Source of the DNA: Natrinema versiforme | GTDB lineage: Archaea; Halobacteriota; Halobacteria; Halobacteriales; Natrialbaceae | Direction of reading: 5' to 3' | Assembly: GCF_005576615.1 (NCBI RefSeq) | Contig: NZ_CP040330.1 | Span: 124,001-188,000, forward strand | Length of the DNA: 64,000 nt | Shown: piece by piece, positions 1 through 64,000 of the stretch | How the letters are laid out: the number at the start of each line of letters is the position of its first letter | Position numbering within the stretch: the first letter of the stretch is position 1 | Notes under the pieces: model-generated | Told to the model about the DNA's origin: nothing | Seen by the model: only the letters and a program-made list of their open reading frames with translations | The model's database searches: none | Made by a program: the position numbers and the translations under genes

Positions 1-212
1 CCAGTAGCGACTTCTTACCCGTCCGCGCGAAGCGACCCGCGACTCGAGCGATCGCCGATCTCGCCGATTGTCACACACCCCGTCGTCCCTTTCACCGGAT
101 TATCGACCGTTCAATCCCGCCCGAGCGGGGCCGACTCGCCTGAATCGAGCCAGACTCGTCAAAACGACCGTTCGCGTTTATCCGGGAACCCGTTCCTGAC
201 TCTCACGTGTCC

Positions 213-632
213 ATGACGATCCACCCAGATCGAACGACGCCGGTTTCGGATCGGTTTCACCTCGGGAGCGACGCCGCGATCGGCCGCCGCCCGCTCGCGC
301 GGGAGACGATCCGGCACGTCGTCGACAGCGACCGCCGGCGCGAAGTGGTCCGCTGCGTACTCGCCGCCGACGATCCGATCGCGTTGCGAACGCTGGTCGG
401 GCGACTCGCCGACGCCGAGCACGATCCGACGGTCGGGACGACGATCCACCGACTGCGCCAACGGATCCACACCTCGCTCTGTGAAACGCACCTCCCGCTG
501 CTCGAGGAACACGATATCATCCACTTCGATCGGGTGCGGAGCCTCGTCGGCCCGGCGGCCAACTGCGCCGCGTTCGACTCCCTCCTCGAGTTCGAGTCCC
601 TCGAGCGACCGATCGCCGCCCGACTCGAGTAG
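213..632 (+). CDS. DUF7344-type winged-helix regulator-like protein
   Basis: 139 residues. The pattern of an arginine-rich first helix, a middle helix (IALRTLVGRLAD) and the C-terminal motif RQRIHTSLCETHLPLLEEHD resembles the haloarchaeal DUF7344 family, an ArsR-like HTH module. In that family a short 'TSLxxTHLPxL' helix precedes a beta wing. No sensor or metal-binding domain is visible, so the ligand is unknown. An in-frame GTG lies six bases upstream at 207, but the ATG at 213 is preferred. The gene is convergent with hisG, with only 22 bp between stops. It probably acts as a small DNA-binding protein (inference); targets cannot be deduced from context. Confidence 0.75.
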   Translation: MTIHPDRTTPVSDRFHLGSDAAIGRRPLARETIRHVVDSDRRREVVRCVLAADDPIALRTLVGRLADAEHDPTVGTTIHRLRQRIHTSLCETHLPLLEEHDIIHFDRVRSLVGPAANCAAFDSLLEFESLERPIAARLE

Positions 633-654
633 CGCGGGCCGCGACCGCCCGCGA

Positions 655-1512
655 CTACTCGACGAGGCGCTCGATCTCGGTCACTAAAATATCGCTCGCG
701 CCGGCGTTTTTCACCTCAGTAATCGTCTCGAAGACATCTCCCTCGTCGACGACGGCGTGGACCGCGACCTTCGCCCCGTCGTCCTCGTCGGCGATGTCCA
801 TGATCGTCGGCCCGCCCAGCCCCGGGATGACATCGCGGACGGCCTCGAGTCGATCCCGCGGCACGTTCATCATCAGGTAGCGCTTGCCCTCGGCGTGTTT
901 GACCGAGGAGAGCGCGGTCCGGACTTCGCCGATCTTCGGCTCGTCGAGGACGTCCTCGCGACCGAACAGGCGAACCGAACTCGAGAGGACCTCGTCGACG
1001 ACGGCTAGCCGGTTCATCTTCAGCGTGGTCCCGGTGCTCGTGATGTCGACGATGGCGTCGGCCATCTCCACGTGGGGCGTGAGTTCCGTCGCGCCCGAGA
1101 CCTCGACGATGTCGGGATCGACGCCGGTCTCGGCGAAGAAGTCCGCCGTGATGTTTGGGAACTCGGTTGCGACGGTCTTGCCCGCCAGATCCTCGACGCC
1201 GTCGATGCCGCCGTCTTCCGGGGCCGCGAGCACCAGCCGACAGCGCCCGAACTCGAGGTCGAGCAGTTCCGAGACGTTGTCGACGCGCGCTTCTTGCACC
1301 TGATCGAAGCCCGTGATCCCGAGGTCGGCCGCGCCGTCGGAGACGTACTCCGGGATGTCGGCCGCGCGGGCGAACAGCACGGTCACGTCGGGATCGACGG
1401 TGTCCGCGTAGAGCTTCCGGTCGGCCCCGTTCTCGAGGTGGAGCCCCGCCCGCTCGAGGAGGTCGATCGTCGGCTCGTGCAGGCGGCCCTTGTTGGGAAC
1501 GGCGATTCGCAT
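655..1512 (-). CDS. hisG: ATP phosphoribosyltransferase, long form
   Basis: First enzyme of histidine biosynthesis, joining ATP and PRPP to give phosphoribosyl-ATP in the cytoplasm. The 285-residue protein starts [11 protein letters not shown], the typical HisG N-terminus. It continues with the phosphate-binding region ([17 protein letters not shown]) and a C-terminal regulatory domain of about 75 residues (from [14 protein letters not shown]), so it is the long, histidine-inhibited form that needs no HisZ. An open frame extends 101 codons upstream to 1815, but that extension is Arg/Pro-rich and overlaps the divergent copper ATPase; the ATG at 1512 fits the family exactly. No other his genes are adjacent, as is usual in haloarchaea where his genes are scattered. 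Confidence 0.96.
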
Positions 1513-1631
1513 ATGCTGGCCCCTTGGCGGCGGCGGGGGAATTGTCTTTTCATCCGGGCGAGTCGCCGGTTCGGCCCGTTTCGGCGGCTGCCACCCCCAG
1601 TCCCTTGGGCCTCGGCGGCGTAGTGGTTCCG

Positions 1632-3974
1632 ATGGACGACCACGACCACCGATCCGAGGACGGCTCGGAGACGGCCGATACCGGTCCTGGCGACGATCGG
1701 ACCGATCGGACGAAGGAGTCGCTGCTCGAGGACGAGGCCGACGACGCCGAACGGGGGCGAGACGAGATCCGCGACCGGCACGAACAGGGGGAGGCCCGCG
1801 CCGGTCACGGTACACGCAGCCCGGACGGTCACGACGCCGGCGGTGCTCACGGTGATAGCGGTCACGAAGACGGCGGAGACGGCAGGCACGGCGACCACGG
1901 TGGCGGCATGCACGCCGGTCACGAAACGATGTTCCGACGGCGGTTTTTCGTCTCCGTGCTGCTCTCGGTTCCCGTCTTGCTCTACAGCGAGACGCTGCAG
2001 GACTGGCTCGGCTTTTCGATGCCGGCGTTTCCCGGCAGCGAGTGGCTCACCCCCGTCTTCGCGGTGATCGTCTTCGCCTACGGCGGGGTTCCCTTCCTCA
2101 GAATGGCCGTTCCGGAACTACGCGACCGCGCGCCCGGGATGATGACGCTCATCTCGATGGCGATCACCGTCGCCTTCGTCTACAGCCTCGCGAGCGTCGT
2201 CGTCCCCGCAGAGTCGGCCTTCTTCTGGGAACTCGTGACGCTGATCGACATCATGCTGCTCGGCCACTGGATCGAAATGCGCTCGGTTCGGCGGGCCTCG
2301 AGCGCGCTGGACGAACTGGCGAAACTGATGCCCGACACCGCCGAGCGGATCACGGACGATGGCGAGACCGAGGCGGTTCCGGCGAGCGAACTCGAGGAGG
2401 GAGACCTCGTCCTCGTCCGGCCCGGCGCGAGCGTGCCGGCCGACGGCGTCGTCGAGGACGGCGAGTCGGACGTCAACGAGTCGATGATCACCGGCGAGTC
2501 GACGCCGGTTTCGAAGGGACCCGACGACGAGGTTATCGGCGGAACGGTCAACGGCGACGGCAGCCTCCGGGTGCGGATCAGCGCGACGGGCGAGGAGACG
2601 ACCCTGGCCGGCATCATGCGGCTGGTCGAGGAGGCGCAGGGTAGCGAGTCCCGGACGCAGGCGCTGGCCGACCGCGCGGCGGGCTGGCTGTTCTACGTCG
2701 CCCTCGGTGCGGCCGTCGTCACGGCGATCGCGTGGACGATCGCGACGGGATTCGATTCGGCGGTGATCGAACGCGTCGTCACCGTCCTCGTCATCGCCTG
2801 CCCGCACGCCCTCGGGCTGGCGATCCCCTTGGTGGTCGCGATCAACACCTCGCTGGCCGCGCGCAACGGGATGCTCGTCCGGGACCGAATCGCGATGGAG
2901 CGGGCCCGGACCCTCGATACCGTCGTCTTCGACAAGACCGGGACGCTCACCGAGGGCGAACAGGGCGTGGTCGATATCGCGACCGTCGACGGCGTCTCCG
3001 CGGACGAGGCGATCGCGCTGGCGGCCACCGTCGAGGGCGACTCCGAACACATGATCGCCCGAGCGATCCGCGAGGCGGCCGACGAGCGCGGCCTCGAGCG
3101 GGGAACTGCTACCGATTTCGAGGCGCTGAAAGGCAAAGGGGTTCGCGCGACGGTCGACGGGGCGGCGCTCCGCGCCGCCGGACTGTCTCGCGGCGACGAG
3201 CCGCGAGACGGGGAGCGAGTCTACGTCGGCGGGCCGAACTTGCTCTCGGAACTCGAGGGCGACGTTCCGGCGGCGCTCGAGCGATTTGCCGACAGAGCCG
3301 GTGAGAACGCGCAGACGGTCGTTTATGTAATCCGCGAGGGCGAGCAGATCGCCGCATTCGCGCTTGCGGACGTGATCCGCGAGGAGAGCTACCGGGTCGT
3401 CGACGCGCTCCACGAACTGGGACTCGAGGTGGCGATGCTGACCGGGGATTCCGAAGACGTGGCTCGAGCGGTCGCGGCCGATCTCGGGATCGACACGGTC
3501 TTCGCCGAGGTGTTGCCCGAGGACAAGGACGAGAAGATCACGGAGCTACAGGAGCAGGGCAAAACCGTCGCGATGGTCGGCGACGGGGTCAACGACGCGC
3601 CGGCGCTCACCAGAGCCGACATCGGCATCGCGATCGGGAGCGGGACGGACGTGGCCGTCCAGTCGGCGGACATCATCCTCGTCAAGAACAATCCGATGGA
3701 CGCGGTCCGACTCGTCAAGTTGAGTCGCGCGAGCTACCGGAAGATGCAACAGAACCTCGTCTGGGCCGCGGGCTACAACGTCTTCGCGCTCCCGCTGGCG
3801 GCCGGCGTCCTCGCGCCGATCGGCATCCTCCTCTCGCCCGCGGTCGGCGCGTTGCTCATGTCGCTCAGCACGGTGATCGTCGCGATCAACGCGCAGTTCC
3901 TCCGCCGGACCGACCTCTCCGTGCCGAGCCTGTCGGGAGTTGCCGCGCCGCGGGAACCCCAGCCGGCTGACTGA
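1632..3974 (+). CDS. copB: Heavy-metal P1B-ATPase, CopB-like with CPH motif
   Basis: 780-residue membrane ATPase that exports a soft metal, probably copper or silver. The first 98 residues are histidine-rich (H4, H6, H50, H59, H67, H73, H78, H86, H89, H94, H97) in place of a CxxC metal-binding domain. TGES is the actuator loop, C390-P-H392 the membrane metal site, D434 in DKTGT the phosphorylated aspartate and [10 protein letters not shown] the hinge. CPH is the signature of CopB-type (P1B-3) pumps, while CPC marks CopA. The ATG at 1632 is chosen because an upstream extension (from 1524) overlaps the divergent hisG promoter. It lies convergent with a CopZ-like chaperone and 1 kb from CopA, making a two-pump copper island. 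I see no copy of the copper-island palindrome in the 119 bp in front of it. Confidence 0.93.
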
Positions 3975-3978
3975 CACT

Positions 3979-4176
3979 CTACGCCGACGCGTCGTAGCCG
4001 GCCTCGTCGACCGCGCGAACCAGTTCCTGCGGGTCCGCGTCGCCGTCGACGGTGGCCCGCTCCGCCTCGCGGTCGACGTCGACCGATTCGACGCCCGAGA
4101 CGCCCTCGAGTGCGTCTTCGACGGTCTGTTCGCAGTGTTCACAGGACATGCCTTCGACGGTGATGGTTCGACTCAT
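3979..4176 (-). CDS. copZ: CopZ-like copper chaperone (HMA domain)
   Basis: 65-residue single heavy-metal-associated domain: MSRTITVEGMSCEHC gives the beta-alpha-beta fold with the metal-binding GMSCEHC motif, and the C-terminus carries the family's AGYD turn. Such proteins carry Cu(I) in the cytosol and hand it to the N-terminal HMA domains of CopA. The reading frame is open upstream to 4257, but that extension lacks HMA similarity and covers the regulatory palindrome, so the ATG at 4176 is used. It is divergent from the AsnC/TRASH regulator and its stop lies 4 bp past the copB stop. Joint control with the regulator through the shared intergenic region is likely (inference). Confidence 0.92.
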   Translation of the reverse strand: MSRTITVEGMSCEHCEQTVEDALEGVSGVESVDVDREAERATVDGDADPQELVRAVDEAGYDASA

Positions 4177-4213
4177 AGTGGACCATAGGGGCGTCCGGTC
4201 TTTGTGCGTTACT

Positions 4214-4260
4214 GCTTTCGATGGTAACGCGATCGGAGGATCAGCTTTCGATTCCAAAGC
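4214..4260. promoter_or_regulatory. Candidate copper-regulator operator
   Basis: Between the divergent chaperone and regulator genes lies GCTTTCGA-T-TCCAAAGC (4244-4260), a 17-bp palindrome with 7 of 8 arm positions matched. The half-site GCTTTCGAT is repeated 30 bp upstream (4214-4222), about three helical turns away. The palindrome ends about 8 bp before a TATA-like CTATATTC (4268-4275) that sits a normal distance from the regulator ATG at 4303. A closely matching palindrome precedes copA. Role inferred. Confidence 0.55.
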
Positions 4261-4302
4261 GACGGTCGCTATATTCTTTGCTCCTGCGTTCGAACCGGAC
4301 GT

Positions 4303-4890
4303 ATGCGCGACCTCGATGAGACCGATATGCAGATCCTGCGGCTGCTGGGCGAGGATGCCCGCCGGCCGTACAGCGAAATCGCCGAGCGCGTCGACCTCTC
4401 CGGACCCGCCGTCTCCGACCGCGTCCAGCGCCTCGAGGAGGCGGGCGTTATCAACGGCTTCACCGTCGACGTGGACCAGTCACAGCTCCGGGCGGGGGTG
4501 CCGGTGTTCGTCCGGGCGACCGTTCCCGCGGCTGCCGTCGACGACTGCAGAGCGGCCGTCGCGGATTCCGACGCCGTCGAACACGTGTTCGTCACCGCCG
4601 ACGGCGAAATCTGGTTCTACGCCCGCGCACAAGTCCAGCGCGTCCGCGAGTGGCTCGAGGGACTCCTGCCCGCCGACGGCGTCGAGTACGACGTGACGCT
4701 GGTCGACGACGCGGAGTGGACGCCCTCGCTCGAGGGGACGCAGTTCGCGCTCACCTGCGCGGAGTGTGGCAATACGGTCGACAGCGAGGGCGAGTCGACT
4801 CGAATCGATAGCGAGGTGTACCACTTCTGCTGTCCGTCCTGTCGAGGCCGGTTCGAAGATCGGTACGACCGGTTCGAGGCGGGCGCCTGA
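4303..4890 (+). CDS. Lrp/AsnC-family copper regulator with TRASH domain
   Basis: 195 residues. Residues 3-60 form an AsnC-type helix-turn-helix (DETDMQILRLLGEDAR...GPAVSDRVQRLEEAGVI). Residues 62-135 are a short RAM-like ligand domain. Residues 150-190 are a TRASH metal-binding knuckle with C152-x2-C155 and C176, C177, C180. The architecture is that of the Halobacterium copper-responsive Lrp-TRASH regulator that controls the yvgX copper ATPase (established knowledge). It sits between the chaperone and CopA genes, with a TATA-like CTATATTC about 30 bp upstream of the ATG, suggesting a nearly leaderless mRNA. It probably senses Cu(I) through the TRASH cysteines and activates or derepresses copA and copZ. 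The palindromes at 4244 and 4890 are candidate binding sites. Confidence 0.92.
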   Translation: MRDLDETDMQILRLLGEDARRPYSEIAERVDLSGPAVSDRVQRLEEAGVINGFTVDVDQSQLRAGVPVFVRATVPAAAVDDCRAAVADSDAVEHVFVTADGEIWFYARAQVQRVREWLEGLLPADGVEYDVTLVDDAEWTPSLEGTQFALTCAECGNTVDSEGESTRIDSEVYHFCCPSCRGRFEDRYDRFEAGA

Positions 4891-4906
4891 CTTTCGACTC
4901 GAAGGT
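4890..4906. promoter_or_regulatory. Candidate copper-regulator operator upstream of copA
   Basis: ACTTTCGA-C-TCGAAGGT is a 17-bp palindrome with 7 of 8 arm positions matched, starting at the last base of the regulator stop codon and 68 bp before the copA ATG. Over the 15 bp core it matches the 4245-4259 site at 12 positions. No strong TATA element is obvious between it and copA; a degenerate third copy (TTTCGATCAGCAAAG, near 4931-4945) lies closer to the gene. Confidence 0.55.
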
Positions 4907-4974
4907 TCTCGGCCCCGCACAGTTTGGATTTCGATCAGCAAAGGGGGTAAGACGGGAGCCCCTACTAGTTACCA

Positions 4975-7575
4975 ATGAGTACCCGGACCGCACACGTGGA
5001 CATCCGGGGCATGAGCTGTGCGAACTGTTCGCAGACGATCAGCGAGGCCCTGGAGTCCCGAGACGGCGTGGCGGAAGCGACCGCCAACTTCGCGACCGAC
5101 GATGGAACCGTCGAGTACGATCCCGAGACGATCTCGCTGGCCGAGATCTACGAGGCGATCGACGAGGCCGGCTACGAAGCCGACCGCGCGAGTCGCTCGA
5201 TCGGGATCACGGACATGAGCTGTGCGAACTGCGCCGAAACCAACGAGGCTGCCCTCGAGGACGTACCCGGCGTCATCGACGCGGAGGTCAACTACGCCAC
5301 CGACGAGGCGACCGTCGAGTACAACCCGTCGGACGTCTCGCTCGAGGCCCTCTACGCGGCCATCGAGTCGGCCGGCTACACGCCGGTCCGCGACGAGGGC
5401 GACGCGGAGGAGTCGGATCAGGATCGGCGCAACGCGGCCCGGCAGGCCGAGATCCGCAAACAGCGCCGGCTGACGATCTTCGGCGCGGTGCTTTCGGCCC
5501 CGTTCCTGTTCTTCCTCGCCGACACGTTCCTGCTCGGCGGGACCTACGTTCCGGAGACGGTCTTCGGCGTCTCCTTCGGCTGGGTCGAGTTCCTGCTCGC
5601 CACCCCGGTCTACGTCCTGCTGGGCCGCGAATTCCTCGAGAACTCCTACACAGCGCTTGCGAAGAACCGGACCGCCAACATGGACGTGCTGATCGCGCTC
5701 GGCTCCTCGACGGCGTACCTCTACAGCCTCGTGGTCCTGCTGGATCTGCTGGCGGGCAATCTCTACTTCGACACCGCCGCGATGATCCTCGTGTTCATCA
5801 CGCTGGGGAACTACCTCGAGGCGCGTTCGAAAGGACAGGCGAGCGACGCCCTCCGGAAACTCCTCGAGATGGAGGCCGAGACGGCCACGCTGGTCGACGA
5901 GGACGGGACCGAACGGGAGGTCGACCTCGAGGACGTCGCGGTCGGCGACCGGATGAAAGTCCGGCCCGGCGAGAAGGTGCCGACGGACGGCGTCGTCGTG
6001 GACGGCCAGTCCGCGGTCGACGAGTCGATGGTCACCGGCGAGTCCGTCCCCGTCGAGAAGGAGGCGGGCGACGAGGTGATCGGCTCGACGATCAACGAGA
6101 ACGGCGTACTGGTCGTCGAGGCGACTAAGGTCGGCTCGGACACGGCCCTGCAGGGGATCGTCCAGACCGTCAAGGAGGCCCAGTCGCGCCAGCCGGACAT
6201 CCAGAACCTCGCCGACCGCATCTCGGCGTATTTCGTCCCCGCGGTCATCCTCAACGCCCTGTTCTGGGGGCTCGTCTGGTTCCTCTTCCCCGAGGCGCTC
6301 GCGGGTGTCGTCGACGCGGTGCCCGTGCTGGGGCTGGTCGGCGGCGGCCCCGCGGTCCTCTCGAAATTCGAGTTCGCGGTCGTCGTCTTCGCCTCCGCGG
6401 TGCTGATCGCCTGTCCCTGCGCGCTGGGGCTCGCCACGCCCGCCGCGACGATGGTCGGTTCCACGCTGGGCGCACAGAACGGCGTCCTGTTCAAGGGCGG
6501 CGACGTGCTCGAGCGGGCACGAGACGTCGATACCGTCGTCTTCGACAAGACCGGCACGCTGACGACCGGCGAGATGACGCTGACCGACGTGGTCGCGCTT
6601 GAGGCTGACGGCGATCGAGCAGCCGCTGACGGCGGCGAAACGGCGGCCGACGGCGGCGCGGTGGCGACTCGAGCGCGGCTCGACGAGAGCGAGGTGCTCC
6701 GTCTGGCCGCCAGCGCCGAGCGCAACAGCGAACACCCGCTCGCACAGGCTATCGCCCAGGGGGCCGAGGAACGCGGCCTCGAGCTAGCCGATCCCGAGGA
6801 CTTCGAGAACGTCCCCGGACAGGGCGTCCGGGCGACCCTCGAGGGCCGCGAGGTGCTGGTCGGCAACCGGCGGCTGCTCGAGGCGCGGGGCGTCGATCCC
6901 GCGCCCGCCGAAGACGAGATGGAGCGCCTCGAGCGCGAGGGCAAGACCGCGATGTTGGTCGCGGTCGACGGCGCGGTTGTGGGCGTGGTGGCCGACGCCG
7001 ACACTGTCAAGGAGAGTTCCGCCGACGCGGTCGGCGAACTGCGCGAGCGCGGTCTCGATGTCATGCTGATCACCGGCGACAACGAGCGGACGGCCCGCGC
7101 CGTCGCCGAGCGGGTCGGGATCGACCCCGACAACGTCCGGGCCGGCGTGTTGCCCGAGGACAAAGCCGACGCCCTCGAGGACATCCAGTCGACGGGCCGC
7201 AAGGCGATGATGGTCGGCGACGGGGTCAACGACGCGCCCGCACTCGCCGTCGCCCACGTCGGCACCGCTATCGGCTCCGGGACCGACGTGGCCATCGAGG
7301 CCGCGGACGTGACGCTGATGCGCGACGATCCGCTCGATGTTGTGAAGGCGATCCGCATCTCCGAGGCCACGCTGGCGAAGATCAAGCAGAACCTCGTCTG
7401 GGCACTCGGCTACAACACCGCGATGATCCCGCTTGCCTCGCTGGGCCTGCTCCAGCCAGTGCTCGCGGCCGGCGCGATGGCGTTATCGTCGGTGTCCGTG
7501 CTCTCGAACAGCCTGCTGTTCCGCCGGTACACACCGGACCGCGACTACGAACTGCTCGGCCGATTCCGCCGCTGA
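4975..7575 (+). CDS. copA: Copper-exporting P1B-1 ATPase CopA
   Basis: 866-residue Cu(I) export ATPase. Two N-terminal HMA domains carry GMSCANC (C15, C18) and DMSCANC (C83, C86). They are followed by the membrane region, the TGES actuator loop, the membrane Cu(I) motif C480-P-C482, D524 in DKTGT, a SEHPLA nucleotide-binding motif and [10 protein letters not shown]. An alanine/glycine/aspartate-rich insertion (about residues 543-563) lengthens the loop after the phosphorylation site. It uses ATP to push Cu(I) out of the cell, receiving it from the CopZ-like chaperone encoded at 3979. The start ATG follows the regulator gene by 84 bp, so copA could be read from its own promoter (palindrome at 4890) as well as through the regulator. 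Confidence 0.97.
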
Positions 7576-7691
7576 TCGGTCCTCGAGCGGCTGCCGGCGC
7601 ATCGTTCCTCGAAGAAGAAGAAGTTCCGACGCGTCACGGCCCTCGAGCCTGAGTCGACGGCGCGCTCGAGGCGTCGTTACAGCGTCGTCGA

Positions 7692-8633
7692 CTATTCGTC
7701 AGTCTCGTCCGCTTCGGGCGCACCGTTTCCGTTCCCGCCGTTGCCGCGGTTCTCGTCTTCGTCGTCGCCTTCGTTCTCATCTTTCTTGTCGACATCGCGA
7801 ATCTCGACCTTGTCGCCCGTTCCGCTCTCGCTGATCACCGGCTTGAGGATGTACTTCCCGCTCTTGCCGGCTTTGTGGGGTGCGATGTCGTAGACGAAGT
7901 CGACCCGCTCGCCATCGCCGACGGTGAACTTCGAGTTGAGTTGGAGCTTGCTGCTCGGGAGTTTCACTCGCGTCGTACTCCCGTCGTTCAGGACGCCCTC
8001 GGTGTCGCTGACGTAGATGAAGACCTTCTCGTAGTCGCCGGCCGGGAGGTCGAACTCGTCGATCATCGAGGCGTTCGCGCCCTTCAGTTCGGTGAGGTCG
8101 ACCGTCCGTTCGTCGACGTCGTACTCGACCCACTCGTCACCGCCGTCGCCGTCCGCCTTGTCACCGTCTTTCTCATCGTCACCGTCCTCGTCTTTCCCGT
8201 CGCCGTCTTCTTCGTCCGTCTCTTCCCCGTCACTGTCGTTCTCACCGTCGCCGTCCGTTTGCGCTTCCCCTTCGGCGTCGGTTTCGTTCGCCGCGCCGTC
8301 GTCGGCTTCGTCCTCCTCGCCATCCGTCTCGTCGTCGGTCTCGTTCCCGTCGTCCGCATCGTCGCTCTCACCGTCCGTCTCGGACGACCCGCCGGCCTTC
8401 TTGAACCCGACCTTCGTGATCGTCACGTTCAGGTGTTCGAAGTCGTCGATTACGTTCGGTTCGTCGCTGACGTAGAAGGCGGCCGTTCCCATGCCGCCGT
8501 CACTCGAGTCGTCCACGCTCGAGGGATCGTCGCCTGCCGATTCGCTCGCCGGTTGTCCGCCCATGCCACCGGCACAGCCGGCGACGGCCACGAGAGCCGC
8601 GACCAGTATCAGTTGGATTGCGCGTCTGTTCAT
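7692..8633 (-). CDS. DUF4382 lipoprotein with large acidic insertion
   Basis: 313 residues. The N-terminus is a short signal with a lipobox (AVAGC, C20), so the protein should be lipid-anchored on the outer face of the membrane. The DUF4382 beta-sandwich begins at about residue 50 (GTAAFYVSDEPNVIDDFEHL), is interrupted by about 85 residues of Asp/Glu/Gly/Asn repeats (81-166, positions 8133-8393), and resumes at DEWVEYDVDERTVDLTELKG. A second acidic, glycine-rich tail follows residue 285. The domain's function is unknown; haloarchaeal members are usually predicted surface proteins. The gene is convergent with copA and does not obviously belong to the copper system. The insertion may extend the protein through the S-layer or bind cations (inference). 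Confidence 0.85.
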   Translation of the reverse strand: MNRRAIQLILVAALVAVAGCAGGMGGQPASESAGDDPSSVDDSSDGGMGTAAFYVSDEPNVIDDFEHLNVTITKVGFKKAGGSSETDGESDDADDGNETDDETDGEEDEADDGAANETDAEGEAQTDGDGENDSDGEETDEEDGDGKDEDGDDEKDGDKADGDGGDEWVEYDVDERTVDLTELKGANASMIDEFDLPAGDYEKVFIYVSDTEGVLNDGSTTRVKLPSSKLQLNSKFTVGDGERVDFVYDIAPHKAGKSGKYILKPVISESGTGDKVEIRDVDKKDENEGDDEDENRGNGGNGNGAPEADETDE

Positions 8634-8740
8634 ACCGAGTGACAGTCATCCGGCAGGGAAAAAGGGGGTCGACGGTTGGGGCCGTTCATATCGTTCAGCG
8701 GGCGAAACGGTCGAGACGGTGGCTCGGCCCCAACGGCGAG

Positions 8741-9418
8741 TCAGGGCGTGCTCAGGCCCTCGAGTCGTTCGGCGAACAGGGCCTCGAGCAGCGCGGGCGT
8801 GACGAAGGCCTCGACGAAGGCGGCGACGACCAATAGGAGCCAGCCGGCGAGCACGAGGAGGGCGGTCCGGTAGAGGTAGGGTTTGGTAAAGACCGCGTCG
8901 CGGCTACCCCGAATCCGCTGTCCGAACCGGTACAGGAGCCGGAAGCCGACGCCGGCGGCGATGAAGAGGGCGGGGAGTTCGAAGATCCCGTGGGGAAGGA
9001 GGCCCACGAGGATGTAATCGAGGCCGACGTTGGTGGCGACGGCGGCGCCGACGTTGCCGACGATGATCCCGTTGAACACCATCGCCCACGCGGTGAGGAG
9101 CCCGAGCGACAGCGCGCCGCCGATCGACAGGAAAAACGCCTGCGAGTTGTTCACCAGCAGGAATCGCGCTAACTCGAGTCCGCCGAACTCGTCGACATCC
9201 TCCGGGAAGAGACTCTCGCCGAGCAGGTCGGCGATGATCTCGAGCAGGTTGTAGCCGGCCGCCAAGAGGAGGACCCCGACGACGACGCCGAGCGCGAACA
9301 GGCCGGCCGCGAAGCCGACGTACCGGCGGTGTTCGTCCCATGCGTCGGCCAGCGCCGCCTGCGGCGGATAGCTGCTGAGAAAGCCGCCGCCCTCAGCGTG
9401 CGGCGATCGTTCGGTCAT
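8741..9418 (-). CDS. SpoIIM/DUF95-family membrane protein
   Basis: 225 residues with about five hydrophobic segments. The family core is recognisable: a first segment (YVGFAAGLFALGVVVGVLLL), a long extracytoplasmic stretch ending LFLLVNN-like (ARFLLVNNSQAFFLSIGGAL), and the loop FNGIIVGNVGAA followed by LLPHGIFELPALFIAAGVGFRL. The PHGxxE-type motif is characteristic of the stage II sporulation protein M family. In bacteria SpoIIM works in septal membrane migration; in archaea, which do not sporulate, its role is unknown. It is transcribed in the same direction as the DUF4382 lipoprotein, 107 bp upstream, but co-transcription is uncertain. Confidence 0.88.
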   Translation of the reverse strand: MTERSPHAEGGGFLSSYPPQAALADAWDEHRRYVGFAAGLFALGVVVGVLLLAAGYNLLEIIADLLGESLFPEDVDEFGGLELARFLLVNNSQAFFLSIGGALSLGLLTAWAMVFNGIIVGNVGAAVATNVGLDYILVGLLPHGIFELPALFIAAGVGFRLLYRFGQRIRGSRDAVFTKPYLYRTALLVLAGWLLLVVAAFVEAFVTPALLEALFAERLEGLSTP

Positions 9419-9540
9419 ACCGGCTATTCCGCGACCGAAATGTTAAATCCGCCGACTAGTCTCTATCCTCGTCGCGCCGGCGGCTGGCGGTGATCGTTCG
9501 AATCGACACAATAAGGCCGCCCGGCGAGAACCGTGTGGCA

Positions 9541-10836
9541 ATGACGACGCTTGCGATCACCGACGGCCGGGTCCTCCGACCCGACCTGACGGTGACGACC
9601 GCGGACGTACTGATCGATCAGGAGAACGGCACCATCCTCGAAATCGCTCCCGACCTCGCGGGCGAGGCGGACGAGACGCTCGACGCCGCGGACTCCCTCG
9701 TGACGCCGGGGTTCGTCAACGGCCACTGCCACGTCGCGATGGCGCTCCTACGCGGGTACGCCGACGACAAGCCGCTGGACGCGTGGCTGCAGGAGGACAT
9801 CTGGCCCGCCGAGGCCGAACTGACGGCCGACGACATCCGCGTCGGTGCGGAACTGGGCCTGCTCGAGTTGATCAAGTCCGGGACGACGGCCTTCGCGGAC
9901 ATGTACTTCGATGTCCCCGAAATCGCCGCTGCAGTCGAGAAGAGCGGTCTCCGTGCCCGCCTCGGCCACGGCGTCGTCACCGTCGTCAAGGACGACGAGG
10001 GTGCCCGCGAGGACGCCCGGACGAGCCTCGAGGTCGCCCGCGAGTACGACGGCGCGGCCGACGGCCGGCTCTCGACGGCGTTCATGCCACACTCGCTGAC
10101 GACCGTCGGGAGCGAGTATCTCGAGGAGTTCGTCCCCGAAGCCCGGAACGCCGGCGTGCCGATCCACTACCACGCGAACGAGACCGCCGACGAGGTCGCC
10201 CCGATCGTCGATGAGCACGGGATTCGGCCGCTCGAGTACGCCGCCGAACACGGAATGCTCGAACCCGAGGACTTCGTCGCTCACGGCGTCCACGTCGACG
10301 AGACCGAGATCGACCTGCTCGCCGAGGCCGGCACCGGCGTGATCCACTGCCCGGCCTCGAACATGAAACTCGCCAGCGGGATGGCCCCGGTCGAGCGAAT
10401 GCGCGAGGCCGGCGTCACCCTCGGCCTCGGAACCGACGGCGCGGCCTCGAACAACGACCTCTCGATGCTCGACGAGGCCCGCGACGCGGCCATGCTCGGC
10501 AAGCTCGCGGCCGACGACGCCAGCGCGGTGCCCGCCGAGACGGTCGTCGAGATGCTGACTCGGGGCAGCGCCGACGCGATCGGCCTCGATTCGGGCCGCC
10601 TCGAGGCGGGCGCACCGGCCGATCTCGCCGTCATCGACCTCGAGAAACCCCACCTGACGCCGCGCCACGACCTCGTGAGCCACCTCGCGTACGCGGCCGC
10701 CGCGGCAGACGTGCGCCACACCGTCTGTGACGGCCGGGTGCTCATGCGCGACCGCGAGGTACTCTCGCTCGACGAAGCGGCGGTCCGGGAGCGAGCGCTC
10801 GAGGCGGCCGAGTCGCTGGTCGCTCGAGCCGAGTGA
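9541..10836 (+). CDS. dadD: SAH/5'-deoxyadenosine/MTA deaminase (amidohydrolase)
   Basis: 431-residue metal-dependent amidohydrolase of the MtaD/DadD group, which deaminates S-adenosylhomocysteine, methylthioadenosine or 5'-deoxyadenosine to the inosyl derivatives. Metal ligands are visible as GHCH (H62, H64), HYHANET, HGVHVD and LGTDGAASNND. The ATG at 9541 gives the usual MTTLAITDGRVL start; 17 upstream in-frame codons are rejected. SAH hydrolase is encoded about 1.1 kb downstream in the same direction. In methanogens DadD-type deamination of SAH is coupled to an S-inosylhomocysteine hydrolase (established knowledge). A parallel route here is plausible but unproven, because substrate preference cannot be read from sequence. 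Confidence 0.9.
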   Translation: MTTLAITDGRVLRPDLTVTTADVLIDQENGTILEIAPDLAGEADETLDAADSLVTPGFVNGHCHVAMALLRGYADDKPLDAWLQEDIWPAEAELTADDIRVGAELGLLELIKSGTTAFADMYFDVPEIAAAVEKSGLRARLGHGVVTVVKDDEGAREDARTSLEVAREYDGAADGRLSTAFMPHSLTTVGSEYLEEFVPEARNAGVPIHYHANETADEVAPIVDEHGIRPLEYAAEHGMLEPEDFVAHGVHVDETEIDLLAEAGTGVIHCPASNMKLASGMAPVERMREAGVTLGLGTDGAASNNDLSMLDEARDAAMLGKLAADDASAVPAETVVEMLTRGSADAIGLDSGRLEAGAPADLAVIDLEKPHLTPRHDLVSHLAYAAAAADVRHTVCDGRVLMRDREVLSLDEAAVRERALEAAESLVARAE

Positions 10837-10874
10837 TGAACGACTGCTGAACGCTCACAAGTCTCGATAAACTG

Positions 10875-10940
10875 TATAAACGATTCTTATTGCTCGAAAC
10901 GAATCGGCGAACTGATCGAACTGCCGACGGGGTTTATTCA
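10875..10940 (+). promoter_or_regulatory. Promoter region of the sequon-rich secreted protein
   Basis: Two TATA-like elements are visible: TATAAAC at 10875-10881 and TTTATTC at 10933-10939. The second lies about 30 bp before the ATG at 10966, the spacing of a leaderless haloarchaeal transcript. Between them is an inverted repeat CGATTC (10881-10886) / GAATCG (10901-10906) separated by 14 bp, a possible operator. Confidence 0.45.
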
Positions 10941-10965
10941 GGGATCCGTGAATGTTCGACTCGGA

Positions 10966-11733
10966 ATGAGACAAAAACGGCTATTCGCACTCGTACTGGC
11001 GGTCGCGATGTGTGCGTCCGTGCTCGCACCGATGACCGCGGCAGCGAATACGGGGACCGCTGACGCGGGATCCGTCGATAGCGTCGATGTCAACCCCTCG
11101 TTGGTCCAGCAAAACGAGACGGTTGACGGCAACGAGACCAGCGAGGTAGAGGAGAACGAGACGACTGACGACAACGAGTCGGATGACCTCAACGAGACGG
11201 ACGAGGTAGAGGAGAACGAGACGACTGATGACAACGAGTCGGATGACCTCAATGAGACCGACGAGGTAGCGGAGAACGAAACCGCGGACAACGAGACGGA
11301 CAACGAAACCGCGACGAACTTCGGTGCGCTCGTCTCCGAGTACGCCGAGAGCCAGCAAAACGACTCCAACGAGTCGATCGGTCTCTCGGTCGCGAGCTTC
11401 GTCGTCGCGAACAACCCGGGTAACGCGCCGAGCCACGCCGGCCCGCCGAGTCACGCCGGCCCGCCTAGCGACGCTGATGACGACGAAGACGCCGATGACG
11501 ACGACAAACGCGGCCCGCCGACTGACGACGACGATGAGCGAGGCCCGCCGAGCCACGCCGGTCCGTCGGATGGAGATGACACTGCCAACGATGATGTTGA
11601 AGATGCCGACGACGCTGAAGATACCGACGAGGATGATGTCGAGGATGCCGACGATGATGACGACGACTCCGACGACGATGACGACGACGGCGGCAGCGGT
11701 GGCGGCCCGCCGAGTCACGCCGGCCCCAAGTAA
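10966..11733 (+). CDS. Secreted acidic repeat protein dense in N-glycosylation sequons
   Basis: 255 residues, not recognised as a known family. An N-terminal signal peptide (KRLFALVLAVAMCASVLAPM, likely cut after TAAA near residue 27) is followed by residues 50-137 with thirteen N-x-S/T sequons, mostly NET or NES. This stretch includes an exact tandem pair of a 20-residue unit (61-80 and 81-100). Then comes a short ordered-looking segment (SIGLSVASFVVANNPGN), and finally PSHAGP repeats (155, 161, 195, 249) separated by poly-Asp/Glu blocks. No C-terminal anchor or sorting motif is visible. The GTG at 10948 is an alternative start, but the ATG at 10966 puts the basic n-region first. It is probably exported and heavily N-glycosylated (inference). 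Confidence 0.7.
   Translation: MRQKRLFALVLAVAMCASVLAPMTAAANTGTADAGSVDSVDVNPSLVQQNETVDGNETSEVEENETTDDNESDDLNETDEVEENETTDDNESDDLNETDEVAENETADNETDNETATNFGALVSEYAESQQNDSNESIGLSVASFVVANNPGNAPSHAGPPSHAGPPSDADDDEDADDDDKRGPPTDDDDERGPPSHAGPSDGDDTANDDVEDADDAEDTDEDDVEDADDDDDDSDDDDDDGGSGGGPPSHAGPK
11146..11265 (+). repeat. 60-bp in-frame tandem repeat, two copies
   Basis: Units 11146-11205 and 11206-11265 are 60 bp each and differ at only three positions (gac/gat, aac/aat, acg/acc), all synonymous, so the encoded 20 residues are identical. This is a recent duplication maintained at the protein level. Confidence 0.9.
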
Positions 11734-11908
11734 CGACCGCGATCGCGTCGATCGAACAGGCACGTAGTATCCGCGGCCCACCCACCATTCTCGCCGATCG
11801 TTTTTAACCCGTGACGGCGCAGTTTTGCCCCCGGAACCGAGTCGCCGCTCGAGTCGGCCGTCGGAACGGTTCGGTACCGTTTTGGCTACGGTCCCACTCT
11901 GTCGATCC

Positions 11909-13198
11909 ATGACCGAGACCGAGTACCCCCCGATCAGCGAGCAACTGGACGACCTCGAGTCCGCTCGCGAAGAGGGTCGCCGGAAGATGGACTGGGCCGC
12001 CCAACACATGCCGATCTTGGAACACGTCCGCGAGGAGTTCGTCGCGGAGCAGCCCTTCGAGGGCGAGCGCATCGGCATGGCGATGCACGTCGAGGCGAAG
12101 ACGGCGATGCTCGTCGAGACGCTCGCGGAGGGCGGCGCGGAGGTCGCGGTGACCGGCTGTAACCCGCTCTCGACCCACGACGATGTCTCGGCGGCGCTGG
12201 ACACCCACGAAAACATCACGAGCTACGCCAAGCGCGGCGTCGACGACGAGGAGTACTACGCCGCCATCGAGGCCGTCATCGCCCACGAGCCCACGATCAC
12301 CGTCGACGACGGGATGGACCTCGTCGCCGCGATCCACGAGGACTACCCCGAACTGATCGACGGCATCGTCGGCGGGGCCGAGGAGACCACCACCGGCGTC
12401 CACCGCCTGCGCGCGATGGACCGTGATGGGGCGCTTGACTATCCCGTATTTGCTGTGAACGACACGCCGATGAAGCGCCTGTTCGACAACGTTCACGGCA
12501 CCGGCGAGTCCTCGCTGGCCTCCATCGCCATGACCACGAACCTCTCGTGGGCCGGCAAGAACGTCGTCGTCGCGGGCTACGGCTACTGCGGGAAGGGCGT
12601 CGCACAGAAGGCGTCGGGCCAGAACGCGAACGTCATCGTCACCGAAGTCGAGCCCCGGCGCGCGCTCGAGGCCCACATGGAGGGCTACGAGGTCATGCCC
12701 ATGTCGGAAGCGGCCGAAGTCGGCGACGTCTTCCTGACGACGACGGGCAACCGAGACGTCATCGTCGAGGAGCACTTCGAGAAGATGCAAGACGGCGTTC
12801 TCCTCGCGAACGCGGGCCACTTCGACATCGAGATCGATCTGGACGCGCTCGACGACCTCGCGGTCGACCGCTACGAAGCACGGGATGGGGTCGAGGCCTA
12901 CGAACTCGCGGACGGCCGCAAGCTGAACGTCATCGCCGAGGGCCGACTCGTCAACCTCGCCGCGCCCGTTTCGCTCGGACACCCCGTCGAGGTCATGGAC
13001 CAGAGCTTCGGGATTCAGGCCGTCTGCGTGCGAGAAATGCTCGAGAACGGTGACGCCTACGACGCGGGCGTCCACGACGTTCCCGACGACCTCGACAAGG
13101 AGATCGCCGAGATCAAACTCGAGGCGGAGGGCGTCGACTTCGACTCGCTGACCGACACCCAGCGCGAGTACATGGACAGCTGGGACCACGGCACGTAA
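11909..13198 (+). CDS. ahcY: Adenosylhomocysteinase (SAH hydrolase)
   Basis: 429-residue NAD-dependent hydrolase splitting S-adenosylhomocysteine into homocysteine and adenosine, relieving product inhibition of methyltransferases. Visible family features are the N-terminal GxRIGMAMHVEAKTAML-like region, VTGCNPLSTHDDV, the NAD-binding GYGYCGKGVA loop, and the C-terminal EVMDQSF...VHDVPDD stretch. The ATG at 11909 (MTETEYPPI) is preferred; the open frame continues 28 codons upstream without similarity. It follows the SAH deaminase and the secreted repeat protein on the same strand. In some archaea the homologue prefers S-inosylhomocysteine (established knowledge), which the nearby deaminase would supply. 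Confidence 0.95.
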   Translation: MTETEYPPISEQLDDLESAREEGRRKMDWAAQHMPILEHVREEFVAEQPFEGERIGMAMHVEAKTAMLVETLAEGGAEVAVTGCNPLSTHDDVSAALDTHENITSYAKRGVDDEEYYAAIEAVIAHEPTITVDDGMDLVAAIHEDYPELIDGIVGGAEETTTGVHRLRAMDRDGALDYPVFAVNDTPMKRLFDNVHGTGESSLASIAMTTNLSWAGKNVVVAGYGYCGKGVAQKASGQNANVIVTEVEPRRALEAHMEGYEVMPMSEAAEVGDVFLTTTGNRDVIVEEHFEKMQDGVLLANAGHFDIEIDLDALDDLAVDRYEARDGVEAYELADGRKLNVIAEGRLVNLAAPVSLGHPVEVMDQSFGIQAVCVREMLENGDAYDAGVHDVPDDLDKEIAEIKLEAEGVDFDSLTDTQREYMDSWDHGT

Positions 13199-13276
13199 CC
13201 TGCCGAACTCCCGATCGAGCGTTCTTCGCCCGTTTTCAGCCGGTAAAAGCCAGTTCGTTCCGTTCCGAACCGACAG

Positions 13277-14083
13277 TCACTCCTCGAGTTCGCTCTGCTC
13301 GGACTCGTCGACGACGAACACCAGTCCGCCGTCCTCGAGGCCGCCGAGGCGAACGCGAGCCGCGAACGTGTCGCCCGAGTTCCGCCGGCCGGTACAGGTG
13401 CCGGTCCACCGCCACCCCTCAGTAATGGTCGGGAGCGCCGCCGATTCGAGATGGTCGACGGCGTCGTCGGTGAACAGCTCCCGCCACGGCGTCCCGGGGA
13501 GAGAGGCGTGATCGAAGCCGAACTGCATCGCGAAGGAGCGACTCGCGAACTGGATCTCGTCGTCCGTATCCACGATCGCGACGGCGTCGCCCGCGAATTC
13601 GATGCTCGCCAACGACCGCCGTGACAGCGTCGCTAGCCGGTGGCGCTCGAGGAGATCGTGGACGCGGTCGGCGAGCCGCCCGGTCGCCTCGGACCGTTCG
13701 ATGACGGCGGTCCAGTCGTACGATCGGACCGCGGCCGCGAGGTCGGCCGTCCGCTCGTCCGCGAGGACGACGACGGGCAGTTCGGCTGCGGTGGTTCTGA
13801 CCATCTCAAGGTGATCGTCGACGGCTGCGACGATGTCACCGTCCGCTCCGTGGGGGTCGGTCTCTTCAGCCGCCTGCGGCGTGACGATGAGGCAGTCGAT
13901 CGCCTCGAGTCGTTCCCACGCGTCCACGAGCGTGGCCGCCGTTTCCACGGTGAGGTCGGTCCCGTCGTCGAACGCGCGTTCGATGCGGTCGCGATCCGAA
14001 TCGGCGGCGACTACCAGGAGGGTCAGTTGTGACCGACGCGTGCGTTTGGTCGGATCGGCCATCTCCGTCGTGGGAATTAGCAT
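13277..14083 (-). CDS. Degenerate receiver plus PAS domain signalling protein
   Basis: 268 residues. Residues 18-125 look like a response-regulator receiver fold (LTLLVVAADSDRDRIERAF...DCLIVTP), but the phosphoacceptor position holds Thr where the canonical Asp would be, so it is probably phosphorylation-independent. Residues 150-260 form a PAS domain (LASIEFAGDAVAIVDTDDEIQFASRSFAMQFGF ... VRLGGLEDGGLVFVVDESEQ). No kinase, HTH or other output domain follows. Alternative start ATG at 14062 (MADPTKRTRR). It is transcribed toward ahcY and sits downstream of a HalOD1 gene on the same strand, so it may act as a sensory partner of the HalOD1 protein or the large sensor at 14730 (inference). Confidence 0.75.
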   Translation of the reverse strand: MLIPTTEMADPTKRTRRSQLTLLVVAADSDRDRIERAFDDGTDLTVETAATLVDAWERLEAIDCLIVTPQAAEETDPHGADGDIVAAVDDHLEMVRTTAAELPVVVLADERTADLAAAVRSYDWTAVIERSEATGRLADRVHDLLERHRLATLSRRSLASIEFAGDAVAIVDTDDEIQFASRSFAMQFGFDHASLPGTPWRELFTDDAVDHLESAALPTITEGWRWTGTCTGRRNSGDTFAARVRLGGLEDGGLVFVVDESEQSELEE

Positions 14084-14203
14084 CGGGATCGACCTCGGGT
14101 AGAACCCGTTCGATCGCGCCTTCGTGGCTCGAGCCGGCTCGTCGTGGCACCTCGTCGTGGCTGGCTACTGGTGACCGTCGGTCTCGAGTCGAACCGTCGC
14201 CGG

Positions 14204-14461
14204 TTATCCGCTCTCATGGACTGCCCCGTCGACCGCGACGGTTCCGTCGCTGCCGACCTCGACCAGCACTCCGTCGTACTCGAACTCGACGCGAACCCCG
14301 CCGCTCGAGTCGGGGCCACAGAGCCGGTCGAGTGCCTCGGGATCGACGACGTTGTACAGTGGCTCGAGTTCGTGTGCGTCGGTATTGGTCGCGTCCGCGA
14401 GGGCCTCGATGATCCGCAGACTGATAGAGTCGCTGTGGTAGTCCAGTGTGGTTTCGTGCAT
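14204..14461 (-). CDS. HalOD1 output-domain protein
   Basis: 85 residues matching haloarchaeal output domain 1: 'SISLRIIEALADATNTDAHELEPLYNVVDPEALDRL' followed by a two-strand hairpin (VRVEFEYDGVLVEV) and 'GTVAVDG'. HalOD1 occurs alone or at the end of haloarchaeal receiver and PAS proteins; its biochemical role is not known. The gene is upstream of the receiver-PAS protein on the same strand (120 bp gap) and divergent from the large PAS/GAF/HTH sensor, with a 41-bp nested palindrome in the shared region. This placement suggests the three genes form one signalling locus (inference). Confidence 0.85.
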   Translation of the reverse strand: MHETTLDYHSDSISLRIIEALADATNTDAHELEPLYNVVDPEALDRLCGPDSSGGVRVEFEYDGVLVEVGSDGTVAVDGAVHESG

Positions 14462-14503
14462 CTTAGTTCGAACGAGGCGACCGACCGGTATCCACCTGCC
14501 CGT

Positions 14504-14544
14504 TATACACGTAATTTCGTCGCGGATGCGACACTACGTGTATA
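14504..14544. promoter_or_regulatory. Nested inverted repeat upstream of HalOD1 gene
   Basis: TATACACGTA (14504-14513) and TACGTGTATA (14535-14544) are exact reverse complements. Inside them GTCGC (14519-14523) and GCGAC (14528-14532) form a second perfect repeat around GGAT. The outer arms contain TATA-like sequence in both directions. It lies 43 bp upstream of the HalOD1 ATG. Likely a divergent promoter/operator; a cruciform-forming site is the alternative. Confidence 0.6.
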
Positions 14545-14668
14545 GTGTCCGCGTGGAATCGCGGGCCGGCGGCGTTCGATCAGCCGATGGCTCGAATCGG
14601 CGTGACCGTGGCCCACGGCCGGAGCTGGCGTTCCTGCTCGCTATTCCGTTATACCTCACTGGTGAAAT

Positions 14669-14680
14669 TTACGATATATC
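14669..14680 (+). promoter_or_regulatory. Putative TATA element of the large sensor gene
   Basis: TTACGATATATC lies about 55 bp before the ATG at 14730 in a locally AT-rich patch. It would give a 5' leader of roughly 25-30 nt, with a purine-rich stretch (aggtggggta) just before the start that could act as a ribosome-binding site. Confidence 0.4.
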
Positions 14681-14729
14681 ACGAGGAACGAACCGCTCGT
14701 ATCATTGTCGGTCGTTCCATAGGTGGGGT

Positions 14730-17700
14730 ATGGATGTTACCGCGGTCCACACCGGGACGCTCGCGGATGCTCCGCGACACCTGCTTGCCGCCCTCCTCGT
14801 GGTCGTCGGCGTACTGATCGCCGTCGGGACCGGAACGCCGCTTCCCGACCTCGCGGCGATTGGGATCGGGTCGGAACCGGGATCGGGCCTCTTCTTTTTG
14901 GGTCTCGCCGCACGGCGCGGCTCTGACCGGACGGACGATATCGAACGGTTGACCGACGATCTGCGGCGGTTCGTCTCGCGGATCGACGGCGACGAACCCG
15001 CCCCGTTCGCCGACGAGCCCGCGACCGTCGCCGAGCCTGATGACTGCTCCGCCGGCGACGAGCCGGTCGATTTCACGATCGACCGGGACGACGAGGTCGG
15101 CAAGCTTGCGGCGGTCGTCGATGATCTGGCCGCGTCGGTCCGTGAACGCGAGCGCCGGCGCGCCGAGAGCGAACGCTACCGCCGGGACCTGTATCGGATC
15201 ACGTCCGATCCCGACCTGCAGGGCGAGGCGAAAGTCCGCCGGCTGCTCGAGCTCGGCTGTGATCGACTGGGCGTCGAGACGGGGATCGTTTCGCGAATCG
15301 ACGAGGCTGACGGCCGATATGCAGTCGAAACCGCGATCGGACGCGACGGCGAACTCGAGGGCACCGAACTGGATCTGTCGACGATCTACTGCCGAGACAC
15401 CGTCACGTCGGACGACATCCTCGGAATCTACGATGCCGCGGCGACGGGACGGGAGGATCATCCGGCGGCCGAGGAACTCGGAATCAGCTGCTACGTCGGC
15501 GGGAAGATCGTCGTCGAAGGCGAACTCTACGGGACGCTGTGCTTTCTGAACCGCGAGCCGCGAGACGAACCGTTCACGCCGGCCGAAACGTCGTTCGTCG
15601 ACCTGATGACCCGCTGGATCAGCCACTCGTTCGAACGCCACGCGTCCGTTCGGACTATCAGGGAGCGAGAGCGACGCCTCGAGCGGGCACAGGCGTTCAC
15701 CGACGACATACTGGACGCGTTAGACGACGTGTTCTACATCCTCGACGAGGACGGCGAGGTACGACGCTGGAACGAGAGCCTCGCCGCGGTGACCGGCTAT
15801 ACGGACGCCGAGATCGCGGAGATGCACGCGCTCGACTTCTTCGACGAAACGGATCGCTCGCGGATCTCGACCGCGATCGAGGACGCCTACGAGACGGGCG
15901 ATACCCGGACAGAAGCGGAGCTCGTGACGACCGCCGGCGAGCGGATCCCCTACGAGTTCGTCGCCTCGCCGCTCGAGGCGCCGACGGGAGAGACGGTACT
16001 CGCCGGAATCGGCCGTGATATCAGCGAGCGCGAGGAGACCGAACGCCGGCTCCGCGAGCGCGAGGCGCGCCTCGAGCGGACCACGCGCCTGCTCGAGCAG
16101 TCCCAGCAGCTGGCGGCCGTCGGCGCGTGGCAACTCGATGTGACGACAGCACCCGCCGAGATGCAATGGACCGACGAGGTCTACCGGATCCACGGCCTCT
16201 CGCCGGACGAGGAGATCGATCTCGAGCGCGCGATCGAGTTCTATCATCCGGACGACCGACCGCAGATTCGCCGGGCCGTCGAGCGCGCACTCGAAGACGG
16301 CGAGGCATACGATCTGGAACATCGCGTCCAGACGATCGACGGCGACGTTCGCTGGGTCCGTTCGATCGGCGAACCCGTTCGAGCTGACGGCGATGACGGC
16401 GAGATAATCGCGCTCCGCGGGGCGTTTCAGGACATCACCGAGCGCAAGGAGCGCGAACGCGAACTCGAGCGCGCCGAGACGATCATTCAGGCGCTCGACG
16501 AACTGGTGTACACGCTCGACGCGGACGGGCAGTTTCGCTTCCTGAACGATGCCACGGCCTCGGTCGCCGGCTACGACCCCGAGGAACTGCTCGGCGAACA
16601 CGTCTCGACGGTGATGGCCGAGGGCGACCTCGAGATCGCACGAGAGCGCGTCCGCGAGTTACTCCACGCCGACGAACCGTCCCGGACGTTCGAGATGGCC
16701 CTCGAGACCGCCGACGGCGACGTGATCGACGCGGAGAACCACATGGCGCTGTTGCCGACGGTCGACGGCGAGTTCAGCGGGACGGCGGGGGTCCTCCGCG
16801 ATATCACCGAGCGCAAGGAGCGCGAGCGCGACCTCGAGCGAACGACGGAACTGCTCGAGCAGGCCGAGCGGCTCGCGGGGATGGGCGGCTGGGAACTCGA
16901 TGTCCGCGACGACTCACAGGAGGTGACGCTTACCGGCGGACTGCGTCGGCTGTACGAACTCCCGCCGGGCGCGGCGATCGACGCCGAACGGGCGGCCTCG
17001 TTCCTGCACCCGGACGACCGGGCGGCCGTTCTCGACACCGTCGACGCGGCGCTCGAGAACGGCGAGAGTTACGAGATCGAACACCGCATGCTGACGGCCG
17101 ACGGGAACGAACGGTGGATCCGATCGGTCGGCGAACCCGTCCGAGAGGACCGGGAGGGACGCCGCCCTGCCGACGCCCGATCGGCGGCCGACGGCGACGA
17201 GATCGTCGGCGTCCGCGGGACGATCCAGGACATCACCGACCACAAGGAACGCGAACTGGCGCTCGAGTCGCTCCACGGCGCCGCCCGCGACCTCCTCGGG
17301 ACCGAGACCGACCGGGAGGTCGCGGAGCTGGTCGTCGAGACGGCCGCGGAGATCCTCGAGCCCTCGAGCGTGGCCGTCTACGGCCTCGACTCAGACGTGA
17401 ATCGACTCGAGCCGATCGCCGTCACCGACGGGTTCGAACGGCTCTGTGACGGCGCGTCGTCGGTCGCCGTCGGCGACGGCGACTCCGTCCTCTGGAACGC
17501 CTACGTGACGGGGACGGGGACGGTCGTCGACGATCCGGCCTCGTTCGATCGGTCGCCGGTCTTCGGCCCGGACGTCGAGAGCGGAATCGTCGTGCCGATC
17601 GGCGACCACGGCGTCTTCGCGGTCGCGTCGGGCGGCGACCCGATCGACGCCGCGGCCCGGCAGTTGATCGAGACGCTCGTGGCCACGACCGAGGCCGCGT

Positions 17701-18971
17701 TCGACCGCCTCGAGAGCGAGACCAGCCTCCGCGAGCGGGAAACCGAACTCGAGGAACGGAACCGGCGGCTCAACCGCCAGATCGAGATCACGGAACTCAT
17801 CAGACGGATCGATCAGGTGCTCATCGGCGCGGACGGCCGCGAGGAGATCGAACGGACCGTCCCCGAACGGCTGCTCGAGGCCGACGCCGTCTCCTTTGCG
17901 TGGATCGGGGCCCTCGACGCCAGCGGCACCCGCCTCGAGCCCCGCGCGTGGGCCGGCTCCGGGCAGGCGTACTTAGACGACGTGCCCCTCGAGTACGACG
18001 CGTCGGCCGAGCCGTCGGTTCGGACCGCCCGAAGCGAAACGCCGACGGTCGTCTCGAACACCGTCGACGGACTGCAGGGCGAGGGCTGGCGGCGACGGGC
18101 GCTGGATCGCGGATTCCAGTCGGTTATCAGCGTCCCGCTCACCTACGCGGAGTACACCTACGGCGTCCTCACGGTCTACGCCGACGAGCCGGACGCGTTC
18201 GGCGACCTCGAGCGGACGGTCGTGACGGAGCTCGGAGAGGGGATCGCGAACGCGATCACCGCCGTCAAAACGCGGGAGGCACTGCACGCCGAGACGCTGC
18301 TCGAACTCACGCTCCGGATCGAGGGCTCGGACGACATCCTCTCGCGGCTCGCGACGGCGACGGGGGCCCGCGTCGAGTACGAGGGCCTCGGTGCCCACTC
18401 GTCCGACGAGACGCTCCTGTTCTTCGAGACCGGCGGCGTCCCGGCCGACGACGTGCGGGCGGCCCTCGACGACCTCGTCTCGGTCACGTCGTATCGACTG
18501 ATCAGCGATGCGGACGGCGGCTGTCGCTTCGAGGCGACCGTCGCGAGCGATGTCCTCGCCGCGCGGCTGGTCCGCCGCGGCGGCAGCCCGCGCTCGATGC
18601 ACGCCGACGGCGACCAATTGGAGCTCACTGTCGACGTGCCGACGGGCACCGACGTTCGCGAGTTCGTCGACGTGCTCCGAGAACAGTACGCGACCGTTGA
18701 ACTGCAGGCTCGCCGCCACGTCGAGCGCTCCATGGGCACGCGGAGCGAACTCGTCACCTCCCTGTTCGACGTGCTGACCGACCGGCAACTCGAGGTGCTG
18801 CGGACGGCCTACTTCGCCGGCTTCTTCGACTGGCCCCGCGAGAGCACCGGCGAGGAGATCGCCGAGATGCTCGGCGTGACCCAGCCGACGGTCAACCGAC
18901 ACCTGCGGATCGGCCAGCGGCGGCTGTTAGCGCAGTTGTTCGAGGACGAGTCCGCCGTCCCGGCGGAGTGA
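14730..18971 (+). CDS. Bat-type one-component sensor, 4 PAS, 3 GAF, HTH
   Basis: 1413 residues. Two hydrophobic segments (about 17-33 and 40-61) are followed by a HAMP-like helix (115-145). Then come a GAF domain (150-305), four PAS domains (about 322-440, 460-580, 585-700, 715-840; two of the PAS-fold-3 type with 'W-x-L-D' starts), and two more GAF domains (about 855-1000 and 1020-1170). A bacterio-opsin-activator-type region and an HTH_10 helix-turn-helix close the protein ([20 protein letters not shown]...[14 protein letters not shown], about 1345-1400). There is no histidine kinase, so sensing and DNA binding are in one chain; the membrane segments suggest the sensor is anchored. The frame is open upstream to 14448, but the ATG at 14730 (MDVTAVHTG) begins similarity and follows a TATA-like site. 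Light, oxygen or redox sensing is typical of relatives; the signal here is unknown. Confidence 0.85.
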
Positions 18972-19049
18972 GCGGCTGGGTCGCGCGGCCACGTCGGCTC
19001 GAGTCCCGGGAGAGGAACGCCCAAGGGGCCGGTGACCGTACCACGGCGC

Positions 19050-19862
19050 ATGGCAACACCGTCCCGCCGTCGGACCGACGGGCCGCTCCGTTCGATACTC
19101 GTCGCCGCCGGGCTCGCGATCGTCGGACTCGGGTCCCAACAGGTGACGACGATCCCCGCGTTCCTGTTGGATTCGCAGTTGATCTACGCGCCGGCGCAGG
19201 CGTCGATCGGCAGCCGCGCGCTGGTGTTGATCCTCGGGTTCGTCGGGTTCGTCCTCGTCGGCGGCCTCTATCTCGCCGTCACCGACCGCGGCTGGTCGTA
19301 CGTCGACCTCCGAACGCCGACGCGCCGGGACTGGGGCTACGTCCTCGCCGGCATCGTCGGCAGCCTCGCCTTTTACGTCCTCATCAGCGTACTCGTGCAG
19401 TTTCTCTCGCTGCCGACCGCGGACAACTCGGTCACGACCTATATCGGCGACGACCAGACGATGGTGCTGGTCATGATCGTCATCGTCTTCGTCTTCAACG
19501 CGCCGACCGAGGAGTTCCTCTACCGGAACATCGTCCAGAAGCGCCTCTACGACGCCTTCTCGCGCCCGCAGGCGGTCGTCATCGCCAGCGCCATCTTCGG
19601 GCTGATTCACTTCCCGGTGTACGCCGTCCTCTCCGAGTCGCTGCTCGCGACCGCCGTTCCGGTCGCGGTCGTCTTCGGCGGCGCGATGATCTTCGGATAC
19701 CTCTACGCGAAAACGGACAACCTCTTCGTTCCGATCGCCGCCCACGCCGCCTTCAACGCCGTCCAGTTCGGACTGCTCTACATCGCGATGGAGTACGACC
19801 TCGAGACCGCCGACCCGTCGACGTCGATGCTGGTCGAACTCGCGTCGGCCGCGCCGCTGTAG
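19050..19862 (+). CDS. CPBP-family intramembrane glutamic endopeptidase
   Basis: 270 residues, about seven hydrophobic segments. The CAAX protease/bacteriocin-processing (CPBP, Abi) motifs are present: E154-E155-x3-R159 (NAPTEEFLYRNI), H187 in LIHFPV, and H232-x3-N236 (AHAAFNAV). These residues form the catalytic centre of Rce1-like glutamic proteases in the membrane. Substrate unknown. A GTG six codons upstream (19032) is a less likely start than the ATG at 19050. It follows the large sensor by 78 bp on the same strand and precedes hjc; no functional link is apparent. Confidence 0.9.
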   Translation: MATPSRRRTDGPLRSILVAAGLAIVGLGSQQVTTIPAFLLDSQLIYAPAQASIGSRALVLILGFVGFVLVGGLYLAVTDRGWSYVDLRTPTRRDWGYVLAGIVGSLAFYVLISVLVQFLSLPTADNSVTTYIGDDQTMVLVMIVIVFVFNAPTEEFLYRNIVQKRLYDAFSRPQAVVIASAIFGLIHFPVYAVLSESLLATAVPVAVVFGGAMIFGYLYAKTDNLFVPIAAHAAFNAVQFGLLYIAMEYDLETADPSTSMLVELASAAPL

Positions 19863-19891
19863 ACCGCGATCGCTCACGACCGCCGCGCCGT

Positions 19892-19913
19892 CCGGTCCTT
19901 TATTACCGACCGG
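19892..19913 (+). promoter_or_regulatory. hjc promoter with TATA inside an inverted repeat
   Basis: A TATA-like CTTTATTAC (about 19898-19906) is placed about 27 bp before the hjc ATG, consistent with a leaderless message. It is flanked by CCGGTC (19892-19897) and GACCGG (19908-19913), extendable by a bulged CCG/CGG. The repeat could be an operator covering the TATA box or coincidence. Confidence 0.45.
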
Positions 19914-19928
19914 CGGTGAGGGAGTGGT

Positions 19929-20450
19929 ATGTCTCAGGCGAAGGGCGACCGCCGCGAGCGGGAACTCGTCAACGAACTCGACGAGGCCGGCTTCGCGGTG
20001 ATGCGTGCGCCCGCCAGCGGCTCCGCGACCGAGCGCGAACTCCCCGACGTGCTCGCCGGTGACGGCGAGCAGTTCTACGCGATCGAAGCGAAGTCGAGTT
20101 CCGGCGATCCGATCTACCTCACCGGCGAAGAAGTCGAGGCGCTGACCTTCTTCGCCCAGAATTTCGGCGCGAAACCCCGCATCGGCGTCCGCTTCGACCG
20201 TGAGGACTGGTACTTCTTCCACCCCGGCGACCTCCACGTCACCGACGGCGGGAACTACCGCGTCAAGAAGGAGACGGCCCTCGCCGACGGCACCGACTTC
20301 CCCGAGTTCACCGGCGAGTCCGAGAAGGTCACGCTCGAGGAAGTCGCCGACGGCGGCGACGACGGACCGGACGAGGACACCCTGCGCGTGCTCAACGCCG
20401 TCCAGCAGGGCGTCATGGACGTCGACGAGGCCGCGGACCTGCTCGAGTGA
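19929..20450 (+). CDS. hjc: Archaeal Holliday junction resolvase Hjc
   Basis: 173 residues. The nuclease core occupies the first 110 residues with the archaeal resolvase active site: E10 (RERELVNEL), D40 (ELPDVLA), and E53-x-K55 (AIEAKSSS). It cuts four-way DNA junctions symmetrically as a dimer during recombination and fork restart. The C-terminal 60 residues (from about [16 protein letters not shown]) are an acidic extension longer than in thermophile homologues, with a helical tail ([21 protein letters not shown]). The start ATG is leaderless-like relative to the upstream TATA element. Other replication/repair genes (priL, pcn, the MutS-like gene, orc, uvrB) lie in the same window but not in an operon with it. 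Confidence 0.95.
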
Positions 20451-20532
20451 GCGGTCCTCGGAGCCCACGAGTCGGCCGTCGTTCTCGGCGCGTAACCGGG
20501 TAATTTATCCGGGATAGTTAGAATTCCTACGT

Positions 20533-22071
20533 ATGTCGACGGGCTCCGGATGGGGGTCCCCGGTCGCCACCGGCGTTTCCGTCGTAGCGTTCGCGTTCGC
20601 GACGATCGGGGTGGCCGCGATCGGCTGGATAACGAGTCTGCTCCTGTGGACGGTCGCGATCGGTCCCGGTTCAGCGCTGACTGCGGCGACCGTCTTCGCG
20701 GCCGTTCCGCTGCTCGTCCTCGGGTACGTCGCCGTCTCCGCGGAGGGCTACCCCACGCTTTCGATGGCCGCCTACGTGGTCTGTCTCGCGGGTGCGACGG
20801 TCGCCTTCCTCGCCGCCGTCTGGACGACGGTGTTCCTGTTCGTCGTGATCCCGCTCGGAATCGACGGTGCGGCGACCGCGGCGGGGATCGTTACGCTCGC
20901 GCTCGCCGTCGCCATCGCGGCGGTCTCGGTGGCGGCCGTCACCGCGGTCGGGGAGTCGACGGACTGGACGCTCGTGTTTCGAATGGCCGTCGCGGTTCTC
21001 CTGCTCGTGCTCGTCACCGTCGGCTTTCTCGCGACGCTCTGGCTCCTCGCGTTCGCCCTCTCGGCGCTGGTCGTCGGGCCGATCCTCGGGGTGTATACGG
21101 CCGGCGGGATCACGCTCCTCGTGCTAATCGCGCTCGGTTACCGCGAGTACACGCAGGTCGCGTCCATCGAACAACGGGCGGACGCGACGCCGACGACCGC
21201 CGACGACCTGCCCGGCATCCACGCGACGACGACGGCGGTCGCATCCCAGCTCGGCGTGCCGCTGCCGACGATTTCCATCTCCGAAACCCACGCTCCGGAA
21301 GCGATGGTCGTCGGCTTCCGGCCGAGCGAGACCCACCTCATCCTCTCCTACGGTGCCGTCACCGCCCTCTCGGACGACGAACTCGAGGCGGTCATCGCCC
21401 ACGAACTCGCCCACGTGGCGAACAGGGACGCGATGGTGATGACGGCCGTCTCGACGCCGGTCGTCCTCGCCGACGGCCTGCGGGCGCGGGTCCGCGACGA
21501 TCTGCCGTTCCGCGGCGGTCGACGGCGAGTCGAGGAAGAGGAGTGGGAACCGCCCGCGGCGGAACCCGACCCCGAAACGGAGTGGGGCGACGAGGAGATT
21601 TTCGGGCCGAACGACGAGTGGCGAGCGGCGACGCATTCGCCCGATCCGGACGACGACGAGGACGACGAGAGCGACGGTTGGCTCCTCAGTCTGGTGTTGT
21701 TCGTCGCCGCGACCGCCGCGTGGCTCGGAAGCCGCGCGATCACCGCCGTCCTCTCGCGGGCGAGGGAGACGGCCGCGGATCGCACCGCCGTCGAGGTGAC
21801 CGGGTCGCCGGCCGCCCTCGCCGGCGCGCTGCGGGCGCTTGACGACCGCATCGCGGCGACGCCGAACCGAGACCTGCGCGAGGTTGCGAGCGTCTCGTCG
21901 CTGTCGATCCTGCCGCTCGAGCCGATGACGACCGACCCGGAGACTCCCGATTCTGTCCTCGGCGGGCTCCGACACCGGCTCTCCCGACTCCGGGTCCGGC
22001 TGTTCCGGACCCATCCGCCGACCGAACAGCGCCTCGCCGAACTCGAGGCACTCGAGCGGGAGCGCCGCTGA
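20533..22071 (+). CDS. htpX: M48 (HtpX-like) membrane zinc metalloprotease
   Basis: 512 residues. About five hydrophobic segments fill the first 210 residues, followed by a cytoplasmic protease domain with the zinc motif H290-E-L-A-H294 and N-R-D downstream. An acidic insertion (about residues 330-378, EEEEWEPPAAEPDPETEW... region) precedes another membrane segment (LLSLVLFVAATAAWLGS), then the conserved RARETAADRTAVEVTG region that supplies the third zinc ligand in M48 enzymes. HtpX-type proteases degrade misfolded membrane proteins. An AT-rich promoter (TAATTTATCC near 20501-20510) precedes the ATG. Confidence 0.92.
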   Translation: MSTGSGWGSPVATGVSVVAFAFATIGVAAIGWITSLLLWTVAIGPGSALTAATVFAAVPLLVLGYVAVSAEGYPTLSMAAYVVCLAGATVAFLAAVWTTVFLFVVIPLGIDGAATAAGIVTLALAVAIAAVSVAAVTAVGESTDWTLVFRMAVAVLLLVLVTVGFLATLWLLAFALSALVVGPILGVYTAGGITLLVLIALGYREYTQVASIEQRADATPTTADDLPGIHATTTAVASQLGVPLPTISISETHAPEAMVVGFRPSETHLILSYGAVTALSDDELEAVIAHELAHVANRDAMVMTAVSTPVVLADGLRARVRDDLPFRGGRRRVEEEEWEPPAAEPDPETEWGDEEIFGPNDEWRAATHSPDPDDDEDDESDGWLLSLVLFVAATAAWLGSRAITAVLSRARETAADRTAVEVTGSPAALAGALRALDDRIAATPNRDLREVASVSSLSILPLEPMTTDPETPDSVLGGLRHRLSRLRVRLFRTHPPTEQRLAELEALERERR

Positions 22072-22114
22072 TCGATCGGCGTCGAACTCGGAAAATCGGA
22101 ACCCGGGAACCGGT

Positions 22115-22738
22115 CTACGCCGCCGTCTCGAGGCGGGTCCGCGGGAAGACGTAGACCTTCAGCGACGATGGGACGACGCCGTTTCGGGCGACGGTGGCGT
22201 GGGGGTAGACCGCGCCGACGACGGGCACGTCGGGGTCGTAGCCCTCGTTCGTCCCGTACTCGGCGACGGTGCAGTCGGCCGAGCCGATTTCGACGGCGTC
22301 GGCCCGTAGGTCAGAGACGTCGACGACGGTGAGGCGGTCGCCCGTCTCGCGGTCGATAACGGTGTCGCCGGGGCCGATCGCGTGCTCGTCGCAGTAGAAC
22401 GGCGCGGTCGCGTCCTCCGCGACGAACATCGTCTCGTCGCAGTCGTGGCAGGTGACCGAGACCTCGCCCGGTGGCGGGGTGCGCCCCTCCGTGATCTCGA
22501 TCGCGACCCGGCGGATGTGCTTGCAGCGGGCCTCGCGGAAGACGTGATCCGGACAGGTACACCTGCCCGCCTCGAGATCGACGAGGTAGGTGTGGTCGCT
22601 CGCGGACTCGACCTCGTAGAGGCCGTCGCCGAGGGGCAACACCGACATCGGTTCGGTGCGCGCCCGGCGCGAGCGCTCCGTGAGATGGTCGGCAGACGGT
22701 ACGTGAAGCGGCGCTTTCGGTGACGCTATTGTTTTCAT
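22115..22738 (-). CDS. SWIM zinc-finger protein
   Basis: 207 residues. A SWIM finger is clear: C60-x-C62 ... C72-x-H74 (RCTCPDHVFREARCKHI), preceded by the usual beta-hairpin (YEVESASDHTYLVDLEAG). A second zinc-ribbon-like set follows (C97-x2-C100 and C116-x2-H119). The C-terminal half (IGPGDTVIDRETGDRLTVVDV...) resembles a small beta-barrel. SWIM domains bind DNA or protein partners; haloarchaeal genomes carry several and their roles are unclear, though some work with recombination factors. An alternative start is M31 (MSVLPLGDGLYEV). It is convergent with htpX. Confidence 0.85.
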   Translation of the reverse strand: MKTIASPKAPLHVPSADHLTERSRRARTEPMSVLPLGDGLYEVESASDHTYLVDLEAGRCTCPDHVFREARCKHIRRVAIEITEGRTPPPGEVSVTCHDCDETMFVAEDATAPFYCDEHAIGPGDTVIDRETGDRLTVVDVSDLRADAVEIGSADCTVAEYGTNEGYDPDVPVVGAVYPHATVARNGVVPSSLKVYVFPRTRLETAA

Positions 22739-22931
22739 GGGTGCGTCGGGATGGGGTTCGCTGGTCGGCTGGCTATTCGACGCAGATAGGGCCTCGAGGG
22801 CAATAACGGCCGCGCCTGCATGCTCAAGTGCGACCTTTATGCCGGGTGCACCCGCCGCGATCAGCCTCCAGCTAACGCCGCTTGCCCCCCTTCGAAGCGC
22901 TTTTCACCGGGCCGACGAAAGCGATTAGTCA

Positions 22932-23201
22932 ATGGTCGAACGCGAACAGCTCATCGAAATCGCCGTGTCCGTGGGTTCGGTCGTCCTGATGATCGCGGCC
23001 ATGGTCTACGTCGGCTCCGCCTACGGAACCGAAAACAGTACGCTCTCGCCGGAGGGCGGTCAGATGCTCGTCGGGGTTATCATCGGGTTTATCCTCCTGA
23101 TGACCGCGGTCGGCATCGCGCTGGCCTACCTGCTGAACGATCCCGAGGACGGCCTCGAGACGAACGACGATGACGATGTCGACGCACAGGGCACGTTCTG
23201 A
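22932..23201 (+). CDS. Small two-helix membrane protein, unknown function
   Basis: 89 residues with two hydrophobic helices (IAVSVGSVVLMIAAMVYVGSAY and MLVGVIIGFILLMTAVGIALAYLL), a short polar loop between them and an acidic C-terminal tail (LETNDDDDVDAQGTF). The topology would place both ends on the same side. The family is haloarchaeal and uncharacterised as far as I recognise. The 193 bp upstream, divergent from the SWIM gene, contains a CCTTTATG element near 22834 but no clear operator. A T-tract follows the stop. Confidence 0.75.
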   Translation: MVEREQLIEIAVSVGSVVLMIAAMVYVGSAYGTENSTLSPEGGQMLVGVIIGFILLMTAVGIALAYLLNDPEDGLETNDDDDVDAQGTF

Positions 23202-23214
23202 ACCCGTCGGTACG

Positions 23215-23219
23215 TTTTT
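23215..23219 (+). terminator. Possible T-tract terminator
   Basis: Five T residues 14 bp past the stop of the two-helix membrane protein gene, the kind of oligo-T signal used by archaeal RNA polymerase. It is weak, and the next gene starts 25 bp later, so read-through is possible. Confidence 0.3.
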
Positions 23220-23243
23220 CTCCTTGGGCAGTTGACATTCGGT

Positions 23244-23630
23244 ATGGTGCGTTCCGACGACACGCCGACCCGACGCTATCGCTCCCGACTCGGCCGAGTC
23301 GCCGCCGTCGTCACGGTCGCGTTGCTCGGTTCGTCGCTGCTCGTGCGGTCGACAGCGATCGTCGACCCCGTCACCGCCATCGGCGGGTTGATCGTCTTCT
23401 CGGCGCTTGCAATCGGCCTCGAGTGGCGACGATCCGCGACGGACGATCCGTCGTCCGCTGACGAGTCCGAGGACGAGGATCGCTCGAACGTCTGGGACGC
23501 GATTCCGTCGTGGCAGTACGGGGGCCGTCACGTCGAGTCCGGCGGTATCACCCGCGGCGAACAGGAACGGGCGCTGCAGGACATTCAACGGCAGGCCGAG
23601 GAACTGTCGGACGAACCGCCGGAAAACTAA
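23244..23630 (+). CDS. Small membrane protein with conserved tail, unknown function
   Basis: 128 residues. Two hydrophobic segments (VAAVVTVALLGSSLLV and VTAIGGLIVFSALAIGLEW) are followed by an acidic linker and a conserved-looking soluble tail (NVWDAIPSWQYGGRHVESGGI... then TRGEQERALQDIQRQAEEL) that should form a helix. I recall similar proteins next to primase genes in haloarchaea but cannot name a function. It is convergent with priL (40 bp between stops). An in-frame TTG upstream (23232) is less likely than the ATG. Confidence 0.75.
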   Translation: MVRSDDTPTRRYRSRLGRVAAVVTVALLGSSLLVRSTAIVDPVTAIGGLIVFSALAIGLEWRRSATDDPSSADESEDEDRSNVWDAIPSWQYGGRHVESGGITRGEQERALQDIQRQAEELSDEPPEN

Positions 23631-23670
23631 TCGGTCGATGGTTTCGATCGAGCGCGGACCGACCGCGGAG

Positions 23671-24756
23671 TCAGTCGCCGCTCGCTGACTGGCCGTCGTC
23701 CTCCGCTTCTCGCCAGTCCTCGAGTTCCTCGTCGTCGGCGTCGTCGATCCGCTGCTCGTAGTAGGCCATCGGGTGCGGAATCCGCTCGCAGAGGTCGTCT
23801 TTGTTCACGCAGTCGCCGTAGGACTGCATGGTCGCACACGAGGGGGCCGAGTACTCCGTCGGCGAGCTATCACCGCGGATGTGGTCGGTCTGGTAGCGGG
23901 TCATCTCCTCGCCGAACGACGAGTTGACGCGATAGAGGTCGACGACCTGGTCGGTGGTCATCCCGATGCTCGTCAGGAAGGCGGTGATCGCGAACCGGGA
24001 GTGGTGGGGCAGGTGCTCGCCCTTCTGGATCTGGTCGAGCAGGGCCTTCATACACGGCGGGAACAGGTCCGGCACGACGGTATCGATGTCCTGTGTCAAC
24101 TCGAGGTCGGCCAGTACCTCTCGGATCTCGGCGGTCTCGTCCTCGAGTGCGGACCCGATCGCCTCGGGCACCTCGAAGGGAAGCCCGTCCTCGATGCGAC
24201 CCCGGATCGCCTCCCGGAGAAGCGTGAGCAGTTCCTCCTCGTCGACGGGGACTTCGCCGGCTTCTAACGGCTGGTTGACGAGTCGCCACTCGTCGTCCCA
24301 GAGGTCTTCGGCCAGCGGCAGGTAGGTGCCGACATCGATTCGGTACGCGTCGCCGCTCGTCTCGCGGACCGCATCCCGGAGGTCGAACTCCGCGAGCAGT
24401 TCGTCGAGTTCCAGCCCCGTCGACTCGACGCTTTTCAGTTCGGTGGTATCGGCCATGTCGGCGGTGAACCGCTCGTAGGCCGTCGCGGCCTCGGCCCGGG
24501 CGTACTTGCGGACGAGCACGCGTTCGTCGACCATCGATACGAGGACCCGGGCGACGGGGTAGGAAAGCAGTTCGATGCGGGCGTCGCGGTGTGGCTCCCC
24601 GGTCTCACCCGACTCGAGCGCGGTAATAACGCGTTGGCGCGCGCGATCGACGACCGCCCGATCCTGTTCGACGACGGTCGCCAGATCGACCGCCTCCGTC
24701 GCGACGGACTCGCGGGCCGCCTCGAGAAACGGGTATCGGGCGTGAAGTCGCTGCAT
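23671..24756 (-). CDS. priL: DNA primase large subunit
   Basis: 361 residues. PriL is the non-catalytic partner of PriS in the archaeal/eukaryotic-type primase that makes primers at the replication fork. The C-terminal iron-sulfur domain is recognisable: a first cysteine in FPPCMKALL, the family's HHSRFAITAFLTSIGM segment, then cysteines in SAPSCATM, GDC and LCERIPHPMAYYEQR. These match the four ligands of the [4Fe-4S] cluster plus one extra. The N-terminal half is helical (MQRLHARYPFLEAARESV). A Ser/Asp-rich tail ends the protein. PCNA is encoded 1.6 kb away on the same strand, but priS is not in this window next to it. Confidence 0.93.
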   Translation of the reverse strand: MQRLHARYPFLEAARESVATEAVDLATVVEQDRAVVDRARQRVITALESGETGEPHRDARIELLSYPVARVLVSMVDERVLVRKYARAEAATAYERFTADMADTTELKSVESTGLELDELLAEFDLRDAVRETSGDAYRIDVGTYLPLAEDLWDDEWRLVNQPLEAGEVPVDEEELLTLLREAIRGRIEDGLPFEVPEAIGSALEDETAEIREVLADLELTQDIDTVVPDLFPPCMKALLDQIQKGEHLPHHSRFAITAFLTSIGMTTDQVVDLYRVNSSFGEEMTRYQTDHIRGDSSPTEYSAPSCATMQSYGDCVNKDDLCERIPHPMAYYEQRIDDADDEELEDWREAEDDGQSASGD

Positions 24757-24990
24757 CGGTAAAACGATATTACTCCGATGGGATAAACGCGCTGATTAGC
24801 ATAATCATCTCTTATTACGACCGTCGTTCCGGCGGACGTATCTCGCCGCCCGTTGCCCGGGAATAGTCGGCGACGCCGCAGGTAATAAAGTCGGCACCGG
24901 CAGTCGACGGCGGCACGCGAGATCGCCCGACGTCGTTTGGCTCCCGTTTCGATGATCGATTTCAAGGGAGTCCGACACGTCGTCTCGAGT

Positions 24991-25860
24991 ATGCCACAGG
25001 CGACGAGAGACGGCGTGTCGATCTACTACGAGTACGACCGGAGCGACGGCGAGCGGCGAGCGCCGGTCGTGTTCGTGCAGGGACTCGGATTCGGCCGGTG
25101 GATGTGGCGCTGGCAGCGCGAGGCCGTCGCCAGCGAGTACGACGTGGTGGCCCCCGATAACCGGGGGACCGGCCGGTCGGATACCGGCCTCCCGCCGCTG
25201 GTTCCGCGGCTCCCGGCCAAACTCCGCGCCCCGGTCCTCCGCAAACTGGCCGGCTACTCGATCGGCGGACTGGCCGCCGATTTGGAGGCCGTCCTCGACG
25301 ATGCGGGGATCTACGACGCCCACATCGTCGGCGCGAGCATGGGCGGGATGATCGCCCAACGCTACGCGATCGAGTACTCCCGAGCGAAGTCGCTGACGCT
25401 CTGTTGTACGTCCCACGGCGGCCCCGACGCGGCCCCGGTGCCCGACGAGACCCAAGCCCACATGTTCGACACGCCCGACGGCGCGAGCGAGCGGGAGACG
25501 CTCCGCCACCGGATGCGGCCCGCGTTCAACGAGCGGTTCACCAACCGGAACCCACATCTCATCGACCGGATTCTCGAGTGGCGACTGGAGCAGGACGCCG
25601 ACGACCCCGCTCGCGAGGCCCAAGCCGCCGCCGTCCTGAACTTTGACGTCAGCGATCGCCTCGACGGACTTCGAATCCCGACGCTCATCCTCCACGGGAC
25701 GGACGACCGGGTCGTCCCCGTCGAGAACGCGCGGCTGCTCGAGGAGAAGATCTCAGACAGCCGTCTCGAACTCGTCGAGGGCGGCTCGCACCTCTTCTTC
25801 ATCGAGAACGCCGACGACGTGAACGAGCAGTTGCTCGCGTTTCTGGACGAACAGGAGTAA
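24991..25860 (+). CDS. Alpha/beta hydrolase
   Basis: 289 residues with an alpha/beta-hydrolase fold: the oxyanion region FVQGLGFGRWMW, the nucleophile elbow G-A-S116-M-G, an acid residue in HGTDDRVVP and a catalytic His in EGGSHLFFIE. It resembles esterases or lactonases of the 3-oxoadipate enol-lactonase/haloperoxidase type, but substrate cannot be read from sequence. Three in-frame starts exist (24937, 24952, 24991); the ATG at 24991 (MPQATRDGVSIYYEYD) starts the domain directly. It is divergent from priL and convergent with a HalOD1 gene. Confidence 0.88.
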   Translation: MPQATRDGVSIYYEYDRSDGERRAPVVFVQGLGFGRWMWRWQREAVASEYDVVAPDNRGTGRSDTGLPPLVPRLPAKLRAPVLRKLAGYSIGGLAADLEAVLDDAGIYDAHIVGASMGGMIAQRYAIEYSRAKSLTLCCTSHGGPDAAPVPDETQAHMFDTPDGASERETLRHRMRPAFNERFTNRNPHLIDRILEWRLEQDADDPAREAQAAAVLNFDVSDRLDGLRIPTLILHGTDDRVVPVENARLLEEKISDSRLELVEGGSHLFFIENADDVNEQLLAFLDEQE

Positions 25861-25917
25861 CGAGAGTCGCGCCGGCGGCGGGGACTCGAGTGAGGGTGCG
25901 GTCGAGAGAACTCGTCC

Positions 25918-26235
25918 TCAACTGGCCGTCGCGGTGGCGTCTCGAATCCGTATCTCGCCGTCGGTTCGGACGCCGATATCGAACGCGTCGTAGGTGAACC
26001 ACACCTCGTGGGTCCCCGCGTCGCCGACGCGTTGGCCGTGCTCGACGAGGGAGTCGAGCGCGTCGGGATCGACGGCCTCGTACAGCGGCGGGAGGTCGGC
26101 CGGCTCCGCCTCTCGGAGCGCGGCGACCGCGGTGACGACGGCCTCGCTCGGCCGCTCGCTGGCGGGATCGAACGTTGCGACGCAACTCGTGTCGCGTGGC
26201 TCCGACTCGTCCGTGGAATCGTTCGCGGAGGGCAT
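25918..26235 (-). CDS. HalOD1 output-domain protein
   Basis: 105 residues: a disordered N-terminus, then the HalOD1 pattern 'SEAVVTAVAALREAEPADLPPLYEAVDPDALDSL' and the hairpin 'VWFTYDAFDIGVRTDGEIRI'. It is a second single-domain HalOD1 gene in the window (the first is at 14204), about 30% alike by eye with the same 'LxPLYxxVDPxALDxL' signature. No sensor domain is adjacent. It is downstream of pcn on the same strand (154 bp gap). Confidence 0.85.
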   Translation of the reverse strand: MPSANDSTDESEPRDTSCVATFDPASERPSEAVVTAVAALREAEPADLPPLYEAVDPDALDSLVEHGQRVGDAGTHEVWFTYDAFDIGVRTDGEIRIRDATATAS

Positions 26236-26389
26236 ATGTCATCCGAGAACGAGTGTCCCGGTAGCCGCTCTCCTTTCCATATCGAATTTTTAAGTAGTCC
26301 GACGGACGGAACGGCATCGAGTCGCTCCCTCACACCGATGGAGTCGGCGGCGGGAGCCGATACCGAGAAACTGCGAAAACGGCAGTGCG

Positions 26390-27133
26390 TTACTCGCTCT
26401 GGATGCGCGGCGCGAGCATGTAGGTGACCTGTCCCTGCCCCTCCGCGAAGCCGAAGTAGATCTTGACGGGGAACTCCTCGCCGAGGTCGAGCGTGACCTC
26501 GGTGTCTTTCGGGATCGCCTTGTTCATGTCTTTGAGATAGTCGAGCGAGAACAGCGAGTGAGCGGGGCCGACCTGCAGGTCGATCAGATCGTCTCGAGTA
26601 AGCTCGAGGTGGACGTCGTCGGTGTCGCCCGCCGCGTCGACGTAGAAGTACTCTTCAGTCTCGTCGACGCCGAGCGCGATGTGGTCGGAGACCATATCCG
26701 CGGCGGTCACCGAGCGGTTGACGTCTTTGCCCTCGAGGACGACCTCTCCGGGGAGATCGAGGTCCGGAATGTCCGGTTCCTGTCGGATCGAATCGGGGTC
26801 GATGAGCGCGAGCGTGTACTCGAGGCCGTCGATCTGGATCTGGAGTTTGCGGGTCTCCTCGTCGAGTTCGAGTTGGATGAGTTGGCCGGATTCGGCCATG
26901 CCAGCGATGTCTTCGAGCCGCGAGAGGTCGACACCGATCAGCCCGCCGTCGGCTTCGTACGATTCGAACGCAGCCGCATCGAGCGAGAGGTCGACCATCC
27001 CGACGTTCGCGGGGTCGACGGCCCGGATTTCCAGACCGTCCTCCTCGAGGTGGATCTTGCACTCGTCGACCAGCACGCTGATCGAATCCAGCGCGCTGGT
27101 GAGCGTTTCGGCGCTCACGATGGCCTTGAACAT
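26390..27133 (-). CDS. pcn: PCNA sliding clamp
   Basis: 247 residues, the normal archaeal PCNA length. It starts [19 protein letters not shown] and shows the two-domain clamp repeat, the interdomain-connector region ([18 protein letters not shown]) and the C-terminal strand ([14 protein letters not shown]). It forms a trimeric ring that tethers polymerase, FEN1, ligase and other partners to DNA. The open frame runs 288 codons upstream to 27997, but that extension is arginine/serine-rich shadow sequence; the ATG at 27133 is unambiguous. priL lies nearby on the same strand, and this replication neighbourhood is common in haloarchaea. Confidence 0.97.
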
Positions 27134-27338
27134 ATAGGTCGGGGTACGGACGGTCGACATAAAAAGCCACCCTTTACGCGCGGACGGAACCGCGGTCGGC
27201 GGCGCGGAGGGTGGTTCGGACGGTCGCTCGACGGACGGGGAATTCGCATGCTCACTCGAGAGGATATCGCGAAGACGAGACGCGAGACTTCCCGATCCGG
27301 TTCCGCCCGCGATCGCGTCTCGTATCGCCCCACTCGCC

Positions 27339-27581
27339 TCAGTATTCGCCGCGCAACCGGATCTCTTCGTCGGTGATCTCGCCGATCGCGTCGTTTCGGA
27401 GGGGATACCGGCTCCCGGTGTCCGGGCCCCAGCCGAGTCTGGTCTTGAGTTCGCCGCCGATCTCGTCGTTCGGGTCGACGTAGGCCGTTCCGTCCTCAAC
27501 GTCGAGGACGACCCCGATTTCGGTGCCGTTGCTGTCGATGACGCGCTTTCCGCCGTCCTCGGTCGTGATCTCGTCGCCCAT
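27339..27581 (-). CDS. PRC-barrel-like small protein
   Basis: 80 residues with the sequence pattern of a haloarchaeal PRC-barrel-like domain: '[29 protein letters not shown]', a short beta-barrel module found in photosynthetic reaction centre H subunits and RimM, and often as a stand-alone protein in archaea. Its function is unknown. It is upstream of pcn on the same strand (205 bp gap) and divergent from the DUF106 gene. Confidence 0.78.
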
Positions 27582-27718
27582 GGTCGCCGGTCCACGCTTC
27601 GGCGGGATAACTGCTGGCCCGGCGTTCGAAACCCGCCGGACCGGTCGGAGCCGACTGCAGAACGGATCGCCGAAACGAAAGGGTTGATAGTTCGGTAGCG
27701 GAGATTCCCGGCTAGCGA

Positions 27719-28636
27719 ATGCCTATCGATCAGTTGGTGGCGCTCCTCGAGAACGAGTCGGTCCGAGAGGCCCTTGTGATCGTCTACGAACGATCGGACG
27801 GTGGCACGGAGGAACTCGAGTGGAGCGACGTCAGGGACTCCCTGTCGAGCGATCAGTGGGGAACACTCATCGAACGAGAGGTGCTCGTCAGCGCCGGGAC
27901 CGGATTCGCGATCGCGGAGCCCGACCAGGTCGAGCGCCTTCTCGCGGGAGACGATTCGTCCGAGCGCACAGGGACGGGAGACGAGCCCTCCGAGCACACG
28001 GGGCTGGACGATATCGAGTCACCGTCCTGGACCTCCGCAGACAAGGCCGCGGGCGTGTTCGCACTCTTTCTGTTCGCCGGCTACTGGAACGCCCAGATCC
28101 GGAACATCGTCGCGTCGGTCGAGAGCGTCGTACTCGGCCCCGTCGCCGAATTCGTGCCGTTTCACCTCATCATCGTCTTCCTCGCGGTCGTCACCGGGCT
28201 CTATTCGACCATCTTACAGTCCCGCCTGATGGACCGCGAGAAACTCGAGGAGTACAAACAGCGGATGGAGGACCTCCGAGAGCGAAAGGAGGCGGCGACA
28301 GAGCGCGGCGACGACGCGGCCCTCGAGCGGATTCAGGAGGAGCAGATCGCGGCCGCCGGCGACCAGTTCGGCATGTTCAAGCTACAGTTTCGGCCGATGG
28401 TCTGGATCATGCTGTTGACGATTCCGGTCTTTCTCTGGCTCCGTTGGAAAGTCCGCGGTGGCCATCTCGGTGCCGGGGAAACGGGGCTGGTCGTCCCGCT
28501 CGCGGGCTCGGTCACGTGGCAGCAATCCCTCGTCGGCCCGATGCAGACGTGGATCGTCTGGTATTTCGTCTGCTCGATGGCGGCCCGACAGCTCATTCAG
28601 AAGACGCTCGATCTCCGGACCGGGTCGTCCTCGTAG
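27719..28636 (+). CDS. DUF106 (YidC/Oxa1-like) membrane protein
   Basis: 305 residues. A soluble N-terminal part (1-100) ends in an acidic linker. Then come a membrane segment ([12 protein letters not shown]), a second segment ([19 protein letters not shown]), a charged cytosolic coiled hairpin rich in E/R/K ([21 protein letters not shown]...), and further membrane segments ([37 protein letters not shown]). The coiled hairpin between the first and later helices is the hallmark of DUF106, the archaeal YidC-like insertase group. The extra N-terminal domain is unusual relative to the shorter thermophile proteins. rlmE follows by 90 bp and the Tat genes lie downstream, so this is a membrane-biogenesis neighbourhood (inference). 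Confidence 0.88.
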
Positions 28637-28726
28637 CCCTCCGACTGCGGATTCGGCCGTCGAAACGACGAGTCGCGACACCTATCCGTCTCGACCGGCT
28701 AGTCGCGATAACTGAGTGACACGCTG

Positions 28727-29503
28727 ATGGCAGGCAAAGACCACTACTACAACAAAGCGAAACAGGAGGGGTATCGCTCGCGAGCGGCCTACAAGCTCAA
28801 ACAACTCGACGAACTCGAGAACGTCATCGACCGCGGCGACACGGTCGTCGACCTCGGTGCGGCACCGGGCGGCTGGCTCGAGGTCGCGGCTGAGGAAGTC
28901 GGTCCGGAGGGGAACGTCATCGGCGTCGACTTCCAGCGGATCAAGGAATTCGACGATCACGACAACGTCGAGACGCTCCGCGGGGACATGACCGAGGACA
29001 AGACCCGGGACCGGGTCATCGACGCCGCCGGCGGTCCGGTCGATGCCGTGATTTCGGACATGGCCCCCAACATGTCCGGCGAGTACTCGCTCGATCAGGC
29101 CCGCTCGCTGCACCTCGCGCGACAGGCCTTCGAGACCGCGCTCGAACTCCTCGACAACGGCGGGGACTTCGTCGTGAAGGTCTTCGAGGGCCCGGACGTC
29201 GACGACTTCCGGGCGGACGTCGAGGAGGAGTTCCAGTACGTCCGCGCGACCTCGCCGAAGGCCAGCCGCGACGAGTCCTCCGAGGTCTACTTCATCGCCA
29301 AGGGTCGGCTCACCGCCTCGGTGCGGCCGGGCGACGAACTCGAGGTCGAGATCGAGGCCGTCGGCGGCGAAGGCGACGGGATGGCGAGCGTCGACGGCTA
29401 CCGGCTGTTCGTCCCGAACACCGAGGAAGGAGAGACGGTCTCCGTCCGCGTCGAGGACGTCAAGCCGAACTTCGGGTTCGCACAGCGGATCGACCGGGAC
29501 TGA
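28727..29503 (+). CDS. rlmE: 23S rRNA 2'-O-methyltransferase RlmE with TRAM domain
   Basis: 258 residues. The Rossmann methyltransferase core (1-200) contains SRAAYKLKQLDE, the SAM site DLGAAPGGWLEVAA, the DMAPNMSG motif with the catalytic Asp, and VVKVFEG with the catalytic Lys. Together they give the K-D-K-E tetrad of FtsJ/RrmJ enzymes that methylate U2552 of 23S rRNA. A TRAM RNA-binding domain (about 195-258, RPGDELEVEIEAVGGEGDGMA) is fused at the C-terminus, as is usual in archaea but not in bacteria. It produces SAH, which the dadD/ahcY pair would recycle. Confidence 0.94.
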   Translation: MAGKDHYYNKAKQEGYRSRAAYKLKQLDELENVIDRGDTVVDLGAAPGGWLEVAAEEVGPEGNVIGVDFQRIKEFDDHDNVETLRGDMTEDKTRDRVIDAAGGPVDAVISDMAPNMSGEYSLDQARSLHLARQAFETALELLDNGGDFVVKVFEGPDVDDFRADVEEEFQYVRATSPKASRDESSEVYFIAKGRLTASVRPGDELEVEIEAVGGEGDGMASVDGYRLFVPNTEEGETVSVRVEDVKPNFGFAQRIDRD

Positions 29504-29526
29504 CCGATTGAGCGGGCCGACCGCTG

Positions 29527-29703
29527 CTATTCCTGGTCCTCGAGGCGGTCGTGGCGTTTGTCGATCTCGTCTAAGATATCCAGGTTCTTGCGGATCGAGG
29601 AACGGATCGCGTCGCTGCGGTTGACGAACTTGCCGTCGTCGCCGACGTGGTCGTCTAAGTCGTTGAGGAGTTCCTGCGGGATTTCGACGCTGATCTTGGG
29701 CAT
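29527..29703 (-). CDS. Ribbon-helix-helix (CopG-type) protein
   Basis: 58 residues, found by direct reading. It starts MPKISVEIPQELL and continues with 'DDHVGDDGKFVNRSDAIRSS' and a C-terminal helix (LDILDEIDKRHDRLEDQE). The beta strand followed by two helices is the CopG/Arc DNA-binding fold, and this variant, MPKISVEIPxELLxDLDxHVGxDGKFVNRSDAIR, is widespread in haloarchaea. No partner toxin is adjacent, so a stand-alone regulator is more likely than an antitoxin. It is convergent with rlmE and lies just downstream of the twin TatC gene on the same strand. Confidence 0.88.
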   Translation of the reverse strand: MPKISVEIPQELLNDLDDHVGDDGKFVNRSDAIRSSIRKNLDILDEIDKRHDRLEDQE

Positions 29704-29760
29704 CAGTCTGGGTAGTCGTTCGCACGTCGCCGACTTAAGCCGTCGGCTCGCGGCACCGCG

Positions 29761-32097
29761 TTACTCGACGACGGTCGCACCGGCGTCGCCGTCCGGGTCC
29801 GCGTCGGCCGCCGAGCCGCCGCCACCGCCGCCGAACAACCGGCCGCCACCGGTCAGGACGTAGAGGACGGCGAGGCCGATCAGGTACGTGAGCGCGATCG
29901 GGATGGAAAACAGCAACATCATCAGCACGCCCTTCGGGCTGAAGAAGGCCGCGATGACGAAGATTCCGACCACGACCGGCCGCCACCGCTCGAGCATCGA
30001 GCGGTAGCTGACGATTCCGCCGGCGTGGAACAGCGCCATCGTGACGATGATGTTCAGCAGGAAGCCGATGCCGACAGTGGTGAAGATCACGAGCCAGAAG
30101 AAGCTCTTGATCCGGTAGGAGATGACCATCCCGTTACTGAGCGCGTCCGAGACCAGATACGAGATGATCGTCGGCGCGACGTAGAAGAAGCCGAGGTAGG
30201 TCCCGACCGCGAAGCCGGCCAGAAGGCCGCCGCCCCAGACGACGAACGTGCGACGGTCGCCGTAGACCAACCCGCGCTCTTTGGCGGCCGGCCAGGCGTA
30301 GAACAGCGCCAGCGGCATGGAGAAGACGAGGCCGGCGAGCGCGCTGATCTTCGCCTCGAAGATGAGCACCTCGACCGGATTCAGGGCGATGACGATGTCC
30401 ATCTCCGCGATGAGCTCCTGAAGGGTCAACGTGGACGGATCGACGCCGTCGGCGACGACCTCCTCGAGTACGTCTCGGGGGACCTGATCGAGGAAGAGCC
30501 TGAGCACGTCCCTGAGCCCACCCGAGTAGAGCCAGAAGAAGGTCCCGCCCATGACGATCATGAACAGCCCCACGATGTGAAACACCTTCGAGGTGAGACT
30601 GTTGAGAACGAACGCGATGTCGTAAGCGTAGCCGCCGATGTCGTCCTCGGTGGTCTCGTCCTCGGTGAACGGGTCGAGCATGCCGGCGGCGGTGCTCGCG
30701 AAGAGGTCGCCTTCGTCCTCGTCTGCGGCGGCTCCGCCGCCCGCTGCGGCCGCGTCGCCCGCGTCCGCCGACTCACCCTTGCTCCCCATCTCCTGGACCG
30801 TATCGAAGCGATCGAGGATCGCCTCGGCCTTCGCTCGGTTGTCGTCGTACATCGCCTGCCGGGAGTACTCGAGAGCCTGATCCTCGCTCATGGTCCGGAA
30901 GACCTGCGTCGAGAGGTCCGTGATGTCCTCGGACGCGAGCGTCTCGAAGTCGACGTCCTCGTGTGAGTCCGCCCGCCGGATATCGCCCGGTCGCGGGTAG
31001 ACCGGCTGCTGGAGGACGTGAATCGTGTAGCCGAGCAGGACGACGAAGCCGACGACGGCGGCGACGAGCAGACCGACCGCGATCTCGCCGAGGAGTCCGT
31101 GTTCGATCGCCACGGTCTCGAGCCCGGTGGTTCCGTCGGGGCGCAGCCACGACGGGAACGTGGGATAGACCGACTCGCGGAGGTAGCCGAAGCCGCCCTG
31201 ATTGACGGCGACGGTGATCGCGGCGGCGACGGCGGCGAGCGCGCCGCCGAACTGGAGGAGACGTCGTTTGACGTGTTCCGTCCCCGTTCCGGCGGAGTTC
31301 GCCGCGCCGCGCCGGCGGATGTTCGTGACCACCTTGGCCAGCCCGAGGCTGAAGACGTAGAGGACGACCATCGGCATCGCCCACATGACCTGCGTGAACG
31401 GGTCCGGCGGTGAGAACAGGGCCCCGAAGACGACGATCCCGACGACGGCGTGTCGCCACTTGTCACGGAACGTTTCGTAGGGGATGATCTCGGTGTAGGA
31501 CAGGACGCCCATCAACAGCGGCAGCTGAGCGGCGAGTCCGAACGACAGCGTCAGCAGCGCCATGAACTCGGTGAACTCGGTGATACCGTAACTGGGCTTG
31601 ACGCCGGCCTTGACGGCGTTTCCAGCGAGGAACTCGAAGGCATACGGGAAGAAGATGCTGTAGGCGTAGATGACGCCAGCGAGAAACAGCGACAGCGACA
31701 TGGTTATTAGCCCGGCGATGTAGCCCTTCGAAATCGGGACGGCGCTCGTGTAGCCGCGACGGCGGAGGGCTTTCCGGGAGAAAAAGAGCAGGGCCGGGAT
31801 CGCGACGATAATTCCCGCGATCATCCCGATCTTGGCCTGAAGCAGAATGACCTCGAACGGCGTCCGGGTGATGACATCGGTCGAGCCGGCGATCTCTTCG
31901 TTCATCTGTCCCGTCGCGGTCGCCTTGAGAAAGTCCCAGACGACCACGCGGAGCGCGTAGAAGGAGCCGACGAAGCCCAGCAAGAAGACGATAAACACCT
32001 TCTGGAGGTGTTGCTGGGCGCCCGAGAGTAGTGCGCCGAGCGTCTCCCGGCCGGTATTGATGGCCTTGGCAGTGTCCTCGTCGACGGCAGAACTCAT
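29761..32097 (-). CDS. tatC2: Twin TatC (TatCt), Tat translocase subunit
   Basis: 778 residues: two TatC units fused head to tail, about 14 membrane segments. The first unit (about 20-290) and the second (about 515-740) each show the TatC pattern: an N-terminal HLQKVF-type amphipathic start, 'FEVLxxQAKIxxxAGxxxAxPxLxxxxW' and C-terminal 'YxxxxxxRxxVVGIFVxAAxFSP'. They are joined by about 160 residues with a hydrophobic pair and an acidic cytoplasmic linker rich in Ala/Gly/Asp (GDAAAAGGGAAADEDEGDLF). TatCt is specific to haloarchaea, where most secreted proteins use the twin-arginine route. The start MSSAVDEDTAK at 32097 is preferred over upstream Met codons. It is divergent from the single-unit TatC gene. 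Confidence 0.95.
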   Translation of the reverse strand: MSSAVDEDTAKAINTGRETLGALLSGAQQHLQKVFIVFLLGFVGSFYALRVVVWDFLKATATGQMNEEIAGSTDVITRTPFEVILLQAKIGMIAGIIVAIPALLFFSRKALRRRGYTSAVPISKGYIAGLITMSLSLFLAGVIYAYSIFFPYAFEFLAGNAVKAGVKPSYGITEFTEFMALLTLSFGLAAQLPLLMGVLSYTEIIPYETFRDKWRHAVVGIVVFGALFSPPDPFTQVMWAMPMVVLYVFSLGLAKVVTNIRRRGAANSAGTGTEHVKRRLLQFGGALAAVAAAITVAVNQGGFGYLRESVYPTFPSWLRPDGTTGLETVAIEHGLLGEIAVGLLVAAVVGFVVLLGYTIHVLQQPVYPRPGDIRRADSHEDVDFETLASEDITDLSTQVFRTMSEDQALEYSRQAMYDDNRAKAEAILDRFDTVQEMGSKGESADAGDAAAAGGGAAADEDEGDLFASTAAGMLDPFTEDETTEDDIGGYAYDIAFVLNSLTSKVFHIVGLFMIVMGGTFFWLYSGGLRDVLRLFLDQVPRDVLEEVVADGVDPSTLTLQELIAEMDIVIALNPVEVLIFEAKISALAGLVFSMPLALFYAWPAAKERGLVYGDRRTFVVWGGGLLAGFAVGTYLGFFYVAPTIISYLVSDALSNGMVISYRIKSFFWLVIFTTVGIGFLLNIIVTMALFHAGGIVSYRSMLERWRPVVVGIFVIAAFFSPKGVLMMLLFSIPIALTYLIGLAVLYVLTGGGRLFGGGGGGSAADADPDGDAGATVVE

Positions 32098-32237
32098 TGG
32101 GTAAACGGTAACTGACATCCAGTTATCAACCTTTCGAGTGGGTGTGCGGTTCGAGGACCGATCGAGCGGCCTTCTCACTCTCGAGGGGTGTTCGTAAGAA
32201 AAAGGCCTATAACCGGTGCCCTATCACTATCCCGTAG

Positions 32238-33215
32238 ATGTCGGACGAGCCGGCGGACGACCGCGACGTGGAGGGCACCCGAGAGTCGGGGGACGACCTT
32301 GACGAGCGACGGCCAGCCGCCGATGCGTCCGATGCCGATGCCGATCCCGTATCCGACGACGGATCGGCCGACCACGACGAGCCGGACGAACCCAGTCTCG
32401 AGACCGACGGCGAAGGCGTCGTCGGCGACCGGCACAACCCCGAGCCGACGTATCCCGACTCCGACGACGATATCGGCGGGATCTCGACGCCGCCGGACGA
32501 CGAGGAGATGCCGCTTGCCGACCACATCGAGGAGATGGTCCTCCGGCTCGCGGTCGTCCTCTTGTTCGGAGCCGGCGGGACGGCGATCGGACTTCTGTGG
32601 GCCTCCCAAGCCATCGAATTCGTCTGGTTCAACGTCTTTCCCTACGAGGTCAGCGAGGTCCCGCCGCCGCACGTGTACAACCCGCTCGAGCTGTGGCTGA
32701 CGCGGATCAAGATCTCGTCGCTGCTGGGGATCATGTTCGCCCTGCCGGTGTTGGTCTACGAGTGTTACCTGTTCATGCGGCCCGGGCTGTATCCCAACGA
32801 GCGCAAGTACTACCTCGCGGCCGTCCCGACGAGCGTCGTGCTCGCTGCGGGTGGGATGCTGTTCTCGTACGTCCTCGTCCTCCCGATCCTCTTCGAGTAC
32901 TTCACCTACTACGCCGAGGAGAGCGCCATGATCGCGTACGCGCTCGGCGAGACGTTCAACCTGATCATCACGCTGACCGGCTTCCTCGCGATCGTCTTCC
33001 AGATTCCGCTGTTCATCATGCTGGCGATCATGATGGGTGTGACGACCCGCCGTTGGCTGGCCCAGAAGCGGCTGTACTTCTGGGCGGCTTTCGCGGGGCT
33101 GTCGTTCATGTTCACCATCGACCCGACGATGATGGCTCCCATCCTCGTCGCCATCACGATGATCCTGCTGTTCGAGGGGACGCTGTTCGTCCTCAAGTGG
33201 GTCGGGCGCGAGTAA
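32238..33215 (+). CDS. tatC1: TatC (TatCo), Tat translocase subunit
   Basis: 325 residues. The first 95 are an acidic, disordered extension rich in Asp and Pro. From PLADHIEEMVLRLAVVLLF the normal six-helix TatC follows, with 'FMRPGLYPNERKYYL' in the cytoplasmic loop, 'FNLIITLTGFLAIVFQIPLFIMLA' and the last helix before WVGRE. TatC recognises the twin-arginine signal and recruits TatA. Having both TatCo and TatCt divergently encoded is the usual haloarchaeal arrangement. The 140-bp intergenic region carries AT-rich elements for both directions (GGCCTATAACCGG near 32203-32215 for this gene). Confidence 0.95.
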   Translation: MSDEPADDRDVEGTRESGDDLDERRPAADASDADADPVSDDGSADHDEPDEPSLETDGEGVVGDRHNPEPTYPDSDDDIGGISTPPDDEEMPLADHIEEMVLRLAVVLLFGAGGTAIGLLWASQAIEFVWFNVFPYEVSEVPPPHVYNPLELWLTRIKISSLLGIMFALPVLVYECYLFMRPGLYPNERKYYLAAVPTSVVLAAGGMLFSYVLVLPILFEYFTYYAEESAMIAYALGETFNLIITLTGFLAIVFQIPLFIMLAIMMGVTTRRWLAQKRLYFWAAFAGLSFMFTIDPTMMAPILVAITMILLFEGTLFVLKWVGRE

Positions 33216-33236
33216 GTCGACTCGAGTCCGGTTCCG

Positions 33237-33241
33237 TTTTT
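33237..33241 (+). terminator. T-tract terminator of tatC1
   Basis: Five T residues about 22 bp after the tatC1 stop, preceded by GC-rich sequence. Consistent with an oligo-T archaeal terminator separating tatC1 from the nas genes. Confidence 0.4.
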
Positions 33242-33402
33242 CCACGCGGCGTTCTCGACATCAATTCCGCAGACGAGTCGAGAATCCGTGGACATTCGTT
33301 TGGTCGCCAGCCGGTACACCCGTCATATAATGGCCTTATATTGTATGCATCCGTTCGCATATTGCGGACTCCGTCTCGTTCTCGAGATAAAATTCATAGT
33401 TC

Positions 33403-33435
33403 GTAAACGATCACCGTTTAGTAGGTGCATATGTT
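33403..33435 (+). promoter_or_regulatory. Shared nas promoter element, nasA copy
   Basis: GTAAACGATCACCGTT (33403-33418) contains the exact inverted repeat TAAACG/CGTTTA (33404-33409, 33415-33420). The TATA-like ATATGTT follows at 33429. The same 16-mer with two C-to-T changes precedes the nitrite reductase gene (37315), where ATATGTT starts immediately after it. The offset between the two loci is 10 bp, about one helical turn. Likely site of a nitrogen-responsive regulator (inference). Confidence 0.6.
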
Positions 33436-33540
33436 CTCCTAATCTGTGAACATTTGAATGATGTTGCGCCAATATCGCTTTGATGGGTGTGATTGTAAAT
33501 CACATAATCCCATTCGCGCCGACGCGGCGGGGTGGGACCC

Positions 33541-35673
33541 GTGACCGAACTCGTCCCGACCACGTGTATGCGGTGTGCGGTCGGCTGCGGCCACGTCCAG
33601 CAGGCCCCCGAGCGGGGGTACGGCCTCGAGACCGTCCGCGGCGACGCCGCGCATCCGGTCAATCAGGGACTGGCGTGCCAGCGCGGCGTCAGTGAGACCG
33701 CCGATCCGGGCGGCGAGTGGCTGACCCGCCCCCTCGAGCGGAAAGACGGCGAACTCGTCCCGACGACGTGGGAGTCCGCCCTCCAGCGCGCGGCGGGCGG
33801 ACTCGGGAGCGCGCTCGAGTCGGGCGGCGACAGCGTCGCCGTCTTGGGGAGCGGCCAGCAGACCAACGAGGCCGCCTACGCGCTCGGGAAACTCGCCCGC
33901 GGTGGGTTCGGTACCCGGTACTACGACGCCAACACGACGCTGTGTATGGCCTCGGCCGTCACCGCCTACTACGACGCCTTCGGCAGCGACGCGCCGCCGC
34001 CGACCTACGACGACATCCCCGAGGCCGAGAGCCACGTCGTCTGGGGCGCGAACCCGGCGGCCGCCCATCCGGTCATGTTCCGGTGGATTCGCCAGTCCGC
34101 CGACGAGGACGACTCCGAGCTGATCGTCGTCGATCCCGTCCACAGCGAGACCGCCGAGGTGGCCGACCACCACGTCCCGCTCGAGCCGGGCGGTGACCTC
34201 GCGCTCGCTCGAGCAGTCCTCGCTCGCGTCGTCGAGACGGACCGCGTCGACGAGGCGTTCGTCGCCGAGGCGACGGTCGGCTTCGAGGAGCTCCGCGCGG
34301 AGCTGCCCGACGCGGCCGAGGCCGCCGAGATGGCGGGCGTCTCGATGGACGACGTCGACCGCCTTGCCGACGCGCTCGAGGACCGCACCCTCTGTTACTG
34401 GGGGATGGGGATCAACCAGAGCGTCAACGGGACCGCGGCCGCGGGCGCGCTGATCGATCTGTGTCTCGCGACCGGCAACCTCCGGCCGGGCTCGGGGCCG
34501 TTCTCGCTGACCGGACAGGCCAACTCGATGGGGACCCGCGTCTGCTCCTCGAAGGGGTCGTGGCCCGGCCACCGCCCCTTCGCCGATCCGGACCATCGTC
34601 GGGAGGTCGCCGAGACGTGGGACGTGTCGGTCTCGCGGTTCCCCGACGACCCGGGCCCGGGACCGGTCGGGATCGTCGACGCGATCGGCGACGACATCGA
34701 CGCGGTCTACGCGGTCGCGACCAACCCCGTCGCGGGCATGCCCGACGCGACCCGCGTCCGCGAGAAACTCGAGGACTCGTTCCTCGTCGTCCAGGACGCC
34801 TTCCGCAGCGAGACGGTCGAGTACGCCGACGTCGTCCTGCCCGCGGCGACGTGGGGCGAGTCCGAGGGGACGACGACCAACATGGAACGGACGATCTCCC
34901 GGGTCCGAGCCGCAACGGAGACGCCCGGCGGCGTCCGAACCGATCTCACGCTGATCGGCCAACTCGCCGATCGCCTCGTCCCCGACCTGTTCGACAACCG
35001 GCCGGAGCCAGAAGCCGTCTTCGACGAACTCGCCGCGCTGACGGCCGGTACGCCGGCCGATCTCTCGGGGATCAGCTACGACCGCCTCGAGGCCGAACGT
35101 GCAGTCCGCTGGCCGGCACCGGAGCCGGACGTGTCGGCGGGCTACCGGTACTACGAGGGCGACGAGTCCGACGAGAGCGACGCCGCCGACGATTCGTGGT
35201 CGTTCCCGACCCAGTCGGGCCGCGCGCGGTTCTCGACGGGCGAGGCCCGCCCGCTTCCCGAGCCGACCGACGAGTCCTACCCGTTCACGCTGACGACCGC
35301 GCGCCGCCCGGACGCCTACAACACCGGGGTTCGGACCCGCGAAGACGAGCCGCCGACGGCCCGGGTCAGCCCGGCGACGGCCGCCGCCTTCGCGGAGGAA
35401 CTCGAGGCCCCGGCGGACGACCTCGAGGACGGCGACGACGAGCAGTTCGCTCGCGTCGTCTCCCGCCGGGCGTCGGTCACGGTCAGCGTCGAGACCGACG
35501 AAGCGATCCCCGACGGCGTCGTCTGGCTGCCGATCCACCACCCCGACGTGAACGACCTCACGCTGCCCGATGTCGACCCGCGCTCGAACGAACCCAACTT
35601 CAAGCAGTGCGCGGTTCGCCTCGAGTCGCTTCGGGAACGGGACGTCAGGTCGGTCGCCGAAGCGAGCGCCTGA
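33541..35673 (+). CDS. nasA: Assimilatory nitrate reductase
   Basis: 710 residues, molybdopterin (bis-MGD) oxidoreductase reducing nitrate to nitrite in the cytoplasm with ferredoxin electrons. The N-terminal [4Fe-4S] ligands are C-x2-C-x3-C (TTCMRCAVGC) and a fourth Cys in GLACQRG. Domain markers include 'SGQQTNEAAYALGKLARGGFGT', 'TYDDIPEAESHVVWGANPAAAHPV' and a C-terminal MoCo dinucleotide-binding domain ending 'LPIHHPDVNDL...PNFKQCAVRL'. An acidic insertion (about residues 540-555) is present. Two GTG codons (33532, 33541) can start it; 33541 gives VTELVPTTCMRC, closest to the family as I know it. narK follows after 6 bp and should be co-transcribed. This matches the Haloferax nasA-nasB-nasD order. 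Confidence 0.93.
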   Translation: MTELVPTTCMRCAVGCGHVQQAPERGYGLETVRGDAAHPVNQGLACQRGVSETADPGGEWLTRPLERKDGELVPTTWESALQRAAGGLGSALESGGDSVAVLGSGQQTNEAAYALGKLARGGFGTRYYDANTTLCMASAVTAYYDAFGSDAPPPTYDDIPEAESHVVWGANPAAAHPVMFRWIRQSADEDDSELIVVDPVHSETAEVADHHVPLEPGGDLALARAVLARVVETDRVDEAFVAEATVGFEELRAELPDAAEAAEMAGVSMDDVDRLADALEDRTLCYWGMGINQSVNGTAAAGALIDLCLATGNLRPGSGPFSLTGQANSMGTRVCSSKGSWPGHRPFADPDHRREVAETWDVSVSRFPDDPGPGPVGIVDAIGDDIDAVYAVATNPVAGMPDATRVREKLEDSFLVVQDAFRSETVEYADVVLPAATWGESEGTTTNMERTISRVRAATETPGGVRTDLTLIGQLADRLVPDLFDNRPEPEAVFDELAALTAGTPADLSGISYDRLEAERAVRWPAPEPDVSAGYRYYEGDESDESDAADDSWSFPTQSGRARFSTGEARPLPEPTDESYPFTLTTARRPDAYNTGVRTREDEPPTARVSPATAAAFAEELEAPADDLEDGDDEQFARVVSRRASVTVSVETDEAIPDGVVWLPIHHPDVNDLTLPDVDPRSNEPNFKQCAVRLESLRERDVRSVAEASA

Positions 35674-35679
35674 CAGTTC

Positions 35680-37026
35680 ATGACGGCGAGATCGGATTCC
35701 GAGGCTATCGACGACGCGCTCGAGATTCGGGGGAACGCCCGACGGGGCGTCGCGTCCGCGACCCTCGGGTTCTTCGTGGGCTTCGCCGGCGTCGTCCTCT
35801 ACGGTCCCGTCGCGACCGAACTCGAGGGAGCGATGGGACTGTCCGGCATCGCGCTCGGACTGCTGGTCGCCGCGCCGCAACTCACCGGTTCGCTGCTCCG
35901 GGTTCCCTTCGGCGCATGGGTCGAAGACGTCGGCGCGGCGAAGCCGTTTCTCGTCTTGCTCGGCTGTGCGGTCGTTGGAATGGCCGGCCTGTCCACGATT
36001 CTCGTCACGCTCGGGACCGACGGGTTGACGATGGCTCACTACCCGCTCGTGTTCCTGTTCGGCTCGCTGTCGGGCTGTGGAATCGCGACGTTTTCGGTCG
36101 GGGCCGCCCAGACGTCGTACTGGTCCCCGGAGGAGCGACAGGGAACGATGCTCGCGGTGTACGCGGGGCTGGGCAACAGTTCGCCGGGGATCTTCACGCT
36201 CGTCGTCCCCGTCGCGCTCGCCGCGCTCGGCCTGACCGGCGCGTATCTGGCGTGGTTCGGTTTCCTCGTTTGCGGGACGCTCGCCTACGCGGTCGTCGCC
36301 GTCGACGCGCCGTTCTTCCAGTTCCGGAAACAGGGACTTGCGGCCGACGCCGCGAAACGGCGCGCCGAAACGCGGGGACAGGAACTGTTCCCCAGCGGCG
36401 ACGCGATGGCCTCGATCCGCGAGGCGGCGAGCATCTGGCGGACGTGGGTCCTCGTCGCGCTGTTTTTCACCTCCTTCGGCGGCTTTCTCGCGCTGACGAC
36501 GTGGTTTCCGTCCTACTGGGCGGCCGTCCACGATCTGTCCGTGCAACGTGCGGGAGCCCTCACGGCGCTCGCGTTCACCCTGCTCGCGGCGCTCGTCCGC
36601 GTGCCGGGCGGCGTCGTCAGCGACCGATTCGGCGGCGAACCCACTGCAATCGCGAGCTTCGTCGTCGTCGGCGTCGCCGCGGCCGTACTGATCGCGGCGC
36701 GAACCGTCCCGCTCGCGATCGGCGGGACGGTCTTGCTCGGGATCGGGATCGGCGTCGCCAACGCGGCGGTGTTCGGACTCGTCCCCGAGTACGTGCCGGA
36801 GGCCGTCGGCGGCGCGTCCGGGCTGGTCGGCGGCCTCGGAGCGTTCGGCGGCTTCGTCATCCCACCGGTGCTCGGCCTCTTCGTCGACCTGCAGGGGCCC
36901 GCCGGCTACGCCAACGGCTACGTCGTGTTCCTCGTCCTCGCGGTCGTCTCGATCGGGCTCTCCGGCGGGTTGTATCGGACTCGAGTGGAGCCGACCCCGG
37001 ACACGGCGGTCCCGTCCGACGATTGA
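35680..37026 (+). CDS. narK: NarK-type nitrate/nitrite MFS transporter
   Basis: 448 residues, about 12 membrane segments. The nitrate/nitrite porter family is indicated by 'GFFVGFAGVVLYGPVATELEG', the loop 'VPFGAWVEDVGAAKP', 'GLGNSSPGIFTLVVPVAL' (the family's conserved glycine-rich nitrate signature) and 'VPEAVGGASGLVGGLGAFGGFVIPP'. It imports nitrate across the membrane for NasA. The ATG lies 6 bp after the nasA stop, so the two genes form one transcription unit. This order agrees with the Haloferax nasB position. Confidence 0.92.
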   Translation: MTARSDSEAIDDALEIRGNARRGVASATLGFFVGFAGVVLYGPVATELEGAMGLSGIALGLLVAAPQLTGSLLRVPFGAWVEDVGAAKPFLVLLGCAVVGMAGLSTILVTLGTDGLTMAHYPLVFLFGSLSGCGIATFSVGAAQTSYWSPEERQGTMLAVYAGLGNSSPGIFTLVVPVALAALGLTGAYLAWFGFLVCGTLAYAVVAVDAPFFQFRKQGLAADAAKRRAETRGQELFPSGDAMASIREAASIWRTWVLVALFFTSFGGFLALTTWFPSYWAAVHDLSVQRAGALTALAFTLLAALVRVPGGVVSDRFGGEPTAIASFVVVGVAAAVLIAARTVPLAIGGTVLLGIGIGVANAAVFGLVPEYVPEAVGGASGLVGGLGAFGGFVIPPVLGLFVDLQGPAGYANGYVVFLVLAVVSIGLSGGLYRTRVEPTPDTAVPSDD

Positions 37027-37035
37027 AGCCGTTCG

Positions 37036-37040
37036 TTTTT
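37036..37040 (+). terminator. T-tract terminator of nasA-narK unit
   Basis: Five T residues ten bases after the narK stop codon. It supports separate transcription of nasA-narK and nitrite reductase, as does the independent promoter element downstream. Confidence 0.4.
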
Positions 37041-37314
37041 CGCCCCGTCTCCTGCCCGTTCGTCGAGTTCTCGAGCAGTCGCGATCCCCCGCGACGCGTC
37101 ACACCGGCCGAGCCGCGTCGGTCGCGGCCCGGTGTGCGCGCTGAAAGCGAGATTGCCGTCCGATCCCACCCCTAATCGGGGGGTTGGCCGCCCGGACCGG
37201 GTGTGTAATCGCCCATTCTCCGCCCCGGTCAGCCGTGATATACGTCCTAATACAGTGCATATGTCATTGGAGATACCACGTCCGGCCCCGAAACCACGTC
37301 GAAAAACTGATTTT

Positions 37315-37337
37315 GTAAACGATTACTGTTATATGTT
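37315..37337 (+). promoter_or_regulatory. Shared nas promoter element, nitrite reductase copy
   Basis: GTAAACGATTACTGTT (37315-37330) matches the nasA element at 14 of 16 positions; ATATGTT follows directly (37331-37337) as the likely TATA box. A start about 25 bp later would place the 5' end near 37357, some 14 nt before the leader ORF at 37371. The inverted-repeat right arm is imperfect here, so the conserved left half may be what the regulator reads. Confidence 0.6.
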
Positions 37338-37370
37338 TTAGGACCATGTCGTCAAAACGTGAATTACGAC

Positions 37371-37442
37371 ATGTTTGGCGAGGAACTCTGCGGATTCGAG
37401 GCCGATCGTTCGGTCAGTGAGGTGAGCGCCGATGGCGCATAA
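37371..37442 (+). CDS. 23-codon leader ORF overlapping nitrite reductase start
   Basis: A complete short ORF, MFGEELCGFEADRSVSEVSA plus three residues, then TAA. It has six acidic residues, one basic and one Cys, which is the composition of a haloarchaeal protein rather than random sequence. Its stop overlaps the nitrite reductase ATG by 11 bp (ATG 37432, TAA 37440-37442) in the +1 frame, the geometry of translational coupling. It begins about 14 nt after the predicted transcription start. It could be a leader peptide setting nitrite reductase translation, a tiny functional protein, or chance. I do not know a family for it. Confidence 0.4.
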   Translation: MFGEELCGFEADRSVSEVSADGA

Positions 37443-39243
37443 GAAAGAGGAACTCAAGGAGGGCTGTTACGGCGACGAGGTCCGCGAACACATCCTCGAG
37501 TTCGCGGACAACGGCGGCTACGAGGCGATTCCGGAGGACGAACACGAGAAGTGGTTCACCCGGTTCAAGTTCTGGGGGCTGTTCCACCAGCGCTCCGGGC
37601 AGGAATCGTACTTCATGATGCGGCTGACCAACGCCAGCGGCATCTTAGAGCCCGACCAACTGCGGACGATCGGCGAGGTCGCCCGCGAGTACGCCAAAGG
37701 CCCCGTCGAAAACCCCGAGTTCGGCAACGGGTGGATCGACCTGACCACCCGCCAGTCGGTGCAACTGCACTGGCTCAAACTCGAGGACGTGCCCGAGATC
37801 TGGGAGAAACTCGAGGCCGCCGGCGTCCACTCCCGCTCGGCGGGCGGGGACACGATGCGCAACATCTCGGGGTGTCCGCTCCACGGGAAGGCCGAGGAGT
37901 TCGTCGAGGCCGGCCCGCTGCTCGAGCGCTTCGAGGAGGACCTGCGCAAGGACGACGCGCTCGCGAACATGCCCCGGAAGTTCAACATTAGCGCGTCGGG
38001 CTGTACGGTCGGCTGCGCACAGGACTCGCTCAACGACATCGGGTTCGAGCCGGCGACCAAGGAGATCGACGTCTCCGGCGGAGCCGGAGGCTCGTCGGAC
38101 TCGTCCGACGGTGGCGAGGAAGTCCGTGGGTTCAACGTCTGTATCGGCGGCGGGCTCGGCGGCCGTCAGCCCCGCGCCGCGACGCCGCTCGACGTCTTCG
38201 TCCGTCCCGAGAACGCCTACGAGGTCGGCCGCGGCTTCGTCGAACTCTACCACGACTACGGCAACCGCCAGAACCGTTCGAAGAACCGCGCCCGGTTCTT
38301 CGCCGAGGACTGGGGCATGGAGAAAATCCGCGAGACGCTCCAAGAGGAGTACGTCGACTTCGAAATGCACACCGAAGGCGAGGACTTCCGCGAGGAGTAC
38401 ACCTACAATGCCGGCCGCCCCGTCGAAGCGGGCCAGCACGACCACGTCGGCGTCGGCGATCAGAAGGACGGACAGAACTACGTCGGCCTGAGCGTTCCCG
38501 TCGGCCGCCTGCCGGCCGAGGACGCCATCGAACTCGCCGATCTTGCCGACGAGTACGGCTCCGGCGAGGTCCGCCTGACCCGCCGCCAGAACCCCGTCAT
38601 CGTCGACGTCGCCGACGAGGACCTCGAGGGGCTGCTCGCGGAACCGATCCTCGAGGAGTACCCCGCCGAGCCCAGCCCCTTCGAGCGCGGGGCGATGGCC
38701 TGTACCGGCACGGAATTCTGCTCGATCGCGCTGACCGAGACGAAGGGTCGGATGGCTCGCATGCTGCGCTGGTTCAACAAGAACGTCGAACTGCCCGACG
38801 ATGTCGGCAAGATCAAGATGCACTACTCCGGCTGTACGGCCGACTGCGGGCAGGCGATGACCGCCGATATCGGTCTGCAGGGCATGCGCGCCCGCAAGAA
38901 CGGCGAGATGGTCGAGGCCTTCGACATCGGCGTCGGCGGCGGCGTCGGCGAGGACCCCTCCTTCATCGACTGGGTCCAACAGCGCGTGCCCGCCGACGAA
39001 GCGCCGGGCGCGATCCGCAACCTGCTCGAGGCCTACGCGGCCCACCGCGAGGACGGTCAGACGTTCCGCCAGTGGGTCGAGGCGACGGCCGAGGAACAGC
39101 TCGTGGAGTTCTGCGAGCCCGAGGAGACGGACTTCGAGGCGCCGTACATGGCCGACGCCAAGCAGTCGTGGTACCCCTTCGCCGAGAGCGAGTCCGCGGC
39201 GGCCGCCACCGGCGAGGAGTCCGCGGCCCCGTCCGACGACTGA
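37432..39243 (+). CDS. nasD: Ferredoxin-nitrite reductase (siroheme/4Fe-4S)
   Basis: 603 residues, reducing nitrite to ammonium with six electrons from ferredoxin. Two nitrite/sulfite-reductase ferredoxin-like half-domains (about 50-125 and 330-400) alternate with the siroheme domains. The cluster ligands are C-x5-C (CTGTEFC) and C-x3-C (CTADC) in the C-terminal half. An additional cysteine pair (SGCTVGCAQD) in the first repeat is a relic of the ancient duplication. A Gly/Ser/Asp-rich insertion (about residues 213-230, GGAGGSSDSSDGGEE) splits the first siroheme repeat, and the tail is acidic. It could act on sulfite instead, but the nasA-narK context supports nitrite. It has its own promoter sharing the nas element. 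Confidence 0.93.
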   Translation: MAHKKEELKEGCYGDEVREHILEFADNGGYEAIPEDEHEKWFTRFKFWGLFHQRSGQESYFMMRLTNASGILEPDQLRTIGEVAREYAKGPVENPEFGNGWIDLTTRQSVQLHWLKLEDVPEIWEKLEAAGVHSRSAGGDTMRNISGCPLHGKAEEFVEAGPLLERFEEDLRKDDALANMPRKFNISASGCTVGCAQDSLNDIGFEPATKEIDVSGGAGGSSDSSDGGEEVRGFNVCIGGGLGGRQPRAATPLDVFVRPENAYEVGRGFVELYHDYGNRQNRSKNRARFFAEDWGMEKIRETLQEEYVDFEMHTEGEDFREEYTYNAGRPVEAGQHDHVGVGDQKDGQNYVGLSVPVGRLPAEDAIELADLADEYGSGEVRLTRRQNPVIVDVADEDLEGLLAEPILEEYPAEPSPFERGAMACTGTEFCSIALTETKGRMARMLRWFNKNVELPDDVGKIKMHYSGCTADCGQAMTADIGLQGMRARKNGEMVEAFDIGVGGGVGEDPSFIDWVQQRVPADEAPGAIRNLLEAYAAHREDGQTFRQWVEATAEEQLVEFCEPEETDFEAPYMADAKQSWYPFAESESAAAATGEESAAPSDD

Positions 39244-39322
39244 CGCGGTTTCGGTCCGCCCGAGACGATCGCCCCGATTTCTCGAGCGCGTATTTATCAG
39301 CTCCCGGTCCGTACGGTCTCGT

Positions 39323-39613
39323 ATGCCCGAAGACGTACTCTTCGAATCCGAGAGCGACCGGGACCGAGCGGAAATCGCGTCACTGCTCCGCCGCGTCGCG
39401 GACAACTTAGACGCCGGCGAGGCGATCACGCTTACAGCCGGTTCCGAGTCCGTGACTCTCGAGCCGCCCGCCCGGCCGACATTCGAGGTCAAAGCCGAAC
39501 GCGAGGGGCCGGCCGACGGCCCCGGCGAATTGAGCGTCGAGTTCGAACTCGAGTGGGACGAGGTCGAGGAGGGCGAGGACGAGAGTAGCGACGGAGCGTT
39601 AGAAATCGAGTGA
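39323..39613 (+). CDS. amphi-Trp domain protein
   Basis: 96 residues with the amphi-Trp pattern: an N-terminal helix with 'RAEIASLLRRVADNLDAGEAITL', short strands (SVTLEPPARPTFEVKAE) and a last strand 'GELSVEFELEWDEVEEG' containing the conserved Trp. The domain is small, of unknown function, and often found near metal-cofactor or redox genes in archaea. It follows nitrite reductase by 79 bp on the same strand; a TATA-like GTATTTATC (39290-39298) suggests its own promoter. Confidence 0.75.
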   Translation: MPEDVLFESESDRDRAEIASLLRRVADNLDAGEAITLTAGSESVTLEPPARPTFEVKAEREGPADGPGELSVEFELEWDEVEEGEDESSDGALEIE

Positions 39614-39673
39614 GGGACTCTCCGGCCGTCGTTGCGAGGTATCCGATCGACGAGAAATCGGCTCCAGCCGCCG

Positions 39674-40030
39674 CTAGCGGTGCTCGCGCGTTCGCTCGTA
39701 GGCGTAGTCCAGCGCATCCTCGAGCGAGCCCGGGCCGTCGTAGCTGGCGGAGAACAGGTCCATGAACTCGCGGGCGGTCCGCTCGCACCGTTCGAATGTC
39801 AGGACGGTTCTGACCCGTATCGTTTCCGAGAGGTCGAGCCCCGGGTAGCTCGTCGCCGTCAGCGCGTAGCCGGGGTGGTCCTCGCCGTCGAGCGAGGCGG
39901 GCGCGACCTTTAGCCGCAGATCGCCTGATTCGTGGAGGTACGTCCGATACTGCATTTCCCGGTCCGTGTCGGCCGGGGTATAGGTCCGACACTCTTCCGT
40001 GTTCCACTCGAGCGGCACGTCGGCTTCCAT
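39674..40030 (-). CDS. Conserved haloarchaeal hypothetical protein
   Basis: 118 residues. It is soluble and mixed alpha/beta: 'EWNTEECRTYTPADTDREMQYRTYLHESGDLRLKVAPA', then 'GYALTATSYPGLDLSETIRVRTV' and a helical C-terminus ending YERTREHR. I do not recognise a family. It is convergent with the amphi-Trp gene and separated from larE by 227 bp of AT-rich, gene-free sequence. Confidence 0.65.
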   Translation of the reverse strand: MEADVPLEWNTEECRTYTPADTDREMQYRTYLHESGDLRLKVAPASLDGEDHPGYALTATSYPGLDLSETIRVRTVLTFERCERTAREFMDLFSASYDGPGSLEDALDYAYERTREHR

Positions 40031-40257
40031 CGATCACTGATACCAACCCGAGTGCTACGTTCGTATCGCAACGAGCAATATTATCGACCGATAGTCCAGA
40101 TACTTCATCATTGGTGGGTTCTCCGCGTAAATAGTGGTTATATTCTGAATATTTGTCTTCTAACAGCCATGTAATTCGGATGACCGTCGAATCTACGCTT
40201 GTCGCGGCGGTCGACTCCCGTCCGCGTTCGACCCCGGCTACCGCGTTCGTCCGTCGC

Positions 40258-41124
40258 TCAATCGTCGCTCGAGGACTCCGTCGCGAAGACGTCCTCGACG
40301 ACCGGCTCCTCGTCTTCGGTTTCGGGGCTGACGCTGCCCGTGCGGTAGCCGTGGAGATCCAGCGTGACGTGATCGAAGCCCAGGTTCGAGAGTTCGGCCC
40401 GAACCGTCTCGACGAACTCGAGTTCCAGCGCCCGCTCGAGTTCGTCGGGCGCGACCTCGATGCGGGCGAGGCCGTCGTGGTCGCGCACCCGGAACTGCTC
40501 GAAGCCCCACTGTCGCAACAGCGCTTCGGCCCGCTCGATCCGCGTGAGTCGGTCTTCGGTGACCTCGAGTCCGGTCGGGATCCGCGAGGAGAGACAGGCC
40601 ATCGAGGGTTTCTCGGCGACCGAGAGGTCATAGTGGTCGGCGATCGCCCGCACTTCGTCCTTCGTGATGTCGTGGGCCAGCAGCGGCGAGTGAACGTCGA
40701 GTTCCTCGACCGCTTGCAGCCCGGGCCGGTGCCCCGCGCCCGGATCGTCGGCGTTCGTCCCGTCGCAAACGGTTCCGACGCCGAGGTCGCGGGCGGTCTC
40801 GAGCATCTCGCCGAGTCGCATCGTCCGGCAGTGATAGCAGCGATCGTCGTCGTTCTCGACGAAGTCGTCGCTCTCGAGTTCGGAGAAGGAGACGATCTCG
40901 TGGCGGATGCCGATCTCGTCGGCGACTCGTCGGGCGTCCTCGAGTTCGGCCTCGGGTAAGGTCTCGCTTTTCGCGGTACAGGCGACCGCGTCCTCGCCGA
41001 GCGCGTCGTGGGCGATCGCGGCCACGGCGCTCGAGTCGACCCCGCCGGAGAAGGCGACGACGACCCCGTCGCGAGCCGCGAGGTCCTCGCGGGCGGCCTC
41101 GAGTTTCGCCTCGACCGTTGTCAT
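40258..41124 (-). CDS. larE: LarE-type ATP-dependent sulfur transferase
   Basis: 288 residues of the adenine-nucleotide alpha hydrolase superfamily, with the PP-loop SGGVDSS (26-32). LarE activates the pincer-nucleotide precursor and supplies sulfur for the nickel cofactor of lactate racemase and related enzymes. The conserved cysteine is C177 in MACLSSRIPTG; C96-x2-C99 (RCYHCR) gives two more, so the protein matches the three-cysteine type reported to hold a [4Fe-4S] cluster, rather than the single-Cys self-sacrificing type. No larA, larB or larC lies in the window. The start MTTVEAKLEAA at 41124 is used; 38 upstream codons are rejected. Confidence 0.9.
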   Translation of the reverse strand: MTTVEAKLEAAREDLAARDGVVVAFSGGVDSSAVAAIAHDALGEDAVACTAKSETLPEAELEDARRVADEIGIRHEIVSFSELESDDFVENDDDRCYHCRTMRLGEMLETARDLGVGTVCDGTNADDPGAGHRPGLQAVEELDVHSPLLAHDITKDEVRAIADHYDLSVAEKPSMACLSSRIPTGLEVTEDRLTRIERAEALLRQWGFEQFRVRDHDGLARIEVAPDELERALELEFVETVRAELSNLGFDHVTLDLHGYRTGSVSPETEDEEPVVEDVFATESSSDD

Positions 41125-41251
41125 GGCTCGAGGTTCGAACCGGACGGGCAAAAGGACGTTGCGTCGGTCGTGCGGTGTTTCGACGGGCCGAGGGCTCGAC
41201 TCCTCGACGGGTCGACGACTCGGCAGAGGACCGCTCACCCGGCGCGGGCGC

Positions 41252-42226
41252 TCAGCTATCGAGGTCGACGACTCGCCCCTCCGCGGCGCTTTCCGACAGC
41301 GCGTCGAGGACTCGCATGTTCGCGATCGCTTCGTCGCCGTCCGTCCGCGGCGTTCGGCCGGCGGCGACGCAGTCGGCGAAGTGCTCGATCTCGAGGCGGA
41401 ACTGGTCGACCGGCGCGAACGTCTCGACGCCGTGGCGGCCGTCGATCCGGTACTCGAGCGACAGTTCCCCTTCGGGGATGTCGAACGCGTCCTGGACCTC
41501 GACCCAGCCGTTGGTCGCCTCGATGCGGTAGCGCTGGACGCCTTCCGTGTCGAAGCCCGACGAGACCCGGCCGGTCACGCCGTCCGCGTACTCGAGGACG
41601 CCGGTCAGTTCCGTGTCGACGCCGGCGTCGCGGGTGTCGGCCGCGGTCGCGTACGCCCGCTCCGGCTCGCCGAGGGCTTGCCGAACCACCGAGACGGCGT
41701 AACAGCCGACGTCCATCAGGCTCCCGCCGGCCAGTTCGGGCGAGAGGCGGATGTCCTCGGTCCGGTCGAGCCGGTACTTGAACGTCGCCGTCACCGAGCG
41801 CACGTCCTCGAGTTCGTCGCGGGCCAGCGCGAACGCGCGCTCGGTCCGCGGGTGGTACTGGTACATGAACGCCTCCATCAGGGTCACGCCTTGCTCTTGG
41901 CAGTAGTCGACGACCTCGCGCGCCTCCGCGGCGTCGACCGCCAGCGGCTTCTCACAGAGGACGTCGAGTCCCGCGTCGGCCCCGCGTTTCGTCCACTCCG
42001 CGTGGAGCGAGTTCGGTAGCGGGACGTAGAGCGCGTCGACGTCGGCGTTGGCGATGAGGTCGCCGTAGTCGCCGTAGGTCTCCTCGATCCCGTACTCCGC
42101 CGCGACGGCGCGCGCGTCGGCCTCGTCGCGGGACGCGATGGCCGTCACGTCGTGGTCGCTGGCCGCGATTCCCGGGAGGAACGCTTTCTGTGCGATACCG
42201 GCCGTACTGAGAACGCCGAAATCCAT
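41252..42226 (-). CDS. Gfo/Idh/MocA-family oxidoreductase
   Basis: 324 residues. An N-terminal Rossmann fold (FGVLSTAGIAQKAFLPGI) is followed by the family's EKP motif (DVLCEKPLAVDAAEA) and a C-terminal alpha/beta domain with 'GGSLMDVGCYAVSVVRQAL'. The M-E-A-F-M-Y-x-Y-H-P motif resembles NADP-dependent D-xylose or glucose 1-dehydrogenases of haloarchaea (Gfo6-like), so sugar oxidation is the best guess. The enzyme is predicted cytoplasmic. A strong TATA (TATAAATATT, 42249-42258 read on the minus strand) lies 27 bp before the ATG, indicating leaderless transcription. Confidence 0.88.
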   Translation of the reverse strand: MDFGVLSTAGIAQKAFLPGIAASDHDVTAIASRDEADARAVAAEYGIEETYGDYGDLIANADVDALYVPLPNSLHAEWTKRGADAGLDVLCEKPLAVDAAEAREVVDYCQEQGVTLMEAFMYQYHPRTERAFALARDELEDVRSVTATFKYRLDRTEDIRLSPELAGGSLMDVGCYAVSVVRQALGEPERAYATAADTRDAGVDTELTGVLEYADGVTGRVSSGFDTEGVQRYRIEATNGWVEVQDAFDIPEGELSLEYRIDGRHGVETFAPVDQFRLEIEHFADCVAAGRTPRTDGDEAIANMRVLDALSESAAEGRVVDLDS

Positions 42227-42248
42227 GTCGGTGTGTTTCGCGAACTCG

Positions 42249-42258
42249 TATAAATATT
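42249..42258 (-). promoter_or_regulatory. TATA box of the Gfo/Idh/MocA gene
   Basis: AATATTTATA on the coding strand, centred about 27 bp before the ATG at 42226: canonical spacing for a leaderless haloarchaeal mRNA. Confidence 0.65.
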
Positions 42259-42418
42259 CAAGCAGTCGTCCGCGAGCGGTGACCGACGCGACTGCTGGGA
42301 CATCCGATCGGCGACGGTTCTCGTCGCTCGATCCGTCGCGGCCGCGACGCGGGGACCAGTAAACAGCGCGCCGGACGGTTAAGGAGCCGTCCGTGGTAGG
42401 AGCGTCATCCGGATCACT

Positions 42419-42988
42419 ATGGCTGTATCAGACCAACTCCAACGGCTGCGCTCGATTGCCGACACCGAGGGGCAGCCGAGCGAGGCCGACGACCACCAGC
42501 GCGAAGAACACGTCGCCGACGCCGTGGCTCGCGGGGTGCAGGCCGGCTTCGTCGCGACGCTCATCATGACCGCCTTTCGCCTGCCGATCCTCAGATCACT
42601 GCCGCCGTCGGCGAACTTCTGGTCGCAGTACGTCGCCGACGGCGATCCCGACGACCACCCCGTCGCCGGCCTCGCTCTGCACCTCGTCTACGGGATCAGT
42701 TCGGGCGTGGTCTTCGGCGCGTTGTTTTCCCTGTACGACGCCGGACGGGAGATCGAACCCGAACAGCGCGGGCTCGTCTGGGGTTCGATCTACGGGATGG
42801 TCCTGTCGGCCTTCGGCGCGCAGTTCATGCTGAAAGAACTGCTCGACATCCGCCTCGAGGCGGACGAACTCGCGCTCTTTCACGCCGGACATCTCGTCTA
42901 CGGACTCTCGCTCGGCGCGTGGATCGGCTCCCGGACCGAGGGCGTCGAGGATCCCGAACGGGAGTACGAGTACGACGACGGCAACTAA
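42419..42988 (+). CDS. Haloarchaeal membrane protein, unknown function
   Basis: 189 residues. About 35 polar residues are followed by four hydrophobic segments (GVQAGFVATLIMTAF, AGLALHLVYGISSGVVFGALFSL, LVWGSIYGMVLSAFGAQFML, FHAGHLVYGLSLGAWIG). Two histidine-containing segments, 'LALHLVYGISSG' and 'FHAGHLVYGLSLG', repeat the motif HxVYGxSxG, which suggests an internal duplication. No enzyme family is recognised. Its stop overlaps the convergent gshA stop by 4 bp. Confidence 0.8.
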   Translation: MAVSDQLQRLRSIADTEGQPSEADDHQREEHVADAVARGVQAGFVATLIMTAFRLPILRSLPPSANFWSQYVADGDPDDHPVAGLALHLVYGISSGVVFGALFSLYDAGREIEPEQRGLVWGSIYGMVLSAFGAQFMLKELLDIRLEADELALFHAGHLVYGLSLGAWIGSRTEGVEDPEREYEYDDGN

Positions 42989-44145
42989 CCGTCCTCGCTC
43001 AGTTCCGCGACATCCGCTTCGAGCCGGCTCGCGTACTCGAGTCGCAGCTCGCGGGCGTCGGCTTTCGTCACATACTGTCGGCCGTCGATCTGCATCGCGA
43101 TCGGGTGGTAGTCGCCGACGGTAAAGCCCATCCGCTCGAGGTAGCCCGCGACGGCCGCCGACTCGAGGCCGTCGTGGATCGCCGATTCGGCGAGGTCACG
43201 GACGGTTTCGAACGCGGGAAGGGCGATTTCCTCGTCCGTGACGTGGCCGGGGCGGGCGGTCGGCTCGTCCTCGATCCCGGTGAGCGCGCCCTCGTTCGCT
43301 CGCCGTCCGCCGTCGCGGTCGCCGTCGCCTGCACCGGCACCGTCGATCCGAACGTTGGTGTGGTGGAGCCGTTCCATGACCGTCTCGAGTTCGCCGGCCA
43401 GTCGGAGTATCTGGCTCGGCAGGGCGGCGTCGGGCGAGCGCCACTCGACGGTCGGCATCGAATCGCGCAGCCGAACGGGCGTCCAGACCACGTCGTCGGG
43501 CGAGAAGTGTTCCTCGACCGCGTCCGCGTCGACACCCGCCTCGAGGGCCGCGTCTCTGAACTCCTCGTAGCGGTGCTCGAGTCGGCGGTGCCACTCGCCG
43601 ACGTTCTCGACGTAGCGCCAGAGCTGGCCGTGTTTCGGGTACGACTCGTAGCTTTGCTTTCGGTAACAGTGGGCGCGGGCTCCGTTGGCGATCCGCTCGC
43701 CGCCGTAGTACGGCGAGGAGTTGACCAGCGCGAGCGCCGGGTCGAGCGCGATGAGCGCGTTGAGCTGGTCGGTCACGTTCCGCTTCTCGACGTGGATGTG
43801 CGTGCCGGCGCAGTACTTCGCGTGATCGAAGTCGTCGCCGATCACTGCCTTCTGAATGCGGCCCCGCTCGCCGGGGCGACGGTCGATCCCGTCGCCGTTG
43901 ATCGGCGTGCCCAGCGGGACGAGGCGTTTGTCCAGTTCCGCCGCCCTCGAGAGGACGGCCTCGAGTTCCTCGACGAGCGCCGTTCGGAGCTTCGACACCG
44001 ACTCGCAGGGCGGCGTCTTCAGCTCGAACAGCGGCTCGACGAACTCCCGTTCGGTTCGGTCCGATACGTCCGCGAGCGGCCCCGGTTCGGTGAGGGTACC
44101 GTCGCTATCGACGACCCAGTACTCGACTTCGATGCTCGTTTTCAT
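42985..44145 (-). CDS. gshA: Glutamate-cysteine ligase (GCS2 type)
   Basis: 386 residues of the carboxylate-amine-ligase-like GCS2 family. It makes gamma-glutamylcysteine, which haloarchaea use as their main thiol in place of glutathione (established knowledge). Visible features: an N-terminal 'SIEVEYWVVDSDGTL' strand, 'FELKTPPCESVSKLRTAL', metal/ATP-site residues in 'CAGTHIHVEKRNVTDQLNAL' and 'PTVEWRSPDAAL'. A Gly/Asp/Arg-rich linker (about 270-290) interrupts the C-terminal part. Thiol production fits functionally with copper handling elsewhere in the window, but the genes are far apart. Confidence 0.92.
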   Translation of the reverse strand: MKTSIEVEYWVVDSDGTLTEPGPLADVSDRTEREFVEPLFELKTPPCESVSKLRTALVEELEAVLSRAAELDKRLVPLGTPINGDGIDRRPGERGRIQKAVIGDDFDHAKYCAGTHIHVEKRNVTDQLNALIALDPALALVNSSPYYGGERIANGARAHCYRKQSYESYPKHGQLWRYVENVGEWHRRLEHRYEEFRDAALEAGVDADAVEEHFSPDDVVWTPVRLRDSMPTVEWRSPDAALPSQILRLAGELETVMERLHHTNVRIDGAGAGDGDRDGGRRANEGALTGIEDEPTARPGHVTDEEIALPAFETVRDLAESAIHDGLESAAVAGYLERMGFTVGDYHPIAMQIDGRQYVTKADARELRLEYASRLEADVAELSEDG

Positions 44146-44405
44146 TGTCGGGCGATTTCCGTCGGGCGGCCAATCGGGCGATGCAGGGCAGTCGATTTCG
44201 CTTCCACAGAAGACGCGATTCGGGTCGGTCGGCGGCTCGAGTTCCGTATTTCGGTGTCTCGATGATCGACGCGTTTTCCCGAAGCGGCCGTGCCTGCAGC
44301 CGCCTGCCGTATTTCTCCCGTTGCGGTCCCAACGGAGCCGATCAATTCAGCCGGCACGTGTCGGCCCCGTCACACATTTGCCGGGACGAACCGTATCGGG
44401 AGGAA

Positions 44406-44624
44406 ATGAGTCCCGTGAAACGTCTCTACGACCGCAGCGATACGTGGTTGCGGGGACTCTCTCAACGGTCGTACGCGGCCTTCTTGGGAGCGTCGGCCGG
44501 TACCGGCGTTCTCGTGGTCGGTCTCGTGACGGGGGAACTCCTCCTCGTCCGGACGCTTACGATGGCTTTCGTCATGTTCGGTTTGGAGTGTGTCTTCGGG
44601 CTCCACCAGCCGACCGACGAGTGA
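44406..44624 (+). CDS. Small membrane protein, unknown function
   Basis: 72 residues starting MSPVKRLYDRSDTWLRGLSQ, with two hydrophobic segments (YAAFLGASAGTGVLVVGLV and LLLVRTLTMAFVMFGLECVFGL). The frame is open for 87 codons upstream, but that part is basic shadow sequence. A purine-rich GGAGGAAATG context surrounds the ATG and could act as the ribosome-binding site. Small proteins of this layout are common in haloarchaea; function unknown. Confidence 0.72.
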   Translation: MSPVKRLYDRSDTWLRGLSQRSYAAFLGASAGTGVLVVGLVTGELLLVRTLTMAFVMFGLECVFGLHQPTDE

Positions 44625-44679
44625 CCGCTGCCCTCCCGCGGGTCGTAGGGCGATTTCCGCACGTCGACCGCGCTCTTCG

Positions 44680-45192
44680 CTACTGCTCCGTGCGCCCCGT
44701 TTCCAGCGAGTCGACGATCGATATCTCCGTCTCGAGGGCCTCGAGTCGCCGGCGTGTCGCCCGTTCTTCCTCGAGGGTCTCCTCGAGCGGTTCGACGATA
44801 TCGTCCGCGTAGGCGAGCCGCCCCGCCAGCCTGAGCAGTCCCTCGTAGGACCGGACCTCGAGGCGCTCCGCCGCGAGCCCGATCTCGAGATCGACGTACG
44901 TCGGCGGCGACTCGCCGTCGGCTCCATCGAAGCGAGTCCGGCGCGATTCGGCGAGGCCGTCGGCCGTCTGCGACCGACTCGCTCGCGGCCGCCGGCCGAG
45001 CGCCTCGAAGACGCGCTCGAGTCGCTCGACGTGTCGCTCGGTCTCGTCGCGGTGAGTCTCGAACTGCGCCGCGAGGTCGTCGTTCGCGGCGTCGGTCGCC
45101 ATCTCGGCGAGCAGTTCGACGTGGGCGCGTTCGACGTAGTATGCGCGCTGTAGCTGATATCCGAACACGTCCTCGAGGGTTTCGATATTCAT
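44680..45192 (-). CDS. DUF892 ferritin-like protein (YciE/F type), copy B
   Basis: 170 residues, four-helix ferritin-like DUF892. Helix one 'LEDVFGYQLQRAYYVERAHVELL' and later 'THRDETERHVERLERVFEAL' carry the E...E-x2-H-type residues of the family, and 'EVRSYEGLLRLAGRL' forms helix three. Bacterial YciE/YciF proteins are stress-induced and thought to bind iron or manganese. The ATG at 45192 (MNIETLEDVFG) is used. It lies 16 bp after the stop of a paralogue on the same strand, so the two are probably co-transcribed. Confidence 0.82.
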   Translation of the reverse strand: MNIETLEDVFGYQLQRAYYVERAHVELLAEMATDAANDDLAAQFETHRDETERHVERLERVFEALGRRPRASRSQTADGLAESRRTRFDGADGESPPTYVDLEIGLAAERLEVRSYEGLLRLAGRLAYADDIVEPLEETLEEERATRRRLEALETEISIVDSLETGRTEQ

Positions 45193-45208
45193 GGGCTGAT
45201 CGGTGCGA

Positions 45209-45796
45209 TCATCGTCGATCGAGGGACCCGCGACTGGCGTCGTCGACCGGGCTCGCCGCGAGTAGCGTCTCGAGGGCGTCGCCGTCCGACAGCGACTCGA
45301 GATCGGCCCGCATCGCCCGTTCGTCGTCGTAGTTCGGTCGGAGCGCGTCGACGACGGCGTCGGCGTCCTCACCTTCGATGGCGCTCGCGAGCGCCATTGC
45401 CGTCTCGTAGGCCGTACACTCGAGGGCCTCGAGTTTCAGCGCGGTCTCGAGGTAGTACAGCGGCCGGAGCGCGTCGTTCAGGACGACGTTGTTGAACGCC
45501 TCCTTGTCGGCGATCAGGCCGTCGAACTCCGGGGCGCGTCGCGTGTCGGGCTCCTCGCCGAGCGCGTCGAAGGCCCGCTCGATCCGCTCGCAGTGTCGCT
45601 GGGTCTCGTAGCAGTGCTCGTCGACCGCTTCCCACAGCCGCTCTCGACACTCCGTCGCGCGGGTGTCGGCTACCGCGTCGATCGAGACGTCGCCCGCCAG
45701 CGTCTCGAGTTCGTCACAGAGCTCCCGTTCGATGTAGTACAGTCGTTCCAACTCGGTCGCGAGCGCGTCGCGCGGTGTGGTTGCTGTCGTGCTCAT
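45209..45796 (-). CDS. DUF892 ferritin-like protein (YciE/F type), copy A
   Basis: 195 residues. The helices 'DALATELERLYYIERELCDELETLA' and 'HCYETQRHCERIERAFDALGEEP' match the downstream paralogue, including the ETQRHxERIERAFDALG motif. The third helix holds 'ETALKLEALECTAYETAMALA'. Three or more cysteines near the ligand helices are unusual for an iron-binding four-helix bundle. Co-transcription with copy B is likely (16 bp spacing), and the DUF5789 gene lies 28 bp upstream, giving a three-gene stress-type operon (inference). Confidence 0.82.
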   Translation of the reverse strand: MSTTATTPRDALATELERLYYIERELCDELETLAGDVSIDAVADTRATECRERLWEAVDEHCYETQRHCERIERAFDALGEEPDTRRAPEFDGLIADKEAFNNVVLNDALRPLYYLETALKLEALECTAYETAMALASAIEGEDADAVVDALRPNYDDERAMRADLESLSDGDALETLLAASPVDDASRGSLDRR

Positions 45797-45824
45797 GGCT
45801 GTGTCTCGGTCGCGAGTCGGTCGT

Positions 45825-46154
45825 TCAGAACGACTGCTGATCTCGCATGTGCTCGTCGGTATTGTGCGGGCTGTCGCCGCGGTCGCTGTACCGCGGCCGC
45901 CCCACGGCGTCTCGCCTGACGCCGTTGAGAATCGCTAACTCGAGTTCGTCCTGCGTCCCGTAGGTCTCGTGGCCCGACGTCTCGAGGATCGTCTCGAGGG
46001 AATCCGACCGCCGCGGGTACGTGATTTCGACGTCGTCGAACTCCGCGAGCACCTCGTCGGTGGTCATCGGGAACGTCGCGTCCCCGAACAGGTCGTTGAT
46101 AGCGCCGACGTCCAGCGACCGGATCTCGTCCGTGGTCTCGTCGATGTGGTTCAT
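45825..46154 (-). CDS. DUF5789-family protein
   Basis: 109 residues. The layout resembles haloarchaeal DUF5789: an N-terminal 'FPMTTDEVLAEFDDVEITYPRRSDSLETIL' (helix plus strand), a middle 'YGTQDELELAILNGV' helix, and the C-terminal signature 'AVGRPRYSDRGDSP'. Relatives are small acidic proteins of unknown function, sometimes stress-related. As first gene of the probable operon with two DUF892 proteins, it may share their induction. Confidence 0.75.
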   Translation of the reverse strand: MNHIDETTDEIRSLDVGAINDLFGDATFPMTTDEVLAEFDDVEITYPRRSDSLETILETSGHETYGTQDELELAILNGVRRDAVGRPRYSDRGDSPHNTDEHMRDQQSF

Positions 46155-46346
46155 CGGGTGGACCTATCCCGATGGGCGGGAAAGTACCACAGCTTGCAGG
46201 CGACGACAGGACGATTAAACCGTCCTTCTGGCACCTCTACGGCCGTATATCGACACTTCAGTAATTCACGGTCACTGCTCGAGCGAGGCCGTGGAACGGG
46301 TTGCCGGCAGGCCAAGCCATAGGCCGATCCGTGCGAATGGTCGCAC

Positions 46347-47336
46347 ATGAACTATCGACGACTCGGTTCGATCGACAGCGACGTCTCCGAGGTCGGCCTC
46401 GGGACGTGGAACATCGGCGGCGACTGGGGCGATGTCGACGACGAAACCGGTCGCGATGTCGTCCGCGCCGCGATCGATGCGGACATCGACTTCATCGACA
46501 CCGCGGATGTCTACGGCGACGGCCGCAGCGAACGCCACATCGGGCACGTCCTCGACGAGCGCGGGGCTCACGACGACGTGTTCGTCGCGACGAAGGCCGG
46601 CCGTCGGCTCGAGCCACACGAGGCCGACCGCTACGACGACGACCGCCTCTCCTCGTTCGTCGACCGGAGCCGCGAGAACCTCGGCGAGGAGACGCTGAAT
46701 CTCCTCCAGTTGCACTGTCCGCCGACCGAGGCGTACTACCAGCCGTCGACGTTCGACGCGCTCGAGCGACTGAAAGCCGAGAACAAGATCGCTCACGCCG
46801 GCGTGAGCGTCGAAACGGTCGAGGAAGCCCTGAAGGCCATCGAGTACGACGTCGTCGAGACCGTCCAGATCATCTTTAACCCGTTCCGCCAGCGCCCGAA
46901 CGAACTGTTCTTCGAGCGGGCGAAACGGAACGATATCGGCGTGATCGTCCGGGTGCCGTACGCGTCGGGGCTCTTGACCGGCGCGCTCGAGCGCGACCAG
47001 GAGTTCGCCGAGGACGACCACCGGAACTTCAACCGCGAGGGCGAGGCCTTCGACGTCGGCGAGACGTTCGCCGGCGTCCCCTACGAGACGGGCCACGACG
47101 CCGTCGACGCGCTCGACCCCCACGTCCCCGAGGACCTGTCGCTGGCCGACCTCACCCTCCGGTGGATCCTCGATCACGAAGCGGTCTCGACGGTCATTCC
47201 GGGGACGACCTCGCCGGAGCACGTCCGGAGCAACGCCGCCGTTTCGGACCTGTCGCCGCTCTCGAATCAGGTCCACGGTGCGGTCCGAGACGTCTACGAG
47301 GAGTACGTGTTCGAACACGTCCACCACCGCTGGTAG
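46347..47336 (+). CDS. Aldo/keto reductase
   Basis: 329 residues, (beta/alpha)8 NADPH-dependent oxidoreductase. The catalytic tetrad is visible: D51 and Y56 (IDTADVYGDG), K83 (FVATKAGR) and H123 (LQLHCPP). The start MNYRRLGSIDSDVSEVGLGT is typical. The ending 'STVIPGTTSPEHVRSN' is the cofactor-phosphate-binding region of the YghZ/PdxI-type branch. Substrate unknown. A second aldo/keto reductase of a different branch lies at 49453. Confidence 0.92.
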   Translation: MNYRRLGSIDSDVSEVGLGTWNIGGDWGDVDDETGRDVVRAAIDADIDFIDTADVYGDGRSERHIGHVLDERGAHDDVFVATKAGRRLEPHEADRYDDDRLSSFVDRSRENLGEETLNLLQLHCPPTEAYYQPSTFDALERLKAENKIAHAGVSVETVEEALKAIEYDVVETVQIIFNPFRQRPNELFFERAKRNDIGVIVRVPYASGLLTGALERDQEFAEDDHRNFNREGEAFDVGETFAGVPYETGHDAVDALDPHVPEDLSLADLTLRWILDHEAVSTVIPGTTSPEHVRSNAAVSDLSPLSNQVHGAVRDVYEEYVFEHVHHRW

Positions 47337-47468
47337 CGCCGGAAGCAGCCACTGAGACGGCCGCTGCGTTGCTCGGCTGAGACGCTTCGCGGCGAGCCTT
47401 CGAGTTCGACTCGAGGCCGTGAGTACGCAAGGACCACGCCGATTTTCCGGCGCGGCGTACCCTCGCGT

Positions 47469-47861
47469 ATGACCGACTACGAGCTGCACGAGCCCGATTT
47501 TTCGGACACGACGACCGAAGAGTGGGACGAACCGCGACTCGAGGACTTCGATATCTCCGAGCGGAGCTCGGATGGTCAGCGAGACTCGTCAGAGTCTCGC
47601 CAGACCGACGATCTGAGCGAGGTGTCGGACCACTTCATCCTCTCGGCGTCGGGCTTTCCGCCGGAGAACTTCACGGATCTGAAACTCCCGGTCGTCGATC
47701 CCGACGGGAACCTCAACAAGAACGCGCTGCAGACGGCGAAAAGCGGCGGTCACGGCGTCGGTGCGGTCGACGACCTCGACGACGAGAAGGCGGAAAATAT
47801 CGAGGACATGATCGACGACCTCGCGAACGAACACTTCGAGGACGCCGACTTCGGCGACTGA
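47469..47861 (+). CDS. Conserved haloarchaeal hypothetical protein
   Basis: 130 residues, very acidic. A disordered N-terminal half (rich in E, D, S) is followed by a conserved-looking core 'DHFILSASGFPPENFTDLKLPVVDPDGNLNKNALQ', then 'TAKSGGHGVGAVDDL' and an acidic helical tail 'EKAENIEDMIDDLANEHFED'. The core resembles other haloarchaeal short proteins whose function I cannot name. It follows the aldo/keto reductase by 132 bp on the same strand. Confidence 0.75.
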   Translation: MTDYELHEPDFSDTTTEEWDEPRLEDFDISERSSDGQRDSSESRQTDDLSEVSDHFILSASGFPPENFTDLKLPVVDPDGNLNKNALQTAKSGGHGVGAVDDLDDEKAENIEDMIDDLANEHFEDADFGD

Positions 47862-47888
47862 GCAGCGTCGGTCGCGATCGGCGGTGGA

Positions 47889-48083
47889 TTACCGCGCCGC
47901 GTCGGAAACTCGTCGTGCCGTCGGATCGATGAATCTCCCCAGTCGCGCGAGGACGACGAGGCCGAGCAGCACGCATCCGCGGCCCCAGTTGCCGCGGTCG
48001 AACTCCCGCTTTGCCGCCGCCACGACCGCGCGGATCGGCGGTGATCGCGTCGGTTTCGTCCCGAGGAGAGCCGTGACTGGCAT
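47889..48083 (-). CDS. Possible small hypothetical protein
   Basis: 64 residues with a basic N-terminus and one hydrophobic stretch (RGCVLLGLVVLARLGRFI). The composition is basic, unlike neighbours, so it may be spurious. It fills a gap between convergent-ended genes, has an ATG and no competing ORF. Confidence 0.3.
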   Translation of the reverse strand: MPVTALLGTKPTRSPPIRAVVAAAKREFDRGNWGRGCVLLGLVVLARLGRFIDPTARRVSDAAR

Positions 48084-48169
48084 ACTCGTTCTAGACGCGA
48101 CGACGAAATAGCGCCGGTCCCAGCGGTTGCAAGTACTATTCTATCCGCAGAGTCGAGATCCCGGCCCGG

Positions 48170-49129
48170 TTACTCCGGATCGAACCCGCCGACGAGGTGC
48201 TCGAGCGCGAACAGGACGATTGCCCCGAGTGCGGCCCACGCGGCCGTCAGCGCCATCGTTTCCGTCGTCCACGCGTGCGCCTCGCCGATGTTGTGCAACG
48301 GCGCGGGAACGGAGCCGGCGATCAGACTCACCAGGAAGACGAGGGTCACGCCGCGGTGGCGGGCCAGCGCGGCGCGCACGACGCGGGCGATGGTGACGAG
48401 GCCGATGACGCCGCCGGCGACGAACAGCGCCACGGTCGTCCCCGGGTCGGTGACCGCCGCGAGCGAGCCGCCGCCGAGCAGGTCCGCCCCGGCGCGGACG
48501 AACGCGCTCAGTTCGTCGGAGAGGAAGACGTACTGGCCAAGCAGGATCAGGATCAACGAGCCCGAAATGCCCGGCAGGATCATCGCGCTGATCGCGATCG
48601 CGCCGGCGACGAAGATCACGACCGGCCCGCCGCCGGGCAGTTGGACGATGTCGGCGGCGACCAGCAGTGCGAGCGTCGCGCCCGCCGCTGCAGCGCTGAG
48701 GTGTGCCGGTGAGGAGAACTCGAGGCTCCGGCCGAGCGCGATCGCCGAGGCGGCGATCAGCCCGGTGAAGAAGCCGAATATCGCCACCGGATGGGACTCT
48801 GCGAGCGACGAGACGATATCGGCGATGAGGACGACCGCGGTGACCATCCCGACCCCCAGCGGCACCAGAAACTGGAGGTCCATCTCGAGCAGCGCTTCCC
48901 GGGCTCGCGACCGGTTCTCGGGATGATACCCCCGGAGGACGGCGATCCCCCGACGAGGCGTGAGTGCGGTGACGGCGGCGATCAGCCGCCCGTAGAAACC
49001 AAGCAGGAGCGCGACGGTCCCGCCGGAGACGCCGGGCAGCGCGTCCGCTGCACCCATACAGAGCCCGTAGCCGTAGGCCCGGAGCAGTTCGATGCGGTCG
49101 CCGACGATGTCGGTTCGCTCATGCGCCAT
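48170..49129 (-). CDS. DUF368 (PopT-like) polyprenyl-phosphate transporter
   Basis: 319 residues, about eight to ten membrane segments. DUF368 signatures are 'GAADALPGVSGGTVALLLGFYGRLI' near the N-terminus and 'ILPGISGSLILILLGQY' in the middle, the two halves of an internal repeat (PGxSGG and PGxSGS). The bacterial homologue PopT recycles undecaprenyl phosphate across the membrane (established knowledge). In archaea the carrier would be dolichyl phosphate used for N-glycosylation, which fits the sequon-rich secreted protein at 10966 (inference). Confidence 0.9.
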   Translation of the reverse strand: MAHERTDIVGDRIELLRAYGYGLCMGAADALPGVSGGTVALLLGFYGRLIAAVTALTPRRGIAVLRGYHPENRSRAREALLEMDLQFLVPLGVGMVTAVVLIADIVSSLAESHPVAIFGFFTGLIAASAIALGRSLEFSSPAHLSAAAAGATLALLVAADIVQLPGGGPVVIFVAGAIAISAMILPGISGSLILILLGQYVFLSDELSAFVRAGADLLGGGSLAAVTDPGTTVALFVAGGVIGLVTIARVVRAALARHRGVTLVFLVSLIAGSVPAPLHNIGEAHAWTTETMALTAAWAALGAIVLFALEHLVGGFDPE

Positions 49130-49452
49130 GTCTCAGTTCCCGCGGGTTTCGGCTCGACTGTCGGCTCGCTCGCGTCCGAACTCGTCGTCTCGAGCCCGAG
49201 CGATCGGGCCGCCGTGTCGGCTGCATGCTCGATGGGGCGACGTGCGGCCGTATAAAAGTGCGACAACCGCGTCAGCGCGTGCCGTCTCCGCACGTGACCG
49301 TCGTTACCGGCCTATTTCTGCCAGTCTCGTCGAAAAACGCGGGGTACTGGACGAGCGCCGCTCTACACAGCGATCGGACAGGCGGTGAAGTCCCGATATT
49401 ACCGGGTTCGGAATCGTTTTCCACGCTGATAGAAAACGTGTACGTGATTTCT
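49130..49452. other. Intergenic region between DUF368 and aldo/keto reductase
   Basis: 323 bp divergent region without a convincing gene. A TATA-like CGTATAAAAGTG lies at 49248-49259, roughly 120 bp from the DUF368 start and 200 bp from the reductase start. Close to the reductase sits an inverted repeat (49415-49438). Minus- and plus-strand ORFs here are short, arginine-rich shadows. Confidence 0.6.
49415..49438. promoter_or_regulatory. Inverted repeat upstream of the aldo/keto reductase
   Basis: CGTTTTC (49415-49421) and GAAAACG (49432-49438) are exact reverse complements separated by 10 bp. The element ends 14 bp before the reductase ATG at 49453, so it lies over the probable transcription start or leader. 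A TATA-like GATATTAC sits upstream at 49395-49402. Likely operator; regulator unknown. Confidence 0.5.
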
Positions 49453-50286
49453 ATGGACACAGTGCCAACGCGATCGCTCCCGAGCGGTGACGAGATCCCG
49501 GTCGTCGGTGCCGGCACGTGGGACGTCGGCGGCGACGCCGTGAAAGAGACGGTCCGAACCGCGCTGGACCGCGGCTATACCCACGTCGACACGGCGGAGG
49601 GATACAAGAACGAGGCCGAGATCGGCGAGGTCCTCTCCGAGCACGACCGCGAGGACCTCTTTCTCACGTCGAAGGTGCTCCCGTCGAACCTGCATTACGA
49701 CAACGTCCTCGAGTCGCTGGAGGCGTCGCTCGATAAACTCGGCGTCTCCGCGCTGGACCTGTATCTCATCCACTGGCCGAACCCCGCGATCTCGCTGCGG
49801 GAGACGTTCGACGCGCTCGAGCGCGCTCACGAGGAGGGGCTGATCCGAAACGTCGGCGTCAGCAACTTCAGCAAGTACCAGCTCATGTTCGCCCGGAAGG
49901 TGGCCGACGTGCCGATCGCGGTCAATCAGATCGAGCTCCACCCGTGGTACTACCGCGAGGAGTTGCTCGAGTACTGCCACGAACACGACATCGTCGTCGA
50001 GGCGTCCGCGCCGCTCGCCAGAACCGAACTCTTCGACGATCCGGTGTTGAACGACGTCGCCGAGGCCTACGAGAAGACGCCGGCACAGGTCGCCCTGAAA
50101 TGGGCGCTCCAGAAGGACATCGTCGTGTTGCCGAAGTCGACCTCGGAACCGCACCTCCGGCAGAACATCGACCTCTTCGGCTGGGAACTCGACGCCGACG
50201 ACGTCGCCCGCATTGACGACATCGATCGGATGGACAACGTCTACATGATCGACCTCGACGACGACACCTACGGCATTCGGTCCTGA
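49453..50286 (+). CDS. Aldo/keto reductase (AKR5-like)
   Basis: 277 residues. The catalytic tetrad is D46 and Y51 (VDTAEGYKNE), K74 (FLTSKVL) and H107 (YLIHWPN). 'VGVSNFSKYQL' and 'VLPKSTSEPHLRQN' are typical of the 2,5-diketogluconate reductase/AKR5 branch. It reduces an aldehyde or ketone with NADPH; substrate unknown. The frame is open upstream to 49225 but the ATG at 49453 (MDTVPTRSLPSGDEIP) starts the domain. Confidence 0.92.
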   Translation: MDTVPTRSLPSGDEIPVVGAGTWDVGGDAVKETVRTALDRGYTHVDTAEGYKNEAEIGEVLSEHDREDLFLTSKVLPSNLHYDNVLESLEASLDKLGVSALDLYLIHWPNPAISLRETFDALERAHEEGLIRNVGVSNFSKYQLMFARKVADVPIAVNQIELHPWYYREELLEYCHEHDIVVEASAPLARTELFDDPVLNDVAEAYEKTPAQVALKWALQKDIVVLPKSTSEPHLRQNIDLFGWELDADDVARIDDIDRMDNVYMIDLDDDTYGIRS

Positions 50287-50452
50287 CGGCGGGGATCGTC
50301 GCCACTAATCTCTATTTCGACAGCTATCCGCCGCTTACACACCGGTTTCGATTCCGCGCCGAGCGGCTCGAGGCGCGTGCCTCGTGATACCATGGACGGA
50401 CGCTCCGGGCGGGAACTTTTTCTCGCTCCGGTTTGATACGCCGGTCGAGAAC

Positions 50453-52507
50453 ATGGACCTCGAGTCGATTCCGGGCGTCGGCGAAAAGACGGCCCGAGCG
50501 CTGTCCGCACTCGACGATCCCGAGCGCGCGCTTCGGGCGGGCGACGTGGAGGCGATCGCGACCGCGCCGGGAATCTCGCAGGGCCGGGCGGCCCGCATCG
50601 CGCGCGGCGCGATCCGGCTCGAGCACGACGATCCCGGCGGCTTCCTCGCGACGGACCGCGCCCGCGAGGTCTACCGCGAACTCCTCGGGCGGCTCGAGGA
50701 GCGCACCGTGACCGACTACGCGGCCCAGCGACTCGAGACGATCTATCCGAGCCCCCGGCGCTCGCGCATCGAGGAGGTGCAGTCGTTCGCGGCCGACGCG
50801 CTCGAGCGCGAGCCGGAGCCGGCCGTGCTCGCGGCGCTCGAGGGGGTCGAACCGCTCCGGGAGCCGGGCGACGTGCGGGTCCGCGAGCGCTGTCTGGCGA
50901 CGACCGACGCCGAGCGCTACTCCGAGGCCCGGGAGGCGATCCCGGAGCTCTCCGTCGAGATCGTCGAGGACGCACAGGGGCTGGCCGAACTCGCGCGGGG
51001 GTACGCCACCGTGATCGCCCTCGACGAGTCCTTCGCCGGCGTCACCCTCGATGGCGACGTGCAGGTCCGGCCCGACGCGCTCGAGACGCCGGCGGAGGTC
51101 GTCCCGGAGCGCCCGCTCGCCTTCTTCGCGCGCAACCGGGACCGGCTGCAGGCGGCCATCGAGGTCCACCGGGAGGCCGGCCTCGACGCGCCCTGCGATC
51201 TCGCCGCGCTCGAGGACGGCCTCTCGCGGCTCGACGAGGACGGTACAGTTGCGGGCGACGACGAACTCGACCGGCTGACGACGGCGGTCGACGACCTCGA
51301 CGCGGCGGCCGGAGCGGCCGAGAGCGTCGCCAACGACCACCTGCGGGAGGCCATCCGCGAACAGGACGTGACGATCGAGGGCTCCGACCTGCTCTCGCTG
51401 GTCGAACGCGGGGCCGGCGTCGATTCGCTGCTCTCCCGCGAACTCGCGGACGAGTACGCCGCGGCCGTCGAGGCCGCCCGGGACCACCTCGTCGACGCGC
51501 TCGACCTCGAGCAGGGCGAGGCCGAGATCGCCCGCCGCGCGTTCAGCGACGAGCCGACGTTTCCGGTCGAGCGCGACGACGATGTCATCGGCCGCCTGCG
51601 CGACGAGCTGACGGCGGCCAAGGAGCGCCGCGCGGGCCGGCTCAAACGCGAACTCGCGGCCGACCTCGCCGACCAGCGCGATGGGGCCCGCCAACTCGTC
51701 CGCGACGCCCTCGAGTTAGACGTCGAACTCGCGATCGCCCGGTTCGCCCGGGAGTACGACTGTACGATACCCGAGTTCGTTGCGCCGGGCGAGAGCGAGG
51801 GCGGCGGCGACGCCGTCGGCTTCGCAATCGCGGGCGGCCGCTCGCCGCTGCTCGACGAACCGCTCGAGGCGATCGACCCCGTCGACTACGAGGTTTCCGG
51901 CGTCGCCCTGCTGTCAGGGGTCAACAGCGGCGGGAAGACCTCCACGCTGGACCTGGTCGCGAGCGTGGTGATTCTGGCGCACATGGGGCTGCCGGTCCCC
52001 GCCGAGCGCGTTCGCCTGCGGCGGTTCGACGATCTGCACTACCACGCGAAGACGCAGGGAACCCTCGACGCAGGGGCCTTCGAGTCCACCGTGCGGGAGT
52101 TCGCGGACCTCGCCGAGGGCGGCGAGGGCTCGCTCGTGCTGGTCGACGAACTCGAGAGCATCACCGAACCCGGCGCGTCGGCGAAGATCATCGCCGGGAT
52201 CTTGGAGGCGCTGGCCGAGAACGGCGCGACGGCGGTGTTCGTCTCCCATCTGGCCGACGAGATCAGCGAGATGGCCGCGTTCGACGTGACCGTCGACGGG
52301 ATCGAAGCCGTCGGGCTGGTCGACGGGGAACTCGAGGTGAACCGTTCGCCGGTCAAGGATCACCTCGCGCGGTCGACGCCGGAACTGATCGTCGAGAAAC
52401 TGGCCGACGAGGCTCGAGACGATCGGATAGCGACAAATGGCGGCGCGCCGGACGGCGGCGAACCCGAACCCGTTTTCTACGATCGGCTGCTCGAGAAGTT
52501 CGACTAG
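50453..52507 (+). CDS. MutS-family ATPase with N-terminal helix-hairpin-helix
   Basis: 684 residues. It opens with a helix-hairpin-helix DNA-binding module (about 5-48, IPGVGEKTARALSALDDPERAL), followed by a long helical core/clamp region and a C-terminal MutS ATPase domain. The ATPase has Walker A SGVNSGGKTSTL, a Q-loop/HYHAKTQGT segment, Walker B LVLVDELESI and the MutS-type signature FVSHLADEI. It lacks the mismatch-recognition domain I of MutS1 and no Smr nuclease domain follows, so it differs from MutS1 and bacterial MutS2. It is probably an archaeal MutS-related protein acting on recombination intermediates or ribosomes (inference). Start MDLESIPGVG at 50453 preferred. Confidence 0.85.
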   Translation: MDLESIPGVGEKTARALSALDDPERALRAGDVEAIATAPGISQGRAARIARGAIRLEHDDPGGFLATDRAREVYRELLGRLEERTVTDYAAQRLETIYPSPRRSRIEEVQSFAADALEREPEPAVLAALEGVEPLREPGDVRVRERCLATTDAERYSEAREAIPELSVEIVEDAQGLAELARGYATVIALDESFAGVTLDGDVQVRPDALETPAEVVPERPLAFFARNRDRLQAAIEVHREAGLDAPCDLAALEDGLSRLDEDGTVAGDDELDRLTTAVDDLDAAAGAAESVANDHLREAIREQDVTIEGSDLLSLVERGAGVDSLLSRELADEYAAAVEAARDHLVDALDLEQGEAEIARRAFSDEPTFPVERDDDVIGRLRDELTAAKERRAGRLKRELAADLADQRDGARQLVRDALELDVELAIARFAREYDCTIPEFVAPGESEGGGDAVGFAIAGGRSPLLDEPLEAIDPVDYEVSGVALLSGVNSGGKTSTLDLVASVVILAHMGLPVPAERVRLRRFDDLHYHAKTQGTLDAGAFESTVREFADLAEGGEGSLVLVDELESITEPGASAKIIAGILEALAENGATAVFVSHLADEISEMAAFDVTVDGIEAVGLVDGELEVNRSPVKDHLARSTPELIVEKLADEARDDRIATNGGAPDGGEPEPVFYDRLLEKFD

Positions 52508-52653
52508 TTCGATCCCTCCGTTTCCCGTCGACGGGTCCCAGTCCACTCCGCTCGATTCCCGCCAGCAGCCCGGTCGGAACCGGCGAGAGTCGCCATACTG
52601 CACTGGGGCATGCAAGTACAACACCTACGACTGCGCGGAGTCTGTGGTATCAC

Positions 52654-52821
52654 ATGCCATATCAGTTCGAGTGTCCCAGGGACGGCTGTTCCTTCGAGCT
52701 GCGCTGTGATGCCGATTACGAGGCGGCGCGGCTCGCGAGAGCCCACGCCCGCGTCGCACATCGCACCCGAATCGCGCCGGCGGATCTCGATCGGTGGCTC
52801 GAGCGAATCGAGGTCGCCTGA
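52654..52821 (+). CDS. DUF1059-like small zinc-finger protein
   Basis: 55 residues, found by direct reading: MPYQFECPRDGCSFELRCDA and a helix ending in LDRWLERIEVA. C7, C12, H31 and H36 make a C2H2-like knuckle followed by a C-terminal helix, the layout of DUF1059 proteins (a Cys-rich start and a final H-x4-H). Function unknown. It follows the MutS-like gene by 146 bp and is convergent with the hypothetical at 52841. Confidence 0.7.
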   Translation: MPYQFECPRDGCSFELRCDADYEAARLARAHARVAHRTRIAPADLDRWLERIEVA

Positions 52822-52840
52822 ATCGCCGACTGCCCGACGG

Positions 52841-53176
52841 CTACCGTTGCCGCCCGCCGCCGTGCCACTCCAGTATCCGTTTGTGACCCCACTTCTCTTC
52901 CTCGTCGCTCGGGTCGCCGGTGATCTCTCTGAGCGAGTCGGCGTCTCGCTCCGCGAGGAACTCGGCGAGCGCGTCGGCGTAGTCGGCGATCGCCGCGACC
53001 GTCTCGTCGTCCTGTAACGCCAAGGCCGTCGACATCGAATCCGGCATCTCGTCGGGTTTGACGTACGTTTCCTCGCGAGCGTACTCGGCGATCCCCCGCA
53101 GGGTCTTCGGGGAGAGATCGTCGAACTGCTCGAGCAGGAAGTCGGGAATCGCGTCTGGGGGTTCCGGTGGCGTCAT
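52841..53176 (-). CDS. Haloarchaeal hypothetical protein near orc
   Basis: 111 residues, acidic and helical: 'DAIPDFLLEQFDDLSPKTLRGIAEYAREETYVKPDEMP', then 'DDETVAAIADYADALAEFLAERDADSL' and a basic end (KWGHKRILEWHGGGRQR). Similar proteins occur in many haloarchaea but I know no function. Its ATG is divergent from orc with 131 bp between, an AT-rich patch included. Confidence 0.72.
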   Translation of the reverse strand: MTPPEPPDAIPDFLLEQFDDLSPKTLRGIAEYAREETYVKPDEMPDSMSTALALQDDETVAAIADYADALAEFLAERDADSLREITGDPSDEEEKWGHKRILEWHGGGRQR

Positions 53177-53307
53177 CGCTACGAGCTAAATAGATATAAT
53201 GAATATTAATGTTTGTGACCGTGTGAAACACTAACTGGTGACAGTGGTATCGAGCGAGGGATCGACCCACCGAAGCATTAAGACGCTGCGGAAGCAGGGT
53301 GAAAGTG

Positions 53308-54438
53308 ATGGCAGACGACCCCGAAGAGGGGATGTTGTCGTGGGACGAATCCGTGTTCCGGGACGAGCACGTCTTCGAGATCGACTACGTCCCCGAGACG
53401 TTCAAGCACCGCGAGGGCCAAACCCAGAGCCTGACCTACGCCTTGCGCCCGGCGGTGCGGGGGTCGCGACCGCTAAACGTCGTGGTTCGGGGGCCGCCCG
53501 GGACCGGGAAGACGACGGCGATCCAGAAACTGTTCGACGAGGTTGGGGCCCAGACGAGTGAGGTCCGAACGATTAGAGTCAACTGTCAGGTCAACGCGAC
53601 CCGCTACTCCGTGTTCTCGCGGCTCTTCGAAGGCACGTTCGACTACGAGCCGCCCTCGTCGGGCATCTCCTTCAAGAAGCTGTTCGGCCAGATCGCCGAG
53701 AAACTCGTCGAGGAGGACAAGGTACTGGTCGTCGCCTTGGACGACATTAATTACCTCTTCTACGAGAACGAGGCCAGCGATACGCTCTACTCGCTGCTGC
53801 GGGCCCACGAGGAGTACCCCGGCGCGAAGATCGGCGTCGTCGTCGTCTCCTCCGATCCCGCACTCGACGTGATCGACGAACTCGATTCGCGGGTCCAGAG
53901 CGTGTTCCGCCCCGAAGACGTCTACTTCCCCGTCTACGACCAGCCCGAGATCGTCGACATCCTCGAGGAGCGGGTCACGCGCGGCTTCCACGAAGGCGTC
54001 ATCGGTCGGGAGACGTTGGAGTACGTCGCGGAACTGACCGCCGAGAGCGGCGACCTGCGGGTCGGGATCGACCTGTTGCGCCGGGCGGGGCTCAATGCCG
54101 AGATGCGGGCCAGCCGCACTGTCGAGCGCCAGGACGTCGAGGACGCCTACGAGAAGTCCAAGTACATCAACCTCTCGCGGAGTCTCTCGGGACTGACCGA
54201 CACCGAGCAGGCCCTGCTCGAGGTGATCGCTGAACGCGACGGCGATCAGGCCGGCGAGGTCTACGAGGCCTTCCACGACCGGACCGACCTGGGCTACACC
54301 CGCTACTCCGAAATCGTCAACAAACTCGACCAGCTCGGGCTGATCGACGCCGACTACGCCGACGTCGACGGCCGCGGCCGCTCGCGGTCGCTCTCCCTGT
54401 CCTACGAGAAAGAGGCGGTGTTAGACCGGCTCGAGTGA
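53308..54438 (+). CDS. cdc6: Orc1/Cdc6 initiator-like AAA+ ATPase
   Basis: 376 residues. The AAA+ domain has Walker A GPPGTGKT (62-69), Walker B VVALDDINYLF, a sensor 1 region (GVVVVSSDP) and arginine-finger region (RAGLNAEMRASR). A C-terminal winged helix (LGYTRYSEIVNKLDQLGLID...) binds origin DNA. Haloarchaea carry many Orc paralogues; those at active origins are flanked by G-rich ORB repeats. I find none here, only an AT-rich stretch upstream (53187-53216) and GTGT-GAA-ACAC (53221-53231). It is therefore probably an orphan paralogue or a regulator (inference). ATG at 53308 chosen; a TATA-like CATTAAG precedes it by 30 bp. Confidence 0.92.
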   Translation: MADDPEEGMLSWDESVFRDEHVFEIDYVPETFKHREGQTQSLTYALRPAVRGSRPLNVVVRGPPGTGKTTAIQKLFDEVGAQTSEVRTIRVNCQVNATRYSVFSRLFEGTFDYEPPSSGISFKKLFGQIAEKLVEEDKVLVVALDDINYLFYENEASDTLYSLLRAHEEYPGAKIGVVVVSSDPALDVIDELDSRVQSVFRPEDVYFPVYDQPEIVDILEERVTRGFHEGVIGRETLEYVAELTAESGDLRVGIDLLRRAGLNAEMRASRTVERQDVEDAYEKSKYINLSRSLSGLTDTEQALLEVIAERDGDQAGEVYEAFHDRTDLGYTRYSEIVNKLDQLGLIDADYADVDGRGRSRSLSLSYEKEAVLDRLE

Positions 54439-54541
54439 GCGGCAACCGCGCCCTCGAGTGACCCGTTTTCGAGGGGCGACGGCCCGAGACCGATGACTAT
54501 TCTGGCCGGTCGCTTACCCGTTGACGACCTGTACGCGGGGT

Positions 54542-55630
54542 ATGCCCTCGCTCCTCTGTTACGGCTCGTACGGGTTCGTCGGGAGTCTCATCGCTCGCGA
54601 GGCGATCGACCGCGGACTGGATCCGATTCTGGCCGGTCGCGACCGCGATCGGCTCCGTGAACAGGTCGACGATCTCGGACAGCCGGGCCGACGATTCGAT
54701 CTCGAGGACCCCGCGGTCGTCGCGGCGGCCCTCGCGGACGTCGACTGTGTCTTGAACTGCGCCGGCCCGTTCTCGAACACCGCCGACGCGCTCGTCGAGG
54801 GCTGTCTCCGAAGCGGGACCGACTACGTCGACATCACCGGCGAGATCCCCGTCATCGAGGGGATCGAAGACCGGGACGATGCGGCGGCCGACGCCGGCGT
54901 CACGCTCCTCCCGGCCGCCGCGTTCTCGGCGGTGCCGATGGACTGTCTCGCCGTCCACCTCGCCGAGCGGCTCCCGGACGCGACCGACCTCGCGCTGGGT
55001 GTCGACTCGTTTCGCGTGCCGTCGATCGGGACGATACGGACGGTCCTCGAGGGTGCCGATACCGGCGGTGCCGTTCGCCGCGACGGCCGACTCGAGAGCG
55101 TGCCGACGGCGTGGCGGACCCGCGAGATCGACTTCGGTCGCGGCGAGCGGCCGGCGGTCACGATGCCGATGGGAGACGTATCGACGGCCCACTACACGAC
55201 CGGGGTTCCGAACGTCGAGGTGTACGCGGTGATGCCCCAGCCCGCTCGGCTGGCACTGCGATCGCACCGCTATCTCGCGCCGCTGTTCGAATCGAAGTCG
55301 GTTCGATGGGCGCTGAAGCAGGTGGCCGGCGTCCGCGAGGGGCCGTCGGAACGAGCCCGCGAACGCGGGTCGGCGTATATCTGGGGCGAGGCCAGTACCG
55401 ACGACGAACGGGTCGTCTCCCGACTGCGGACGCCCGACCCGTACGTCGTGACCGTCGATGCGGCCGTGACGACCGCGCGGCGAGTACTCGCCCGCGGGGT
55501 CGACGACGGGTTCCAGACCCCGGCCGGTGCGTTCGGCCCCGACTTCGTACTGGAACTCGACGGCGTCGACGGCTACTTCGACGAGTCGACGCCGAACGCG
55601 TCCTCACCGGTGAGTCCGCTGCTCAGGTGA
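54542..55630 (+). CDS. Saccharopine dehydrogenase-like NAD(P) protein
   Basis: 362 residues. A Rossmann N-terminus, MPSLLCYGSYGFVGSLIARE, followed by 'NCAGPFSNTADALVEGC' and 'GTDYVDITGE', is the signature of the saccharopine dehydrogenase/trans-acting enoyl reductase family. Haloarchaeal members are annotated broadly; no lysine pathway genes are adjacent, so substrate is unknown. C-terminal hydrophobic residues (LRLHRY... and ESKSVRWALKQVAG) suggest membrane or lipid association. The ATG at 54542 gives the glycine-rich loop directly; seven upstream codons are rejected. Confidence 0.85.
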   Translation: MPSLLCYGSYGFVGSLIAREAIDRGLDPILAGRDRDRLREQVDDLGQPGRRFDLEDPAVVAAALADVDCVLNCAGPFSNTADALVEGCLRSGTDYVDITGEIPVIEGIEDRDDAAADAGVTLLPAAAFSAVPMDCLAVHLAERLPDATDLALGVDSFRVPSIGTIRTVLEGADTGGAVRRDGRLESVPTAWRTREIDFGRGERPAVTMPMGDVSTAHYTTGVPNVEVYAVMPQPARLALRSHRYLAPLFESKSVRWALKQVAGVREGPSERARERGSAYIWGEASTDDERVVSRLRTPDPYVVTVDAAVTTARRVLARGVDDGFQTPAGAFGPDFVLELDGVDGYFDESTPNASSPVSPLLR

Positions 55631-55712
55631 CGACGCGTTCGGAGAGCGCTCTCGTCGATCCGGGACCACAACGCTATACCCGCTCCCGTTCGTACCCTGC
55701 GATCTACCCAGA

Positions 55713-57086
55713 ATGGACACCGATCCCTCGGCCGATCGTCTCGAGGACGGCGCGGGCCGTCTCGAGTCGCACTCGACGCCCGCCCACGTCGAGGATCTCT
55801 TCGACGGGCTCACCGACTTCGCGGCCGACACCGAATCGAGCGACGCTCACGAGGAGATCCGCGAACTCGAGGGGCTCCTGTCGGCGGCCCACGAGCGGGG
55901 GCTGATCGATTCGCGGATCCGGGGGCTCCGGGTCAGCGACGCGATCGAAGCGTTCGTCGGGAGCGTGATCTTCACGTCCCCGCTGCTCGTCGAGGACGGG
56001 GTCTTCGATATCGCCGACTACCTCTTCGGCGTAACTGTCCATTCGATCCCGTTCTTCCTGATCGCGAACACGCTGTTTGTCGTGACGATGACGTACGCGC
56101 TCGTCGAGTGGACGGGCCGGGACAAGACGGAGGCCGAACTCCTCTTCGGCCGCGTCCCGACGCGGGTGATCATGATCCTCGTCGTCTCCTTTCTCACCGC
56201 GGCCGTCCTGATGACCGTCTGGGGCCGGGTCGGGAACTGGCAGCCGCCGACCGAAGCCCTCGCCCGCATCAACGTGCTCTGGACCGTCGGCTCGCTCGGC
56301 GCCGCGCTCGGCGATATCCTCTCGGTCCAAGAGTCCGCGTCGTCCGCTGTGGCCGATCGGGACGGCTTCCGAGCCGGCCGAGACGGGGCCCGCGACGGAC
56401 AGCAGTCGGCTTCGACCGCGACCCAGACCCCGACCGCGGCCTCGAGCCATCGGCTGACCGATGTCGAACTCGTCGACGCGATCCTCGAGCGGTTCCACGG
56501 CCTCGAGTCCCACGCCGACGATCACGAGGAACGCCACGAAATGCGGCGTCTCAGGGAACGAACGAGACACGCGACTCTCGACGACACGTTCGGCGATCGG
56601 ATCCGGAAGTACACCACCCGCGATATCGCGGAGGCGTTCGTCGGGAGCATCTTCTTCGCCGTGCCGTTTCTGGTCGAGGACGGCGTCTTCGACATCGCCG
56701 AGTACTTCCTCTCCTTTCGGGTCGGCGGGTTCCCCGTCTTCTTCCTCGCGAACGCGGCGTTCGTCTTGCTGATGGTGATGGCGCTCGTCTACTGGGCCGG
56801 ACCACAGGACGTCCAGGTGCACCGGCCGATATTCGGCCTCGTTCCGCGCCGCATGGTCGGCATTTCGATCGTCTCGTTTCTGACCGCGGCGGCGCTGATG
56901 ACGATGTGGGGACGGGTCGCCGACTGGCACGATCCCGTCGTCGCGATCGCCCGCATCAGCGTCGTCTGGACCGTCGCCTCGTTCGGCGCCGCACTCGGCG
57001 ACATTCTGCCCGGTGAGAGCTCCGGTGACGACATCAACGACGACCTCGCGGAGTTCGGCGGTCGGCTCGAGGACATCGTCGAGTGA
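55713..57086 (+). CDS. Duplicated DUF2391 membrane protein
   Basis: 457 residues formed by two copies of a DUF2391-type unit. Copy one (about 70-210) carries 'DAIEAFVGSVIFTSPLLVEDGVFDI'; copy two (about 300-440) carries 'DIAEAFVGSIFFAVPFLVEDGVFDI'. Both continue with 'FLIANTLFVV'/'FFLANAAFVL', 'RVPTRVIMILVVSFLTAAVL'/'LVPRRMVGISIVSFLTAAAL', and 'ARINVLWTVGSLGAALGDIL'/'ARISVVWTVASFGAALGDIL'. Each unit has about four membrane segments, linked by a charged region of about 80 residues. DUF2391 function is unknown; single-unit homologues exist. It lies next to a TrkA-C protein and a CaCA exchanger. Confidence 0.88.
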   Translation: MDTDPSADRLEDGAGRLESHSTPAHVEDLFDGLTDFAADTESSDAHEEIRELEGLLSAAHERGLIDSRIRGLRVSDAIEAFVGSVIFTSPLLVEDGVFDIADYLFGVTVHSIPFFLIANTLFVVTMTYALVEWTGRDKTEAELLFGRVPTRVIMILVVSFLTAAVLMTVWGRVGNWQPPTEALARINVLWTVGSLGAALGDILSVQESASSAVADRDGFRAGRDGARDGQQSASTATQTPTAASSHRLTDVELVDAILERFHGLESHADDHEERHEMRRLRERTRHATLDDTFGDRIRKYTTRDIAEAFVGSIFFAVPFLVEDGVFDIAEYFLSFRVGGFPVFFLANAAFVLLMVMALVYWAGPQDVQVHRPIFGLVPRRMVGISIVSFLTAAALMTMWGRVADWHDPVVAIARISVVWTVASFGAALGDILPGESSGDDINDDLAEFGGRLEDIVE

Positions 57087-57178
57087 TCCGCGGGGCACCC
57101 GCTCGCGGCTCCGCAACCGACGCTTGAACACTCCGGCACGGGATACAAACCGGCCGTCGCTCCTATCTCCGGGGACGA

Positions 57179-57955
57179 ATGTACGCGCTCGTTTCCCTGA
57201 TCGTCATCATCTCGCTGTCGATGCTCGTCGTTCGGACGGGGACCGTCGCGCTGACGATGACCGGTCTCTCGCAGGAGGTCGCCTCCTTTCAGTCGCTGTC
57301 CGCGTACTCGGGAGCCGGCTTCACGACCGACGAGGCCGAGGAGATCACCGCCTATCCGAGTCGCCGTCGGACCGTCAAGATGCTGATGCGGCTGGGGAAC
57401 GTCGGACTCGTCACGACGATCGCCTCGCTGGTCATCTCGCTGACCGATCCCGTAACGCGGTCCCGGCGGCTGGTCCTTCTCGTGGCCGCCTGTCTCGTCC
57501 TGCTCGCGCTCGCTCGCAGCACGTGGTTCAACGAGTTGCTCACGCCCGTGATCGAGCGGGCGCTGTCGCGGTCCGCCCGGTTCCGACTGCGCGATTACAC
57601 CGGTCTGCTCAACCTTGACCGGGAGTACCGCGTGGCCGACATCGCCGTCGACGAGGGCGAGTGGCTGGCCGGCGAACGGCTGGGCGACCTCGAGTTGCGC
57701 TCGGCGGAGGGGGTGACGATCCTCGGCATCGAGCGCGATGACGGCACCTACATCGGCGCGCCGTCGGGCGAGCACAGGATCCATTCCGGCGATCGCGTCA
57801 TCGCCTACGGGCAGGAAGAGCGCCTGCGGGAGTTGGCCGACCGAGCCGAGGACGACGACGCGGCTCACGAGGCGGCAAAGCGCGCTCACGACCGACAGGT
57901 CGACCAGGAGCGCGATCTCGATCCGAAACGGCCGCTGTCCGCGATTGGGGAGTGA
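57179..57955 (+). CDS. TrkA-C (RCK-C) domain membrane protein
   Basis: 258 residues. Two or three membrane segments (ALVSLIVIISLSMLVVRTGTVAL, GLVTTIASLVISL, LVLLVAACLVLLALA) are followed by an RCK-C/TrkA-C domain (about 150-225, 'YRVADIAVDEGEWLAGERLGDLEL ... GVTILGIERDDGTYIGAPSGEHRIHSGDRVIAYG') and an acidic-basic tail. TrkA-C domains sense ligands (often cyclic dinucleotides or ions) in potassium transport systems; the membrane part lacks a K+ selectivity filter such as TVGYG. Its loop 'SLSAYSGAGFTTDEAEEI' is typical of this two-part family. It is preceded by the duplicated DUF2391 gene (92 bp). Confidence 0.85.
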   Translation: MYALVSLIVIISLSMLVVRTGTVALTMTGLSQEVASFQSLSAYSGAGFTTDEAEEITAYPSRRRTVKMLMRLGNVGLVTTIASLVISLTDPVTRSRRLVLLVAACLVLLALARSTWFNELLTPVIERALSRSARFRLRDYTGLLNLDREYRVADIAVDEGEWLAGERLGDLELRSAEGVTILGIERDDGTYIGAPSGEHRIHSGDRVIAYGQEERLRELADRAEDDDAAHEAAKRAHDRQVDQERDLDPKRPLSAIGE

Positions 57956-58033
57956 TTCGACTGCGCTCCCGACCGCGCCGTTGCCGGCAGTCGCTGGCCA
58001 AATCCCAAGGGACGGCTCCGTCCAACGGCCGGT

Positions 58034-58432
58034 ATGGAACGCCACGACTTCTACCAGTCGGTCGAACAGCAGGCGGCTCTCGCCGACGAAGCCGACGCGA
58101 GAGACGCGACCCACGCGGTGCTGTCCGCGCTGGGCGAACGGCTGGACGACACTCGCTCACAGCGTCTCGACGGCGAGTTGCCCTCGGAGCTCGGGGAGCA
58201 GCTCGCCGAGGGGCCGTCGGGCCGCTCGCTCTCGTACGACGAGTTCCTCGATCGCGTCGAGACGCAGACCGACCGCGCCGATACCGGTGATCCCGAGGCG
58301 GTCTCGCAGGCTGTCGTCGGAACGCTGCTCGAGCACGTCGACGAGGACGAGGCCGACGACCTGCGCGACCGACTCGAGGCGTTCGGCTACGAGGCGACCG
58401 TCCCGGAGTCGGGGCCCGGCGCGGGGGGCTAA
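58034..58432 (+). CDS. DUF2267 protein, copy 1
   Basis: 132 residues. Helical DUF2267: 'DFYQSVEQQAALADEADARDATHAVLSALGERL', then 'ELPSELGEQLAEGPSGRSLSYDEFLDRVETQTD' and 'AVSQAVVGTLLEHVDEDEADDLRDRLEAFGYEATV'. The family is widespread in bacteria and haloarchaea with no proven function; members often occur in stress-related neighbourhoods. A paralogue starts 70 bp downstream, and their shared 'ELPxxLxxQLxxGxSGxxxSxxEFxxRxxxQxD' pattern indicates tandem duplication. Confidence 0.82.
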   Translation: MERHDFYQSVEQQAALADEADARDATHAVLSALGERLDDTRSQRLDGELPSELGEQLAEGPSGRSLSYDEFLDRVETQTDRADTGDPEAVSQAVVGTLLEHVDEDEADDLRDRLEAFGYEATVPESGPGAGG

Positions 58433-58502
58433 CGCCGACGGCGGCGCGACCCCGGCAGGTGCCGCCCGAACCGTGACGTGGCGAGTCGCCGTGGCCACGG
58501 AC

Positions 58503-58925
58503 ATGGACCAGGAAGCACTGCTCGAGACGGTGGGCGACCGCGCCGCCGCCGACGCGGACGAGGACGCGGCAACGGACGCGACGCGGGCGGTCCTCGAGAC
58601 GCTCGGCGAACGGCTGAGCGAGGACGAGGCCGCGGACCTCGCCGCACAACTTCCGGGAGATCTGAGCCAGCACCTCACGCGGGGCGAGTCGGGCCAGCGC
58701 TTCTCCGAGGAGGAGTTCGTCTCTCGGATCGACCAGCGCATGGACACCGTCGAGTTACACGGCGAGGAAGCGGCGACGACCGTCCTCGGAACGGTCCTCG
58801 AGGCGGTCGACGAGAGCGAGCGCGCGGCCGTCGTCGACCAGTTCGAGCACTACGGCTTCGAGGAACTGCTCGCGGAGACGGACGCGGACGTCGACGCGGC
58901 CGATCGCACGCCGGGAGAATACTGA
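58503..58925 (+). CDS. DUF2267 protein, copy 2
   Basis: 140 residues. It aligns with the preceding gene throughout: 'ATDATRAVLETLGERLSEDEAADLAAQLPGDLSQHLTRGESGQRFSEEEFVSRIDQRMD' and 'TVLGTVLEAVDESERAAVVDQFEHYGFEELL'. The ATG at 58503 is used; the ten codons before it (VTWRVAVATD) are an alternative start region without family similarity. Both copies keep the helical core, so both are likely functional; divergence suggests an older duplication. Confidence 0.8.
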   Translation: MDQEALLETVGDRAAADADEDAATDATRAVLETLGERLSEDEAADLAAQLPGDLSQHLTRGESGQRFSEEEFVSRIDQRMDTVELHGEEAATTVLGTVLEAVDESERAAVVDQFEHYGFEELLAETDADVDAADRTPGEY

Positions 58926-58960
58926 TCGTCGCGGTTCGGTACCGCCGTCCGTTCGTGTTC

Positions 58961-59230
58961 TCAGGCCTGATCGACCGTTTCGCGGTAGTCCTCGACGGAC
59001 TCGATCGCCGATTCGACTTTGTCCTCGGTGTTGCCGTCCGCCTGCTCGCGGACCTGTCGGAGCGTGTTGAGTCGCTCGTCGAGGATCGCGTGATCGGGCG
59101 CCGTGTCGCTCATCACGTAGTCGGCGAACGCGTCGGTGGTCTCGCGGATGTCCTCGCGGACGTCGTCGCTGTCGGCCGATTTCGCTGCCTCCTCGAGATC
59201 GTCGCGGGCCTGCTGGAGTTGCTCCGTCAT
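58961..59230 (-). CDS. Small helical acidic protein, unknown function
   Basis: 89 residues, almost entirely helical and acidic: 'MTEQLQQARDDLEEAAKSADS', 'DDVREDIRETTDAFADYVMSDTAPDHAILDERLNTLRQV', 'KVESAIESVEDYRETV'. It resembles a haloarchaeal conserved-hypothetical family (DUF7553-like, uncertain). The ATG at 59230 is preferred over 17 upstream codons. It is convergent with the DUF2267 gene. Confidence 0.7.
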   Translation of the reverse strand: MTEQLQQARDDLEEAAKSADSDDVREDIRETTDAFADYVMSDTAPDHAILDERLNTLRQVREQADGNTEDKVESAIESVEDYRETVDQA

Positions 59231-59570
59231 GGGCGGACTGACGGGGACTCGAGTCATAACGGTTGGGCGAGCAATCGCCACGTCCGTCCGAGACCCGAAC
59301 GCGTCAGTTCCTGCTGAACGTTTCGCGGGTCACGGCCGGGGGTCGATATACCGACCGACTGATCAGCCGCGCAGTTCGTCTCCGGTACTGGCGCCTATCT
59401 CTCTCCCTGCTACTGGCGCATTCGGCCGCCATAGCCTTCGAACCGAGTAGATCGTCGAATGTCGACAAAATCGGGATTTCGCTTCCTCGAGCCATGACGC
59501 TCTCGAAATCGTCCGTCAGTGCCATATCTTGTGGCTTATATGGGGAGCCATCCTGTTCAGTATTGAATAC
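59231..59570. other. Intergenic region upstream of the CaCA exchanger
   Basis: 340 bp. A minus-strand ORF (59304-59525) of 73 codons begins MALTDDFESVMARGSEIPIL, acidic at first and then strongly basic; it may be a gene remnant or chance. The plus strand near 59529-59570 (TGGGGAGCCATCCTGTTC, GAATACATG) is AT-rich and probably holds the exchanger promoter (CTTATATGG, 59535-59543, about 30 bp before the ATG). Confidence 0.5.
59304..59525 (-). other. Possible remnant ORF
   Basis: 73 codons; the first 35 residues (MALTDDFESVMARGSEIPIL...) read like a real acidic haloarchaeal N-terminus, while the rest (RERDRRQYRRRTARLI) is basic. The abrupt change in composition suggests either a truncated, frameshifted gene or spurious translation. 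No homologue recognised. Confidence 0.25.
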
Positions 59571-60926
59571 ATGTCGTCTCGGTTACGCCATCCGCTCGTC
59601 GCCGTCATCGTCACGCTGCTCTTGACCGTTCCGTGGATCGGGACGTTCCTTTCCTACGGCGGTTACGGAACCGTCCATCCGAGCGAAAACATCGCGGCCG
59701 GTCTCGCCGTCGCCGTCGCCGGAACCGCGATCCTCGGCGCGGCGTTCCTGCTTGCGTGGGCGGCCGAAACCGCCGAGAAAGACGTTCCGCAGGCGTTCGC
59801 CATCGCGGTGCTGGCAGTCCTAGCCGTGGCTCCCGAATACGCCGTCGACGCGCTGTACGCCTGGCAGGCCGGCGCCGGCTCCAGCGAGGCGGGCAACCTC
59901 GCGGTCGCCAACATGACCGGTGCGAACCGGATTCTCATCGGTCTCGGCTGGTCGGGGATCGCGCTGTTCAGCATCTACCGCGCGACGTACACGGCCGATC
60001 CGGCGGTCGAACACCGCTCGGGAACCCTCGCGGACGTGGTCACGCTGGACCGCGCGATCTCCCTCGAGATCGTGTTCCTCCTCGTGGCGACGGCCTTTGC
60101 GTTTCTCGTCCCGCTGGGCGGCGGTATCGGGATGGTCGATACGCTCGTTCTCGTCGGCCTCTACCTGCTCTACCTCCTCGTGATTATTCGGAGTGACGTC
60201 GACGAAACCGAAGCACACGTCGGTGTGCCCGCATACTTCCAGGGCCTTCCCACGCTCCAGCGGGTGGCAGTCGTCCTCTTCGGATTCGCGTTTTCGGGGG
60301 CGATCATCTTCACTGCGGTACATCCGTTCGCGGAGGGCCTCGAGCAGGTGGGCCTCCAGTACGGCATCCCCGAGTTCTTCATGATCCAGTGGCTCGCTCC
60401 GCTGGCCTCGGAAAGCCCCGAGTTGATCGTCGTCGCCTATCTCGTGAACAAAGCGCGGACGACCGCGGGATTCAACGCGCTCATCTCCTCGAAGCTCAAT
60501 CAGTGGACGCTGCTCATCGGGACGCTCGCGGTCGTCTACTCGATCTCCGCCGGGAGCGTCGGAACGCTCCCGTTCGATTCGAAGCAGGTCGCAGAGATCT
60601 GGATCACCGCGGCCCAGAGCTTCTTCGCGATCGCCATCCTGACGAACTTCGAGATCAGCACCCGCGAGGCGCTCGCGGTGCTCGGACTGTTCGTCACGCA
60701 GGTCCTCGCGGAGTTCTACGTCATCCGGGCGTACACCGAGCCGGTCGTGACGGAGCTCAGTATGACCATCCTCTACGGCTACACCGCCGTGTACGTCCTG
60801 CTCGGTCTCGCCTTGTTCGTCCGGCGACGCGACAGCGTCCGCGAACTCCTCGAGCGGACCGCGTTGACTACGCGGGCAGCGATCGGTCGAGGGCCCAGAC
60901 CGTCCCAGACGGAGCACGCGGACTGA
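59571..60926 (+). CDS. CaCA-family cation exchanger
   Basis: 451 residues, about 11 membrane segments. The two inverted alpha-repeats of sodium/calcium exchangers are clear: 'APEYAVDALYAWQAG...GNLAVANMTGANRILIGLGW' and 'ASESPELIVVAYLVNKA...FNALISSKLNQWTLLIGTL'. Each contains the acidic residue (APE, SPE) and the G-N/S-K type ligand positions for cation binding. It probably extrudes Ca2+ in exchange for Na+ or H+. It ends with an arginine-rich cytoplasmic tail. The ATG at 59571 lies about 30 bp after a TATA-like CTTATATGG. Confidence 0.9.
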   Translation: MSSRLRHPLVAVIVTLLLTVPWIGTFLSYGGYGTVHPSENIAAGLAVAVAGTAILGAAFLLAWAAETAEKDVPQAFAIAVLAVLAVAPEYAVDALYAWQAGAGSSEAGNLAVANMTGANRILIGLGWSGIALFSIYRATYTADPAVEHRSGTLADVVTLDRAISLEIVFLLVATAFAFLVPLGGGIGMVDTLVLVGLYLLYLLVIIRSDVDETEAHVGVPAYFQGLPTLQRVAVVLFGFAFSGAIIFTAVHPFAEGLEQVGLQYGIPEFFMIQWLAPLASESPELIVVAYLVNKARTTAGFNALISSKLNQWTLLIGTLAVVYSISAGSVGTLPFDSKQVAEIWITAAQSFFAIAILTNFEISTREALAVLGLFVTQVLAEFYVIRAYTEPVVTELSMTILYGYTAVYVLLGLALFVRRRDSVRELLERTALTTRAAIGRGPRPSQTEHAD

Positions 60927-61003
60927 CTCATCGGTCGCCGTCGTCTCCGCTCGCGGTCGCGTAATGCGAGCGCGTAAAGTGCCTTGACCTCTTGATACCG
61001 ATA

Positions 61004-63058
61004 ATGAGTGACGCGCAAGGTCCCCTCCAGCCGGACCGTCCGGATGTCGATCGGCCGTTTCGGGTCGATGCCCCCTTCGAACCCGCGGGCGATCAGCCCG
61101 AGGCGATCGAGCAACTAGCCGACGGATTCCAGTCGGGGATGGACAGACAGACCCTGCTCGGCGTGACCGGCTCCGGGAAGACCAACACCGTCTCGTGGAC
61201 CGTCGAGGAGATTCAGAAGCCGACGCTGGTCATCGCCCACAACAAGACGCTGGCGGCCCAGCTCTACGAGGAGTTCCGGAACCTGTTTCCGGACAACGCC
61301 GTCGAGTACTTCGTCTCCTACTACGACTACTACCAGCCCGAGGCCTACGTCGAGCAGAGCGACACCTACATCGACAAGGACGCTTCGATCAACGACGAGA
61401 TCGACCGCCTGCGCCACTCCGCCACCCGGTCCCTCCTCACGCGCGAGGACGTCATCGTCGTCGCCTCGGTCTCCGCGATCTACGGCCTCGGCGACCCGCG
61501 AAACTACATCGACATGTCCCTGCGACTCGAGGTCGGCGAGGAGGTCGGCCGCGACGAGTTACTCGCACAGCTCGTGGACCTGAACTACGAGCGCAACGAC
61601 GTCGACTTCACGCAGGGCACCTTCCGGGTGCGGGGCGACACCGTCGAGATCTACCCGATGTACGGCCGCTACGCGGTCCGCGTCGAACTCTGGGGCGACG
61701 AGATCGATCGCATGGTCAAGGTCGATCCGCTCGAGGGGACGACCCACGGCGACCAGCAGGCGGTGTTGATCCACCCCGCGGAGCACTACTCGATTCCGGA
61801 GACGAAACTCGAGCAGGCGATGGACGAGATCCGCGACGATCTGGACTCCCGGATCTCCTACTTCGAGCGGAAAGGCGACATGATCGCGGCCCAGCGCATC
61901 GAAGAGCGAACGACCTTCGACCTCGAGATGATGCAGGAGACGGGCTACTGTTCGGGGATCGAGAACTACTCGCTGTACCTCTCCGACCGCGAGTCGGGCG
62001 AGGCCCCCTACACCCTCATGGACTACTTCCCCGACGACTTCCTGACCGTGGTCGACGAGTCCCACGTGACTCTCCCCCAGATCCGGGGCCAGTACGCCGG
62101 CGACAAGTCCCGGAAGGAATCGCTGGTCGAGAACGGCTTCCGGCTACCGACCGCCTACGACAACCGCCCGCTCACCTTCGAGGAGTTCGAGGAAAAGACC
62201 GACCAGACGCTGTACGTCAGCGCGACGCCAAGCGACTACGAGCGCGAGGAGAGCGAGCGGATCGTCGAACAGATCGTTCGGCCGACCCACCTCGTCGACC
62301 CGGCGATCGAGGTGTCGGACGCCAGCGGACAGGTCGACGACCTCATGGACCGCATCGACGACCGGATCGACCGCGACGAGCGCACTCTCGTCACCACCCT
62401 CACCAAGCGCATGGCCGAGGACCTGACCGAGTACCTCGAGGAAGCGGGCGTCGACGTGGCCTACATGCACGACGAGACCGACACCTTGGAGCGCCACGAG
62501 ATCATCCGCTCGTTGCGATTGGGTGAAATCGACGTGCTCGTCGGGATCAACCTCCTGCGGGAGGGACTGGACATCCCCGAGGTCTCGCTGGTCGCGATCC
62601 TCGACGCCGATCAGGAGGGCTTTCTGCGCTCCGAGACGACGCTCGTCCAGACGATGGGCCGGGCGGCCCGGAACGTCAACGGCGAGGTCGTCCTCTACGC
62701 CGACGAGCCATCCAACGCGATGGAATCCGCGATCGAGGAGACCCAGCGCCGCCGCGAGATCCAGCAGGAATACAACGAGGAACACGGCTTCGAACCGACC
62801 ACGATCGAGAAGGAGATCGGCGAGACCAATCTGCCCGGGTCGAAGACCGACACCAGCGAGGTCTCCGGTCGGGAACTAGAAGACGAGGACGACGCCGCCC
62901 GCTACATCGACGAACTCGAGGCCCAGATGGAGGAAGCCGCGGGCAACCTCGAGTTCGAATTGGCCGCTGATATTCGCGACCGGATTCGCGAAGTGCGCGA
63001 GGAGTTCGAACTCGAGGGCAGCGATGATGGAATTGCGCCGCCGAGCGAAGAATTCTAG
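61004..63058 (+). CDS. uvrB: UvrABC excinuclease subunit B
   Basis: 684 residues. Helicase motif I is GVTGSGKT (53-60); then follow '[11 protein letters not shown]' (the beta-hairpin that inserts into DNA), '[13 protein letters not shown]', and the late helicase motifs '[13 protein letters not shown]' and 'QTMGRAARN'. A C-terminal UVR/coiled-coil motif ([20 protein letters not shown]) interacts with UvrC. UvrB verifies damage found by UvrA and hands it to UvrC in nucleotide excision repair; haloarchaea acquired the bacterial system. uvrA and uvrC are not in the window. A TTG at 60992 is rejected for the ATG at 61004. Confidence 0.97.
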
Positions 63059-63130
63059 GCGTAGTGGCCGGCAGACAGGGCCCCGCGAGCGCAGGCGCTC
63101 GCGGACGCCGTCACACCCTCGAACCGGTAA

Positions 63131-63394
63131 TCACTCGCGCTCGAGGGTGCCCGGAGCCACCGAGCAGCCACAGGGAGAGGCGGTGGCCGTGATGGGGCCG
63201 GTGACGGTCACGACCCAGACGGGGCGACCACAACGAGGGCAGTCGGGAACTGCCCACTCCTCGCCGTCTATCTCGTCGGCCGGCTCACCGGCGGATTCGA
63301 CCGGTTCCGGGCCGGAATCCTTGGTCATCGTTCCCCCCGCGGGTAGCGTGGCTGGTACCGGAGATCGAGGGCTGTCGCTCGTCGTTGATTCCAT
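63131..63394 (-). CDS. Small zinc-ribbon-like protein
   Basis: 87 residues. The N-terminal half is disordered (Ser/Pro/Thr/Glu-rich). The C-terminal half has 'VPDCPRCGRPVWVVTV' (C-x2-C) and 'ATASPCGCSVAPG' (C-x-C), a likely zinc knuckle. An in-frame ATG at 63328 (MTKDSGPEPV) could be the real start. It is convergent with uvrB. Function unknown; many such ribbons occur in haloarchaea. Confidence 0.65.
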   Translation of the reverse strand: MESTTSDSPRSPVPATLPAGGTMTKDSGPEPVESAGEPADEIDGEEWAVPDCPRCGRPVWVVTVTGPITATASPCGCSVAPGTLERE

Positions 63395-63408
63395 CGCCGT
63401 GCGGGACG

Positions 63409-63415
63409 TTTATAT
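63409..63415 (+). promoter_or_regulatory. TATA element of the candidate RNA
   Basis: TTTATAT, centred 25 bp before 63437, where the first hairpin (63439) and an ATG both start. The spacing is ideal for a haloarchaeal transcription start there. Read on the minus strand it lies only about 18 bp from the zinc-ribbon ATG at 63394, too close for that gene, which supports rightward use. Confidence 0.6.
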
Positions 63416-63436
63416 CCCGGTAGAATGTACGCAATC

Positions 63437-63560
63437 ATGGCTTGCAAATCCCGCTTAGGGGATTGGAAGCCAGTCTCGGGTGTTCTGAGCACCCGGGGCG
63501 TTTCGACGGCCGCCCCCAACCGGTCGTGCGTTCGGAGACGGGCTTCCGGTTGAATGTTGG
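63437..63560 (+). ncRNA. Candidate structured small RNA (four hairpins)
   Basis: Four adjacent stem-loops: GGCTT/AAGCC (63439-63471) with an inner CAA-A-TCCC/GGGATTG stem; CGGGTG/CACCCG (63477-63482, 63490-63495) around a 7-nt loop; GGGGCG/CGCCCC (63495-63500, 63511-63516); AACCGG/CCGGTT (63518-63523, 63546-63551) with an inner CGT/ACG. Hairpins 2 and 3 share one G, so they could alternate. A TATA box sits 25 bp upstream and a T-rich run follows. It is not a tRNA, SRP RNA or RNase P RNA by any motif I can see. The alternative is a 38-codon leaderless ORF from 63437, whose product (MACKSRLGDWKPV...) is basic and so unlike local proteins. Confidence 0.5.
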
Positions 63561-63802
63561 TTCGTTGTCTCTTATAACTACTGGTGGTGGATGAGAAAGT
63601 ATCGTCTGCGGCCCGAGTACCGCGGATCGCTACGGGCTGTCGTTCCCGCGGAACGACGAGAGTGCGGATCGGTCACTGCGGCTTGATACGGCAGTCGCCC
63701 GTCTCGACGAGCGGATCGTTCGCTCCGCGAGCCGTTCCGAACGAACCCGGCCCGTTCGGCCGTTTGACCGCTCTCGAGAGCGGGAGAGCGCCGAGTTGCC
63801 GA

Positions 63803-64000
63803 TCAGTCCGTCCGAATCGCGGCGATCGCTCCCTCGGCGAGGGCGTAGACGTCGCCGTCTACCTCGAGTAACGTGTCGATAGCGGCCTCGAGCGAGAGGG
63901 CCCAGCGCTGCGTGCCCGTGTTACTGTCCCACTTTTCCACTCTGTTACTGCCGGCCGACGCCGCGACGAACGCGTCCTCGAGCGCGAGGACTTCCAGCGG
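63803..64000 (-). CDS. C-terminus of a PQQ-like beta-propeller protein (partial)
   Basis: The last 65 residues of a minus-strand gene cut by the window edge: '...AFVAASAGSNRVEKWDSNTG', 'TQRWALSLEAAIDTLLEVDG', 'DVYALAEGAIAAIRTD', stop at 63803. The W-D/W-x-L pattern with 'DGDVYAL' blades is typical of PQQ-binding-like beta-propellers (BamB/quinoprotein type), often exported in haloarchaea. The start and any signal peptide lie beyond position 64000. Confidence 0.6.
   Translation of the reverse strand, partial: PLEVLALEDAFVAASAGSNRVEKWDSNTGTQRWALSLEAAIDTLLEVDGDVYALAEGAIAAIRTD

Follow-up and report, generated by a model that had tools for sequence, protein, structure and literature searches.

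Which protein reads the matching palindromes that stand in front of the copper genes of Natrinema versiforme? The genes lie in a 64-kb stretch of contig NZ_CP040330.1 (hereafter the window, to which all coordinates refer unless another contig is named), where a gene for an Lrp-TRASH regulator is set between a divergent copZ and copA. An earlier note had proposed two palindromes as the candidate operator of this regulator. The features which bear on the question are the following, the operator assignments being putative.

3979..4176, minus strand: copZ, HMA copper chaperone, 65 aa (Pfam HMA; NCBIfam CopZ_AFE_1862 above cut-off)
4186..4213, minus strand: copZ core promoter (by sequence comparison; conserved in relatives)
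4215..4229, unstranded: weaker operator site CTTTCGATGGTAACG (PWM score 10.0; 30-31 bp spacing peak)
4244..4260, unstranded: strong operator site, core 4245-4259 CTTTCGATTCCAAAG (PWM score 23.5, the best of the window; position kept in relatives)
4270..4275, plus strand: probable TATA-like box TATATT of the regulator promoter (by sequence and its position, -33 to -28)
4303..4890, plus strand: CopR-type regulator with AsnC-type helix-turn-helix (HTH), possible RAM-like fold and C-terminal TRASH domain (Pfam PF13404, PF24273; predicted fold, Foldseek)
4890..4906, unstranded: copA operator, distal site, core 4891-4905 CTTTCGACTCGAAGG (PWM score 16.4)
4922..4936, unstranded: copA operator, proximal weaker site GTTTGGATTTCGATC (PWM score 10.2; 31-bp spacing peak)
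4940..4964, plus strand: copA core promoter AAAGGGGGTAAGACGGGAGCCCCTA, putatively BRE/TATA-like with a poor TATA (conserved block 3' of the sites in relatives)
4975..7575, plus strand: copA, CPC-type Cu+-exporting P-type ATPase with two HMA domains (TIGR01511/TIGR01525)

Four palindromic sites in the copper gene cluster

The two palindromes, GCTTTCGA-T-TCCAAAGC (4244-4260) and ACTTTCGA-C-TCGAAGGT (4890-4906), were located correctly in the earlier note, and its description of them, with seven of eight arm positions paired in each and agreement at 12 of 15 core positions, holds on recalculation. The first is common to both divergent promoters, its centre lying at -76 from the copZ ATG and at -51 from the regulator ATG. 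The second is centred at -77 from the copA ATG, and it overlaps the regulator stop codon by a single base, its first. A repeat of GCTTTCGAT at 4214-4222 is also present, as had been reported; it is not a mere half-site, however, but the left-hand portion of a full, if degenerate, site (4215-4229; centre -46 from the copZ ATG, 30 bp off the strong site) which takes the form of a fuller palindrome in relatives, two loci being examples (CTTTCGATCCAAAAC in one of them). A fourth site, at 4922-4936 and centred at -46 from the copA ATG, had been missed. These two weaker sites are assigned as the proximal sites of copZ and copA, respectively, because their spacing and distances recur across loci. The copA and copZ core promoters next to them have in common the sequence AAGAC-N-GG-N2-GCCCCTA.

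When dinucleotides were shuffled, both intergenic stretches contained a 17-bp palindrome with at least 7 of 8 pairs in 5 of 3000 trials (0.17%), and two such palindromes alike at 12 or more of 15 positions in none of the 3000. Scanned with a cross-species matrix built from regulator upstream regions, the four sites are four of the six top positions (score at least 10) in the window.

The end of a gene for a CPH-type (CopB-like) ATPase with a His-rich N-terminus (1524-3974) adjoins the 3' end of copZ. The matrix scan of the window gave no operator site upstream of this gene (best score 1.3); its control by the operator was rejected on this score, and the ATPase therefore seems to stand outside the CopR switch.

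A paired motif conserved across haloarchaea

The comparison covered 33 named orthologous loci and 292 haloarchaeal genomes, in which the gene order copZ - regulator - copA recurs across families. A de novo motif search by expectation-maximisation, with random seeds, on both strands and with no seed taken from the palindromes already described, was run separately on 44 non-redundant copA upstream regions and on 66 non-redundant regulator/copZ upstream regions. The same palindrome, aCTTTsGAwTCsAAAGt, emerged from both promoter sets, with log-likelihoods of about 360-420 as against 43-60 in shuffled sets. This consensus is palindromic over 15 bp around a single central A/T. With the matrix from regulator upstreams, a site scoring at least 10 is found in 67 of 71 non-redundant copA promoters and in 1.4% of shuffled promoters. 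Conservation is concentrated at the sites and the core promoter, the spacer retaining about 0.1-0.3 bit per base; the copA proximal site is weak and can barely be made out in some species.

The geometry is also fixed. In 61 of the 71 copA promoters the highest-scoring site has its centre at -72 to -88, and in six at -42 to -52. In promoters aligned on the best site, the spacing of the second site peaks at 31 bp for copA (62 promoters) and at 30-31 bp in the divergent copZ/regulator region. A distance of about 31 bp corresponds to three helical turns of B-DNA. In the window the sites lie 46 and 76 bp upstream of copZ, 46 and 77 bp upstream of copA, and 51 and 81 bp upstream of the regulator gene; the values found across loci group at 46-49 and 76-80 (copZ) and at 51-54 and 81-87 (regulator). 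Each target promoter has two sites, usually one strong and one weak, just 5' of a weak core promoter. The palindromes first described are real, but the operator unit is a pair about 31 bp apart rather than a single site.

Specificity for copper promoters

Within the whole 4.67-Mb genome, CTTTCGANTCSAAAG with at most one mismatch occurs only at the two palindromes of the window, a count which is circular, since the pattern was derived from both of them, but which shows specificity nonetheless. In 116 haloarchaeal genomes, CTTTSGAWTCSAAAG with at most one mismatch gave about 93 matches, against 38 for the reversed pattern (a tally made over 115 rows). The 75 matches listed were compared by hand with the positions of regulator and copA and with the fetched loci: 47 are at cop genes, nearly all at the expected distances, and five fell outside the check. 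Nine of the ten exact matches among those listed are at cop genes. About 23 of the 75 are near-matches located elsewhere, at genes for a solute-binding protein, a PAPS-reductase-domain protein, MFS and EamA transporters and unknown proteins. These have no common function, and a wider regulon was rejected; they are treated as chance occurrences because the excess over the reversed control approximates the number at cop genes. Thus, in both of the checks that the earlier note had proposed, the palindrome is kept in the cop promoters of relatives and its matches concentrate at cop genes.

A 492-kb contig of the same genome (C3:302145-302732 and flanks) holds copZ, regulator and copA once more as a complete cluster. 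Its products are 76% (copA), 62% (regulator) and 66% (copZ) identical to those of the window, and ATTTGGATTCCAAAG lies between regulator and copA, in the same place as in the window. Very similar regulator copies, about 62% identical to that of the window, occur in many other genera, and their recurrence suggests the spread of a mobile copper-resistance module. Near the second cluster, an extra copZ copy (C3:308341-308532) with two sites, ACTTGGAATCTAAAG and a weak one, at -79 and -47 is a probable additional CopR target. Elsewhere on this contig, CTTCGGAGTCCAAAG (C3:56099-56113) is found 42 bp before a gene for a 485-aa pyridine nucleotide-disulphide oxidoreductase, with a copZ-like gene and an HMA-type ATPase a few kb away; it could be a further target or a chance match. 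In two species of one genus, a palindrome (GTTTCGATTCGAAAG / ATTTCGATTCGAAAG) located 94 bp before unknown proteins of similar size (about 416-428 aa, no Pfam match) is perhaps the site of another regulator.

The regulator protein

The window regulator has an AsnC-type helix-turn-helix at its N-terminus (PF13404, E 6e-17; phmmer matches LrpC and LrpA) and a TRASH domain at its C-terminus (PF24273, E 5e-26). The recognition helix PAVSDR..RL and the TRASH cysteines (C152, C155, C176, C177 and C180 at least 95% conserved) are near-invariant among 70 homologues with identities as low as 46%, and the middle domain drifts. The latter has no Pfam AsnC_trans_reg match; in the predicted model (mean pLDDT 70) it shows the beta-alpha-beta-beta-alpha-beta order of RAM domains, and a Foldseek search with this model retrieved whole Lrp chains (E to 3e-8) with poor global superposition. 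The model thus points, with modest confidence, to an Lrp-like winged helix and a RAM-like fold. The regulator is found in 291 of the 292 genomes, the sole exception being also without a copA orthologue, and across families its gene is linked to those for the copper ATPase and the chaperone.

The site follows copA rather than the regulator gene

Thirteen non-redundant copA promoters belong to loci with an unlinked regulator gene: 11 still have their best site at -72 to -88, and two have no site at the expected place. Low scores are seen in a few others. In nearly all cases, an unlinked regulator gene is without a site in its own promoter. The site goes with the target copA rather than with the regulator gene.

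One of these genomes was assigned to Halobacterium salinarum by 100% bacteriorhodopsin identity. In its 2.4 Mb, the only match to the motif with at most two mismatches is CTTTCGAATCAAAAG, at -78 of copA (yvgX). A second, stand-alone copZ, which by elimination is probably VNG2581H, carries sites at -47 and -79. The regulator gene, VNG1179C, has no site in its own promoter, nor does the chaperone gene directly 3' of copA (probably VNG0702H) have a site of its own. In H. salinarum, yvgX and both chaperones are copper-induced, induction of yvgX requires VNG1179C, and VNG1179C mRNA is unchanged by copper (PMC3551603). Assuming that the downstream chaperone is co-transcribed with yvgX, the distribution of sites predicts this pattern, including which genes respond to copper through the regulator. 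Moreover, in Hfx. alexandrinus, where copA, lrp and copZ are adjacent, all three genes are silver-induced (PMC10694973), which fits a site shared by copZ and the regulator.

The direction of control is less clear. CopR of H. salinarum has been reported both as an activator (PMC3551603) and as a repressor (PMC5605881) of copA, and these reports disagree; sequence therefore does not settle the sign of control at each promoter. CopR of Pyrococcus furiosus represses its own gene.

Probable operator function and alternative readings

Taken with the retention of the site at unlinked copA genes, the computed sequence, conservation, fixed geometry and cop-promoter specificity argue for an operator function: CopR, the haloarchaeal Lrp-TRASH regulator (VNG1179C in H. 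salinarum), would be the protein that recognises the palindromes, a reading to which we give a probability of roughly 0.87. The earlier finding is right and can be stated more strongly than before: the copper regulator of haloarchaea would have an operator of paired sites throughout the class. We infer that CopR binds there, that copper governs its action, and in which direction each promoter is controlled.

CopR would occupy both sites, probably as dimers inside one Lrp-type octamer over which the DNA is bent. Once its TRASH cysteines have taken up Cu(I), bound CopR would aid TBP/TFB at the copA and copZ promoters. Between the divergent genes, the strong site stands at -51 relative to the regulator and at -76 relative to copZ and would serve both, so that a single occupancy could control the two. 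A more complete scheme, which is tentative and to which we give somewhat less than an even chance, is that of a class-wide phase-locked switch: a CopR octamer over two palindromes three turns apart would activate copA and copZ from an identical -46/-76 geometry and set its own level via the strong site at -51, autoregulation being lost and the copA switch kept where the regulator gene has moved.

The palindrome could be read by some other regulator of copper genes, such as another Lrp, ArsR or CopY-like protein, and many further Lrp/AsnC-like proteins are indeed encoded (13 more matches in this genome). However, the near-universal occurrence of the Lrp-TRASH regulator in haloarchaeal genomes, where the one exception lacks copA too, the requirement for VNG1179C in copA induction, the parallel between a near-invariant recognition helix and a near-invariant site, and a site size and position matching those of P. 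furiosus CopR sites (PMC7830388) make this improbable. It is very unlikely that the sites are instead part of the basal promoter (an extended BRE/TATA) or a structural DNA element kept for non-regulatory reasons: although the proximal site adjoins the conserved core promoter, the distal site, which is the most conserved block, lies about 35 bp upstream of it, and the clustering of exact matches at cop genes is not that of a general promoter feature. Chance palindromes in TCGA-rich haloarchaeal DNA, where such words abound (331 against 109 control matches at up to three mismatches in this genome), are a negligible explanation, rejected by the shuffles, the reversed-pattern control and the comparative data, namely the conservation of the sites, their fixed geometry and their occurrence with copA even where the regulator is unlinked.

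Comparison with known systems

Halobacterium copper efflux is a model system for archaeal regulation, and ChIP-chip of its regulator, CopR of H. salinarum, gave no usable recognition sequence: the de novo motifs were AT-rich and ambiguous, and a structure-based prediction was offered instead (PMC4177876). No paper with the haloarchaeal consensus strings was found in a literature search. With an operator defined and its geometry fixed, the mechanism can be tested directly through point mutations and altered spacing, and the regulon can be read from any haloarchaeal genome; compact copper-inducible promoters for haloarchaeal genetics would be a further gain.

The FL11/Lrp feast-famine operators have the consensus TGAAAWWWTTTCA. 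These operators (2E1C) are likewise short palindromes, occupied by dimers of Lrp and spanned several at a time by octamers, much as proposed for the haloarchaeal sites; they differ in their consensus and in responding to amino-acid effectors. VNG1179C of H. salinarum (PMC3551603, PMC5605881, PMC4236453) is an orthologue, 50% identical, with the same targets, copA and the chaperones; unlike in the window, its gene is unlinked to copA and without its own site.

A defined case had escaped the earlier note, which knew of no binding sequence for an Lrp-TRASH protein: the CopR operator of P. furiosus, TTNNCAWWWTGNNAA, is a 15-bp semi-palindrome directly upstream of the copA BRE (PMC7830388). There too, a regulator with Lrp-type HTH and TRASH domain is encoded beside copA and controls both copA and its own gene, with several contacts about one helical turn apart (PMC7830388). 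An odd-centred palindrome of about 15 bp just upstream of the copA core promoter is likewise common to both, with haloarchaeal centres at -77 and -46. However, the haloarchaeal CTTTsGAwTCsAAAG does not conform to the Pyrococcus consensus, differing at its defining C/A and T/G positions; moreover, the haloarchaeal operator comprises two fixed-position sites separated by 31 bp, and it has a third target in the divergent copZ. Between Thermococcales and haloarchaea, it seems, the operator of an ancient regulator took on another sequence and kept its size and position.
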